The notes under the pieces were generated by a model. That model was not told where the DNA came from, did not search any database, and saw only the letters and a program-made list of their open reading frames with translations. Of a DNA stretch of 51,954 nucleotides, positions 1 to 51,954 are shown one piece after another. This DNA is from Candidatus Sericytochromatia bacterium. GTDB taxonomy: Bacteria; Cyanobacteriota; Sericytochromatia; UBA7694. Numbering within the stretch: position 1 is the first letter of the stretch; every line of letters starts with the position of its first letter. The stretch spans positions 1 to 51,954 of the forward strand of contig JACYMC010000090.1 in NCBI GenBank assembly GCA_015272195.1. The letters are read 5' to 3'. The translations under genes and the position numbers were made by a program.

Positions 1-57
1 ATTGGGGTAAGCGTAGCTTGAGAATCCCCTTCCTTTAGGGAGGGGAGTATGTCAAAT
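1..57 (+). mobile_element. Probable right end (RE) of an IS200/IS605-family tnpB-type element, with most of the element outside the window
   Basis: Sequence GAATCCCCTTCCTTTAGGGAGGGGAGTATGTCAA. An 8-bp stem (CCCCTTCC/GGGAGGGG, one G-U) with a TTTA loop at 26-45 is followed by AGTATGTCAA. This resembles tnpB/IS605 RE hairpins common in cyanobacteria and archaea. No tnpB ORF is visible because it would lie upstream of base 1. Confidence 0.55.
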
Positions 58-70
58 CGCGTGTGTGCCA

Positions 71-1369
71 TTAGGCCATGTGCTTTTCAATCCGGCAATG
101 ACCCACACCGCGTCCTTTGACGCTCAGTACCTGCAACTCCAGCCCCATATAGCTGACCTTGTCTCCTTCCAGCGGCGGGCGCTCCAGCAGATCCAGCACC
201 AGGCCGCTGACGGTTTCGACTTCGGCGTGTTCCAGTTCCAGATTCAGGTATTCTTCCAGATCGGTCAGGTGGGCTGTGCCTTCAACGATCAGATGGCCCT
301 CAGGGGTCTGAATAATTTCGGCTTCATGAATTTCGTCGGCTTCAATGGGCCCGGCCAGCTCGGCAAAGATGTCTTCGAGGGTGATCAGGCCAGCGGTGCC
401 GCCAAATTCGTCGAGCAGCACAGCCATGCGGACCTGCTCACGGTGCATCACCTTTAAAACGGTTTCGAGTTCAGCCGTGGCGGGTAAAAAGGGTAGCGGG
501 TGCAGGTCTTTTTCCTGGATGGGCTGGTCCAGGGTGGGATTGCGCAGGCTGTGGTACAGATCTTTGAGGTGGACAAAACCCAGAATATCGTCGAGATTAT
601 CGCCGTAGACCGGGTAGCGTGAGTGAGGCTGCTCCATGATTTGCTGGCGCACATCCTCAGCCGTGCTCTGCAGATCCAGGGCCGCCATATGGACCCGTGG
701 CACCATCAGTTCACCTGCGTCGGTATCGGTAAAGGCCAGCAGTTCCTGCAGCACGTCTGCCGTGTCTTTTTGCAGCTCACCGGCTTCGTGGCTCTGATTG
801 ATCACAAACTGCAGCTCCCGCAGGGTGGAAGCCTGAATTGGGGTGGCCCGCTGAATGCCAGCCAGCTTCAGCAGGCCGTTGCCGATGCCGTTCAGCAGCA
901 AGACCAGCGGCAGAAAGATCCAGCGAAAGCTCAGCATCAGTGGGGTAATCCAGAGCACCACATTTTCAGATTTCTGCAGGGCCAGGGTTTTGGGGATCAT
1001 TTCGCCAAACACCACATGCAGATAGGTCATTAAGCCAATTGAAAGGGCGGAGGCAATGCTGTGGGCGGCCAGAAACTGCAGCCATTCGGTGCGCTCAAAA
1101 AAGTGAAACAGCATTTCGGCCAGATGGTGTTCGCCGTACATACCCAGACCCAGGCTGGCCAGGGTAATGCCCAGCTGGGCGGTGGCAATATACTGATCCT
1201 GTCGGGTAGCGTCGGTTTTGAGCTGCAGGACCTTTGCCGCCATGCGGTGCCCTTCGTCAGCCAGTTGCTGCATGCGGGTGCGTGAGGCCGAAACAATGGC
1301 AAACTCAGCGGCCACAAAAATGCCGTTGAGGATAATCAGGGCCGTGATGATCAGAATAAAAACAAGCAT
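71..1369 (-). CDS. Hemolysin-family / CorC-HlyC protein (CNNM transmembrane domain, CBS pair, CorC C-terminal domain)
   Basis: 432 aa. N-terminal hydrophobic CNNM/DUF21-type domain (ILNGIFVAAEFAIVSASRTRMQQLADEGHRMA), CBS-type region (RYPVYGDNLDDILGFVHLKDL; VLLDEFGGTAGLITLEDIFAELAGPI) and CorC-like C-terminus. Confidence 0.92.
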   Translation of the reverse strand: MLVFILIITALIILNGIFVAAEFAIVSASRTRMQQLADEGHRMAAKVLQLKTDATRQDQYIATAQLGITLASLGLGMYGEHHLAEMLFHFFERTEWLQFLAAHSIASALSIGLMTYLHVVFGEMIPKTLALQKSENVVLWITPLMLSFRWIFLPLVLLLNGIGNGLLKLAGIQRATPIQASTLRELQFVINQSHEAGELQKDTADVLQELLAFTDTDAGELMVPRVHMAALDLQSTAEDVRQQIMEQPHSRYPVYGDNLDDILGFVHLKDLYHSLRNPTLDQPIQEKDLHPLPFLPATAELETVLKVMHREQVRMAVLLDEFGGTAGLITLEDIFAELAGPIEADEIHEAEIIQTPEGHLIVEGTAHLTDLEEYLNLELEHAEVETVSGLVLDLLERPPLEGDKVSYMGLELQVLSVKGRGVGHCRIEKHMA

Positions 1370-1370
1370 G

Positions 1371-2663
1371 TCAGGCCAGTACCGTTTCGGGCGGCGTAAT
1401 CAGCACCGAAAGAATGGCGCTGGCAGATATTTTTTCGATTTCGACAGCCATGCCCTGGACCTCAAGGGTTTGGCCCCGGTAGGGCAGGCGATCCAGCTGA
1501 GAAAAGAGGTAGCCTCCAACGGTGGTGCTGAATTCGGTCTCCCAGGCAATGCCAATCAGTTCCTGCATCTGATCCAGACGCATCTGACCCGAGACCCGGA
1601 TGCGTCCGTCAGAGAGATGATGGTAATACATGCGCGAATGCGAAAACTCATCACCCATGGTGCCGGTCAGCTCGGCCAGAATATCCCGCAGGGTCAGCAA
1701 ACCTGAAATACTGCCGTATTCATCGACCACCAGTGCGACACGGGTACGGTGCTGGCGGAATTTATCAAGGGCCCGCTGAATGGTTAAAGAGCGGGGAATA
1801 ATCAACAACGGATGCACAAAGCTGGAGAGGCCTCTGACCTGACCGTGAATCATGACATAGCGCAGCACTTCCGGGCAGCGGATGTAACCGCTGATTTGCT
1901 CACGATCTTCGTGGTAGACCAGCAGGGTGGAGTAATTGGAGCGGGCAATCTTGCGCAGGTTCTTTTTGGTGGAGGCTTTTAGATCCAGGCTCTGCAGATA
2001 GGGTCGGGGAACCATCAGGTTGCGTACGGTCCAGTCTGAAATATGCAGCGCTTTTTGCATGCGCTCGCGCTCTTCGCTGTCGAGCACGCCCGAGGATTCA
2101 CTTTCGTGAAACAAAAAGCCGATTTCATCGGGGGAGTGGACGTGGCGATGAGCTTCGGGCTGAAAGCCCATCAGCATCAGCAGGCTATTGCCGCTGCCGT
2201 TGAGCAGGGCCACGGGCAGGCGCAGCAGCCAGAGTGCAGCAAACATGGGGAAGGTGGTCCACAGCGCTATTCGGGTGGGAAACTGTAACGCCAGGGATTT
2301 GGGCATCAGTTCACCCATAATCATCTGGGTGCCGGTCAGGCCCACCAGAATGCCGGGTGCCAGCAAATAAGCTGCTGAGCTGCCGTCGGGAAACAAAGGC
2401 GCAAACCACTCACTCAGATGAGCCTGACCGTAAGCTCCCAGTACCAGGCTCGAGAGGGTGATGCCCACCTGGCAGGTGGCAATATAACGGTCAAATGAAG
2501 GGGTGTCATTGAGCAGAGGCCAAAGCAGCCGGGCCGCTGGATGACCATTTTCGGACTGCTCTTCCACTTCACTGTGTGATACCGATACCACAGCAAACTC
2601 ACCGGCCACAAACAGGGCGTTGAGCAGGATTAAAATCAGCATCACAAAGAGGGCGAATAACAT
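1371..2663 (-). CDS. Hemolysin-family / CorC-HlyC protein, paralogue of the adjacent gene
   Basis: 430 aa with the same architecture (LILLNALFVAGEFAVVSVS; VALVVDEYGSISGLLTLRDILAELTGTMGDE). One base separates it from the downstream gene. Confidence 0.92.
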   Translation of the reverse strand: MLFALFVMLILILLNALFVAGEFAVVSVSHSEVEEQSENGHPAARLLWPLLNDTPSFDRYIATCQVGITLSSLVLGAYGQAHLSEWFAPLFPDGSSAAYLLAPGILVGLTGTQMIMGELMPKSLALQFPTRIALWTTFPMFAALWLLRLPVALLNGSGNSLLMLMGFQPEAHRHVHSPDEIGFLFHESESSGVLDSEERERMQKALHISDWTVRNLMVPRPYLQSLDLKASTKKNLRKIARSNYSTLLVYHEDREQISGYIRCPEVLRYVMIHGQVRGLSSFVHPLLIIPRSLTIQRALDKFRQHRTRVALVVDEYGSISGLLTLRDILAELTGTMGDEFSHSRMYYHHLSDGRIRVSGQMRLDQMQELIGIAWETEFSTTVGGYLFSQLDRLPYRGQTLEVQGMAVEIEKISASAILSVLITPPETVLA

Positions 2664-2875
2664 ATTGCCTCTACTGTACCATTAATCCCCTGAAGGCGTA
2701 TCAAAAGATGTTTTGCACGCTTATTATTTTAAAGTGTTAAGCAAAGTCAGTTTTATTTTAGGTTGATGTTAACCAAATATTAATCGTAAATAGACCTTTC
2801 CTTTACGCAGTTTTGCCGCAAAGCTTCTATAAGTAGAAATGTGAAAGCGTTATTTTTGATTGAAGGAGCATTTTT

Positions 2876-3601
2876 ATGTCCGCCATAAGCACAGCCAATA
2901 TGAATTTTTATGACCCTTATGGGTCATATCAGCAACCCGGCTACCAGCAGCCTTATAACGGAGGCATGCAGACCTCACCCCATGGTGGGATTGTGCCCGA
3001 CACCTATACCGATACCAGTGGATTTTCCAAAATGAGCAGCATGATTTCAGCAGCCGGAAGCGGTGGTTTTGTGGCCTATAAACTTGGCGGACAGATGGCC
3101 AAAAATATCGGCAATATTTTTGGGGGCGGCAACAGCACACAGATCCAGGCCCAGCTGGCCAAAAGCTCCCAGGCGCTGTTAACCAAAGGCAGCAAGGGCC
3201 TGGTCAGCGAAATGCAAAAAACAACAGCTGCTGCAGCCAAAGACCTCAGCACCCAGGCAGGCAAAGGCGGCAGCATCATCGGTGGTGTGGGGAGTGTCCT
3301 GGCCACCGGTCTTAAAGGGGCGGGTCTGGGTGCCCTGGTTGGCGCCGGTTTGTCTGCTGTCAGCAACGGAATTGGCGTGGCCACAGGCCAGATCAGCAGC
3401 GGCCGCGCCATGGATAACGTGATTGGTGATACCATTGGCGGCGCTGTCGGTGGTCTGGGAGCGGTCACTGCCGCTGGTCTTGGCGGCATGCTGCTGGGCA
3501 AAATGGGTGTCAGCGGCTTGCCGCTGACCATTGCCACGGTCGCCCTGGGTGCTGTGGGCGGCATGGGCGGGATGTTCGCCAAGGATGCCCTGCTCGACTA
3601 A
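2876..3601 (+). CDS. Glycine-zipper-rich hypothetical membrane-associated protein
   Basis: 241 aa. Tyr/Gln/Pro/Gly-rich N-terminus, then long Gly/Ala segments (GAGLGALVGAGLSAVSNGIG; GDTIGGAVGGLGAVTAAGLGGMLLG). RBS-like GAAGGAG just upstream. Rho-independent terminator follows. Confidence 0.8.
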   Translation: MSAISTANMNFYDPYGSYQQPGYQQPYNGGMQTSPHGGIVPDTYTDTSGFSKMSSMISAAGSGGFVAYKLGGQMAKNIGNIFGGGNSTQIQAQLAKSSQALLTKGSKGLVSEMQKTTAAAAKDLSTQAGKGGSIIGGVGSVLATGLKGAGLGALVGAGLSAVSNGIGVATGQISSGRAMDNVIGDTIGGAVGGLGAVTAAGLGGMLLGKMGVSGLPLTIATVALGAVGGMGGMFAKDALLD

Positions 3602-3634
3602 GTTTTAAATGCCCAACTGAGCGCTTTCACACAC

Positions 3635-3668
3635 AAAAGGCCGGTCAGTGACCGGCCTTTTGCTTTTT
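3635..3668 (+). terminator. Rho-independent terminator after the glycine-zipper gene
   Basis: AAAAGGCCGGTCAGTGACCGGCCTTTT followed by GCTTTTTT. The stem is strong and perfect, with a T-run. Confidence 0.9.
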
Positions 3669-3728
3669 TATACGCTTCAGCATGATGCAGCTGCGGGTGA
3701 TGGGGCGCTGCCTGCGGTCTGATCTGGA

Positions 3729-5243
3729 TCAGGGCAGGTAGGTGTAGTCCAGCATGCTGGTAAAGGTCCCCGGCGTGCGCTGATAGGCCAGCATTTCTTC
3801 CAGCGGGGCCAGCTGGTGGCTGCCCACTGAGACCTCAATATCTTTGGCCCGGAACAGGGCCGGATGCTGATAGCCTGATGCGTGCGCCAGAGAGAGCAGT
3901 TCCTTGCGGAAATTTTGCACATAACGGGCAAAACGCTGAGCCTTATCGTCTACATCCACGCCAGCTTGCAGCCATTTGTTCTGGGTGGCAATGCCTGCCG
4001 GGCAAAAATCGGTATGGCACTTCTGGGCCTGAATACAGCCAATGGCCATCATGGGTTCGCGGGCCATCTGAATCAGGTCGCAGCCCATGGCAAAGGCAAC
4101 AATGGCCCGATCCGGGAAGCCCAGTTTGGCGCTGCCAATCCAGACCAGCTCGTCAGCAATGCCGAGGTTATGAAAGATGCGGTAAACCCGTGCAAAGGCA
4201 CTTTTAAAGGGCAGGCCCACATGATCCGAAAAAGCCAGCGGAGCTGCCCCTGTACCGCCTTCAGCGCCGTCAATAGCGATATAGTCAGGACCCATTTTTT
4301 GCTGCTTCATTTTCTGGGCCAGTTCTTCCCAGAAGTCAATTTCGCCCACGGCACTTTTGATGCCCACGGGCAGGCCGGAGGCCTCGGCCACGCGCTCAAT
4401 AAAGGCCAGCAGTTCGTCGACATTGCTGAAGGCCGTGTGGGCATTGGGCGAAAGGCAGTCTTTGCCCACAGGAATGCCCCGGATTTTGGCGATTTCGGCA
4501 TTGACCTTGCGGCCAGGTAATACCCCCCCTTTGCCGGGTTTGGCCCCCTGTGAGAGCTTGATTTCAATCATGCGAATCTGCGGGTTGGCCTCGGTGGTCT
4601 GCAGCAGTTTGTCGAGCGAGAAATTGCCGGCTTCATCGCGGGCGCCAAAATAGCCGGTGCCCAGCTGCCAGACCACGTCTGCCCCCAGCAGATGGTAGGG
4701 GCTGACGCCGCCTTCGCCGCTGTTGTGGTAGCAATTGGCCATTTTGGCACCCTTGTTGAGGGCGCTGACTGCCCGCTCGCCCAGGGAGCCAAAAGACATG
4801 GCTGAGATATTCAGGACCGAAGCCGGTCGGTAAGGCCGTTTGCGGCCGTGGCGCTCGCCAATAATCTTCAGACAGGGAATGGCGCTGGGATCTTCGGTAG
4901 GCTTTTCGGCTTTGGTTTCCAGAAAAGGGAAAGCCGCATGTTTGATCAACGGGAAGCCCGCTTCATAAGGGGGAATCTCGGTGGTACCAAAGCCAAAATA
5001 ACTGTTCTGCCCTTTGGAAGAAGCGTAAACCCAACGGCGCTCAGCACGGTTGAAGGGGGTTTCTTCTTTGTCGTTGGCCACAATATACTGGCGCAGTTCG
5101 GGGCCGATTTCTTCCAGAAAATAGCGAAAGTGGCCAATCACCGGAAAGTTATGCTGAATGGTATGTTTTTTCTGAAAAAAGATATCGCGCAGGGCCACGC
5201 CACCCACCACTGCGCCACCCAGATACATCAGTTTTTTCCACAT
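3729..5243 (-). CDS. FMN-binding glutamate synthase family protein (GltB-type alpha/beta barrel) with N-terminal hydrophobic segment
   Basis: 504 aa. ISAMSFGSLGERAVSALNKGAKMANCYHNSGEGGVSPYH, EIKLSQGAKPGKGGVLPG, AIDGAEGGTGAAPLAFSDHVGLP and CHTDFCPAGIATQ are glutamate synthase central-domain motifs. Confidence 0.95.
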   Translation of the reverse strand: MWKKLMYLGGAVVGGVALRDIFFQKKHTIQHNFPVIGHFRYFLEEIGPELRQYIVANDKEETPFNRAERRWVYASSKGQNSYFGFGTTEIPPYEAGFPLIKHAAFPFLETKAEKPTEDPSAIPCLKIIGERHGRKRPYRPASVLNISAMSFGSLGERAVSALNKGAKMANCYHNSGEGGVSPYHLLGADVVWQLGTGYFGARDEAGNFSLDKLLQTTEANPQIRMIEIKLSQGAKPGKGGVLPGRKVNAEIAKIRGIPVGKDCLSPNAHTAFSNVDELLAFIERVAEASGLPVGIKSAVGEIDFWEELAQKMKQQKMGPDYIAIDGAEGGTGAAPLAFSDHVGLPFKSAFARVYRIFHNLGIADELVWIGSAKLGFPDRAIVAFAMGCDLIQMAREPMMAIGCIQAQKCHTDFCPAGIATQNKWLQAGVDVDDKAQRFARYVQNFRKELLSLAHASGYQHPALFRAKDIEVSVGSHQLAPLEEMLAYQRTPGTFTSMLDYTYLP

Positions 5244-5338
5244 GGTTTTTGACTCTCCTTCTCTGTTTGGGGATACCGGAACCAGCTACCTATACGTTAA
5301 CATAAGCCCAGACATCTTAACACGGGAGGTCCTCTGAA

Positions 5339-7021
5339 ATGTCAGTATCCGATGACCTGATTGCCCAGTGGCATCGTGATCTGGCCCGCCACAGGCCCCT
5401 GGCTGAAGTGCTGGCCGCTGGCCTGCAAAGTGTCGGAAAGCGTGCACTGGCCCCTACCAATGCTGCCGACAGCGCTTTGCAACATGAGCTGCTCTGGCTG
5501 CTGAGCGAGCTGCCCCGACAGGCAAAACTCCCCGAAATGGCCCGTCAACAGGCGCTGGCATTGTTGCGTGTGGCCTTGCCTCGCCAGCAAAACGAGCTAC
5601 AGCCCTGGGCTCAGGTGGCGCTGCGGCTCCTGCTGACTTCGACTGAAGCCAGTACCGTTTTACAGGTCCCGCAGATGCTGCCGTCATCTGTGCCGCTGCT
5701 GTTTCAGGATCCTTTGTTTTTATTGCTGCTGCAGCAGAGTTGTTTGACGGATCCGCAGCTGGAGCTGGCGCTGCGTGACTGGCGTGCTTTGCTGCTGCAG
5801 GCGCCAGAATGCTCAGTTTGCTGGCAGCCCTTTGCCTTTGCCCTGGCGCATCAGCTCTGGAACAATGGCTATCTTTACGCCACATTTGAAGCCGAAGCAG
5901 CCTTGCTGGCCCGTATCAGCCAGCAGCTGCGGGTCCCCCCGCCGAGCGATGCGCAGTTTTCAGACCGGGTGCTGCGCTGTGCGCTTTATAGTGATCTGGG
6001 CTCGCTCAGGCTATCGGATCTGAGCCTGGCAGTTCTGCTGAAAACCGGGCCGTCCTGGGTCCGTCTGCTGCAAAAGCTGATTTTTGATCGGCGCCAGGAA
6101 GACCGTCTGGCGCGCCAGATTCCCGTGGTGACGCCCTTACCCGCTGCGGATCTCTGCCAGTCTTTTTATGCAGCTTACCCTTATCCGCGCTGGCTGGCAG
6201 CCCCTGTACCCCCTGAAAGCAGTCAGGCAGAGATGCTGCAAGGGCTGTTTCCGCATCACAACTGGGCACCTCATTTTAGCGGCCAGCCCCGCTGGCTGAT
6301 TGCGGGCTGTGGTACGGGTCGTCAGGTACTGGCCGCGGCCCAGGCTTGCCCCCAGGCACGGCTGACCGCCTGTGATCTGAGTCAACCAAGCCTGGCCTAT
6401 GCGGCCCGCATGCTGCAGGGTTTTGCCCTGACCCGCGACGTGGCGCTGGTACAGGCCGACCTGTTGACCCTGGCGCAGCAGCCCGGCTGGTCAGAAGCTT
6501 TTGACGGGGTCGCCTGTGGGGGCGTTTTGCACCATCTGGCAGATCCCTTTGCGGGTCTGCAGCAGCTGGTGGCTGTGCTGCGTCCTGGCGGGCTGTTACG
6601 TCTGGGGGTTTACAGCCAGACAGCGCGGCAGACCCTGCGTCTGCCGCCGCCGCCAGCAGCCCGTCAGGATGATGCGGCCCTGTGCAGCTGGCGCTGGCAC
6701 TGGCTGCAATCCCATGCAGATCAGGCGCAGGAACCCTTGCTGCAAATCCAGGATTTTTACCAGTTGGGGCATTGCCGTGATCTGTTGCTGCATCCCCGCG
6801 AACAGCCTCTCACACTGCCCCGGCTGGCAGACTGGTTTGCTGCCCTGCAGCTGCAATTGCTGGGACTGGAACTCTGGGACCCCCGTGCTTATAAGCTTTA
6901 CAGCCATCATTTTCCGCAGGATCCCACCCGCTGTTATCTGCCGTACTGGCATCAGCTGGAGCAGGCCTACCCGCACTTGTTTGTCCAGATGTATATTTTC
7001 TGGCTGCGCAGATCAGCATAG
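5339..7021 (+). CDS. Class I SAM-dependent methyltransferase with long N-terminal helical region
   Basis: 560 aa. AAYPYPRWL then RWLIAGCGTGRQVLAAAQ, ACDLSQPSLAYAARML, FDGVACGGVLHHLADPFAGLQQLVAVLRPGGLLRLGVYS. RBS GGGAGGT upstream. Confidence 0.88.
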   Translation: MSVSDDLIAQWHRDLARHRPLAEVLAAGLQSVGKRALAPTNAADSALQHELLWLLSELPRQAKLPEMARQQALALLRVALPRQQNELQPWAQVALRLLLTSTEASTVLQVPQMLPSSVPLLFQDPLFLLLLQQSCLTDPQLELALRDWRALLLQAPECSVCWQPFAFALAHQLWNNGYLYATFEAEAALLARISQQLRVPPPSDAQFSDRVLRCALYSDLGSLRLSDLSLAVLLKTGPSWVRLLQKLIFDRRQEDRLARQIPVVTPLPAADLCQSFYAAYPYPRWLAAPVPPESSQAEMLQGLFPHHNWAPHFSGQPRWLIAGCGTGRQVLAAAQACPQARLTACDLSQPSLAYAARMLQGFALTRDVALVQADLLTLAQQPGWSEAFDGVACGGVLHHLADPFAGLQQLVAVLRPGGLLRLGVYSQTARQTLRLPPPPAARQDDAALCSWRWHWLQSHADQAQEPLLQIQDFYQLGHCRDLLLHPREQPLTLPRLADWFAALQLQLLGLELWDPRAYKLYSHHFPQDPTRCYLPYWHQLEQAYPHLFVQMYIFWLRRSA

Positions 7022-7123
7022 GCTTTCAGCGGACGCAGACCCTGACTGTGCGCTATAATACAATTTAAATCTGGCTCTCTTTTTCCCTGACAGTGGACAA
7101 ACTAATATAAAGGAAGTGGCGCG

Positions 7124-8368
7124 TTGAGAAACCACTTTGATCGCTTTCATTCTGAGCATTGGGGCATTCTGGAGGTGATGATCACCGATCATTCGCCGAT
7201 TGATTTGAACCGGCTCTGCATTACCAGTCGGGACGATGCCCATCACTTTGTGCTGAATTATGGCTATGATCTGGATCAGCCCGAAGAAGCGGCTGAAGTG
7301 GAGCAGATTCGCAAAGACGCCCTGCGCTTTATTCAAACCTACTTCTTAGATACTCTGGTGCCAGAGTACCGGCCCATGTGGTTTCCGCAGGCCGTTCAGA
7401 ATGCCGCGGTGATCGATTTGCTCCTGCTGGCTTCAGCCAATCCACGCGGCCAGCTGCAAAAATGGGCCTGTGCGGTCTTGCGGGTGATGCATACCATTTC
7501 TCATGCGGTAACCGATCTTTCGACACACTTTTTTTCAGATATTCAGAAACAGATTCTGACGCCTTACTACAAAAATATTCACCATATTAACGAGGGGCTT
7601 TTTCTGGGCAAAGACCCCAGTTTTCGGATTCCGCTGGTGGATTTTGAGGTTAAAGCCGGCAAAGAGCGCGACTCGTCAATTCTGAAACTCTTACATAAGC
7701 CCGAAAATGTCGCCGCAGATATCTTTGACCAGATTGGAGTGCGTTTTGTGACCAAAGATCGTCTGGATGCGATTCTGGTGCTGCATTACCTGCGCGAAAA
7801 CCATATTGTGCCCTTCCCCAATGTCAAGCCCAGTCGTTCGGTTAACACCCTGATCCATATTGAAAAGTTCCGGCGCACCTTTCGCGAACTCTATAAAAAT
7901 TACCGCCAGGGCCAGATCGAAAAAAAAGAACTGGAAGACTTTTTGCGCCACAGTGCCCAGTTCCGTGATGTATTAACGGACCGGCAGGTGCATCAGCTCT
8001 TTAACCGCAACCCTTACACCAGCCGTCAGTACCGCTCCATGCAGTTTACCGTGCGTCAGCTGGTGCGCATCAACAATCCCCTTTACCCCTATAAACAGCA
8101 GCTGGCCGACGAAAACGAAGGCCATCCAGCCGCCCATGCCCGCATTCAAAATGCCCGGCCCTATTACCGCTTTTACTTTCCGTATGAAGTGCAGATTGTG
8201 GATGTCAAAACCCATCAGAACAATATCAGCGGTGCCGCCAGCCATGAGGTCTACAAACACCGCCAGCTGGTCAGCGCCCGCGAACGGGTGCTGGGGACGC
8301 TGCTTAAGCCTGCAGAGCATCCGGCAGCCAGCCTGCAGTCCTGGCAGGAAGAAAGTGAGCTGGTCTGA
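7124..8368 (+). CDS. Conserved hypothetical protein with a divergent RelA/SpoT-like nucleotidyltransferase domain (predicted)
   Basis: 414 aa, TTG start with AGGAAG RBS. Ordered motif blocks: AGKERDSSILKLL; IFDQIGVRFVTKDRLDA; YRSMQFTV; YEVQIVD; GAASHEVYKHRQL. These resemble the R-x-K..S, D-x-x-(G/A)-(V/I)-R, Y-x-S-x-x-T-V, E-x-Q-I-R and AAHW-x-YK blocks of RelA/SpoT synthetase domains. Confidence 0.65.
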   Translation: MRNHFDRFHSEHWGILEVMITDHSPIDLNRLCITSRDDAHHFVLNYGYDLDQPEEAAEVEQIRKDALRFIQTYFLDTLVPEYRPMWFPQAVQNAAVIDLLLLASANPRGQLQKWACAVLRVMHTISHAVTDLSTHFFSDIQKQILTPYYKNIHHINEGLFLGKDPSFRIPLVDFEVKAGKERDSSILKLLHKPENVAADIFDQIGVRFVTKDRLDAILVLHYLRENHIVPFPNVKPSRSVNTLIHIEKFRRTFRELYKNYRQGQIEKKELEDFLRHSAQFRDVLTDRQVHQLFNRNPYTSRQYRSMQFTVRQLVRINNPLYPYKQQLADENEGHPAAHARIQNARPYYRFYFPYEVQIVDVKTHQNNISGAASHEVYKHRQLVSARERVLGTLLKPAEHPAASLQSWQEESELV

Positions 8369-8370
8369 GC

Positions 8371-8883
8371 ATGGTCCAGGTCTGGGTCTATGGCTTTGAA
8401 CCCTTTAAGCACTACCGCCGCAATATCACCGCTGAGCTGCTGGCTGACTTTCCGGCGCTGCCCGGCGTGCAGATTGATGTCTTGCCCGTATGTTTTGATA
8501 AGTCGCTGTTTCTGGCGCCTGTGCGCCAGCTGCAGCCGCGCTGTGTGCTGGGGCTGGGCCAGTGCCCGCGCGGTGAGCTGCTGCGCATTGAGCGCCGGGC
8601 CTTTAATCAGATGCGCGACAAAAGCACCGGCCTGGATGCTCTGATTGATCCGGTGGGCCCGGCCACCCTACATACGGCCTGGCGTTTGCAGCCGGGCAGT
8701 CGCTGCCGCGACAGCTATGATGCCGGGCGCTATGTCTGTAATTTTTCGATGTATGTACTTGGCCAGCAATCCGCCCAGCAGGGTTTTGCCTCGGCCTTTT
8801 TGCACCTGCCGCGCCAGTTTAATCTGAGTCAGGCCCGTCGTGAGGTGCTGCGCCAGCTTGAAAAGGTCTTAAAACATGTCTGA
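8371..8883 (+). CDS. Pyroglutamyl-peptidase I-like (peptidase C15 family) protein, short and divergent
   Basis: 170 aa. VYGFEPF at the N-terminus, VLGLGQCPRGELLRIERRAFN, GRYVCNFSMY and GFASAFLHLPRQF match C15 landmarks. The Glu, Cys and His expected for the catalytic triad are all present. Confidence 0.7.
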   Translation: MVQVWVYGFEPFKHYRRNITAELLADFPALPGVQIDVLPVCFDKSLFLAPVRQLQPRCVLGLGQCPRGELLRIERRAFNQMRDKSTGLDALIDPVGPATLHTAWRLQPGSRCRDSYDAGRYVCNFSMYVLGQQSAQQGFASAFLHLPRQFNLSQARREVLRQLEKVLKHV

Positions 8884-9904
8884 AGCACTGTTTGCCTTGC
8901 AGGACTTTTTACTGGAACAGTCGGTGGTCGGCGGCTTTGGCCGCCTGGGCTACCAGCTGCGCAAGGCCCACTGGCAGCCCCTGCCCGAAGATCTCAGCCA
9001 GCGGGTGATGATCGTGACCGGGGCCAACAGCGGTCTGGGTTATGCCACTGCTGAGGCCCTGGCCCGGCGCGGTGCGCAGCTGATTCTGGCCTGCCGCAGC
9101 GCGGCGCGGGGGCAAATCGCCCTGGAGCGCCTGCAGGCTGAGACGGGCAATGTCCGTCTGCAGCTGGAACTGCTGGATGTGGGCAGTCAGGCCTCTGTCA
9201 GGGCTTTTACGGAGCGTGTGGCAGCAGCTTACCCACAGATTCATGCTCTGATTCACAATGCCGGGGCCCTGATGCATCAGCGCCAGGAGAGCCCGGAGGG
9301 CATTGAGTTGACGTTGGCAACCCACGTGCTGGGGCCTCACCTGCTGACAGCCCTGCTGCAGCCGCAGCTGGCTGCGGCTGGCAGCGATAGCGCTCCGGCC
9401 CGGGTGATCTTTGTGTCTTCCGGGGGCATGTACCTGGCCCGGCTGAACCCCGAGGATCTGCAGTTTCAACAGCGGGCTTATCACGGCACCCAGGCTTATG
9501 CTGAGGCCAAGCGGGGCATGCTCTATCTGGCCCAGCTCTGGGCGGCGGCCTTTGTGCGCCAGGCGTTGCCGGTGGCGGCCTATGCCATGCATCCGGGTTG
9601 GGCCGATACGCCCGGTGTACAGGCTGCCCTGCCGGGTTTTCGCCGCCTCAGCCGCCTGATATTGCGCAACAATGCCGAAGGGGCCGACACCACGGTCTGG
9701 CTGGCGGCCACTGATGAAGCGCTGCAAAACGGTGGCTTTTATGCTGACCGTGCCCTGCGCCCCCGCTACCGTCTGGCCACCACCCGCAGCAGCCCTTCTG
9801 AAATTGAACGCTGGTGGCACAGACTGGGTGAACTGACCGGGATGCCGTTGCCTTTTCCACTGGCCTTACCTGTGACCCTGCCAGAAAAGCGAACTGAAGA
9901 TTAA
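8876..9904 (+). CDS. Short-chain dehydrogenase/reductase (SDR) family protein
   Basis: 342 aa. VMIVTGANSGLGYATAEALARRGAQLILACR, HNAG, VSSGGMY and YAEAKRG. Start overlaps the end of the C15-like gene. Confidence 0.93.
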   Translation: MSEALFALQDFLLEQSVVGGFGRLGYQLRKAHWQPLPEDLSQRVMIVTGANSGLGYATAEALARRGAQLILACRSAARGQIALERLQAETGNVRLQLELLDVGSQASVRAFTERVAAAYPQIHALIHNAGALMHQRQESPEGIELTLATHVLGPHLLTALLQPQLAAAGSDSAPARVIFVSSGGMYLARLNPEDLQFQQRAYHGTQAYAEAKRGMLYLAQLWAAAFVRQALPVAAYAMHPGWADTPGVQAALPGFRRLSRLILRNNAEGADTTVWLAATDEALQNGGFYADRALRPRYRLATTRSSPSEIERWWHRLGELTGMPLPFPLALPVTLPEKRTED

Positions 9905-10026
9905 AGAGATTCACGTCCATTAAAAAGCACTTTAAGTTTTGGTAATGTCCGGCAAGCTCAGGCGGTGCGTAGCAGATAAACAAAACAGAGAGAGATTTGG
10001 TAGAGAGAAAAGTGGAGACGAGACCC

Positions 10027-11658
10027 ATGAAAAACAAAAAATTTCAGTCCCTGATCAGCGCCGCCGTTCTGGCAGCCAGCCTGTTGAGCGCCTGTGGCCA
10101 GACTTCTCCCACTGCCCGCTACATTCCTACCCAGCCTCTGCCGGCGCCGACTCTGAACCAGCGCGCTCTGCCGCCTGTGCAAGTCACCAACCGCCAGCCC
10201 ACCCTGCCCGACGGCAAAACAGCCACTGGCATCCGTTTTGATATGGAGTTTGAAAGCCTCAGTGCTGACAGCAGCGATCCCCTGGCCTCTGCCAGCACCG
10301 ACGAAGCGGCCAACGCCGAAGTGCTCCACCCCCAGGCCAACGAAATGGCCGTGCCCATTGGCACCACCAAACAATTCTCCGTTGAGCTGACCCTCGAAGA
10401 CGGCCAGCTGCTCAGCAATCAGACCCGCGTGAACTGGGTTTCCAGCAACCGCAATGTCGGCACCATCAGCAGCAGCGGTCTGTTTACCCCTGTGACCGAA
10501 GGCACCACCAAAGTGATCGGCTCTATCGGCGGCGTGGCCGTAACCATGGTCGTTAACGTGGTGGCCGGCGAGTTTATCTGGCAGCAGATGCCTGCCCCGA
10601 CTGAATCCAATCTCTATGGCGTCAAGCTGGTCTCTGACACCGAAGGCTGGGCTGTCGGTGCTGGCGGTACCGTGCTGCACTTCCTGCGCGGCCAGTGGTA
10701 CAACCTGACCCAGCAATTGCACCCGGTCACCCAGGGTGCCAATATCTACAGCATCGATATGATCAACCCCAATGAAGGCTGGGCTGTTGGCGACAACCTG
10801 ATCATGCACTATATCAACGGCCGCTGGAACAAAGTCCCCACCCCCACAGCAGGCACCTTTAAATCGGTCGATATGCTGGCACCTGGTCTCGGCTGGATTG
10901 TTGGCACCAGCGGGGGCCAGGCTGTGGCCCTGACCCTTCGCGGCCCGATGGGCTGGCAGCCCATGAACACCGGTATTGAGCGTCCGCTCAACGGTGTTAG
11001 CATGATTGGCGTCAACCACGTCTGGGTGGTGGGCGAAAGCAGCAATCTTTCACGCCCTGGTATCTTTCAGTTTAACGGCACCACCTGGGAGCGCGTGCGC
11101 TTCACCAACAATCTGATTGACTGGCAGCGCCCCACGGGTCGCTACAATATGAAAGCCATCAAAATGGTCAACTCTGCCCAGGGCTGGGCCGTGGGTGAAT
11201 ACGACCCCCTGCTGAGCAGCGTGCGCGGCAAGCGCGGTGCAATCTTTAAATATGATGCCATCAACGATATCTGGACCGAAGTGGAGCTCGCCGAAAACGT
11301 GGATGATCGCTTCCAGCAGGCCACCTTTAACGCGGTGGGCATGATGAACCCCAACGAAGGCTGGATTCTCGGCAACACTGTCGATGCCGCCCTGGACTTC
11401 TCACCCAACCCCGAAGTCAACGGTAACCTGATGAAAACCAACGGTGAGTTTGTGGCGCCTGCCACTGACTTTCAGGCCCAGGCCCTGCCCCGCGCCTTCA
11501 ACGCCATCGATATTGTGGAGCACGGTCACGGCATTATCGTGGGCGACCGCGGCCTGATCATGCACCGCCAGTATGACCTGAACTATCGCTACCAGCGCGG
11601 TAACTTTGGTAACTTTAATCCCAACCTCGGTATGGGCGCGCCCCGCATGGGTCTTTGA
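10027..11658 (+). CDS. Lipoprotein with Ig-like (BIG2-type) segment and Ycf48/BNR-like beta-propeller repeats
   Basis: ORF 9997..11658; start chosen at MKNKKFQ. Lipobox LLSAC. FSVELTLEDGQ..RVNWVSSNRNVGTISSSGLFTPVTEGTTKVIGSIGGVAVTMVVNV is Ig-like. Repeated motifs EGWAVGAGGTVLHF, EGWAVGDNLIMHY, LGWIVGTSG, VWVVGESS, QGWAVGEYD, EGWILGNT and HGIIVGDRGLIMH. Confidence 0.85.
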   Translation: MKNKKFQSLISAAVLAASLLSACGQTSPTARYIPTQPLPAPTLNQRALPPVQVTNRQPTLPDGKTATGIRFDMEFESLSADSSDPLASASTDEAANAEVLHPQANEMAVPIGTTKQFSVELTLEDGQLLSNQTRVNWVSSNRNVGTISSSGLFTPVTEGTTKVIGSIGGVAVTMVVNVVAGEFIWQQMPAPTESNLYGVKLVSDTEGWAVGAGGTVLHFLRGQWYNLTQQLHPVTQGANIYSIDMINPNEGWAVGDNLIMHYINGRWNKVPTPTAGTFKSVDMLAPGLGWIVGTSGGQAVALTLRGPMGWQPMNTGIERPLNGVSMIGVNHVWVVGESSNLSRPGIFQFNGTTWERVRFTNNLIDWQRPTGRYNMKAIKMVNSAQGWAVGEYDPLLSSVRGKRGAIFKYDAINDIWTEVELAENVDDRFQQATFNAVGMMNPNEGWILGNTVDAALDFSPNPEVNGNLMKTNGEFVAPATDFQAQALPRAFNAIDIVEHGHGIIVGDRGLIMHRQYDLNYRYQRGNFGNFNPNLGMGAPRMGL

Positions 11659-11686
11659 TCCAAACCCTACATTCTCTCTACGCAAC

Positions 11687-11711
11687 AACGGCCCTTTGGG
11701 GCCGTTTTTTT
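11687..11711 (+). terminator. Rho-independent terminator after the Ycf48-like lipoprotein gene
   Basis: AACGGCCC-TTTG-GGGCCGTT followed by TTTTT. Confidence 0.9.
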
Positions 11712-11792
11712 CTGTTTGCAAAAGCCGGGCCAGGTTTTAATATTAAAAGTGTTCATATATATTAAAACCTTTATTTAAGTGGAGTACACCTT

Positions 11793-12644
11793 ATGTCCAA
11801 CACACGATCTCTTGCTCTGACGGCCCTGCTGGCCCTGGCCCTGAGTCTGCCCGCCTGTGCCCAGGCTGAGGCACCTTCAGCACCTGCCACGCCTGCTGCG
11901 TCAGCCAGCCCCGCTGCTGAAGCGCCAGCGGTAGAAATTCGTACCCAGCGGGTGGAGTATATCCATAACGGTCAGGTGCTTGAGGGCTATCTGGCTTATA
12001 ATCCCGCTCTGAGCAGTCTGCGACCGGGGGTGCTGGTGATACATGAATGGACCGGCATCAACCCCTATATCGAAAGCCGGGCGCGCCAACTGGCCGAGAT
12101 GGGCTATGTGGCTTTTGCACCGGATATTTACGGCAAGGGTGTGCGCCCCCAGCCGCCTGCTGCAGCCCAGGAAGCCGGCAAATACTACGGTGACCGTGAG
12201 CTGGCCAAAGGCCGTTTAACGGCAGGTCTTAACGTGCTGCGTGAGCAGAATAACGTGGACCCTGAACGCCTGGCCGCAATCGGCTATTGTTTTGGCGGCA
12301 CCATGGCACTGGAACTGGCCCGCAGCGGTGCTGATCTGCAAGGTTTTGTGAGCTTTCACGGCGGGCTGAATCCGACCGAAAACGAAGGCCGCAATATTCA
12401 GGGCAAGGTGCTGGTGCTGCACGGGGCCAATGATCCTTTTGTGTCTCAGGAAAGCATCGACGGCTTTAAGGCCGAAATGAACACTGGCAACGTGGACTGG
12501 CAGATGGTCTATTACAGCGGCGCGGTGCATGCGTTTACCAACCCGGATTCTGGTAACGACAACAGTACGGGTGCGGCTTATAACGCCGATGCCGATCGGC
12601 GCTCCTGGGAGGCCATGAAAAGCTTTTTTGCCGAGATCTTTTAG
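11793..12644 (+). CDS. Dienelactone hydrolase family protein, predicted lipoprotein
   Basis: 283 aa. Signal/lipobox LALSLPAC. GVLVIHEWTGINPYIESRARQLAEMGYVAFAPDIYGKG, AAIGYCFGGTMALELA and HGANDPFV; catalytic Cys, Asp and His (AVHAF) present. Confidence 0.93.
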   Translation: MSNTRSLALTALLALALSLPACAQAEAPSAPATPAASASPAAEAPAVEIRTQRVEYIHNGQVLEGYLAYNPALSSLRPGVLVIHEWTGINPYIESRARQLAEMGYVAFAPDIYGKGVRPQPPAAAQEAGKYYGDRELAKGRLTAGLNVLREQNNVDPERLAAIGYCFGGTMALELARSGADLQGFVSFHGGLNPTENEGRNIQGKVLVLHGANDPFVSQESIDGFKAEMNTGNVDWQMVYYSGAVHAFTNPDSGNDNSTGAAYNADADRRSWEAMKSFFAEIF

Positions 12645-12647
12645 CAT

Positions 12648-12675
12648 CCTGCCGGCCAAAATTCTGGCTGGCAGG
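12648..12675. other. Strong intergenic hairpin (terminator-like, no clear T-run)
   Basis: CCTGCCGGCCA-AAATTC-TGGCTGGCAGG: 11-bp stem with one G-T wobble, directly after the dienelactone hydrolase stop codon. Confidence 0.6.
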
Positions 12676-12740
12676 CGTGCTCACACAGGCCAAAACGGTG
12701 TATAGTACTTAAGAATAAGCATAAACCAAGGAGACCCTTT

Positions 12741-13418
12741 GTGAGCACATCTTCTCTTTTTGAACGCAGTCCTTTTCTGAAAGTGATTGCCGGGATTGAA
12801 AACTTTGACGCCGAAAGCATCCGCGCTGTGGCTACCGCCGCTGACGGTGTTGCTGACGCCATTGACCTGTCTGCTGACGAAGCCGCCGTGCGCTGGGTCA
12901 AAGCCCATACGGGTCTCAGCGTGTTTGTTTCTTCTCTGGATCCGGCGCTGCTGGCCCAGGCCGTGGAATGGGGCACCGACTGGGTGGAGCTGGGTAACTT
13001 TCAGCCCATTTATGATCGTGGCGCCCTGATCAACCCCACCATGGTGATGGACTGGACCCGCCAGCTGCAGTTACTTGTACAGGGTCGTGCCCGCATTTGC
13101 GTGACCATTCCTGGTATTCTGTCTGTGGCTGAGCAGGTGGAACTGGCTCGCCAGATTCAGGCAGCTGGTGCCGATCTGATCCAGGTTGAAAACATCTCTG
13201 GCGATCTGAGCCATGTGGCCCCAATTCAGGCTGCGGTTGAAATCCCCGTGATGCTCAGCGGCCGTCTGACCCGCGACAATCTCAGCACCGCGCTGCAGAC
13301 TGGCGCTGAAGGCTATGGCGTGGGCAATGCCGTTCGCCAGGCTGGTGATGTTGACGCCATGCGCGCGTATATCAACACCATGCAGCAGCAGCTGGGCCGC
13401 GTTGCAGCCCAGGCTTAA
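12741..13418 (+). CDS. ycf23: Ycf23 / DUF561 family protein
   Basis: 225 aa, GTG start with AAGGAGA RBS. LKVIAGIENFDAESIRAVATAADGVADAIDLSAD, LSVFVSSLDPALLAQAVEWGTDWVELGNFQPIYDRGALI and VMLSGRLTRDNLSTALQTGAEGYGVGNAVRQ match the recalled Ycf23/DUF561 pattern of cyanobacteria and plastids. Confidence 0.8.
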   Translation: MSTSSLFERSPFLKVIAGIENFDAESIRAVATAADGVADAIDLSADEAAVRWVKAHTGLSVFVSSLDPALLAQAVEWGTDWVELGNFQPIYDRGALINPTMVMDWTRQLQLLVQGRARICVTIPGILSVAEQVELARQIQAAGADLIQVENISGDLSHVAPIQAAVEIPVMLSGRLTRDNLSTALQTGAEGYGVGNAVRQAGDVDAMRAYINTMQQQLGRVAAQA

Positions 13419-13437
13419 GCGCTTCACTGACCTTCAG

Positions 13438-13465
13438 GCTGGCGCAGCAGATTTGTTGCGCCAGC
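13438..13465. other. Intergenic hairpin between ycf23 and the histidine phosphatase
   Basis: GCTGGCGCA-gcagatttgt-TGCGCCAGC: 9-bp perfect stem. Confidence 0.6.
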
Positions 13466-13478
13466 TTCTGTGAAGCCC

Positions 13479-14135
13479 ATGGAACTGCTTTTTATTCGTC
13501 ACGCCGAGTCAGAGGGTAACCTGCACGGCATTATGCAGGGCCGCAAGGACTATGCGCTCTCAGAACACGGCCATTATCAGGCTGACGTGCTGGCGGCCTT
13601 TTTAAGCCATGCGGTGTTTGACCGTCAGCCGCCGGATTTTTTATACTGCAGCCCCCTGCAGCGGGCCCGCCAGACGGCAGAGCCCCTGCAACAGCGTTTT
13701 CCTGAACTGGACTGGACCGAGCATGCTGATCTGGTCGAGGTGGATTCGGGTATTTTTTCAGGCCTGACCTGGGACGAAGCCAAAGCCAGTCATCCGGAGA
13801 TCTGCGACCGTTTTAAAGCCGTACGGGACTGGGGCGCTGTGCCTGAGGGTGAGTCCAAACAGCAACTCTGGCAGCGTGCTGAGCGTCTGCTCAATGACCT
13901 GCAGCAGCGCCATTCGCCCGGCCAGAAAATTGTGCTGCTGACGCACGGCGGTCTGATCCGGGCTGCTCTCAGTGTGCTGATGGGCATTGCCCCAGACGCT
14001 GAACTCTTTTTATGCATTGACAACACCTCTCTGAGCCTGGCCGGCATTGAAGGCTCCCGCCGCTATGTGCGCTATATCAACAACACCCGCCATTTAAACC
14101 CATGCGATTTCAAACCCGACTATATTCCGCGCTGA
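13479..14135 (+). CDS. Histidine phosphatase family protein (phosphoglycerate-mutase-like)
   Basis: ORF 13470..14135; ATG at 13479 gives MELLFIRHAESEGN, with LYCSPLQRARQTAEPL and LLTHGGLIRAALSVLMG. Confidence 0.92.
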   Translation: MELLFIRHAESEGNLHGIMQGRKDYALSEHGHYQADVLAAFLSHAVFDRQPPDFLYCSPLQRARQTAEPLQQRFPELDWTEHADLVEVDSGIFSGLTWDEAKASHPEICDRFKAVRDWGAVPEGESKQQLWQRAERLLNDLQQRHSPGQKIVLLTHGGLIRAALSVLMGIAPDAELFLCIDNTSLSLAGIEGSRRYVRYINNTRHLNPCDFKPDYIPR

Positions 14136-14683
14136 CGGCTGGCCTGCTCAGCATGTCTGCTGCGCTGCCGGTCTATGCGGCTGCGGGCCTGTCGGTATCG
14201 ATTGAAAATCTCTACGCCCCGCTGGGCAAACAGGTTGAGGCTTTTAATGACGAGGGTGTGGCTGAAGTGGGGCCGGGCCGTGAAACCACAGAATGGTTGG
14301 GCGTGTCGGGCTTTTATGACCTGAATCGCAACTGGCGTCTGCTTTACGGGGCCCACGCTACTTTGCTGGAGCGCCCCCTGTTTAAGCTGGATGGCTCTCT
14401 GGCCTTTATGCTGGATATGGCCGAAAAAGTACCGCTGCAGCCCTATTTTTTTCTGGGGGTCACGCCGGTGCTTGCGCCGGGCTCCCCGGCACTGCCGCCT
14501 TTGGGCATGACCTTTCACGCCGGCACGGGCGTGGACTACAGCTGGAATAACCAGCTCTATACCAGTCTGCGCCTGAATACCTATCTTTTCAGCCTCTACA
14601 GCGAAGACGAGAACCGTCGCCTGAACCTGCAGTGGCTGCCCTTTTCGTTCAGCTTCAGCGTGGGCATGGGCTATCTGTTTTAA
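14102..14683 (+). CDS. Hypothetical exported protein, probable outer-membrane beta-barrel
   Basis: 193 aa. Signal peptide MRFQTRLYSALTAGLLSMSAALPVYAAA, alternating amphipathic beta segments, terminal aromatic FSFSVGMGYLF. Overlaps the end of the phosphatase ORF by 34 nt. Confidence 0.7.
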   Translation: MRFQTRLYSALTAGLLSMSAALPVYAAAGLSVSIENLYAPLGKQVEAFNDEGVAEVGPGRETTEWLGVSGFYDLNRNWRLLYGAHATLLERPLFKLDGSLAFMLDMAEKVPLQPYFFLGVTPVLAPGSPALPPLGMTFHAGTGVDYSWNNQLYTSLRLNTYLFSLYSEDENRRLNLQWLPFSFSFSVGMGYLF

Positions 14684-14690
14684 GTCCTTT

Positions 14691-16823
14691 TTATCCGGTT
14701 TCATCCGGGCTACAGAGCTGGTAGCACTCAGGCGGCAGTTCACTCACAAAGCGCGAGGGCTGAAAAAAACTCTCGTTATAGCTGTGGTAATGGCCCGGCA
14801 GGCTGAGCCAGAGCCGATCTTTGGCCCGGCTGCAGGCCACATAAAACAGGCGGCGCTCTTCTTCGAGGTCTTCAAAGTCTTCTAAGCTGCGCTTGCCCGG
14901 CAGCAGGCCGTCGAGCAGATGCATCACAAACACACCGCGCCATTCGAGGCCCTTGGCCGAGTGCACGGTGGAAAGCACCAGGGGCTTTTCGGGCAGTTCC
15001 AGCGCGGGGCTGTCCTGGCGCATAAACTGCTGCGAAGGTGGCTCCAGGGTAAAGTCGGTCAGAAAGTTCTCCAGCGCGTCATATTTGCCGGCCAGATCCA
15101 GCAGGACGGCCAGATCGGGCAGACGCTGCAGGTAGTCGCTCTCGACACTGCGCAACAGGGGCAGATAATGGGCCTTTAAAATCTCCAGCTGGGCCGCCGG
15201 CAGGCTCTGGGCCGCCGCCTGATTTAAGGCCTGTTGCAGCGCCTGCAGGGCCGCGCCAAACTTCTTTTTGCCAAAAGCCTCGGCCTGCAGCTGACCCTGG
15301 TGGGCCCGCACGTGCTCAATGATCTGGCGCGCGCCGACCTTGCCCACGCCGGGCAGGAGCTGCAGCACCCGGTGCCAGGCAATGGCGTCGAGGGGGTTGA
15401 GCAGCAGGCGGGCATGGGCCAGCATGTCCTTGATATGCCGGCGTTCCACAAAGCGAATGCCGCCGTAGACCACAAAGGGAATGCGCCGCTTGAGCAGCTC
15501 GGCCTGCAGGTAGTTGCTGTGAAATCCGGCTCGGTAGAGCACGGCCATGTCTTCAAAGCCCCACTGCTGGTCGTGGTGCAGGTTCAAGATAGCTTCGGCA
15601 ATGCCCTCGGCTTCGGCTTCGGGACTGAGGTACTGCCGGATCTCGGGTAGATCATCAGAACCGGGCCGATCGGCCTGCAAATGCTTGGGAAAGCCGAGCT
15701 GCTGCTGTTTGAGAATCGCGTTGCCCAGATCCAGAATCGCTTTGGTGGAGCGATAGTTCTGCTCCAGGCGCACAATGCGACAGTCGGGCCAGGTCTGGGG
15801 GAAGCGCAGGATGTTTTCGTAGTTGGCCCCGCGAAAGCCGTAAATGCTCTGGGCGTCGTCACCAACGACCATCAGGTTGCGGTGTTCAGCCGCCAGGGCG
15901 TCGGCCAGGGCCTTCTGAATGCCGTTGGTGTCCTGATACTCATCCACCATAATGTAATCAAAGAAGCTGCGGGCCTTGCGGGCAAAAGCCGGGTTGTGCT
16001 GCAGCAGTTCCAGGGTTTGAATCAGCAGATCGTCGTAGTCCATCAGCTGGTTGCCCAGCTTATACCGGCCATAGGTACTGGCCAGGGTTTCGAGGGCCTC
16101 GCGATAGTCCAGCAGATCCGGGTGCCAGGTTTCCAGCAGCGTCAGCCAGTCGATTTGCAGGTTGCGCTGGCGCGAGATCAGCTCCTGCAGCCGGGCCTTG
16201 CGCGGAAAGGCCCGGTCTTTGCCGCGCAGCTTAAGCTCATTGCAGATCAGATCCAGAATATCCGCGCTGTCGGTGGTGTCAATGATGCTGAAGCCCGGGT
16301 GCAGCTGGGCCAGCGGAGCCAGCCGCCGCAGCAGCCAGGCGCAGAAGCTGTGAAAGGTACCGCCCATGACCTGGTGGGCTCCGCCTTTGGGAGCGATCTG
16401 CTGGGCCCGCTCCAGCATTTCGCGGGCCGCGCGTCGGGTAAAGGTCAGCAGCAGAATGCGCCCGGCGGGCACTTTTTGTTCGAGCAGGTAATTCAGGCGG
16501 TAGACCAGGGTGCGGGTTTTGCCGCTGCCGGCCCCGGCAATCACCAGCAGGGGCCCTTGTGTCTGGGCCACCGCCGCTTGCTGGCGCGGGTTCAGTTCCC
16601 GGGCATAGTCAATCGCCAGATTGTCGGCAAAGTCTGGGGCTGCCGGCAGGCGTTCATCGAGCTGCTGGCTGAGCTGTTGGAGTTCCTGCAGCCGGGCCGC
16701 AACGCGCGCTGGCGGCTCCGGCCAGGTGTAATGCTGGTTGTGCAGGCCATTGCCCCGGTCGGTTTCCCAGAACTGGGTCTGGGGGGCAAAAAAGGCCAGA
16801 AAGTCGTCGGCGTTGGAAGGCAT
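14691..16823 (-). CDS. UvrD/PcrA/Rep-type ATP-dependent DNA helicase
   Basis: 710 aa. LNPRQQAAVAQTQGPLLVIAGAGSGKTRTLVYR, LLTFTRRAAREML, VDEYQDTNGIQ, VVGDDAQSIYGFRGA, LEQNYRSTKAIL, LSTVHSAKGLEWRGVFV, EEERRLFYVACSRAK: all SF1 helicase motifs. Confidence 0.95.
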   Translation of the reverse strand: MPSNADDFLAFFAPQTQFWETDRGNGLHNQHYTWPEPPARVAARLQELQQLSQQLDERLPAAPDFADNLAIDYARELNPRQQAAVAQTQGPLLVIAGAGSGKTRTLVYRLNYLLEQKVPAGRILLLTFTRRAAREMLERAQQIAPKGGAHQVMGGTFHSFCAWLLRRLAPLAQLHPGFSIIDTTDSADILDLICNELKLRGKDRAFPRKARLQELISRQRNLQIDWLTLLETWHPDLLDYREALETLASTYGRYKLGNQLMDYDDLLIQTLELLQHNPAFARKARSFFDYIMVDEYQDTNGIQKALADALAAEHRNLMVVGDDAQSIYGFRGANYENILRFPQTWPDCRIVRLEQNYRSTKAILDLGNAILKQQQLGFPKHLQADRPGSDDLPEIRQYLSPEAEAEGIAEAILNLHHDQQWGFEDMAVLYRAGFHSNYLQAELLKRRIPFVVYGGIRFVERRHIKDMLAHARLLLNPLDAIAWHRVLQLLPGVGKVGARQIIEHVRAHQGQLQAEAFGKKKFGAALQALQQALNQAAAQSLPAAQLEILKAHYLPLLRSVESDYLQRLPDLAVLLDLAGKYDALENFLTDFTLEPPSQQFMRQDSPALELPEKPLVLSTVHSAKGLEWRGVFVMHLLDGLLPGKRSLEDFEDLEEERRLFYVACSRAKDRLWLSLPGHYHSYNESFFQPSRFVSELPPECYQLCSPDETG

Positions 16824-17118
16824 AGCGGTATTATAACCTGTCTTTTTATCTGACAGACTGAAAGCCGTGACTTGCTTTGGAGCCTGGGATATCTTTTTTT
16901 AGCGGTGTTTTGCTGACTTCAGTCCTTCTCACCTGACTTGTCAGCTCTGGGATACCTGACCTACACTGAAAGAAAATGCTTTTGCTGTTCATTGGATGGT
17001 TTGTGTATTTGCCAAACAACAGAAGTGTCAAAGCTAAAAATAGCTCATGTTTCTTAGGAACCGGTGATTTTTGTCGAGATTGGGTTGTGTTCACGCTCAA
17101 CCTATTAAGAGGATATAC

Positions 17119-18096
17119 ATGCACATTTTGGTGACCGGGGCCGATGGCTTTATTGGCTCACATTTGACCGAAAAGCTGCTTCAGGCAGGCCATACTGTCA
17201 GAGCACTGGCTTATTATAATGCGTTTAACCATTGGGGGTGGCTCGAATCTTTGCCGCCTCACCCCAAACTTGAAATCGTTTCCGGCGATATTCGGGATGC
17301 TCATTTCTGCCAGGGGCTTGTAGAGGGTGTGCAAACTGTTTTTCATCTGGCTGCTTTGATAGCGATTCCTTACTCTTATCAGGCGCCCGATAGTTACATT
17401 GATACCAATATCAAAGGAACCCTCAATCTTTGTCAGGCTGCGCGTGCGAGTCAGGTCAAGTGTCTTATTCAAACGTCCACCAGTGAGGTTTATGGTACAG
17501 CACGCTATGTCCCCATTGATGAACAGCATCCGCTGCAGGCCCAGTCGCCCTACAGCGCTTCTAAAATTGGTGCTGATGCCCTGGCCATGAGCTTTTATAA
17601 CAGTTTTGATCTGCCTGTTGTGATTGCCCGCCCTTTTAATGCTTATGGGCCACGCCAGTCAGCCCGTGCCGTGATACCGACCTTGATCAGTCAGATTGCC
17701 AGTGGTCAGCGGGTAATTCGTATGGGGGATGGCCGTCCAACGCGGGATTTTAATTATGTTGAAGATCTGTGTTCCGCGCTGATGTCTCTGGCTGATTGTC
17801 CTCAGGCTCTGGGCAAAACAGTGAATATCGCAACAGGCCGAGAAATCAGTATGCAGAACCTGGCTGAGCTGCTGGCAGAACTGATGCAGGTTGAGGTTCA
17901 GTTTGAAACAGATCCACAACGTTTGCGGCCTCAAGCCTCAGAGGTTTTCAGGCTCTGTGGTGATGCCAGTCTGCTCAGGTCTTTGATAGCTTATGCTCCG
18001 CGATACAGTCTGCGTGAAGGCCTGCAAAAGACGATTGCCTGGTTTCAGCAACCCGAAAATCTGCAGCGTTATAAACCCCAGGTCTACAATGTCTGA
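17119..18096 (+). CDS. NAD-dependent 4,6-dehydratase of the LegB-like SDR type
   Basis: ORF 17071..18096, start at MHILVTGADGFIGSHLTEKLLQAGHTVRALAYYNAFNHWGWLES. Features TSTSEVYGTARYVPIDEQHPLQAQSPYSASKIGADALA and NAYGPRQSARAVIPT. The YN.FN.WGWL motif is typical of LegB-type dehydratases. Confidence 0.85.
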   Translation: MHILVTGADGFIGSHLTEKLLQAGHTVRALAYYNAFNHWGWLESLPPHPKLEIVSGDIRDAHFCQGLVEGVQTVFHLAALIAIPYSYQAPDSYIDTNIKGTLNLCQAARASQVKCLIQTSTSEVYGTARYVPIDEQHPLQAQSPYSASKIGADALAMSFYNSFDLPVVIARPFNAYGPRQSARAVIPTLISQIASGQRVIRMGDGRPTRDFNYVEDLCSALMSLADCPQALGKTVNIATGREISMQNLAELLAELMQVEVQFETDPQRLRPQASEVFRLCGDASLLRSLIAYAPRYSLREGLQKTIAWFQQPENLQRYKPQVYNV

Positions 18097-18808
18097 GTCT
18101 CCTCGGCGGGCCGTTATTCTGGCTGGCGGTAAAGGCAGTCGACTCTATCCTTATACCACTGTTTTTCCCAAACCGCTAATGCCCCTGCAGGAAAAACCCA
18201 TTCTGGAAATTGTGCTCCATCAACTAAAGCATGCGGGTGTTGCACACGTTACGCTCGCGGTGGGCTATCTGGCGGAATTGATTCAGGCTTATTTTGGCAA
18301 GGGTGAGCGTTTGGGCATCACCATTGATTATTCACGCGAGTCTGAACCGCTGGGAACAGCAGGTCCGCTGCGTCTGATAGAAGAGCTTGAGAGTGACTTC
18401 CTGGTCATGAACGGCGATATTCTGTGTACGCTGGATTATGCGGATATGTTTCGTTTTCATCAAAATCATGGCCAGTTAGCCACGGTCGGCACTTACCGTA
18501 AAGAGGTCCGAATTGATCTGGGTGTCCTGGAGTTAGACACAGCAGACCAGATTATGGATTATATCGAAAAGCCTGTGCTCTATTATCAGGTGAGTATGGG
18601 GGTCTATTGTTTTCGACCGGAAGTGTTGCAATATATCCCGGCCGGTCAGCGCTTTGATCTGCCGGATCTGATCAAACAACTGATTGAAAAAGAACAGGTA
18701 CCGCAGGCCTATCGGTTTCAGGGCCAGTGGCTGGATATTGGACGCCATGAAGACTATGCTGAAGCCCAGCAGATTTTTCAGGCCCACAGTGAGGTGTTTT
18801 TGCCTTGA
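18089..18808 (+). CDS. Sugar-phosphate nucleotidyltransferase (mannose-1-P guanylyltransferase / GDP-GlcNAc pyrophosphorylase-like)
   Basis: ORF 17993..18808; start at MSESPRRAVILAGGKGSRLYPYTTVFPKPLMPLQEKPILEIVL, overlapping the upstream stop. FLVMNGDILCTLDY; DIGRHEDYAEA. Confidence 0.88.
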   Translation: MSESPRRAVILAGGKGSRLYPYTTVFPKPLMPLQEKPILEIVLHQLKHAGVAHVTLAVGYLAELIQAYFGKGERLGITIDYSRESEPLGTAGPLRLIEELESDFLVMNGDILCTLDYADMFRFHQNHGQLATVGTYRKEVRIDLGVLELDTADQIMDYIEKPVLYYQVSMGVYCFRPEVLQYIPAGQRFDLPDLIKQLIEKEQVPQAYRFQGQWLDIGRHEDYAEAQQIFQAHSEVFLP

Positions 18809-19680
18809 CCCTGCCACGTTTGTTGATTACGGGAGCCCGTGGTTTTTTGGGAAGCCATTTACTTCAGCACCTGAGGCAGCAGTCTCCCCCTTTGTTTGAT
18901 GTGCATGTGCATACAGGACGCCAGCAATCAGATCTTTGTCAGCCAGAGGCTCTGGATGCTTTGCCAGCAGTGGATATGGTCGTGCATCTGGCGGGTGCCA
19001 GTGGCCCCTGGTACTTTGAGCAGCATGCGGCACAGAGTTGGCAGCAAAATTTGACAGCAACACTGAATCTGCTCAATTGGGCTGCTGTGAACAAGGTCAA
19101 ACACTTTGTGCTGGCGTCGACCTATGTTTATGGCACGCCCCGGTTTTTGCCTGTTAACGAAGAGCACCCTGTGCAGCCACAACACGCTTATGCCTGCAGC
19201 AAATACCTTTGTGAACAGCTTTTACAGCAATTTGTCCGGGATACAGGCATGCGTGGCACGGCGCTGCGTATCTTTAATGTCTATGGTTCCGGTCAGGGGA
19301 CACACATGTTGATACCCACCATTCTGCGGCAGTTGACAAAGTCCGCTATGACGCTGCGGGATGCTTTGCCCCGGCGAGATTTTTTGCATGTAGATGATCT
19401 GAGCCGTGCTTTTATCGCCAGCTTACAATTGCCGGCAGCATCTGTCTTTGAAGCGATAAACCTCGCGTCAGGTCAAAGTATCAGTGTGGCAGAACTTGTT
19501 GATTTAATCACAGAACTTGCCGGTGTTGCGCCAGAAATTTGTTATCTGCAGCAGTCCCGCGCCAGCGAAGTCCTGGATGTTGTGGGAGATATCAGCAAGG
19601 CCAGACGCTTGTTGCAATGGCGACCCCGTATTTCTATGCAACAGGGCCTGCAGGACCTTGTTCAGGCCGTGGTCAGTTAG
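18805..19680 (+). CDS. NAD-dependent epimerase/dehydratase (SDR)
   Basis: 291 aa, TTG start overlapping the previous stop. LLITGARGFLGSHLLQHL, VHLAGASG, STYVYGTPRFLPVNEEHPVQPQHAYACSKYLCEQLL, RIFNVYGSGQ, RRDFLHVDDLSRAFI. Confidence 0.9.
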   Translation: MTLPRLLITGARGFLGSHLLQHLRQQSPPLFDVHVHTGRQQSDLCQPEALDALPAVDMVVHLAGASGPWYFEQHAAQSWQQNLTATLNLLNWAAVNKVKHFVLASTYVYGTPRFLPVNEEHPVQPQHAYACSKYLCEQLLQQFVRDTGMRGTALRIFNVYGSGQGTHMLIPTILRQLTKSAMTLRDALPRRDFLHVDDLSRAFIASLQLPAASVFEAINLASGQSISVAELVDLITELAGVAPEICYLQQSRASEVLDVVGDISKARRLLQWRPRISMQQGLQDLVQAVVS

Positions 19681-19683
19681 GCG

Positions 19684-21759
19684 ATGCGTATTTTGATGTC
19701 GATGTTTGGCTGGCAGGACTCTGGCGGTGGCACCATTATGCCCCGGCAAACGGCGCTGGATCTTCAGGCACGGGGTCATGAGGTGATGGTCATTTATGCG
19801 GCCGTACCTCAGCTGACCGGTGAGCCAGCCTATACGGTGCGTGAGCACGGCGAGGCCGGGGTGCAGCTGGTGGGTATCCATAACCGCCCGGCCCTCTTTT
19901 TGGATGCCCATGCCCCCCGGCGCGAGGCCCATGATCCTGAAGTCAAACGTATTTTTGAAAGCTATCTCGAAGCTTTTCAACCTGATGTGGTGCATTATCA
20001 TAACTTTTTAGGACTTTCCCTGGCCATTGCCGACCCGGCCTGGGAGCGTGGCCTGCCCAATTTTTATACGCCTTATAACTTTTGGCTGCTTTGCCCCACC
20101 CTTTATCTCAATTTGCCCGATCTTTCACTTTGCCGGGGGGTTAACGGCAGCGGCAGCAATTGCCTGCAGTGCACTCACGCCCCTTTGCCCGGCACAGAGT
20201 TTGTCTGGCGCCGCGATCAGCTGCGGCGTCTTTACAGTGAGCGGATTGGCGCTTGTCTGGCCACCTCACTCTGTGTGCGGGATCTGCTGCTCGAAAACGG
20301 CTATAGCAGTGAGCGGGTCGAACTCTTTCAGCTGGCCAATGGCCGGGCTGCCAAAATCTGGCAGGCGGTGGGTGCCCAGCGCGCGCCGGGTGTGCCCCAG
20401 CGCATTCAGATTGGCTTTATGGGCCAGGTTGTACCCATCAAAGGGGTGCACATGCTGGTGCAGGCCGCCCAGCACCTGCGCGGGGATTTTGAGGTGGTGA
20501 TTCACGGTGGCGGCCCTGACAATTATATGGACTACCTGAAACAGCTGGATGCCCGGCGCGTGGTGCGCTTTGCCGGCTACTTTGACGATGCTGACCACGC
20601 TGATTTGCTGGCCCAGATGCATCTGGCGGTGGTGCCCTCGGTCTGTTTTGACCACTCGCCCCTGGTGATCTCTGAATTTCTGGCGGCGCGCATTCCGGTG
20701 ATTGGGGCTGAGATTGGGGGGATTCCTGACTATATCCCTGAGGGCTGCGGTCAGTTGTACCCGGCCAATCAGCCTGAAGCCCTGGCCGCTGTGCTGCAGG
20801 CTCTGATCGATCAGCCAGAGCAGATAGAGGCCATGCAGGCCCGCATCAGCGAGCCACCGTCTTTTGCCGACTACGTCGCGGCGCTGGAAACCCGCTATGC
20901 GCAGGCCTTGACTGCACCCGACCCTGAGCGTCTGCGCCAGCGCGTGAATTATGTGCTGCAGCATCGCAGTGCCCGCTATTATACGGCCCACAGTTTGCAG
21001 GCGCTTGACGTACCCAATCCTGAATCCTCTGTGCCCGTGCTCTACGGTCTGGACCTGCTGTCTGAGGCGGATCTGGCAGCCACGCCTGCCGCGCATTTGC
21101 AGGCCGCTGCCTGGATAGTTTTTGCTGATCCTGCGTTGGCGCCTCTGCTGACTGAGGCTGCCCCTGATGTGCCCCGCCAGCAGATATTGCCCCTGCGGGC
21201 CACGCCGCCCGATGTGCATCTGCCCCTGCCTACAGAGCAGCCTTACAGCCTCCTGATTCTGTTGACGCCAGCAAATGATTGGCAGCCCGTGCTGGCAGCT
21301 TACTGGGACCAGACCCCAGCCGATACAGCCTGTGTGCTGGTCCCCTGGCAGCAAAGCCTTGAAACCGCCCAGGATGCCTTGCTGGACTGGCTCGACGCCA
21401 CGGGTCGGGACCCTGAGCAGGGGCCAGAGCTGGTGCTGGTGGAGGCTGAAAATGAAGATCAACTTAAAAGTCTTTTGCAGCAGGTTTATCTAACGGCTGT
21501 GCCGCCGTCATTATGTGCTGACGAGGCTTTGTTGCCTGTTCTGATGCTGGCGGCGCGTCTTTTGACGGCTGCCGAGCTGCCGGCAGCCTGGCAAGGTCAG
21601 CTGAGTACCCTCACCCTGTCTGATATTTTGCAGCCAATGCAGCGAGCTTTGCCGGGCTGGCTGGTACTGCATACTGAGCAGGATGTGCGTCTGCATCATG
21701 GTCAGATTCAGGCGCAGCGCTGGCTTGATTTATTGTTAGAGACGAGTAACCCGACCTGA
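19684..21759 (+). CDS. Glycosyltransferase family 4 (GT-B) with long C-terminal extension
   Basis: 691 aa. MFGWQDSGGGTIMPRQTALDLQARGHEV, VVHYHNFLGLSLAI, IQIGFMGQVVPIKGVHMLVQAA, VVPSVCFDHSPLVISEFLAARIPVIGAEIGGIPDYI. Confidence 0.9.
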   Translation: MRILMSMFGWQDSGGGTIMPRQTALDLQARGHEVMVIYAAVPQLTGEPAYTVREHGEAGVQLVGIHNRPALFLDAHAPRREAHDPEVKRIFESYLEAFQPDVVHYHNFLGLSLAIADPAWERGLPNFYTPYNFWLLCPTLYLNLPDLSLCRGVNGSGSNCLQCTHAPLPGTEFVWRRDQLRRLYSERIGACLATSLCVRDLLLENGYSSERVELFQLANGRAAKIWQAVGAQRAPGVPQRIQIGFMGQVVPIKGVHMLVQAAQHLRGDFEVVIHGGGPDNYMDYLKQLDARRVVRFAGYFDDADHADLLAQMHLAVVPSVCFDHSPLVISEFLAARIPVIGAEIGGIPDYIPEGCGQLYPANQPEALAAVLQALIDQPEQIEAMQARISEPPSFADYVAALETRYAQALTAPDPERLRQRVNYVLQHRSARYYTAHSLQALDVPNPESSVPVLYGLDLLSEADLAATPAAHLQAAAWIVFADPALAPLLTEAAPDVPRQQILPLRATPPDVHLPLPTEQPYSLLILLTPANDWQPVLAAYWDQTPADTACVLVPWQQSLETAQDALLDWLDATGRDPEQGPELVLVEAENEDQLKSLLQQVYLTAVPPSLCADEALLPVLMLAARLLTAAELPAAWQGQLSTLTLSDILQPMQRALPGWLVLHTEQDVRLHHGQIQAQRWLDLLLETSNPT

Positions 21760-21883
21760 AATCCATACGGTCTGACGATCAGAAGGGATGCCAGATATCC
21801 GCCAAAATAAATGCATATTTTGTTCTCAATCGCGGATCGGCCTTACGTTCCCTGGCTGGCTGATTATCTTAGAAACGTGTTAC

Positions 21884-21899
21884 TCTGGTTCTGACCAGA
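21884..21899. repeat. Short perfect inverted repeat upstream of pseB
   Basis: TCTGGT-TCTG-ACCAGA, 6-bp stem with 4-nt loop. Confidence 0.45.
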
Positions 21900-21936
21900 A
21901 TGCTTTAGCAGTGAATTTAATGAACTTGGAAACCGC

Positions 21937-22938
21937 ATGCAGATTGATAACGCATCCATTTTGATCACAGGTGGCACAGGCTCTTTTGGAAGCCATTTTG
22001 TCCGCCATATATTAACCCACCACAATCCACATAAAATCGTTATTTATTCGCGTGATGAGTATAAGCAGTATCAGATGCAGCATCAGTTGCGGGAGCAGGC
22101 CAGTAAACTGCGTTTTTTTATTGGTGATGTTCGTGATAAAGAAAGGCTTTATCGCGCTTTTGACGGGATTGATCTGGTCATCCATGCTGCCGCTTTAAAG
22201 CATGTGCCTCTGATGGAGTACAATCCCATTGAAGCTGTGAAAACCAATATTCAGGGTGCTGAAAATATTGTGGATGCAGCCATTGATCGCAACGTACAGA
22301 GGGTAATTGCGCTGTCAACGGATAAAGCTTGCAACCCTGTGAATCTTTATGGCGCCACAAAGCTAGTTTCAGATAAGTTATTTGTTGCGGCCAATGCCTA
22401 TACGGGCAATAAACGGACCCGTTTTTCTGTGGTCCGTTATGGTAATGTGGCCGGCAGCCGGGGATCTGTTATCCCTTATTTCAGGCAGTTGCTCCAGCAG
22501 GGGGTACAGGTCTTTCCGATTACTGACCTGCGTATGACCCGCTTTTGGATTTCTCTTGATGAAGCGGTGCGGCTTGTTTTAAAGGCTGTGGATGACAGCC
22601 GTGGCGGTGAGATCTATGTCAGCAAAATTCCCTCTTTTAAAGTCACGGATCTCGCAGAGGCCATGTTGCCGGGTGTTCAATTAAAAGAAGTGGGTATCCG
22701 GCCCGGAGAAAAACTCCACGAAGCCATGATCACCGAAACAGACAGTCTGAACGCCTACGAATATGAGCGGGAATATATTATCTATCCAAACCTGGATTGG
22801 TGGAGCGTCAAACGGGATTTGCAGACAGGTGGCAAAAAGGTGCCCGAAGGCTTTTTCTATACCTCCAATCAAAACAGCGATTGGTTATCTTCTGCCCAAC
22901 TGCAAAACCTGATTCAACAGATGCCGTTGATCGTCTAA
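21937..22938 (+). CDS. pseB: UDP-N-acetylglucosamine 4,6-dehydratase (inverting)
   Basis: 333 aa. ILITGGTGSFGSHFVRHIL, IYSRDEYKQYQMQHQL, FFIGDVRDKERLYRAFDGIDLVIHAAALKHVPLMEYNPIEAVKTNIQGAENIVDAAI, STDKACNPVNLYGATKLVSDKLF, RYGNVAGSRGSVIPYF. Confidence 0.95.
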   Translation: MQIDNASILITGGTGSFGSHFVRHILTHHNPHKIVIYSRDEYKQYQMQHQLREQASKLRFFIGDVRDKERLYRAFDGIDLVIHAAALKHVPLMEYNPIEAVKTNIQGAENIVDAAIDRNVQRVIALSTDKACNPVNLYGATKLVSDKLFVAANAYTGNKRTRFSVVRYGNVAGSRGSVIPYFRQLLQQGVQVFPITDLRMTRFWISLDEAVRLVLKAVDDSRGGEIYVSKIPSFKVTDLAEAMLPGVQLKEVGIRPGEKLHEAMITETDSLNAYEYEREYIIYPNLDWWSVKRDLQTGGKKVPEGFFYTSNQNSDWLSSAQLQNLIQQMPLIV

Positions 22939-22944
22939 ACACTT

Positions 22945-24105
22945 ATGGAAGCGATACCTTATACGCGCCATCAGATTACCGCCGAAGACATCGAAGCTGT
23001 CTCCGATGTCTTGTTGCATGGCGCTTTGACCCAGGGATCTGCCGTTCCTGCTTTTGAAGCGGCTTTTGCTGACTATGTCGGTGCGCCCTTTGCGGTGGCT
23101 GTTGCCAACGGTACGGCTGCCTTACATCTGGCTGCTCTGGCCCTGGGCGTCAACAGCCATGCCAAGGTGATTACCACGCCGCTGACTTTTGTCGCTTCGG
23201 CGAATGCGGTGCTGTATTGTGGGGGAAGCCTGGCGTTTTGCGATAGTGATCCGGCGACCGGCTTAATGGATCTCGACAGTCTGGAGCACATGTTGAAGCA
23301 GGCGAAGCCCAATACATATGCTGGCGTTATTCCGGTGTCGTTGGCAGGATACCCCTTAAATCTGGAGCGTTTGCGCGCCCTTGCTGATGCCTATGATCTA
23401 TGGGTTTTGCATGACGCCTGTCATGCGCCCGGCGCCGCTTTTTTAGATTCCAAAGGCACCTGGCAGCGGGTGGGAAATGCTGCGTTTGAAGAAGCCTGTA
23501 CTTTTTCACTGCATCCGGCCAAACATATCGCTGCAGGCGAAGGGGGCGTCATTACAACCCGTTCGCAGACTCTGTATGAAAAGCTTTGCTTACTGCGTAC
23601 ACATGGCATTAGCAAACAGCCTACGACAACAAGGTCTGCACGGGGCAACTGGTACTATGAGATGCTGGCCCTGGGCTATAATTACCGCTTTCCCGATATT
23701 CTGGCTGCACTGGCTCATTCTCAGCTTAAGCGTGCCCCTGCAGGGCTTGAACGTCGCCGTGAGCTGGCCCAAAAATATCAGGAAGCCCTGGCCGACTTAC
23801 CGCTGTTGCTTCCACAGAGCAATCCACAATTAATAGCACATGCTTATCATCTCTATATTGTGCAGACCCCTTTGCGTGATGCTTTGTACAGCTATCTGCA
23901 TGCAGAGAATATTCTGGTGCAGGTGCATTATATTCCTGTCTATTGGCAGCCTTATTATCAGCAACTGGGTTTTGCGCCAGGACTGTGCCCACAGGCTGAA
24001 TCTTTTTATCAGAAGTGTTTAAGTTTGCCCCTATATCCGGACTTAAGTGATGCCCAGCAAAACCATGTGATTCAAAAAATAAGGCAGTTTTTTGATGGTA
24101 AGTAA
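22945..24105 (+). CDS. pseC: UDP-4-amino-4,6-dideoxy-N-acetyl-beta-L-altrosamine transaminase (DegT/AHBA family)
   Basis: 386 aa. IPYTRHQITAEDIEAVSDVLLHGALTQGSAVPAFEAAFADYVGAPFAVAVANGTAALHLA, FSLHPAKHIAAGEGGVITT (PLP lysine), LALGYNYRFPDILAALAHSQL. Confidence 0.95.
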   Translation: MEAIPYTRHQITAEDIEAVSDVLLHGALTQGSAVPAFEAAFADYVGAPFAVAVANGTAALHLAALALGVNSHAKVITTPLTFVASANAVLYCGGSLAFCDSDPATGLMDLDSLEHMLKQAKPNTYAGVIPVSLAGYPLNLERLRALADAYDLWVLHDACHAPGAAFLDSKGTWQRVGNAAFEEACTFSLHPAKHIAAGEGGVITTRSQTLYEKLCLLRTHGISKQPTTTRSARGNWYYEMLALGYNYRFPDILAALAHSQLKRAPAGLERRRELAQKYQEALADLPLLLPQSNPQLIAHAYHLYIVQTPLRDALYSYLHAENILVQVHYIPVYWQPYYQQLGFAPGLCPQAESFYQKCLSLPLYPDLSDAQQNHVIQKIRQFFDGK

Positions 24106-24835
24106 GCGCACCAGGCAGGTTGGCATTGTGACGCAGGCTCGAATGGGTAGCACCCGGTTGCCTGGCAAGATTTTGCTTTCAGCTGCAAATAAGCCTCTGC
24201 TTGCTTACCATATTCAACGCCTTCTATGGTCAAACCTGCCAGTTTATGTGGCCACCACAGATCAGGAAGCTGAAACACCGATTCTTCAGTTTTGTACACA
24301 GTATTCGCTTCCTGTTTACAGAGGCGGCGAGCAGGATGTGCTGGCCAGGTTTTATGAAGCAGCTTGCTATTTTAAACTGGATGTCATTGTGCGCGTGACG
24401 TCTGATTGCCCTTTGATTGATGGACATCTGATTCAAGAAGGTCTGCAGATGTTCAGCGCCTCACCGGCAGAAAAAAAATATTTATCCAATTCTCTTGAGC
24501 GCACCTTTCCCAGAGGATTTGATTTTGAAATTTTTTCATTTGAATTGTTAAAAGAAGCCTATGAACACGCCAGTCATCAATATGAGCGTGAACATGTCAC
24601 ACCATATATGTATTTAAGAAACTTACCTGATGTGCAGCTGATTTCTTTTAAACAGGCTCAGGATCAAAGCCGCTATCGGATCACTTTAGACGTTCCCGAG
24701 GATTATGAGCTGATCAAACGGCTGATTGCAGAACATCATGCCGAAGATATGAACCATATCCAAATCACCGGTATTCTTGAGGCCAACCCGGACCTGTCTG
24801 ATATCAACAGTCATGTGGAACAAAAAAAGCTATGA
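24092..24835 (+). CDS. SpsF-like cytidylyltransferase domain protein (COG1861 type)
   Basis: 247 aa. IVTQARMGSTRLPGKILLSAANKPLLAYHIQRL, YRGGEQDVLARFYEAACYFKLDVIVRVTSDCPLID. Confidence 0.9.
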   Translation: MMVSKRTRQVGIVTQARMGSTRLPGKILLSAANKPLLAYHIQRLLWSNLPVYVATTDQEAETPILQFCTQYSLPVYRGGEQDVLARFYEAACYFKLDVIVRVTSDCPLIDGHLIQEGLQMFSASPAEKKYLSNSLERTFPRGFDFEIFSFELLKEAYEHASHQYEREHVTPYMYLRNLPDVQLISFKQAQDQSRYRITLDVPEDYELIKRLIAEHHAEDMNHIQITGILEANPDLSDINSHVEQKKL

Positions 24836-25725
24836 AGATCAACAGCAAAGAAGTGATACAAAACAGGCTGGGCTACTTTGAGCTGGCGCAGAAGCCCAGC
24901 GAAGGTGAGCTGCAGCAATATTATGCTGAAAAGTATTATCAATACGAGCATAGCAATTATGCTAAAACCTACCCGGAGGACGAGTTAAAGTATTTTCGGG
25001 CAAAAATAGCCCAAAAATATCTGGCTTTAAAATCGCTAAGTGGCTCTGAATCAGGATCTCTTCTTGATGTTGGGTGTGGCGAAGGTTTTACACTGGCGTT
25101 TTTTAAAGAGATGGGCTGGCAGGTGACCGGGGTGGATTATAGTCGTTTTGGTTGTCAGCAGATGAATCCGCATTGTTTGGACGATCTGTTGGCAGGAGAT
25201 ATTTATCTGATTCTGCATCAGCTGATAGAACAGCATAAGACCTATGATCTTCTCTGGATCAGCAATGTATTAGAACATGTGCTGGATCCTCTGGCCTTGC
25301 TTCGGACACTTCAAAAGCTTGTATCTCCCGCAGGTTATCTGATTGTGCAGGTCCCGAATGATTTTTCGTTTTTTCAGAATTATTTACTGCAGGCAAAGAT
25401 TATTTCTGAACCCTTTTGGGTGGCTGTTCCTGATCATATTTCTTATTTTACGAGAACATCTCTGAAACGCCTTTGTCTGGAAGCCGGCTGGTCTGAACAG
25501 TTGGTGCTGGCTGACTTTCCCATTGATCTGTTTTTATTAAACGAGCACTCCAACTATCATCACGCGCCTGAAAAAGGCAAGGCGGCACATCTGGCAAGAG
25601 TCAAACTGGAGAACCTGTTTCATGCCCATTCGCCTGAGCGCACCAATCGCTTTTACCAGGCCATGGCTGAACTGGATTTTGGTCGCCAAATCACGGGATT
25701 CTACACATTAAAGCCATTAAATTAA
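24832..25725 (+). CDS. Class I SAM-dependent methyltransferase
   Basis: 297 aa. GSLLDVGCGEGFTLAFFKEMGWQVTGVDYSRFG, LLWISNVLEHVLDPLALLRTLQKLVSPAGYLIVQVPNDFS. Overlaps the previous gene by 4 nt. Confidence 0.9.
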   Translation: MKINSKEVIQNRLGYFELAQKPSEGELQQYYAEKYYQYEHSNYAKTYPEDELKYFRAKIAQKYLALKSLSGSESGSLLDVGCGEGFTLAFFKEMGWQVTGVDYSRFGCQQMNPHCLDDLLAGDIYLILHQLIEQHKTYDLLWISNVLEHVLDPLALLRTLQKLVSPAGYLIVQVPNDFSFFQNYLLQAKIISEPFWVAVPDHISYFTRTSLKRLCLEAGWSEQLVLADFPIDLFLLNEHSNYHHAPEKGKAAHLARVKLENLFHAHSPERTNRFYQAMAELDFGRQITGFYTLKPLN

Positions 25726-25750
25726 AAAGGATATATTGAGGGCCTGGTTG

Positions 25751-26506
25751 ATGAACAATGATTACAATGTCCTTTCTAATGCACATGAAAAAGAACAATT
25801 GATGCGGGAGGGCTTTGTGCAATTGTTTAAAGCCTGTCCGATTCCTGAAAATGAACTGATGATGAATTTGGGCTTGTTTTTGAACAGACAGGCCCTGTCG
25901 CGCATTTTATTTATGCATGAGCTCTATCAAAAGATCATATCTGTTCATGGGGTGGTGATGGAGTTTGGCGTTCGCTGGGGGCAAAATATGGCCCTTTTTC
26001 AGTCTTTTCGCGGCATGTATGAGCCCTATAACTATAACAGAAAAATTATTGGATTTGATACATTTACAGGTTTTCCTGAAATTGACGCTAAAGATGGGAG
26101 GGCTTCGGCACTGACAACTGGCGCTTATTCTGTGTCTGAAAACTATGAGATTTATCTTGAGAAAATTCTGACCTATCACGAAAATGAAAGCCCTGTTTCA
26201 CATTTGCGCAAATTTTCTCTGGTGAAAGGCGATGCTGTGGTTTCAATCGATCAGTATCTTGAAAAACACCCCGAAACCCTGATTGCCCTGGCTTATTTTG
26301 ATTTTGATCTGTATTTGCCGACCAAAAAATGTCTGCAGGCCATCAAAGGACATCTGACCAAAGGCAGTGTGCTGGCGTTTGATGAGTTGAACTATGAGAA
26401 ATTTCCAGGCGAAACACTGGCTCTTAAAGAGGTTTTTGGTTTGGATCGCTATAAAATAACCAGATCTCCGCTGAATCCCTTGTGTTCTTATCTTGTGATT
26501 GATTAA
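25751..26506 (+). CDS. TylF/MycF-like or related class I methyltransferase
   Basis: ORF 25736..26506; ATG at 25751. VHGVVMEFGVRWGQNMALFQSFRGMYEPYNYNRKIIGFDTFTGFPE, SLVKGDAVVSIDQYLEKHPETLIALAYFDFDLYLPTKKCLQAI. Confidence 0.75.
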   Translation: MNNDYNVLSNAHEKEQLMREGFVQLFKACPIPENELMMNLGLFLNRQALSRILFMHELYQKIISVHGVVMEFGVRWGQNMALFQSFRGMYEPYNYNRKIIGFDTFTGFPEIDAKDGRASALTTGAYSVSENYEIYLEKILTYHENESPVSHLRKFSLVKGDAVVSIDQYLEKHPETLIALAYFDFDLYLPTKKCLQAIKGHLTKGSVLAFDELNYEKFPGETLALKEVFGLDRYKITRSPLNPLCSYLVID

Positions 26507-26511
26507 GGAGA

Positions 26512-28101
26512 TTGGGGTTGATACAAAAATACCATTGCCTGCCTCAGTCTGTTTACACCTGGCAAGACTATAGCATTCAAGCCATTCAGGCAGATCAAAT
26601 CGAAGCCATTCGTGTGTGGCGAAATGCGCAGATTGAAATTTTACGCCAATCACAGCCCTTGTCTGCTGAAGATCAGGAAACCTACTTTAAGACCGTTATC
26701 TGGCCATCTCTGTCTGAGCGTCAGCCCAGACAGGTTATTTTTTCACTTTTTCATCGCCAGCAGTTTATAGGTTATGGCGGGCTGGTGCATATTGCCTGGC
26801 ATGACTTTCATGCTGAGGTCTCTTTTCTTTTGGATCCCCAGATCATGCAGGACCCAACGCAATATCAGAATGCCTTTCAGGGTTTTCTTGAACTGATGAA
26901 ACATATTGCGTTTGATGAACTGGGCCTGAATCGTCTCTCGACAGAAATATATGGTTTTAGAAAGCAGCATATTGCGCTGGTCGAGCAGAATGGTTTTGTT
27001 TTAGAAGGCGTCTTAAAAGAAAGGGTCTTTTTTAAAGGCGTATTTTGGGATGCCGTGATTCACAGCTTTTTAAAGGCTGCTTATACGCAGGGGCAGCAAC
27101 CGTCTTTGCCAGAACCATCAAGGATCCCGCTGAACCGCTTTCCAGGCAATATTCTGATTACCAGTGCCGCCAGAAAAATCCCCCTGATTTTTGCAGTGGC
27201 TGATGCCGCCAGAAGATTTCATCCACGGGTCAAAGTATATGCCGGTGATATAAATGAACACGCGATTGCACAATACTATGCCGACGTTTTTTGGCCCATG
27301 CCTATATTGGCGGATAACCAGGCAGAAAGCCTTAAAGATCATTGTCTGCAGCACAATATCAGATTGATTATTCCCACACGCGATGGAGAACTGCTTTTTT
27401 GGGCCAGGCACCGTGCGTTGTTTCAGCAAGCCGGCATTTTTATTCTGGGGTCTGATGAAGAAGCCTTAAAACGTTGTCTGGACAAACTTGTATTTTCTTC
27501 TTATTGCAGGGAGCAGGGTATTCCTGCGATTACAGCAGCGCTGGAGCCTGAAAAGATTCCTGCGCCATTATATGTGGTTAAAGAGCGCCAGGGAGCGGGT
27601 TCGCACAATATAGGAATAGCTCTTGCGCTGGACTGTGCCAAAAAGCATGCCAGACAACTAAAGGATCCTGTTTTTCAGCCTTATATTGAGGGGCAGGAAA
27701 TCAGTATTGACGGTTATGCCACGCAAACGGGGGAGATGAAAGGCATTGTTTTGCGAACCCGGGATCAGGTTTTAAATGGTGAATCTCAGGTGACGACTTA
27801 TTTCCGTGATGCTCAGATCGAAGAAAATGCTGCGATATATGCAAGGAAGCTGGGGCTGAAAGGCCATTTTGTGATGCAGGCCATTCTGGATTCTCAGAAT
27901 ATCTTGCATGTGATTGAGTGTAATTGTCGTTTTGGTGGGGCTTCCACCCTTTCGCTCGCGGCCGGACTGGATACATTTTTCTGGGGGCTGTTGGAAGCAC
28001 ACGGTATGTGCCTTGACTCACGGCCTTTTATCAGAAAAAACCTAGCAATAAAACAAATAAGAATTCCTCAAGATATATTAATATATGGTTCTTGTTTTTG
28101 A
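26512..28101 (+). CDS. Fusion protein: N-terminal GNAT acetyltransferase and C-terminal ATP-grasp (CarB-like) domain
   Basis: 529 aa, TTG start at 26512 or 26518. GNAT part: EAIRVWRNAQIEILRQSQPLSAEDQETYF...FIGYGGLVHIAW...LNRLSTEIYGFRKQHIALVEQNGFVLEGVLKE. ATP-grasp part: NILITSAARKIPLIFAVADAA...KVYAGDINEHAIAQYYADVFWPMP...FVMQAILDSQNILHVIECNCRFGGASTLSLAAGLD. Confidence 0.88.
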   Translation: MGLIQKYHCLPQSVYTWQDYSIQAIQADQIEAIRVWRNAQIEILRQSQPLSAEDQETYFKTVIWPSLSERQPRQVIFSLFHRQQFIGYGGLVHIAWHDFHAEVSFLLDPQIMQDPTQYQNAFQGFLELMKHIAFDELGLNRLSTEIYGFRKQHIALVEQNGFVLEGVLKERVFFKGVFWDAVIHSFLKAAYTQGQQPSLPEPSRIPLNRFPGNILITSAARKIPLIFAVADAARRFHPRVKVYAGDINEHAIAQYYADVFWPMPILADNQAESLKDHCLQHNIRLIIPTRDGELLFWARHRALFQQAGIFILGSDEEALKRCLDKLVFSSYCREQGIPAITAALEPEKIPAPLYVVKERQGAGSHNIGIALALDCAKKHARQLKDPVFQPYIEGQEISIDGYATQTGEMKGIVLRTRDQVLNGESQVTTYFRDAQIEENAAIYARKLGLKGHFVMQAILDSQNILHVIECNCRFGGASTLSLAAGLDTFFWGLLEAHGMCLDSRPFIRKNLAIKQIRIPQDILIYGSCF

Positions 28102-28762
28102 TCTTGATGATACTTTGTATGATGAATTGACATACGTGGAGAGTGGTTTTGATGCGGTGGCCAAGATGCTGGCTGAAGCCTTTGAGATCTCTGCACACCA
28201 TTTAAAAGAACGCATGATGCAGATTTTAAAACAACAGGGCAGAGGTGCTGTGTTTGACCTTTTGCTGCAAGAAATCGGTGCTTATACTAAAAACAATGTG
28301 CACAAAGCACTGTCCTGTTACCGGACGCATCAGCCCAGCATTGCCATGTCAGCAGATGTGCGCCTGATGCTTCTGGAACTCTCACGCTCTTTTCCGCTCT
28401 ATCTGGTGACGGACGGCAATAAAGAGGTGCAGTACAACAAAATTAAAGCCCTGAAGATCGCTCCTTTGTTTAAGAAAGTCTATATTACGCACCGCTATGG
28501 TCTGAAACATGCCAAGCCGTCTCTTTATTGTTTTGAAAAAATTCGTCAGAAGGAAAAATGTTCTTTTGCTGATATGACTTATATTGGGGATAATCCTCAC
28601 AAGGATTTTGTCAATCTCAAAAAACAGGGCGCAAAAACCATCCGGGTCATGACCGGGTCATATCGCCAGATTGAATTAACGCCAGATTTTGAAGCAGACC
28701 AAAGGATAGATTCTGTGCTGGAACTGAAACATTTAATCAACGTGAACGGGAGCTTAAGTTAA
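28085..28762 (+). CDS. HAD family hydrolase
   Basis: 225 aa. VLVFDLDDTLYDELTYVESGF, LVTDGNKEVQYNKIKAL, ADMTYIGDNPHKDFVNLKKQGAKTIRV. Confidence 0.93.
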   Translation: MVLVFDLDDTLYDELTYVESGFDAVAKMLAEAFEISAHHLKERMMQILKQQGRGAVFDLLLQEIGAYTKNNVHKALSCYRTHQPSIAMSADVRLMLLELSRSFPLYLVTDGNKEVQYNKIKALKIAPLFKKVYITHRYGLKHAKPSLYCFEKIRQKEKCSFADMTYIGDNPHKDFVNLKKQGAKTIRVMTGSYRQIELTPDFEADQRIDSVLELKHLINVNGSLS

Positions 28763-28763
28763 A

Positions 28764-29387
28764 GTGAAATCGTCAAGCATGACAGAGCAGGAGGCCTTCT
28801 GGGCCGGAGATTTTGGTCACGCCTACATTCAGCGCAATCAGGCAGCGCTTTATTTACCGGCTAATCTGGCGTTTTTTTCGCGTGTTTTATCCAAAACACA
28901 TGCCGTGAATGATGTGCTGGAGTTGGGGGCAAATATTGGCGCCAATTTGATGGCGATTAAACAACTTCGGCCTGACATCCAGCTTTCTGCTGTTGAGATC
29001 AATCAGCAGGCCTACACACAACTGATGCAATTGCAGATTGATGCCAGACATCAATCAATTTTGAGCTTTAAACCAGAAAAAAAATGGGACCTGGTGCTCA
29101 TTAAGGGGGTTTTAATCCATATATCTCCAGACAATCTGGCTGAAGTTTATGATGTGATGTATCAGTCTTCAGAACGGTATATATGCATTGCTGAGTATTA
29201 TAGTCCAACACCTGTGGAAGTACCCTACCGGGGGCACCGCAATAAATTATTCAAGCGTGATTTTGCCGGCGAAATGATGGATAAATACCCTGACTTAAGA
29301 CTTGTCGACTATGGTTTTTATTATCACCGGGATCCTGTCTTTCCGATGGACGATATGAATTGGTTTCTGCTGGAAAAACGCGATTAA
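28764..29387 (+). CDS. Pseudaminic acid biosynthesis-associated methylase (TIGR03587-like)
   Basis: 207 aa. TEQEAFWAGDFGHAYIQRNQAALYLPANLAFFSRVL, DVLELGANIGANLMAIKQLRPD, LVLIKGVLIHISPDNLAEVYDVMYQSSERYICIAEYYSPTPVEVPYRGH. Confidence 0.88.
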   Translation: MKSSSMTEQEAFWAGDFGHAYIQRNQAALYLPANLAFFSRVLSKTHAVNDVLELGANIGANLMAIKQLRPDIQLSAVEINQQAYTQLMQLQIDARHQSILSFKPEKKWDLVLIKGVLIHISPDNLAEVYDVMYQSSERYICIAEYYSPTPVEVPYRGHRNKLFKRDFAGEMMDKYPDLRLVDYGFYYHRDPVFPMDDMNWFLLEKRD

Positions 29388-29405
29388 TTGAGGGCACTCT
29401 TTGGC

Positions 29406-30455
29406 TTATAAATTTAAATCAAGGTCTTCTGCATGCAGGGGCTGTCCCATTTTGAGGGTTTTATTTGCTTTCTGACCGAGGATCTTCTGATAGTAACGTG
29501 GTTCCAAACCGTCTGCTGGCCGGATAATCTTTGTGTTAAATTCCGTCAGGGTTTCGCCCTTTTGAATGTCGGCCGCGACATAAATGGAGCGTTTGAAAAT
29601 CAGGTTCTTTTTTTCTGAGTCGCTCAGTTCGTAACTGATTCGACCTAATCCTGTCCAGGCCCGTTTGGCTTCAGTGACCAGGGTCTGCATTTCTTCCGGC
29701 TCCATAGAGAAAGCGGCATCAACGCCACCATCGGAGCGGCTCAGCGTAAAATGCTTTTCAATGACACAGGCACCCAGCGCTACGGCAGCAATGGCCACGC
29801 CAATACCTGTTGTGTGATCAGATAAGCCAACCTCAACGCCAAAGCGTGAACGCATGTCTGGCAACGTTAACAAATTGCTGTGCAGGGGATCGGCCGGATA
29901 GTTGCTGGTGCACTTTAAAAGAATCAGTTCTTTACATCCGGCCTTTCTTAAAACGTCAACAGCGGTCTGAATATCTTCAAGGGAAGCCACACCTGTTGAT
30001 AAAATAACCGGCTTGCCTGTTTGTGCTACTTTTATTAAGAGCGGATGGTGCGTGTTTTCGAATGAGGCTATTTTATAGGCGGGTACATTTAAGCTTTCCA
30101 GAAAGTCTACAGCGGACTCGTCAAAAGGTGAGCTAAAGGCAATTAATCCCCTTTTTTGGGCGTGTGCAAAAATCTCTGCGTGCCATTCCCAGGGCGTATA
30201 GGCTTCCTGATAGAGTTGATAAAGGTCTTTCCCACGCCATAGAGACTCAGGATCCTGAATAGTATATACAGCGTCCATTGTGATGGTATCTGCTGTATAG
30301 GTCTGGAGTTTAATCGCGTCCACGCCAGCATGGGCTGCTGCATCTACAATGTCTAAAGCCCTTTGTAACGACTGGTTATGATTCCCAGACATTTCCGCAA
30401 TAATAAAAGGCTGTTTGCTTTGGCCTATCAAGCGTCCGGCTATTTTTACTTCCAT
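29406..30455 (-). CDS. pseI: Pseudaminic acid synthase (NeuB family)
   Basis: ORF 29406..30527; start at MEVKIAGRLIGQ (30455). PFIIAEMSGNHNQSLQRALDIVDAAAHAGVDAIKLQTYTADTITMD, AFSSPFDESAVDFLESLNVPAYKIASFENTHHPLLIKVAQTGKPVILSTG, VEVGLSDHTTGIGVAIAAVALGACVIEKHFTL, C-terminal SAF-like domain. Confidence 0.95.
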   Translation of the reverse strand: MEVKIAGRLIGQSKQPFIIAEMSGNHNQSLQRALDIVDAAAHAGVDAIKLQTYTADTITMDAVYTIQDPESLWRGKDLYQLYQEAYTPWEWHAEIFAHAQKRGLIAFSSPFDESAVDFLESLNVPAYKIASFENTHHPLLIKVAQTGKPVILSTGVASLEDIQTAVDVLRKAGCKELILLKCTSNYPADPLHSNLLTLPDMRSRFGVEVGLSDHTTGIGVAIAAVALGACVIEKHFTLSRSDGGVDAAFSMEPEEMQTLVTEAKRAWTGLGRISYELSDSEKKNLIFKRSIYVAADIQKGETLTEFNTKIIRPADGLEPRYYQKILGQKANKTLKMGQPLHAEDLDLNL

Positions 30456-30621
30456 AATGCATCTATTCCTTTTGGACTTCCGGCAATTCTTAAATTTGTT
30501 ATTAAGAGCATTTTCTGGAAAAGTCATTCAGGCTAACCAGTCTTTGCAGCCCAGGCTGAACTATGGGAAAATGCCTTTAAATACTCTGAAGTCTAATTTT
30601 CAGTATTTGAATGAGGTAGTC

Positions 30622-32172
30622 ATGAACGCTAAGCCTAAAGAAGCCTGTAGTCTGCTTTTTGTCAATCCCTGTTTGAGAAAAAACTCGTTCTCAAAGCTTT
30701 TACCCATTGGCCTTGGCTATGTCATGACCTACTTTAAGACCCGCGGTTACTCCTTTGACTTACTGGATGTTGACCTTAACGAGTATTCCGATGAATACAT
30801 TGAAGACTATCTTCGCCAGCATCCCTATGATTTTGTGATGCTGGGTTCTATTGTAACCCATTATAAATGGGTCAAATGGTTTGTGAACACCGTCAAAAAG
30901 CACCAACCTCAAGCCAAAGTCATTGTGGGGAACTCGGTGGCGGGCTCCATTCCTGAAGTGTTTCTGAAACATACGCAGGCTGATGTGGTGGTCATCGGTG
31001 AAGGTGAAATCTCGGCTTATGAAACCGTAGAAGCTTTGCGCCAGCAGCAGAGTCTGGACGATGTTGCCGGTATTGCTTTTCGTCACCCGGTCAGTCACGA
31101 GATGATCAAAACGCCGGTGCGCGCAACGGGACCGGTAGATGACTTTGAGATGGTCAACTGGGATTTCTTTGATGTCGAGCGATACATCAGCTCGGCTTCG
31201 TTATCGCATGGGTTTGATACTCAGAATCCCCAGGCTGTTCGTGTGATGCCAGTGAGTACTGCCAGAGGCTGCGTGTTCAAATGTACATTCTGCCATTATG
31301 TTTTCTGGAACGATCCTTACAGACACCGCTCAGCTGAAAGCATTCTGGCAGAAGTCAGACGCAATATTGAAAAATACCAGGCCAATTATATTAACTTTTG
31401 GGACGATCTCAGCTTTGCTTCTGCCAAGCAGGCAGAGCGCCTGGCTGACCAGATTCTGGCATCGGGTCTGAAATTTTCGTGGAGTGCAGCGATTCGGGTG
31501 GATTTCTTCAGCCGCAATAAGCTGCCGCGTGAACGCTGTATTGAGATTGCTCACAAAATGAAAGCCGCTGGATGTAAGGCCCTGGGCTTTTCACTGGAGT
31601 CCGGTAATAAAGAAATTCTCGAAATGATGAACAAGCGCATTGACGTTTCGGCTTTTTTAGATACGGTTGAAATTCTCAGAGAAGTCGATATTGTCTGCAA
31701 TACCAGTGTGGTGTTTGGTTACCCAATTGAAACTCGCGAATCGATTCGGGAAACCTTTGCACAGTGTTTGCGAGCCAAAGTTTACCCCAGCATTGGCTTT
31801 TTGCTGCCCCTGCCGGGAACAGGAATGTATGACTATGCCAAAGAACACGGTTTTATTACAGATGAAGACGCTTATCTGGATTCTATTACCGAACGCCAGG
31901 ATATTTGTCTGAATATGACTCAGCTGTCAGATGAAGATATTATGCAGGAAATCAAACGGGGTGCCGAGCAGCTGAATGAATTATTGCAGCTGGGCCTGGA
32001 TGAGGAGCGCTATATCAGAACCGGTCGTTACCAGAATGACAAGGGTGTGCACGACAAGCGCGAAGGCCCTCTGGATCCTGACAATATCCAACGCAATGAG
32101 AACGACTTTAGCTTTAATTACAGCCAGACGGTATTTCAGGTGGATGGTGGTAAAGCGGACGCCGTCTGTTAA
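30622..32172 (+). CDS. B12-binding-domain radical SAM protein
   Basis: ORF 30415..32172; start chosen at MNAKPKEACSLLFVNPCLRKNSF. Cobalamin-binding-like region, VMLGSIVTHYKWVKWFVNTVKKHQPQAKVIVGNSV, radical SAM CVFKCTFC (CxxxCxxC), LGFSLESGNKEILEMMNK. Confidence 0.9.
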   Translation: MNAKPKEACSLLFVNPCLRKNSFSKLLPIGLGYVMTYFKTRGYSFDLLDVDLNEYSDEYIEDYLRQHPYDFVMLGSIVTHYKWVKWFVNTVKKHQPQAKVIVGNSVAGSIPEVFLKHTQADVVVIGEGEISAYETVEALRQQQSLDDVAGIAFRHPVSHEMIKTPVRATGPVDDFEMVNWDFFDVERYISSASLSHGFDTQNPQAVRVMPVSTARGCVFKCTFCHYVFWNDPYRHRSAESILAEVRRNIEKYQANYINFWDDLSFASAKQAERLADQILASGLKFSWSAAIRVDFFSRNKLPRERCIEIAHKMKAAGCKALGFSLESGNKEILEMMNKRIDVSAFLDTVEILREVDIVCNTSVVFGYPIETRESIRETFAQCLRAKVYPSIGFLLPLPGTGMYDYAKEHGFITDEDAYLDSITERQDICLNMTQLSDEDIMQEIKRGAEQLNELLQLGLDEERYIRTGRYQNDKGVHDKREGPLDPDNIQRNENDFSFNYSQTVFQVDGGKADAVC

Positions 32173-34253
32173 TGCTGCACGTTCAAAATCTGGTCTTTCT
32201 CTCTGACTCTGTGATGTATGAGCATCTCAGGCAGGTCCAGCCCGGCTTATTTGAGCAGGACAACGCCTATTTGCTGTTGGATATCGACGTGGCGGCCCTG
32301 CTGCCGGCTGATGCCCGCTATTTTTATCTGCAGGATCTGACCTGTCATGAGAACCAGCACCTGCCATTTTTATTGGACTTCAGAGATTGGCTCAATGGGC
32401 TTTACCCTGAACTGAAAGCACTTACACACCGCGGTGTCAGCATCTGGGAGTCTGTCAGTGCGTCATTTTTTTATCCTTACCGCGCCATTATTCTGGCGAT
32501 TCAGGGTTTAAAACAACTGTCTGAGCGCTTAACCTGGGCGCATTTTTATCTCACCGCGCCGCTGAAACACCCCGTTTATCTGGATACGGGCGGGCTGTTT
32601 GAATCAGACGGAATTCAGGCCGCCATGGCGTTTTGGGCCTTGCAGCAGGACATACGGGTTCACTGGCTCAATCCGCCGGATAAAACAGATGATTCCAACC
32701 ACTATATTCGCCATATTGTCTCAGAAACCAATCTGGGGCAGACCGCACTGGTGCCTTTAACTCCCCCCGAAAGCCTGAACAGGCTGGTGGCCCAGCCCCC
32801 TAAAAAATGCGTTATTTTGATTGGCAACTCCAGTGACTGTCATGATATTCCATTGCTGACAGATTATCTGAAGCAGAGCCCGGATTATTTTTTTATCTAT
32901 CTTTCGACACAGCATTTTTTTCGCTATGAAGAAGGTCCGGGATACCTTGCGCTGGATTTTAGATATCTTTATGCCTGGCCCTGGTTTACACAGGCGCAGT
33001 ATGACCAGATATCAGAAAGCGTGCGCCGGGCCCTGCAAAATCCAAACCCTGTTGATAAAGCAAGCTACGACTATCTTTTGAATAATCCCTTTTTGGCTTT
33101 TCAGCAAGACTGGCTGTATAACAGCTGCCTGGAAATCTATAAGGTGATTGAAGTGGCGCATTATTTACAGCAAACGCTTGCGCCTGCTGTGTGTATGTTT
33201 GGTTACGGGCATATTACCAAGACCGTGGCGGCTTTTATTAACACGATGCGCAGCGGGGGAACGCGTCTGATGCATGTGGTGCATGGGGGTTATATGGCCA
33301 AAGATACCTTTGCTGATTTACCCCCTGCTGACTATGCCCTCGTGCGTGGCCAGCAATTTGCCGCCCAGCTTTCCAAAGACAAAGTGAGCCGGGACTGTTT
33401 TGTGGTCGGCGATCTGCGCAAAGAAAGTGCCGTGCTGGAACAGAAACGCCCTAAGCATTCTCCGGCCCAGGGTAAACAGCCGCCCAAAATTATGTATCTG
33501 ACCAATCGCTTGTTGCTGGGCACAGGGGTTGGCAAAGTGGCTGATTTTTCTTTGTTGAAGCATTATGAGACCTTACAGGGCATTTTTGCGCTCGCTGAGC
33601 GTCGCAAGGATCTTCAGTTCATCTGGAAGCCGCATCCCCGGCATGACTATGTGCATTATTATGCCCGCCAGGATCATACCGTTATTCCTTTTTATGGCAG
33701 GGAACAATCTCTGGCTGAATTGCTGGAAGATGTCTCTGTCTGTGTTCTGCTGAATAACTTCTCCGCCTCGATGATTGAAGCCGCCGTTTCTGAAACTCCG
33801 ATTATTCAGCTGCGGACGGCTTTTACAGACAGTCTCAGCTTGAATACAGCCTATCTGGCTCCGGATATTCATGTGGTTCACAGTCTGGAAGCCCTGGAGC
33901 AGCAGATTGACTTGATTTTATCTGATGGGTCTGCACGTGAACGCAACGTGTGCTCTGTGATTCAGACCAAAGAAAAGTGGTGTGAAGCGGTGGGTACTCA
34001 GGCCCTGGACAACACATTAAAAGCCTTTTCGCAGATCGACTGGTCTCTGCCTGAGGTCACCCTGCCTTCTGCTGAGATACAGTCAGGTTTAGGGCATATT
34101 GTGCAGCTCATGGCCTGGCGTGCGGCATATGCCAGAACCAGAGACCGGCAGCAGTATCAGCGTCAGCGCCAGACCCTGCTGGAGGCCTTTACAGCGCCTG
34201 AAGATCGGCAGCTTGTGGCGCGTTATATTCAGGACAGCGAAAAATGGATATGA
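32172..34253 (+). CDS. Predicted surface-carbohydrate biosynthesis protein / GT-B-like glycosyltransferase
   Basis: 693 aa. ATG overlaps the previous TAA. C-terminal FIWKPHPRHDYVHYYARQDHTVIPFYGREQSLAELLEDVSVCVLLNNFSASMIEAAVSETPIIQLRTAF resembles capsule/CDP-glycerol-type transferases. Confidence 0.6.
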   Translation: MLHVQNLVFLSDSVMYEHLRQVQPGLFEQDNAYLLLDIDVAALLPADARYFYLQDLTCHENQHLPFLLDFRDWLNGLYPELKALTHRGVSIWESVSASFFYPYRAIILAIQGLKQLSERLTWAHFYLTAPLKHPVYLDTGGLFESDGIQAAMAFWALQQDIRVHWLNPPDKTDDSNHYIRHIVSETNLGQTALVPLTPPESLNRLVAQPPKKCVILIGNSSDCHDIPLLTDYLKQSPDYFFIYLSTQHFFRYEEGPGYLALDFRYLYAWPWFTQAQYDQISESVRRALQNPNPVDKASYDYLLNNPFLAFQQDWLYNSCLEIYKVIEVAHYLQQTLAPAVCMFGYGHITKTVAAFINTMRSGGTRLMHVVHGGYMAKDTFADLPPADYALVRGQQFAAQLSKDKVSRDCFVVGDLRKESAVLEQKRPKHSPAQGKQPPKIMYLTNRLLLGTGVGKVADFSLLKHYETLQGIFALAERRKDLQFIWKPHPRHDYVHYYARQDHTVIPFYGREQSLAELLEDVSVCVLLNNFSASMIEAAVSETPIIQLRTAFTDSLSLNTAYLAPDIHVVHSLEALEQQIDLILSDGSARERNVCSVIQTKEKWCEAVGTQALDNTLKAFSQIDWSLPEVTLPSAEIQSGLGHIVQLMAWRAAYARTRDRQQYQRQRQTLLEAFTAPEDRQLVARYIQDSEKWI

Positions 34254-36988
34254 AGTGTCAACGGCTTTTTGTGGTGAGCACTTCGGCAGGACTGGCTTTT
34301 TTAAAGGCTGATCTGCTGGAAACTTCTGATGTGATTTTAAATCTAACAGACGCTGAGCCTGCGCAAGATCTCACGGCTGTCGTCCTGTCTGTCAGAACCG
34401 GGGATATCAATGTGAATGCAAGGATTCTCCGGGCTTATCTGGACTTTTACCGTCCTGAAGTCTGCATCTGTGACAGTGATGCATTGACCGCCATGCTCAG
34501 GGATGCGGAAGCCCCGCAAATCTGGTATAAGCTTCAGGCTCCTGGGCAAACAATGCCGCTCCATCAGACCCTGCAGGATTATGCTGCCTGGATCGCGACA
34601 GATACCGGGGCCTTAAGGGTTTTGCAGGACGTGCCTGTTCTGGAGCTGGGTTTGTGTACGTTGCCGGCCTTAAGGCGCAGTTCAAAGCCGCAGTCACCTT
34701 TGAAGCAAGCGCCGATCTGGCAATGGAGTGTCCTGAATGCGCGCTTAAAAACAACGTTTATTCAGCTGCCCGATGCCAGTGCTGTGATTGGCTGGAGCCC
34801 TGGCAGTCTGCACACCAGAGATCAAGCCCTTACGGAGGACCTGCGGGCTTTTGTACAGCAGGCGCCACTGGCGCTGACCGCCTGCCTGGACACCCTGGAT
34901 ATTGAACTTTTGCAGGCGCTGAAAACCCGTGTGGGTCGCGTGCTGGTTTTGAGTGCTCCCGCCAGGATGTCTCAGTTTCAGTCTGCCCTTCAGTCCGCAG
35001 ATTTATCGGCGCATTGCCTGATCCTCGATTACCGTGTATTAAGCCAGAGTCTGGCCCAACTTATGCCTTATATTCAGTTGGTAGCAGGCCGTTCTGATCA
35101 GACAGACCTTCTCAGCTGGGCGCAGCGCTTTCATCTCAGTTATCTGGAATGGCAGGGCCAGACTTTGCATGAACGCGATTTAACAGATTATGACCCGTTT
35201 TTGGCATACACACATCTTTGTCTGCGGCTTCTGGCTGCTGATATCACCTGTCTTGACCGCTATCCTGAGCTGATGCTGCAGCAGACAGCGGCGAGGCCAC
35301 CTCAAGAAGGTCTGATCTCTGTTGTGATTCCCTGTTATAACTACGGCCCCTTTTTAAGAGAGTGCGTTGAAAGCGTGATGCAGCAGGACTATGCGCCTTT
35401 AGAAATCATCATTGTCAATGATGGCAGTACAGATGAAACGTTCACAGTCTGTCAGGAACTGTTGCGTGATTATGTTCAGTTTCCTCTGACCGTCATTCAT
35501 CAGCCCAACTCGGGCGATCCTGCCATTACCAGAAATCAGGGCATCACTGTTGCAAAGGGAGAGTGGATTCTCTGCCTTGATGCTGACGATAAAATCAACC
35601 CCGGTTTTCTGACGGCATGCTGGACAGTGGTGGAAAATTACCCCCATCTTTCGATTGTTTACCCGCGCTTGCAGGAGTTTGGGATGAGTCAGGCCTTGTG
35701 GGGCAGTATCCCCTATGACTTTGGGCTGCTCACCAACTGGAATATTGTGCCCACAGCTAGCTTGTTCCGCAAGCAGGCCTGGTCTGAACTGGGGGGCATT
35801 AAAACAGGGGTGATTATTTGCGAGGACTGGGACTTCTGGATTGCCTGTGGTGCCCGGCAGTACTTTGGCATGCAGGCTGAAAAGGCGCTGCTTTATCACC
35901 GCGTGCACAGGCAGGGCAGTCTTTTGGATACCCAGGGCCATTTTCAGAAAAGAAGTGAGATCAAAGCCGATATTATTCTCAGATATCCAGGGCTGTATAC
36001 TGAGCAGCAGCGCCACTGGGCCAGTGCTCTGCGCTCAGACCCGACATTATTTGCTGATTTAAAAGTGGATATATCCTGGATGCCTTTCAGCCAGCAGGGC
36101 CCTTTGCCTGAAGAGACCCAACGCCAGAACAGGATTTATCTGCAGTATCTTGTCCAGGATCAGCCGGCTCAGCTTCTCGCCCGCCGTACACCTGTTGTGA
36201 AAGAACATCAGCTCTGGACCTGTCATCAGGGTTTCTGGCGACTATCAGACGCAGATACAGAGAGGGCCTGGTTGGATTGGTATCCAGGTCTTGAAACTCA
36301 CGTTTCAGATGTGCAGGGCGTCTGGACACCCACAAGTGCCGCGCAAAGGCATTTGCCCGAGCCGCTCGCAAGGTTTCCGCAGCAGGTACTGCCACGTTTT
36401 TGCCCTTCTGTTGACGCTGCTGCAGCCCTGAATCATATCGAGATTGAAAAAGCCTATCGGGTGCTGATGATTCTTGAACACCGGCAGACAGAGCAATGGC
36501 AGACATTTTTAAGAATCTGTCTGGAAGCTTATCCTGACAACGACTCCATCGCCCTGCTTCTGTTTTTTACGGATGTTGATGCTGAGCTGACCTATCAAAG
36601 TGTTTCCAGTTTTCTGGAGCAGGAACCCCTGGGGGCAAGGGCTCCGGAACTTGTGATTCTGGAACCGGATGATTTTAAAGTTGAAATTCTGGCCTCGCAG
36701 ACACAACCACAGGTGGTTTACTGTGAACCCGAAAGTGATCTCTCGGGCGCGATCTGGTTGGATGCTCTGCAGGCCGGGTGTCAGTTGATTTTTAGCGCTG
36801 AGATCCCCGACGAGTTCCAGGGTTGGCTCAAGCGCTGTTCTGAGCCGGAGCCTTTTCTGGTCCCTTTGCTGCCGCTGAACAAAGAAGCCTCTTTGTATCA
36901 GGCAGTGCCTTTTTTCTCAGCGCGTTGGAATCAGTCTGTGCTTCGTCAGATGCATCAGGCTGCAGAACAGTCTCTGCCGGACCAGTAA
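34244..36988 (+). CDS. Large protein with internal glycosyltransferase family 2 domain
   Basis: 914 aa. Internal GT2 core ISVVIPCYNYGPFLRECVESVMQQDYAPLEIIIVNDGSTDETF, GEWILCLDADDKINPGFL, VIICEDWDFWIACG. The ~350 aa N-terminal and ~290 aa C-terminal regions are unassigned. Confidence 0.85.
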   Translation: MDMKCQRLFVVSTSAGLAFLKADLLETSDVILNLTDAEPAQDLTAVVLSVRTGDINVNARILRAYLDFYRPEVCICDSDALTAMLRDAEAPQIWYKLQAPGQTMPLHQTLQDYAAWIATDTGALRVLQDVPVLELGLCTLPALRRSSKPQSPLKQAPIWQWSVLNARLKTTFIQLPDASAVIGWSPGSLHTRDQALTEDLRAFVQQAPLALTACLDTLDIELLQALKTRVGRVLVLSAPARMSQFQSALQSADLSAHCLILDYRVLSQSLAQLMPYIQLVAGRSDQTDLLSWAQRFHLSYLEWQGQTLHERDLTDYDPFLAYTHLCLRLLAADITCLDRYPELMLQQTAARPPQEGLISVVIPCYNYGPFLRECVESVMQQDYAPLEIIIVNDGSTDETFTVCQELLRDYVQFPLTVIHQPNSGDPAITRNQGITVAKGEWILCLDADDKINPGFLTACWTVVENYPHLSIVYPRLQEFGMSQALWGSIPYDFGLLTNWNIVPTASLFRKQAWSELGGIKTGVIICEDWDFWIACGARQYFGMQAEKALLYHRVHRQGSLLDTQGHFQKRSEIKADIILRYPGLYTEQQRHWASALRSDPTLFADLKVDISWMPFSQQGPLPEETQRQNRIYLQYLVQDQPAQLLARRTPVVKEHQLWTCHQGFWRLSDADTERAWLDWYPGLETHVSDVQGVWTPTSAAQRHLPEPLARFPQQVLPRFCPSVDAAAALNHIEIEKAYRVLMILEHRQTEQWQTFLRICLEAYPDNDSIALLLFFTDVDAELTYQSVSSFLEQEPLGARAPELVILEPDDFKVEILASQTQPQVVYCEPESDLSGAIWLDALQAGCQLIFSAEIPDEFQGWLKRCSEPEPFLVPLLPLNKEASLYQAVPFFSARWNQSVLRQMHQAAEQSLPDQ

Positions 36989-36995
36989 GCTCTTT

Positions 36996-37550
36996 TTATT
37001 GATCTTTACTTAACTGTTGACCAATCTCATGAATGGTATTCCATTGCGCGCTGGGCTGGCTGCGCAGATCTGAGGTCACGCTGCTGCCAGCACCCCAGGC
37101 AAAACCTGAGGCAAAGCCCACGGCGGCACCGATTAAGATACCGGCTTTGCCGGCGGTGCCCAGCACTTTGCGCTCCAGCAGCATCACCGTAATACCGGCT
37201 GCCGCACCGCCCACACCGTTAGACAGGCCGTCTTTGAGGGCGTTGGAAGCAATGGTCTGAAAGCGTTCGCTGAGGCTGTTGGCTTCGTTGTCGAAGTGCA
37301 CCACTCTGGCGGGCTGGCCGTTGAGGCTGATCTGCGGGTTCTGCCCCAGGCTGCTCAGGTCCAGCTGATCGCTGGTTAAAACGTATTTTTTGTTGTTTTG
37401 CTCGACAAAAAGCTCGTCAATGCCGTTGTCTTTGGTGACCTGCATGGCGACCCGCAAACCCAGCGCGGACTGAAACTCAGGGGCCAGCTTGTGGGTGCTC
37501 AGGGGGGTGTGGGCAATCGCGGCGGTTTGACCGTTAATTTCGACGGGCAT
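36996..37550 (-). CDS. Hypothetical protein with a novel N-terminal module and C-terminal glycine-zipper segment
   Basis: ORF 36996..37574; start chosen at MPVEINGQTAA with AGAAGG RBS. C-terminal GVGGAAAGITVMLLERKVLGTAGKAGILIGAAVGFASGFAWGAG. Confidence 0.75.
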   Translation of the reverse strand: MPVEINGQTAAIAHTPLSTHKLAPEFQSALGLRVAMQVTKDNGIDELFVEQNNKKYVLTSDQLDLSSLGQNPQISLNGQPARVVHFDNEANSLSERFQTIASNALKDGLSNGVGGAAAGITVMLLERKVLGTAGKAGILIGAAVGFASGFAWGAGSSVTSDLRSQPSAQWNTIHEIGQQLSKDQ

Positions 37551-37734
37551 GGCAGACATCCTTCTCTTACGCAAAACATTCTCTGCAGTGATTATAAGCT
37601 TGCTGTGGGCACTTCTTGTGGCTTTGAATTTAAAGTTGAACCAAAATTAAACCTTTTTTAATACAGGCCGGGCTTTTACGCTGTGACAGCGCAAATCCGA
37701 TATAATGATGCAAAATCATGCAGGAGGCCAGATC

Positions 37735-38898
37735 ATGACTCAGGCTCAACTTTCAGCGCGTATCAGCGCCATTGCCGAATCCAGTACCACCCAGCTGATG
37801 GGGCTGGTGCAACAGCTCAAAGCCGAAGGCAAACAGATTATTTCATTCAATGCCGGGGAGCCGGATTTTAACGCCCCCGAACCGATTCTGCAGGCCACCG
37901 TGAAGGCTTTGCAGGCCGGTAAAACCAAATATGGTGCCGTACCGGGTGAACCCTCACTGCGCGAGGCCATTGCCAAAAAAGTGCGCGAAGAAAACGGTAT
38001 TGTGGCAGAAGCGGCCAATGTGCTGATCGCCAATGGTTCCAAGCAGATTCTTTATATGATTTTTCAGGCCCTGTGCAACCCTGGTGATGAAATCATTGTG
38101 CTGAAGCCCTATTGGGTGACCTTTCCTGAGGGGATCAAACTGGCGGGCGGTGTGCCGGTTTTTGTGGACACCATTGATCATCAGCCGGATGTGGATGCGA
38201 TTGCAGCAGCCATCACGCGGCGGACCAAAGCTATTCTGGTGAATACGCCCAACAACCCTACAGGGGCGGTGTATAGCCGTGAAGCCCTGATGGCCATTGG
38301 CCAGCTGGCTGTTGAAAAAGAAATTCATGTGATTTCAGATGAAGCCTATGAAGGCCTGGTCTATGATGAGGCCCGACATATCAGCATGGCCAGCCTGAGC
38401 CCCGAGATTGCCGACTGGGTGATCACCACCCAGACCTTTTCCAAAAGCTATTGTATGACCGGTTTTCGGGTGGGCTATCTGGTGGCTGCTGCACCGGTGG
38501 TCAAAGCCATTAACGGCATGCACAGTCACCTGACGGGCAATGTCTGCACCTTTGCCCAGTATGGTGCGCTGGCGGCCCTTGAAATGGATCCGGCCATTAT
38601 GCAGCAGATGCAGCAGACCTTTCAGCGTCGGCTGGATCTCGCTTACCCTCTGTGCACCGAGCTGTTTGACTGCGTGCGCCCTGCGGGAGCCTTTTATCTG
38701 TTTCCGGACGTTTCGCGCTGGATCGGTGAGCGCTTTGCCGATGACGATGCGCTGGCGGCCCATCTGCTCAAAGAGGCCCATGTGGCGGTCGTTCCGGGCT
38801 CGGCTTTTGGGGCGCCCAATCACCTGCGCCTGTCGTTTTCGACGGATGATGCGTCGATTGAAAAAGGTTTTGCCCAGATCAAACAGGCCCTCAGCTAA
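37735..38898 (+). CDS. Pyridoxal-phosphate-dependent aminotransferase (class I/II, AspC-like)
   Basis: ORF 37705..38898; ATG at 37735 with AGGAGG RBS. ISFNAGEPDFNAPEPI, NTPNNPTGAVYSREAL, VISDEAYEGLVYD, TQTFSKSYCMTGFRVGYL. Confidence 0.95.
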   Translation: MTQAQLSARISAIAESSTTQLMGLVQQLKAEGKQIISFNAGEPDFNAPEPILQATVKALQAGKTKYGAVPGEPSLREAIAKKVREENGIVAEAANVLIANGSKQILYMIFQALCNPGDEIIVLKPYWVTFPEGIKLAGGVPVFVDTIDHQPDVDAIAAAITRRTKAILVNTPNNPTGAVYSREALMAIGQLAVEKEIHVISDEAYEGLVYDEARHISMASLSPEIADWVITTQTFSKSYCMTGFRVGYLVAAAPVVKAINGMHSHLTGNVCTFAQYGALAALEMDPAIMQQMQQTFQRRLDLAYPLCTELFDCVRPAGAFYLFPDVSRWIGERFADDDALAAHLLKEAHVAVVPGSAFGAPNHLRLSFSTDDASIEKGFAQIKQALS

Positions 38899-38913
38899 AT
38901 CTGTTTCAACATC

Positions 38914-39741
38914 ATGAAGCTGGTCATGACCCTGCTGGTCAAAGATGAGGCGGATCTGATTGCAACCCAGATCCGTTATCACCAGGCCCAGGGTGTAGAC
39001 CACTTTCTGGTGCTCGATCATGACTCTCAGGATCAGACGGCTGGGCTGCTGCAGCCCTTTGTAAGCGCTGGCCTGGTGACGCTTTTTCGTCATACCGGGC
39101 GGGCGTTTTATCAGGGGGCCTGGATGACTGAGCTGGCCCGCCGCGCCTATCTGCATTTTCAGGCGGACTGGGTGATCAACAATGATGCCGATGAGTTCTG
39201 GTGGTCTGATGCAGGCTCTCTCAAATCCGTGCTTGCAAGCGTCCCGCCTGCTTACCGCCTGGTGCGGGTCGCCCGCCATAACTTTGTCAGTCGCCGTCCC
39301 TTTCAACATCCCTTCTGGCAACATCTGACCTATCGTCAGACGCAAACGCGCAACTTTATGGGCAAGCCCCTGTCTGATAAAGTCTGCCATCGCGGCGAAG
39401 CAGATATTGTGGTGCATGCCGGCAGCCATTCGGTGCTGCCGCTGGCGGCCTCAGATATCTGGCCGGTGCAGCCGCTGGAGATTTTTCACTTTCCGGCGCG
39501 GACCTATGCCCAGTTTGTGTCCAAAGTGCGCAACAGTGGCGAGGGCTGGGCGGCTTTGCCACAGCAGTTGCCAGGCATGGCCAGCGGGGTGCGTTTTCTT
39601 TATGCCGCCTATCTTGCCGGCCGTCTGCCTGAAATTTATGCCCAATGGGCCTATGAGGATGCTGCACTGCAGGCGGCGCTACAGTCCCAGGTACTGGTCA
39701 AAGACCGTCGTTTTCAGGAATTTATGGCGCGGCTTTCTTGA
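38914..39741 (+). CDS. Glycosyltransferase family 2 / GT92-like protein
   Basis: 275 aa. MKLVMTLLVKDEADLIATQIRYHQAQGVDHFLVLDHDSQDQT and ADWVINNDADEFWW. Confidence 0.85.
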   Translation: MKLVMTLLVKDEADLIATQIRYHQAQGVDHFLVLDHDSQDQTAGLLQPFVSAGLVTLFRHTGRAFYQGAWMTELARRAYLHFQADWVINNDADEFWWSDAGSLKSVLASVPPAYRLVRVARHNFVSRRPFQHPFWQHLTYRQTQTRNFMGKPLSDKVCHRGEADIVVHAGSHSVLPLAASDIWPVQPLEIFHFPARTYAQFVSKVRNSGEGWAALPQQLPGMASGVRFLYAAYLAGRLPEIYAQWAYEDAALQAALQSQVLVKDRRFQEFMARLS

Positions 39742-39800
39742 TGCGTTGTGTCAGAATATGTGACAATGCATACGAGTGAAAGTATCAAAAAGCCGTTAAG

Positions 39801-40766
39801 ATGGTAGAGGAAGTATTGGATTTGCACAGAACACCTCTGGAACACATTCCGGTGATGTCCGAGGAAGTCCTGGAAAGTCTGGCCCCCAAGCCAGGCGACC
39901 GGGTACTGGACTGCACGGTGGGTGGCGGAGGTCACAGCGCACTGCTGCTGGAGCGAATAGGTCCCCAGGGTTTTCTCTGGGGTATTGAACGGGATCCCCG
40001 AACGCTGGACCGTGCCCGCGCACGCCTCGAGCAAGTCGGCCACCCCTTTGAGCTTGTTCACGCCAATTTTGCAGCGCTTGAGACCCTGGAGACACACTGG
40101 CAAATCAGCGATTTGGATGCGGTTTTACTGGACCTGGGAACCTCAATTTTTCAGCTCAAAGAAGCTGAACGGGGGTTTTCGCTGTCACAGGATGGCCCAT
40201 TGGATATGCGCATGAACCCTGCTGAAGACACGCCCAGTGCGGCAGACCTTGTGAATACGTGGTCTGAGGCTGAACTGAAGCATCTGTTTCAGACCCTGGG
40301 TGAGGAACGCTTTTCCGGACGCATTGCCCATGCCCTGGTGAAAGCACGGCAAAAGCAGCCGTTTGAGCGCACTGCCCAGTTGGCCGAATGCATCGCTGAA
40401 GCAGTTCCGCGTCGGGAAAAAATTCACCCGGCCACCCGTGTTTTTCAGGCTTTGCGCATTGCTGTCAATGATGAACTGGAGGCCATTGAGACGGTTTTGC
40501 CGGTGGCGATGCGTCTGCTCAAACCAGGAGGGCGTCTGGCGGTGATATCGTTTCATTCGCTCGAAGACCGCCGGGTGAAACAGGCTTTTCGCTACTGGAG
40601 TCAGGATTGTCTTTGTCCACCGCGCCAGCCGGTTTGTACCTGTCAGCACCAGCCCCTGCTGCAGCGTTCAGGCAAGGCCCTGCGGCCAGGCGAAGCAGAA
40701 ATCCGGGCCAATTCACCTTCCCGCAGTGCACGCCTGCGCGTAGCCCAGCGCTGCAAAGACGTGTAA
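39801..40766 (+). CDS. rsmH: 16S rRNA (cytosine(1402)-N(4))-methyltransferase
   Basis: 321 aa. HIPVMSEEVLESLAPKPGDRVLDCTVGGGGHSALLLE, AVLLDLGTSIFQLKEAERGFSLSQDGPLDMRMNP, ATRVFQALRIAVNDELEAIE, VISFHSLEDRRVKQAFR. Confidence 0.97.
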   Translation: MVEEVLDLHRTPLEHIPVMSEEVLESLAPKPGDRVLDCTVGGGGHSALLLERIGPQGFLWGIERDPRTLDRARARLEQVGHPFELVHANFAALETLETHWQISDLDAVLLDLGTSIFQLKEAERGFSLSQDGPLDMRMNPAEDTPSAADLVNTWSEAELKHLFQTLGEERFSGRIAHALVKARQKQPFERTAQLAECIAEAVPRREKIHPATRVFQALRIAVNDELEAIETVLPVAMRLLKPGGRLAVISFHSLEDRRVKQAFRYWSQDCLCPPRQPVCTCQHQPLLQRSGKALRPGEAEIRANSPSRSARLRVAQRCKDV

Positions 40767-40804
40767 AATATGAATTGAATGAATTGAAATAGGACGGAAC
40801 CTTC

Positions 40805-41242
40805 ATGGCTGCAAGTACTGCCTTCAATGCCTCAGCCCGTGTACAGGCCATTGCTGCACCCCACGCTGATACCCGCCAGATTGCTACCGGCAAAGTTATT
40901 CGCACTGAAAAAATTGCCAGCAGCTGGATTATTTCAGTCTTTGGCCTCTTGATTTGCACCTTTCTGGTGTATTTTCATACCGTGCTGATCGAAAACCAGG
41001 CCAATAAAAAGCAGCAGCAGATTATGCAGATTCAGGAGCAGAACGATATGCTCCAGGCTCAGCTGGCCGAGCTGAAAACTTTGCCCGCCGTTGAGTCCCG
41101 TGCGCAGGCCATGGGCATGCAGCCTGTAGAGCAGTATCATTACATCAGCATTGAGTCAGAGCTTTACCGCCAGGCCACCCATCCGCCGGCACTGGATGTC
41201 AGTCCTGTGCGTTACCCCGTACAACCGCCGATCGGCTTTTAA
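40805..41242 (+). CDS. FtsL-like small single-pass membrane protein with coiled coil
   Basis: 145 aa. One TM segment (SWIISVFGLLICTFLVYFHTVLI) followed by a Gln-rich coiled coil (NKKQQQIMQIQEQNDMLQAQLAELK), between rsmH and ftsI as in dcw clusters. Confidence 0.7.
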   Translation: MAASTAFNASARVQAIAAPHADTRQIATGKVIRTEKIASSWIISVFGLLICTFLVYFHTVLIENQANKKQQQIMQIQEQNDMLQAQLAELKTLPAVESRAQAMGMQPVEQYHYISIESELYRQATHPPALDVSPVRYPVQPPIGF

Positions 41243-41248
41243 GCGCTG

Positions 41249-43003
41249 ATGCCCCCAGCGCCACCCATTTCACGCACACAGCAGATTGACCGGCGTATTC
41301 ACGTCCTGTACCTGGTTCTGCTGTTATCGTTTCTGGGGTTGGCGGGTCGGGCGGCTTACCTGCAAATTTATCAGCACCAGGATTTTTTGCGCAAAGCAGC
41401 TGCCCAGCAAAAAAAACTGGTGCGCATTGCTGCCAAGCGCGGCATGATTACGGATCGCAATGGCCACAAGCTGGCTTTGGATGTGCAGGCCTACTCGGTT
41501 TACGTGGATCCTGAATATGTTAAAAATACCCCGGCTGAAATTGCCGCCCGTCTGGCACCGGTGCTGGAGATGTCGGTGTCGGACCTGCAGGCCGATCTGG
41601 AAAAAAAACAGTTCTGGCATTACCTGACCCGCAAAGTAGATGAAAAAGTGGCTGATGCGGTGCGGGCGCTTAAAATCCCTGGCATTGGTATCTTGTCAGA
41701 AAACAAGCGTGTTTACCCCCATGACAACCTGGGGTCTTCGCTGATTGGCTATACGGATATTGACAATGAAGGCCGTGAAGGGATTGAAAAGTCTTTTGAT
41801 GAATTTTTGCAGGGTGGCACCAATAAAGTGGGCATTCTGACAGACGCCTATGGCAATGAGCTCCTGCGGGCCGAAGGGGATCTGCCTTTTTTGACCGAAA
41901 AGTCCAAAGCCAATAAAGTGGTGCTGACCATCGATGAGAACGTGCAGTATATCGCTGAGCGCGAACTGCAAAAAGGCATGGAAAGCACCCAGGCGGAGCG
42001 GGGCGTGGCGATTGTGATGCGGGTTGATAACGGCGATTTGCTGGCCCTGGCGACCAACCCTTCTGTGAACCCCAATGAGATTATTCAGCAGGGCTGGGAT
42101 GCGCGCATTAAAAACTGGGCCGTGACCGACTTTTATGAGCCGGGTTCGACCATGAAAATTTTTACGGTAGCTGCTGCTCTGGAGGCCCAAAAGACCACCA
42201 TTGATGAAGTGATTCCCACACCGACGCTGATTCATCTGGATGGTTGGCCGGTGCATGACCATCATCAGCCACCGGGCCGCGTGCGCATGCTGACGCCCCT
42301 GCAGATGATGGAAGTGTCCAGTAACGTGGGCACCAGCATTCTGGGTCGGCGGATGCCTCCCGAAGAGCACCGCAACCTGCTGCTGAAGTTTGGCTTTGGC
42401 CGCAAGACCCACTCGCGTCTGAATGGTGAAGTGGCAGGCATTTTACCGCCCCTGCCCTGGCCGGCCAGCCGCCAGTCCACCGTTTCTTTTGGGCAGGGTG
42501 TGGCCGTGACGCCCCTGCAGGTGGTGACGGCCACTTCGGCGATTGCCAACCGGGGCGTGCGGGTTGAACCGCGCATTATTGAGCGGATTGTGTCACCCGA
42601 AGGAGATGTGATTAAAGCCTTTGAGCCGGTCAAAACCCAGACGCTTTCAGAGTCCACAGCCCAGGATATGCTCAAGATGATGGAAGAAGTGGTGGAAAGC
42701 AAAGGGGGCACAGGTCACGGGACCAAACTGCCCGGTTATCTGATAGGTGGCAAAACCGGAACGGCAGATAAGGTGGTTGGCGGTCGCTATAACGGGGATG
42801 TGATGTCTTCTTTTGTGGGGGTGCTGCCCACGGATCGGCCCCAGTTTGTGATCTTTGTGCTTTTTGATGCGCCCAAAACAGCCCATTACGCCAGCCTGAC
42901 AGCTGTGCCGGTGTTTAAAGAAATTGCCCGCAATCTGATCTCGTATTACGGGCTGCAGCCCAGCCGGCCGGAAGAATTAAACGCTTACCGGATGCGCCGC
43001 TAA
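41249..43003 (+). CDS. ftsI: Penicillin-binding protein 2 / FtsI-type peptidoglycan D,D-transpeptidase
   Basis: 584 aa. AAKRGMITDRNGHKLA, EPGSTMKIFTVAAAL (SxxK), SSN, GGKTGTADK (KTG). Confidence 0.94.
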   Translation: MPPAPPISRTQQIDRRIHVLYLVLLLSFLGLAGRAAYLQIYQHQDFLRKAAAQQKKLVRIAAKRGMITDRNGHKLALDVQAYSVYVDPEYVKNTPAEIAARLAPVLEMSVSDLQADLEKKQFWHYLTRKVDEKVADAVRALKIPGIGILSENKRVYPHDNLGSSLIGYTDIDNEGREGIEKSFDEFLQGGTNKVGILTDAYGNELLRAEGDLPFLTEKSKANKVVLTIDENVQYIAERELQKGMESTQAERGVAIVMRVDNGDLLALATNPSVNPNEIIQQGWDARIKNWAVTDFYEPGSTMKIFTVAAALEAQKTTIDEVIPTPTLIHLDGWPVHDHHQPPGRVRMLTPLQMMEVSSNVGTSILGRRMPPEEHRNLLLKFGFGRKTHSRLNGEVAGILPPLPWPASRQSTVSFGQGVAVTPLQVVTATSAIANRGVRVEPRIIERIVSPEGDVIKAFEPVKTQTLSESTAQDMLKMMEEVVESKGGTGHGTKLPGYLIGGKTGTADKVVGGRYNGDVMSSFVGVLPTDRPQFVIFVLFDAPKTAHYASLTAVPVFKEIARNLISYYGLQPSRPEELNAYRMRR

Positions 43004-44139
43004 GGGACTGCTGTTTTATCAAGGGCCGGCAGGTCAGTCAGGCGCGGCAAGCTCAACACAAAGCAGGCACCTTTTTGGGGGGATGTTATGCAGCTCAGCT
43101 GGATTTGCAGCAGATCACAGAGCTGCCGCACAATCGAGAGCCCCAATCCGGTCGAGTGTTCACCAGCGGTGGGTCGGGCCGAGAGACGGGCAAACTTTTG
43201 GTACATCTGTTGCTGATCGGCTGCCGTGAAGCCGGGGCCCTGATCGGCTATCCAGCACTTGACCTGTGCGCCCTCGGCCTGCATGCCAATTTCCACTTCG
43301 CTGCCAGGGGGGGCGTATTTGATGGCGTTGGAGAGCAGGTTGTCGAGGATTTGCAGCAGCAATTGCCAGTCACTTTCGACCAGGCACAGCTCCGGGCTGA
43401 AACGCTGCTGAAGGGTGATGTTTTTGCGTCTGGCCTGGGTCAGATGCTGTGATATGGATTCACTGAGCAGGTCCTGTAAATCACAGAGATCCTGACGTGG
43501 CTCCAGTCTGCCGTCTTCGAGGCGGTGAATTTCGAGCAGATTGTGGATGATTTCTGTCATGCGCTGGCCAGATTGCCGGATTACCTGAGCGCTTTCACGC
43601 GTGGCCGGGCTGAGGCTCTGATCCTGAGACAGGGTTTCGGCATGCATCAGAATGGCGGTTAAGGGGTTTTTGAGATCGTGAGAGGCAATGCCCAGAAACT
43701 CGCCTTTTTCCTGGTTCAGGCGCTGCAGTTCTGCATTGGTCTGACGCAGGGCGTCCTGGGTCTTTTTGAGGGCCACATGTACCTGTACCCGGCTGAGTAA
43801 CTCCAGGTTTTCAAAGGGCTTGGTGATATAATCCACGCCGCCGGCTTCAAAGCCCTGCAGAATATCGGTTTTATCGGTGCGGGCGGTTAAAAAAATGACC
43901 GGAATGGCCTGACAGCCCGGCAGTGTTTTGAGCTGCTGGCACAGTTCAAAGCCGTTGATTTCTGGCATCATGACATCGAGCAGAATCAAATCGGGCTGGC
44001 TGCGCTCCAAAAATCCCAGGGCTACGGCGGCTGTATTGGCCACTGCTACCTTATAGCCTGCGTTGCGCAGGGTGGTATGCAGTAATTGCAGATTCTGGGG
44101 CAGATCATCCACGATCAGAATCAGGCCTTTTTCGGACAC
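43000..44139 (-). CDS. Response regulator-histidine kinase hybrid (REC-HisKA-HATPase)
   Basis: 379 aa. ILIVDDLPQNLQLL..DLILLDVMMPEINGFELC, GEFLGIASHDLKNPLTAILMHAETL, DNLLSNAIKYAPPGSEVEI, GLGLSIVRQL. Confidence 0.94.
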   Translation of the reverse strand: MSEKGLILIVDDLPQNLQLLHTTLRNAGYKVAVANTAAVALGFLERSQPDLILLDVMMPEINGFELCQQLKTLPGCQAIPVIFLTARTDKTDILQGFEAGGVDYITKPFENLELLSRVQVHVALKKTQDALRQTNAELQRLNQEKGEFLGIASHDLKNPLTAILMHAETLSQDQSLSPATRESAQVIRQSGQRMTEIIHNLLEIHRLEDGRLEPRQDLCDLQDLLSESISQHLTQARRKNITLQQRFSPELCLVESDWQLLLQILDNLLSNAIKYAPPGSEVEIGMQAEGAQVKCWIADQGPGFTAADQQQMYQKFARLSARPTAGEHSTGLGLSIVRQLCDLLQIQLSCITSPQKGACFVLSLPRLTDLPALDKTAVP

Positions 44140-44142
44140 GGG

Positions 44143-47100
44143 CTACTCCTGTGGGGTGAGGTATGCTTCTGTCAGTTTAGCAAATTCTGTCATATGACCG
44201 GCCAGTTTATCCATTTCAAACTGGCTGCAGGCGCTTAAGATTTTGCTTGCCAGCTGATCGAGCACGGCATGGCCGCTTTGCCGGGCGTGTTGCTGCAAGG
44301 CCTGTCCAAAGGCTTCGATTTCATCGATGATCAGCGAGTCTCTGGCCATCTGCCAGCTGTTTTCAAGGCTTTTAAGGCTTGCTGTCAGGCTCTCGCTGTC
44401 TTCAGGTGCTGAAACCAGCAGCGTAGCCGGGGGCGTGGCGGTGAGGCGCTGGTGCGGCAGAAAGTGTGACAGGGCTTCAAACAGATCCTGTTTGAGAACG
44501 GGTTTGCGCAGATAACCATGAAAGCCCTGCGCCAGAATGCTGCTTTCGTCCTGCAGCATGCCCGAAGCACTCAGGGCAATCACGGGAATATGGGCGGTTT
44601 CTCTGTTTTCCTTGAGCTCCAGGGTGGCTGTATAGCCATCCATTACGGGCATTTTTAAGTCCATCAGAACCAGATCGGGCTGGTGCTGGCGGCAGCTGTC
44701 CAATGCTTCCTGGCCGTTTTCAGCCTCGAGCATCTGCAGGGGGGTGTCGGCAAAATACTGCTGAATCAGGCTGCGGTTGAGGCGTACATCGTCGACAATC
44801 AGCACTTTGGCGGGTGCAAAGTGTACGGCTGCCGGTGTCTCGGTGTGTGTGGGTTCGAGCGGGAGGGCCTGGGTGACCATGACCTGATTGAGCCGCACGG
44901 TAAACACAGAGCCCCGCCCCACTTCACTCTCCAGGCCCAGGCTGCCGTTCATCATCTCCACCAGGCGGCGGGTAATGCTCAGCCCCAGCCCGGTGCCGCC
45001 ATATTTGCGGTTACTCTGGCCTTCCCGCTGCTGAAAGGATTCAAAAATACGGGTCTGATCTTCTGACGGGATGCCAATGCCTGTGTCCTCTACCTGGATT
45101 TCCAGTTGGATCAGGCCTGGGTTTTGTGGCAGGGCTTCGGTTGTGACACCCAGGCGGATATGGCCTGTATCGGTAAACTTGACGGCGTTGCCTATCAGGT
45201 TAAACAAGACCTGGCGCAGGCGGGTTTCATCCAGCATCACCACGCCCGGCAGATCAGCCGGCAGCTCACAGTCAAAGCTCAGGTTTTTCTGGCGGATTTT
45301 GGGGCCAAAAATACTCTGGATTTCCTGAAAGATATCCGGCAGATGAACCGGACTGTGTTCGATCAGCATTTTGCCAGCTTCAATTTTGGACAGGTCCAGA
45401 ATATCGTTGATCAGATCCAGCAGGGTGTGGCCAGCCGAGCGGATGGCCGCGAGGTATTCCAGCCAGCGGGGATCCTGCAGGGCCTCCTGCAGCAGTTCGG
45501 TAAAGCCCAGAATCACGTTCATGGGCGTACGGATTTCGTGGCTCATATTGGCCAGAAACTCAGACTTTGCCAGGTTGGCCGCTTCCGCTGCAATTTTGGC
45601 AGTTTCGAGTTCGGCCAGGGAGGTTTTCAGCTCCTGGGTGCGCTCAGAGACCCTTTGTTCCAGGCGGGCGTTTAGCTCACGCAGCTCAGACTCAATGCGC
45701 TTGTGCTCGGTGATATCCTGAATCGCACCGTAAAAACCGCTGACTTTACGGCCTTCCATGCGTGCCCGCCCGCGCAGGTGTACCCAGAGCAGCTGGCCAT
45801 TACGCTGGTAAAAAGGCAGCTCCAGCTCAAAAGGTTCCTGATTCTGCATCAGGACGCTCAGCGCCCGTTCCAGCTGTTCTCTGGCGGCCTGGGGGTAGGG
45901 GGCCAGCCATTCGCTCAGGCTTTCGGGTACACGGCTGTTGTCAATGCCGTAAATTTTGAACATTTCGTCGGTCCAGACCGACTGCAGACCGTGTACATCC
46001 ATTTCCCAGCCGCCGATCCGGGCCATTGAGCCGGCCATTTTGAGCAAGCGTTCTGATCGCAGGGATTTTTCTTCGGCCCGTTTGCGTTCGGTAATGTTTT
46101 CGGCAATGCCAATGATCCAGAGCGGCTCGCCATGCTGGCTGCGGATCAAAGAGGCCGAAAAATGCACCCAGACCGTTTCGCCGTTTTTGCTGAGGTAGCG
46201 GTTTTCGGTGCGAAACTGCAGCAATTGTTTGCTTAAGACCAGATTGAGACGCTGACGATGGGTGTCTTCGTCCTGTGGGTGGCAGAGGGTGTAGATCTCT
46301 TTGTGAATGAGTTCTTCGGCCCGGTATGAGAGCATCTGGCAAAAGGCGTCATTGACACGGGCCAGACCGCCATCGGGGTTGATAATCGCAATGCCGACCG
46401 AAGCCGACTGAAACACGTTGCGGAACATGCTTTCGCTGTAGGCCAGTGCTGCTTCATCCCGTTTGTGCTCCAGGGTGGCACCAATGGCGCCCGCGACCAT
46501 GCGCAGCAAGGATTCTTCGCTGGAAGTCCAGGGGCGCTCAGAGTGACGGTTTTCCAGCCCGATAAAGCCCCAGAAACATTTGTCCATTTCAATCGGCACG
46601 ACCAGAATGGCCTGAATGCCCTGCTGCACCAGCTGGGTCTGCTCCGCTGCCGGAAACTGCTCAACGGGTCCCTGGACGACTTCGCCTTGCTGCAGCAGCT
46701 TCAGCCAGCGGGGCAGCTGCTGGGGGTAAGCCGGGTCTTGCGGCTCAGGCTTCTGATGCAAAAGATGTGGCGCGGTCCATTCATAGCGCTGGCTCAGCAA
46801 AAGCTCACCACTCTGCATATCCAGATGGTTCTCAAAGATATAGACCCGATCCACATCCGGAATTTTGCCCAGGCTGGCGATCACTTCCTGAATGGCCAGA
46901 TGAAAGTCTGGAATGGTGATCAGATTATTGACGGCCTGCACGATTTGCTGTAGCAATTTGTCTTTGCGCAGCAGTTCTTCTTCGACCCGCTTGCGTTCAG
47001 CGGCCTCCAGCGTCAGGGTAATAAAGTCGGCAGAAGACGAAATAAAAACTTCCTCTTCGGGCGTCCAGTCTTTGGCCTGGGGGGCGTTCAGAATGAGAAA

Positions 47101-47607
47101 GCCCTTGAGCGCCCCGTTATAGGCAAAAGGGGAGACCAGTACCGCGCTGGACTCGCTGAAAAAGCTGCCGATCAGGGCCTCTGTGCGGGGATCGTGGCGG
47201 GCCTGCTGAATGGCCAGCACCCGGTTTTTGCGCAGGGCTTTAAAAAAATCTGGATAATCTACGGCCTGCAGCTGCCGGCCCTCGGAGTAACATCTCTCAG
47301 CGCTGTGATAACAGCAGATTTCTTCCAGCTGCTGGTGCTCAGTATCCAGAAACCAGACACTGGCCTGACAGAGCTGCAGGGTCTGTGAGAGACTGCGGGT
47401 GATTTTTTGCAGAACCTTCTGCATATCGCCGGCCATGATGTTTTCGCTGCTGCTGAGGGCCTTGAGCACCTTTTTATGCTGGCGCAGGGCGTAGGCCTGC
47501 TCCAGCTGCCGGTTGATCTGGTTTTCGAGGACGGTACTCTGTTTTTGCAGGCTTTCTTCCAGCTCTCTGACGCGGGCCTCCAGGGAAGCGATTTTGGTGC
47601 TGTCCAT
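44143..47607 (-). CDS. Hybrid sensor histidine kinase (GAF-GAF-PAS-PAS-HisKA-HATPase-REC plus C-terminal helical region)
   Basis: 1154 aa. Two GAF-like regions, PAS/PAC regions ([32 protein letters not shown]), [78 protein letters not shown]. Confidence 0.93.
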   Translation of the reverse strand: [1154 protein letters not shown]

Positions 47608-47782
47608 TTCAGGATGCTGTACTCAGGTGTTGGAGCTGCTGGTGACTATTGCTGTGCCAGATGCCCTTGCCTTTGGCTGGATAAACCTTGTTGTTGTGCG
47701 CAATTAGAGCGATCCTACGGGCAGGCGCCAAGATAATCCCGCTTAAAAACAGGGGCTGATGGGAGCGTTTCAGGAGCACGGC

Positions 47783-50071
47783 TTAAAAGGGAATGCCAAA
47801 GCCAATATGAAACGCACCACCTTTGTCGCCCTCTTGTTTGCCCACCAGCTTGTGGCCATAGCCAGCGTGCAGCACGCCAAAATTGCCCAGCTTGACGTTG
47901 ACGCCCACGCCTGCGCCGACTTTTGGCGAAAATTGTGTGCCGTCAAAGAAGTCACCGGCCGTGACGCGGGCAGTGGCGCTGACGGGGCCCCAGATTTCGG
48001 CGTTGACGCCCGCGGTGCCAATGGCGTAACTGGAGCCCACCAGGCTGCCGTCAGACTCCCAGCCCAGCAAGGTGCGGCCGCTGCCGGAGTTATTGAATTT
48101 TTCGTAGAGTGGCGTGTTGCCAATGCTGGTGCCGGCCTGGGCGCCAGCGTGCAGGGTAAAGCGCTCCGAGCTGCCCAGCGGGCGGTAATAGTCAAAGCGG
48201 CTGTCCAGCTTGCCGATCGCTTCGCCGCTGATCCAGACCGGCTCGGCTGAGGTCTGCCACTTCATGCCTTCTTTGGGCAGGCTGGGGTTGTCGAGGGTGT
48301 TGTAAGTCAGGGTTGGCTTCAGACCCAGACGAAAATCGGTGCCGCTGCCTGAAACCGAGTACTGGGGGTCAATGCCCACCCGCTGGCCGTCGAGGGTCAG
48401 GTCCATGCGCCAAGGCGAGTCGTAGATATCGCCGAGGGGACGACCCACGGTGACTTTGGCCCCCGTGCGGGTTTCGTCAGAGTAAGGCCCCTGCCACTGG
48501 CGGTGGTAAACACCAGCCCCCAGAGAGGTACGGTTGTCAAAGGCCCAGGGGTCGTAATAGTTTAATCCGCCGCCCCAGACTTTGGTGCCCAGGGTGACAT
48601 CTGCGCTGACGCGGCGGTTCATACCGGCCATATTGCCCAGGTTCATGCTGGCGGTGCCAAAGGGGCCGTTGCTTAGGCTGTAGCCTGCCCCTACGTTAAA
48701 GCTGGAGGCTTTGTCTTCGGCGGCATGCACCCGCACGCGCACCTTGTCGGGATCTTCCGGGTCCGGCTCCACGCTGTGCTGCACGTTGGCAAAGAGCCCC
48801 GTGCCCGAGACGCGCTTGAGGTCATCGTCGAGGGTTTTGAGGTTGACCGGCTGATCGGCCTTCAGGCGCATTTCGCGCTGCAGCACTTCACTTTTGGTTT
48901 TATCATTGCCGCTGAAAGCGATATCGCTGAGTTTGGCTTCGCGTACATTGATGGTCAGCTGGCCGTCTTTGAGGTCTGCCGAGACCCCTTCAGGCGGCAT
49001 CAGCAGGTAGCCGTCGTCGGCGTATTTCTGTTGCAGGGCCTGCATGCCGCTCTGGATGTTTTCCATGGTCAGGGGTTTGGGAAAGAGGGCCTGCGCCACT
49101 TCGGGGCTATAGACCGTCATACCTTTAAAATCGAGCTGCTGCGGCATCTCGGTGCTGCGCAGATCGACGCTCAGCACGCCTTCGCCGGCCTCATTCTGGC
49201 CGTAGGTAAAGGTCAGCTGGGGCACAATCTGGCCGCGCTCAGCGTAATGGGCCTTGAGTTTTTCCATGCCCTGATCCACAGAGGCCGGGTTATAGGGCGG
49301 CTGAAAAAAGCCTTTGAGGGTTTCGGCCTCGCTGGCCGGCACGCCTGAAACCTGCAGCTGGCTGGGCAGGGTGCTGACGTCGAGGTAGATGTCGAGGCTG
49401 TCGCCATTGATATGGGGCTGCACCTGTCGAACCACCACCTGGCTGTCCTGATCCATCTTGCTTTGGAGGGCTTTGAGTCCCTTATCAATGTTTTCGCGGG
49501 TCAGGGGCTTGGGGAAGAGATCCTGCATGGCCTGCATGCGCTGGGGGTCAAGCCCGTGAATCTGTACTTTTTCGGGCACGGGCTGGACGTTCAGGGTGAG
49601 CTGAATGCCTTTGTCGGTGGCGCTGGGGCTGAAATCAACGGATAAAAAGCGATTGCTTTTAAAGAGCCGGTCGGCTTCTTTTTGCAGATCGTGTAAATTG
49701 GCAGCCCGCCCGCTTTTGAGCTTGAGGTTGTCTTCGAGCCAGCGCTGGTGCGGACCGGCCCCCTGGATTTCAATGCCGGTCACCTTGTGGGCGTCGGGCT
49801 CATTGTCGATCAGAATGGGGATCGCTGGAATGGCGTCAACGCGGACTTTGGCGTCCTGGGCTTTGCGAATGCCGATGTTTTCGACCACAAATTTGTCTTC
49901 GGTGACAAAGAGCTGGCCTTCATGCTCAAAATAGAGTTCGTCGCGGAAGTTTTTGCTGATCAGGCTCTGGTTTTTTTCGACATAGGACTTGGGCGTCTCG
50001 CCTTCAGGCACGGGAATCTGGCGAATCGAGCGCGGGTCCACAGTACGTCCGTTGATATTGACGTTTCCCAT
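47783..50071 (-). CDS. Omp85/BamA-like outer membrane protein with POTRA repeats and an unusual N-terminal module
   Basis: 762 aa. Repeated POTRA-like units (LFPKPLTRENIDKGLKALQSKM; FFQPPYNPASVDQGMEKLKAHYAERGQI; LFPKPLTMENIQSGMQALQQKYADDGY) and C-terminal barrel (FNVGAGYSLSNGPFGTASMNLGN...GAGVGVNVKLGNFGVLHAGYGHKL..HIGFGIPF). Confidence 0.88.
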   Translation of the reverse strand: MGNVNINGRTVDPRSIRQIPVPEGETPKSYVEKNQSLISKNFRDELYFEHEGQLFVTEDKFVVENIGIRKAQDAKVRVDAIPAIPILIDNEPDAHKVTGIEIQGAGPHQRWLEDNLKLKSGRAANLHDLQKEADRLFKSNRFLSVDFSPSATDKGIQLTLNVQPVPEKVQIHGLDPQRMQAMQDLFPKPLTRENIDKGLKALQSKMDQDSQVVVRQVQPHINGDSLDIYLDVSTLPSQLQVSGVPASEAETLKGFFQPPYNPASVDQGMEKLKAHYAERGQIVPQLTFTYGQNEAGEGVLSVDLRSTEMPQQLDFKGMTVYSPEVAQALFPKPLTMENIQSGMQALQQKYADDGYLLMPPEGVSADLKDGQLTINVREAKLSDIAFSGNDKTKSEVLQREMRLKADQPVNLKTLDDDLKRVSGTGLFANVQHSVEPDPEDPDKVRVRVHAAEDKASSFNVGAGYSLSNGPFGTASMNLGNMAGMNRRVSADVTLGTKVWGGGLNYYDPWAFDNRTSLGAGVYHRQWQGPYSDETRTGAKVTVGRPLGDIYDSPWRMDLTLDGQRVGIDPQYSVSGSGTDFRLGLKPTLTYNTLDNPSLPKEGMKWQTSAEPVWISGEAIGKLDSRFDYYRPLGSSERFTLHAGAQAGTSIGNTPLYEKFNNSGSGRTLLGWESDGSLVGSSYAIGTAGVNAEIWGPVSATARVTAGDFFDGTQFSPKVGAGVGVNVKLGNFGVLHAGYGHKLVGKQEGDKGGAFHIGFGIPF

Positions 50072-50175
50072 AAACAGGTATCCTTATTTATATTGCAGGC
50101 TGTCTCTATTATATCGCCTGAAGCCCCAAAACTTTCGCCGGCCGCTGCAAGCGTGAATTCCTGCGGTTGTGGGAC

Positions 50176-51417
50176 TTATTTCAGGCGGGGATCCAGCGCG
50201 TCGCGCACCCCGTCGCCGAAGAGGTTAAAGGCAAAGACGGTGATGGCAATTGCCAGACCGGGAATCAGAGGGATCCAGGGGGCATCGCGGAAGTAGCCCA
50301 GGCTGTCGTTGATCATGCTGCCCCAGCTGGCAGTGGGCACTTTGACCCCAAAGCCCAGAAAGCTGAGAGAGGCTTCGGTCATGATCGCACTGGCAATGCC
50401 CATGGTGGCGACCACAATGATCGGCGCGGCCACGTTGGGCAGGATGTGGCGGAACATAATAAAGCCGTCCTGAGCGCCCAGGGAGCGTGAGGCTTCAACA
50501 AACTCCTGTTCGCGCACGCTCAGCACCTGTGAGCGTACCAGGCGGGCGTACTGGGTCCAGCTGACCACTGAAATGGCCACGCAGATAAATATCACCTCCG
50601 GCGTCAGGCCGATCTTCTGGGTCATCTGAAAGAAGGCCACCTCGGCCGGGTTGACCACGGCCACAATCGCCATCACCAGCAGCAGATCCGGAAAGGCCAT
50701 CATAATATCTGTCAGGCGCATAATGGCGGCATCGATCCAGCCGCCAAAATAACCCGAAACCAGCCCCAGCACGGTGCCAATCAGCACGGCCATGCCAATG
50801 GCAATCATGCCCACCTGCAGCGAGACCTGCGCGCCATAAATCAGGCGGCTGAGCACATCGCGCCCGCTGGCATCTGTACCCAGTGGGAAGTAATGCTGGT
50901 TTTCGAGCTGGGCGGCGCTAATAGGGATGCTCAGCAGGGCAAGGTCTTCACCGGTCGGGCTGAGGCTCAGGCCGCTGCCGGCGGCACTCATCTCCGGTCG
51001 GCGCGGATTGACCGGAACGGTGACGCTCTGCTCACCGGCTTCAAAGCCGATATTCTGGCGGGTGCTGAATTCATACTGGCCGTCAGGGCTGGTGTAGGTA
51101 ATGGTCGACGGCACGCTGTAGGCCCGCTCCGCCGGCTGGGCCAGGGTCAGGGTCAGCTGCTTGCCGTGGCTGCGCATGGGCAGGGGCATCCCGTAAGAGG
51201 AGGTGCCACCAGGGTACTGGGTATTGGGATCATGGGGGCTGATCCAGGGGGCCAGCAGCGCCAGACCCACCAGCAGCACAATCACAATGCCGCCGACCAC
51301 GGCCACTTTGTCTTTGAGCAGGCGGCGTCCGGCTTCGTGCCAGAGACTGTTGCCGCCACCGCGGACTTCGGGCATGCGTTGCAGCTCACCCGTGGCCATG
51401 CCAAGATTTGAACTCAT
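50176..51417 (-). CDS. OppC/DppC-type ABC transporter permease with an enlarged extracytoplasmic insertion
   Basis: 413 aa. VVGGIVIVLLVGLALLAPWISPHDP, FPLGTDASGRDVLSRLIYGAQVSLQVG, EASRSLGAQDGFIMFRHILPNVAAPIIV, GDGVRDALDPRLK. Confidence 0.93.
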   Translation of the reverse strand: MSSNLGMATGELQRMPEVRGGGNSLWHEAGRRLLKDKVAVVGGIVIVLLVGLALLAPWISPHDPNTQYPGGTSSYGMPLPMRSHGKQLTLTLAQPAERAYSVPSTITYTSPDGQYEFSTRQNIGFEAGEQSVTVPVNPRRPEMSAAGSGLSLSPTGEDLALLSIPISAAQLENQHYFPLGTDASGRDVLSRLIYGAQVSLQVGMIAIGMAVLIGTVLGLVSGYFGGWIDAAIMRLTDIMMAFPDLLLVMAIVAVVNPAEVAFFQMTQKIGLTPEVIFICVAISVVSWTQYARLVRSQVLSVREQEFVEASRSLGAQDGFIMFRHILPNVAAPIIVVATMGIASAIMTEASLSFLGFGVKVPTASWGSMINDSLGYFRDAPWIPLIPGLAIAITVFAFNLFGDGVRDALDPRLK

Positions 51418-51493
51418 GAAAGGTACTCCTGAATCAAGCGCTGCTTCAGTCTACCCCAGAATCCATGCGGAACCAAGGGGGCATGCTTTTGGC

Positions 51494-51640
51494 GTGTCAC
51501 TGGTGATTGACGTCAGACGAAAGTCTGCTGACACAGGCTCGCGGCGGAGCAGAGCGCGGGCTTGTGCAAACAAGCCTGCCCGACTGGGATGTTGTGGAGT
51601 CTTAAGCAGCTTGCCTGACAGGGCATACGCAGGGCAGCAC
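51494..51640 (+). ncRNA. Candidate structured RNA region with multiple consecutive hairpins, two with GNRA tetraloops
   Basis: CAGAC-GAAA-GTCTG (51514-51527) inside GTGTCA(51494-51499)/TGACAC(51529-51534); GCTC-GCGGCG-GAGC (51537-51550); GGCTTGT-GCAA-ACAAGCC (51559-51576). No convincing ORF. Confidence 0.35.
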
Positions 51641-51703
51641 ATATCAGTAATAACTCAATGTTCATAGCTTTTGCCTGACATGATCGCTGAAAGCAAAGAA
51701 AGA

Positions 51704-51770
51704 AGACCTTTTTAGAATGGTGTATATTTTGAATAACCACAAACAAAATAAAAACCATACAAAAAGGTCT
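51704..51770. repeat. Imperfect inverted repeat upstream of the transposase-like ORF
   Basis: AGACCTTTTTagaATGGT (51704-51721) and ACCATacAAAAAGGTCT (51754-51770), separated by an A/T-rich spacer. Confidence 0.6.
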
Positions 51771-51784
51771 GAAGCCAAGCTACC

Positions 51785-51954
51785 ATGTACTCCTTTTCTT
51801 GTATACCCCCTGAAATCAGAAAAAGCCTGGAAGGCTTACGTCATCAATTCCGGGCAAAGCATTTGCTCACGCTGTCCTGGCTGGTTTTTTTGCACATCAT
51901 TTGTTTTGAAACCGCCAACCTTAAAACACTCCATAAACATGCTTCAAACATTGA
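51785..51954 (+). CDS. Transposase-like ORF, truncated by the window edge
   Basis: Starts MYSFSCIPPEIRKSLEGLRHQFRAKHLLTLSWLVFLHIICFETANLKTLHKHASNI and runs off the end. The N-terminus has the general look of DDE (IS4/IS701-like) transposases; only ~56 aa visible. Confidence 0.35.
   Translation, partial: MYSFSCIPPEIRKSLEGLRHQFRAKHLLTLSWLVFLHIICFETANLKTLHKHASNI

Follow-up and report, generated by a model that had tools for sequence, protein, structure and literature searches.

A catalogued protein family without assigned function belongs, as a divergent branch, to the RelA/SpoT synthetase fold

RelA/SpoT-type synthetases make ppGpp, the bacterial starvation signal, and enzymes of this fold govern whether bacteria grow, lie dormant or tolerate antibiotics. 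With ATP and tRNA ends newly included among the acceptors, the view of the superfamily's role has changed. A gene in a 51,954-nucleotide stretch of DNA from a Candidatus Sericytochromatia bacterium (contig JACYMC010000090.1; the whole stretch is called the window below) raises the question of whether a further enzyme of this kind lies within a conserved hypothetical protein and, if so, onto what it might transfer pyrophosphate. A preliminary description of the DNA had proposed a divergent RelA/SpoT-like nucleotidyltransferase with a possible resemblance to toxic small alarmone synthetases (toxSAS).

The gene occupies positions 7124–8368 of the forward strand, on which all features given below also lie, and has an open frame of 414 codons from a TTG start. 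A probable ribosome-binding site, AAGGAAG (7110–7116), can be read from the sequence 7 bases 5' of the TTG. The protein matches NCBIfam TIGR04562 with 361.5 bits against a cut-off of 140 (residues 13–390 of 414, profile positions 2–355 of 356) and TIGR04552 with 347.6 bits against a cut-off of 125, and it is a member of this family with no difference from it. Both models bear the sole description 'TIGR04552 family protein', without a function, in agreement with the earlier view of a conserved hypothetical protein; the present analysis adds to these entries a connection between the whole family and the synthetase fold of RelA/SpoT. In the open-access literature searched, no mention of TIGR04562 was found and TIGR04552 is mentioned only in a mutation table (PMC9888234), and the link may already be known to specialists outside that literature.

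The 414-residue protein by itself lies under the Pfam cut-off for RelA_SpoT (PF04607; E = 0.042, 14.6 bits against a gathering threshold of 27), and the match is therefore convincing at the family level only. At that level, 48 of 50 diverse members individually match PF04607 at E ≤ 1, the best with E = 7.3e-8, and every other Pfam family finds at most three of the 50. The 27-bit cut-off is passed by a few relatives, most members examined staying below it, and the member from Kiloniella aligns across profile positions 4–111 of 113. A hidden Markov model built from nine canonical Rel synthetase domains found 66 of 73 members at E ≤ 10, as against 2 of 292 reversed or shuffled decoys, and 14 members and no decoy at E ≤ 1e-3. 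In the reverse direction, the TIGR04562 model weakly matches frames of 731 and 727 residues in two Pseudomonadota genomes, which have the length of Rel and are candidate Rel proteins. An hhalign comparison with Rel gave an E-value of 3e-4 and a probability of 40% over the C-terminal block. A single-sequence pattern search of genomes found no relatives, and an alignment-based search found 320.

Neither phmmer nor a profile search found an RSH match among PDB sequences, where the 414-residue protein alone has no match of any kind, and the relationship is visible in the PDB by fold comparison only. AlphaFold models were obtained with 12 homologs (pLDDT 81.5) and with 50 homologs (pLDDT 89.6, pTM 0.83). 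For both models the top Foldseek matches among PDB entries consist entirely of RSH synthetases, with RelP first (probability 1.00), followed by RelQ, the Streptococcus pneumoniae and S. mutans enzymes, RelSeq, Mycobacterium tuberculosis Rel, Bacillus subtilis Rel and ribosome-bound RelA. The TM-scores are modest, about 0.4–0.5 by target, and the r.m.s.d. is high because of the insertions. This comparison, which the preliminary description had suggested as a check, thus reveals the RelA/SpoT α/β fold in the predicted structure and, together with the sequence profiles and the exact motif spacing described below, backs the proposed divergent nucleotidyltransferase fold. These findings assign the family, catalogued without a function, to the RelA/SpoT synthetase fold, within which it has diverged.

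The protein has twice the length of RelP (SAS2) and RelQ (SAS1), and its N-terminal helical region and three-helix insertion also set it apart from them. Residues 1–109 (7124–7450) form an N-terminal helical extension with the family-invariant residues S24, D27, Y46 and G47; this part has no Pfam match and shows no resemblance to the HD domain of Rel, and an HD remnant at the N-terminus was therefore rejected. The helices of residues 110–151 (7451–7576), with an invariant H123-x3-H127, run into the synthetase sheet. The long insertion noted previously between blocks 2 and 3 is present and helical (residues 246–295; 7859–8008), comprising helices 246–261, 267–281 and 286–295 in the AlphaFold model. 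A second, smaller and variable helical insertion at residues 318–346 (8075–8161), or 321–342 when delimited more narrowly, separates blocks 3 and 4 and is missing in several homologs of the same class (L006–L009). Several relatives, including these and the Eremiobacterota paralogs, lack either the second insertion or a profile match across the three-helix insertion. As had been described, no HD, TGS or ACT domain was matched in the Pfam search. The absence of these domains distinguishes the protein from the long RSH enzymes (Rel, RelA and SpoT), whereas RelP and RelQ likewise have no hydrolase or regulatory C-terminal domains.

The five blocks of the synthetase fold were found in the order proposed earlier, at residues 179–190 (GKERDSSILKLL), 200–208 (IFDQIGVRF), 303–310 (YRSMQFTV), 354–358 (YEVQI) and 370–378 (GAASHEVYK). 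The spacing pattern K-x3-S-x3-K, D-x4-R/K, Y/F-x3-Q/H, E-x-Q-x12-G-x3-H/Y-x2-Y-K/R occurs in 74 of 74 members, in 9 of 9 canonical Rel proteins and in none of 3700 shuffles; the pattern was devised after viewing the family, and its real test is the fit to Rel. The ATP-phosphate motif K180-x3-S184-x3-K188-x3-K192 (7661–7699) is invariant in all 50 diverse members and has the spacing of Lys80, Ser84 and Lys88 in Staphylococcus aureus RelP (SaRelP). It is followed by D202-x-x-G205-x-R207 (7727–7744), which contains the counterparts of the Mg-binding Asp107 and the adenine-stacking Arg112. The contacts of SaRelP used for comparison are Lys80, Ser84, Lys88, Asp107, Arg112, Glu174, Arg78, Arg91 and the G-loop Tyr151 (PMC5794853), and Glu174 and Tyr151 correspond to E355 and Y303. 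Among the 50 members, K180, S184, K188, D202, E355 and Q357 are invariant, which confirms that the catalytic Asp and Glu are kept, while R207 is present in 46 and replaced by Lys in the remainder, and the Y303 position is Tyr in 44 and Phe in 5. Two contacts have no exact counterpart: at the position of the adenine-stacking Arg78, residue 178 is variable and K177 adjoins, and K192 adjoins the position of Arg91. ATP binding could consequently differ from that of RelP.

The acceptor side departs further from the known enzymes. A conserved basic loop, N233-x-K235-P-S-R238-S-x-N241-x-L243 (7820–7852), is the probable counterpart of the acceptor-phosphate loop GRFKDY of Rel, with an uncertain alignment. 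In the syn3-like block Y303-R-S-M-Q307-F-T309-V-R311 (8030–8056), the stacking Tyr is kept and the His described as reading guanosine (PMC12226406) is replaced by Gln, as had been noticed for Q307; Gln is found at this position in 47 of 50 members and His in the other 3 (L068, L087 and L108). The family motif S/A-x-Q also differs from the GxN of Apk2 (PMC12226406). The syn4-like block E355-V-Q357-I-V-D360 (8186–8203) retains the Mg-binding Glu, while the Arg position of the EIQIR motif has changed, in most cases to a hydrophobic residue, and is followed by an Asp that is invariant in 50 of 50 members. The family thus lacks the (p)ppGpp-synthetase signature of a guanosine-recognising syn3 S-x-H with a syn4 Arg. 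Further downstream, G370-x3-H374-x2-Y377-K378 (8231–8257) lies at the same distance from the catalytic Glu as the GxAAHWxYK of Rel. Residues S24, D27, Y46, G47, H123, H127, N233, N241, N296, Q381 and R388 are family-specific invariants beyond the known chemistry. As judged from residue conservation, the ATP/Mg half of the active site is mostly intact, in contrast to a changed acceptor half. With Gln in place of the guanosine-reading His, and with the Arg behind the catalytic Glu lost and an invariant Asp next to its position, the acceptor is unlikely to be recognised in the way that Rel recognises GDP or GTP.

The distribution of the family was surveyed with TIGR04562, the phylum names being those in the seed-locus titles. 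Bdellovibrionota, to which the predator Bdellovibrio belongs, carries a match in 108 of 114 genomes, almost always in single copy, and Myxococcota in 61 of 96. Matches are also present in 11 of 78 genomes of the phylum that includes an Eremiobacterota member, with three copies in three of the 11, and in 12 of 18 genomes of the non-photosynthetic cyanobacterial class from which the window comes, in which one copy is broken by stops; the other Cyanobacteriota gave none in 41 genomes. Kiloniella carries the family within Pseudomonadota, where otherwise none of 99 genomes exceeds the cut-off, relatives also come from rumen lineages, and 14 control genomes contained no match. In the tree, the window sequence groups with Sericytochromatia sequences with full support. 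A protein deposited in a metagenome-assembled genome titled Klebsiella pneumoniae (CAMDBH010000001.1) groups with Myxococcales, also with full support, and the title of this record is probably wrong.

A canonical PF04607 protein is also present in 39 of 40 carrier genomes, indicating that the family supplements Rel; replacement of Rel was rejected on the same count. The window's own genome (G000), an assembly that is 91% complete in 273 contigs, has no RelA/SpoT match. A match of the full-length Rel type occurs in three of the four family-mates and one of the SAS type in the fourth, and given these matches and the incomplete assembly, the absence of Rel is probably an assembly gap.

Next to the locus, a gene of 170 codons resembling C15 pyroglutamyl peptidases (8371–8883) starts 2 bases past the stop of the synthetase-like gene and is possibly co-transcribed with it. 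Its protein is short and below the NCBIfam cut-offs, with residues that resemble the Glu, Cys and His of the C15 family, and the linkage is shared by one relative only (L029). In Bdellovibrionota the neighbourhood is a housekeeping one, with recA, pgpA and a gene resembling Fe-S oxidoreductases. Two recurrent neighbours there were considered as conserved operon partners, a protein without assigned function at position +1 (21 loci) and, at +2, the product of the gene resembling Fe-S oxidoreductases (24 loci); both were rejected, as neither was seen among the loci of Myxococcota or of the window's class. The neighbours vary in Myxococcota (Lon, LipB and guanylate kinase, named from sequence) and in the window's class, and no partner gene recurs across lineages, either in the window or among neighbouring reading frames of at least 80 residues elsewhere. 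No adjacent or fused antitoxin is indicated, since the window's class and Myxococcota show no recurring neighbour among frames of at least 80 residues and the window itself has no small partner. The searches gave no plasmid carrying a family match, no relative in IMG/VR and no match in PADLOC. The sole phage match, a homolog of 34% identity in the 273,876-bp 'Microcystis phage MaAM05' (MW495066.1:115540–132628), is surrounded by glyS, secDF, acpS, gatD and mtgA. Since these host-type genes lie all round it, the record is probably a bacterial contig deposited as a phage, and it was treated as mislabelled and rejected as a phage homolog.

On this evidence, we consider it likely that the protein transfers pyrophosphate from ATP to an altered acceptor, that it acts beside Rel and that it does not belong to a toxin pair. 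It would be a stand-alone chromosomal enzyme whose (p)ppGpp-synthetase fold is enlarged by N-terminal helices and by an insertion of three helices, and it would bind ATP-Mg as in RelP and RelQ through K180, S184, K188, D202, R207 and E355. The β,γ-pyrophosphate of ATP would then be moved onto an acceptor hydroxyl, which could belong to another nucleotide, to a cofactor resembling a nucleotide or to the end of an RNA. A product other than (p)ppGpp is possible and fits the altered residues of the acceptor site, and the near-universal Bdellovibrionota copy beside the usual ppGpp enzyme suggests that its pyrophosphate may go to some other target. More tentatively, the family as a whole, with its nearly universal occurrence in Bdellovibrionota and wide spread in Myxococcota, could serve a housekeeping role in which pyrophosphotransferases of the RelA/SpoT fold produce a nucleotide signal other than (p)ppGpp, or modify RNA or a cofactor, in parallel to the stringent response.

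Alternatively, the protein could be another (p)ppGpp synthetase that accepts GDP or GTP despite the change of His to Gln and serves as a second, differently regulated alarmone source. The prevalence of the stacking Tyr, the three members that retain His and the C-terminal block spacing, which is identical to that of Rel, as are K-x3-S-x3-K and D-x4-R, would be in keeping with such an activity, but the loss of the guanosine-reading His from nearly all members and the changed syn4 position make it unlikely. In known enzymes syn3 and syn4 vary with the acceptor, although swapping them failed to convert specificity (PMC12226406). A slightly smaller chance is given to a catalytically dead protein that retains the fold as a sensor of nucleotides or RNA or as a scaffold. 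The two imperfectly kept RelP contacts point in this direction, as does a frameshift in Bdellovibrio described below; however, the residues that contact the ATP phosphates and Mg are invariant in 50 of 50 members, which would be unusual for a dead enzyme.

Far less probable is a toxSAS of a toxin–antitoxin or phage-defence system that pyrophosphorylates the CCA end of tRNA or makes (pp)pApp. ToxSAS do occur in the superfamily (PMC11559606), and the family shares with them (FaRel2, PhRel2 and CapRel) and with the (p)ppApp synthetases Apk2 and Tas1 the same fold and altered acceptor-side motifs. Unlike these, it has neither a recurring partner nor a mobile context; the 102 bases between the previous gene and the start codon leave no room for an upstream partner, and the net charge of the protein is near zero, not strongly basic. 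The lack of a recurring partner and of plasmid, IMG/VR and PADLOC matches, the probably mislabelled phage record and the usually single, near-universal copy in Bdellovibrionota do not bear out the earlier comparison with toxSAS and argue for a normal cellular gene. If the pyrophosphotransferase with an altered acceptor is real, a second pathway of pyrophosphate transfer, carried by a vertically inherited branch beside Rel, would have been overlooked in predatory lineages.

The presence of three copies in some Eremiobacterota, together with the variation of the insertions, suggests subfunctions within the family, and the three members with the Rel-type His make the acceptor switch testable inside one family. 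In Bdellovibrio sp. NC01, a 1-nt deletion in the TIGR04552 gene DOE51_RS08710, listed under the family name alone, rose above 75% in evolved line B in coculture (PMC9888234, Table 1). This sweep of a frameshift indicates that loss is tolerated and the gene dispensable in coculture, where its loss was perhaps favoured unless the deletion hitchhiked with other mutations of line B.
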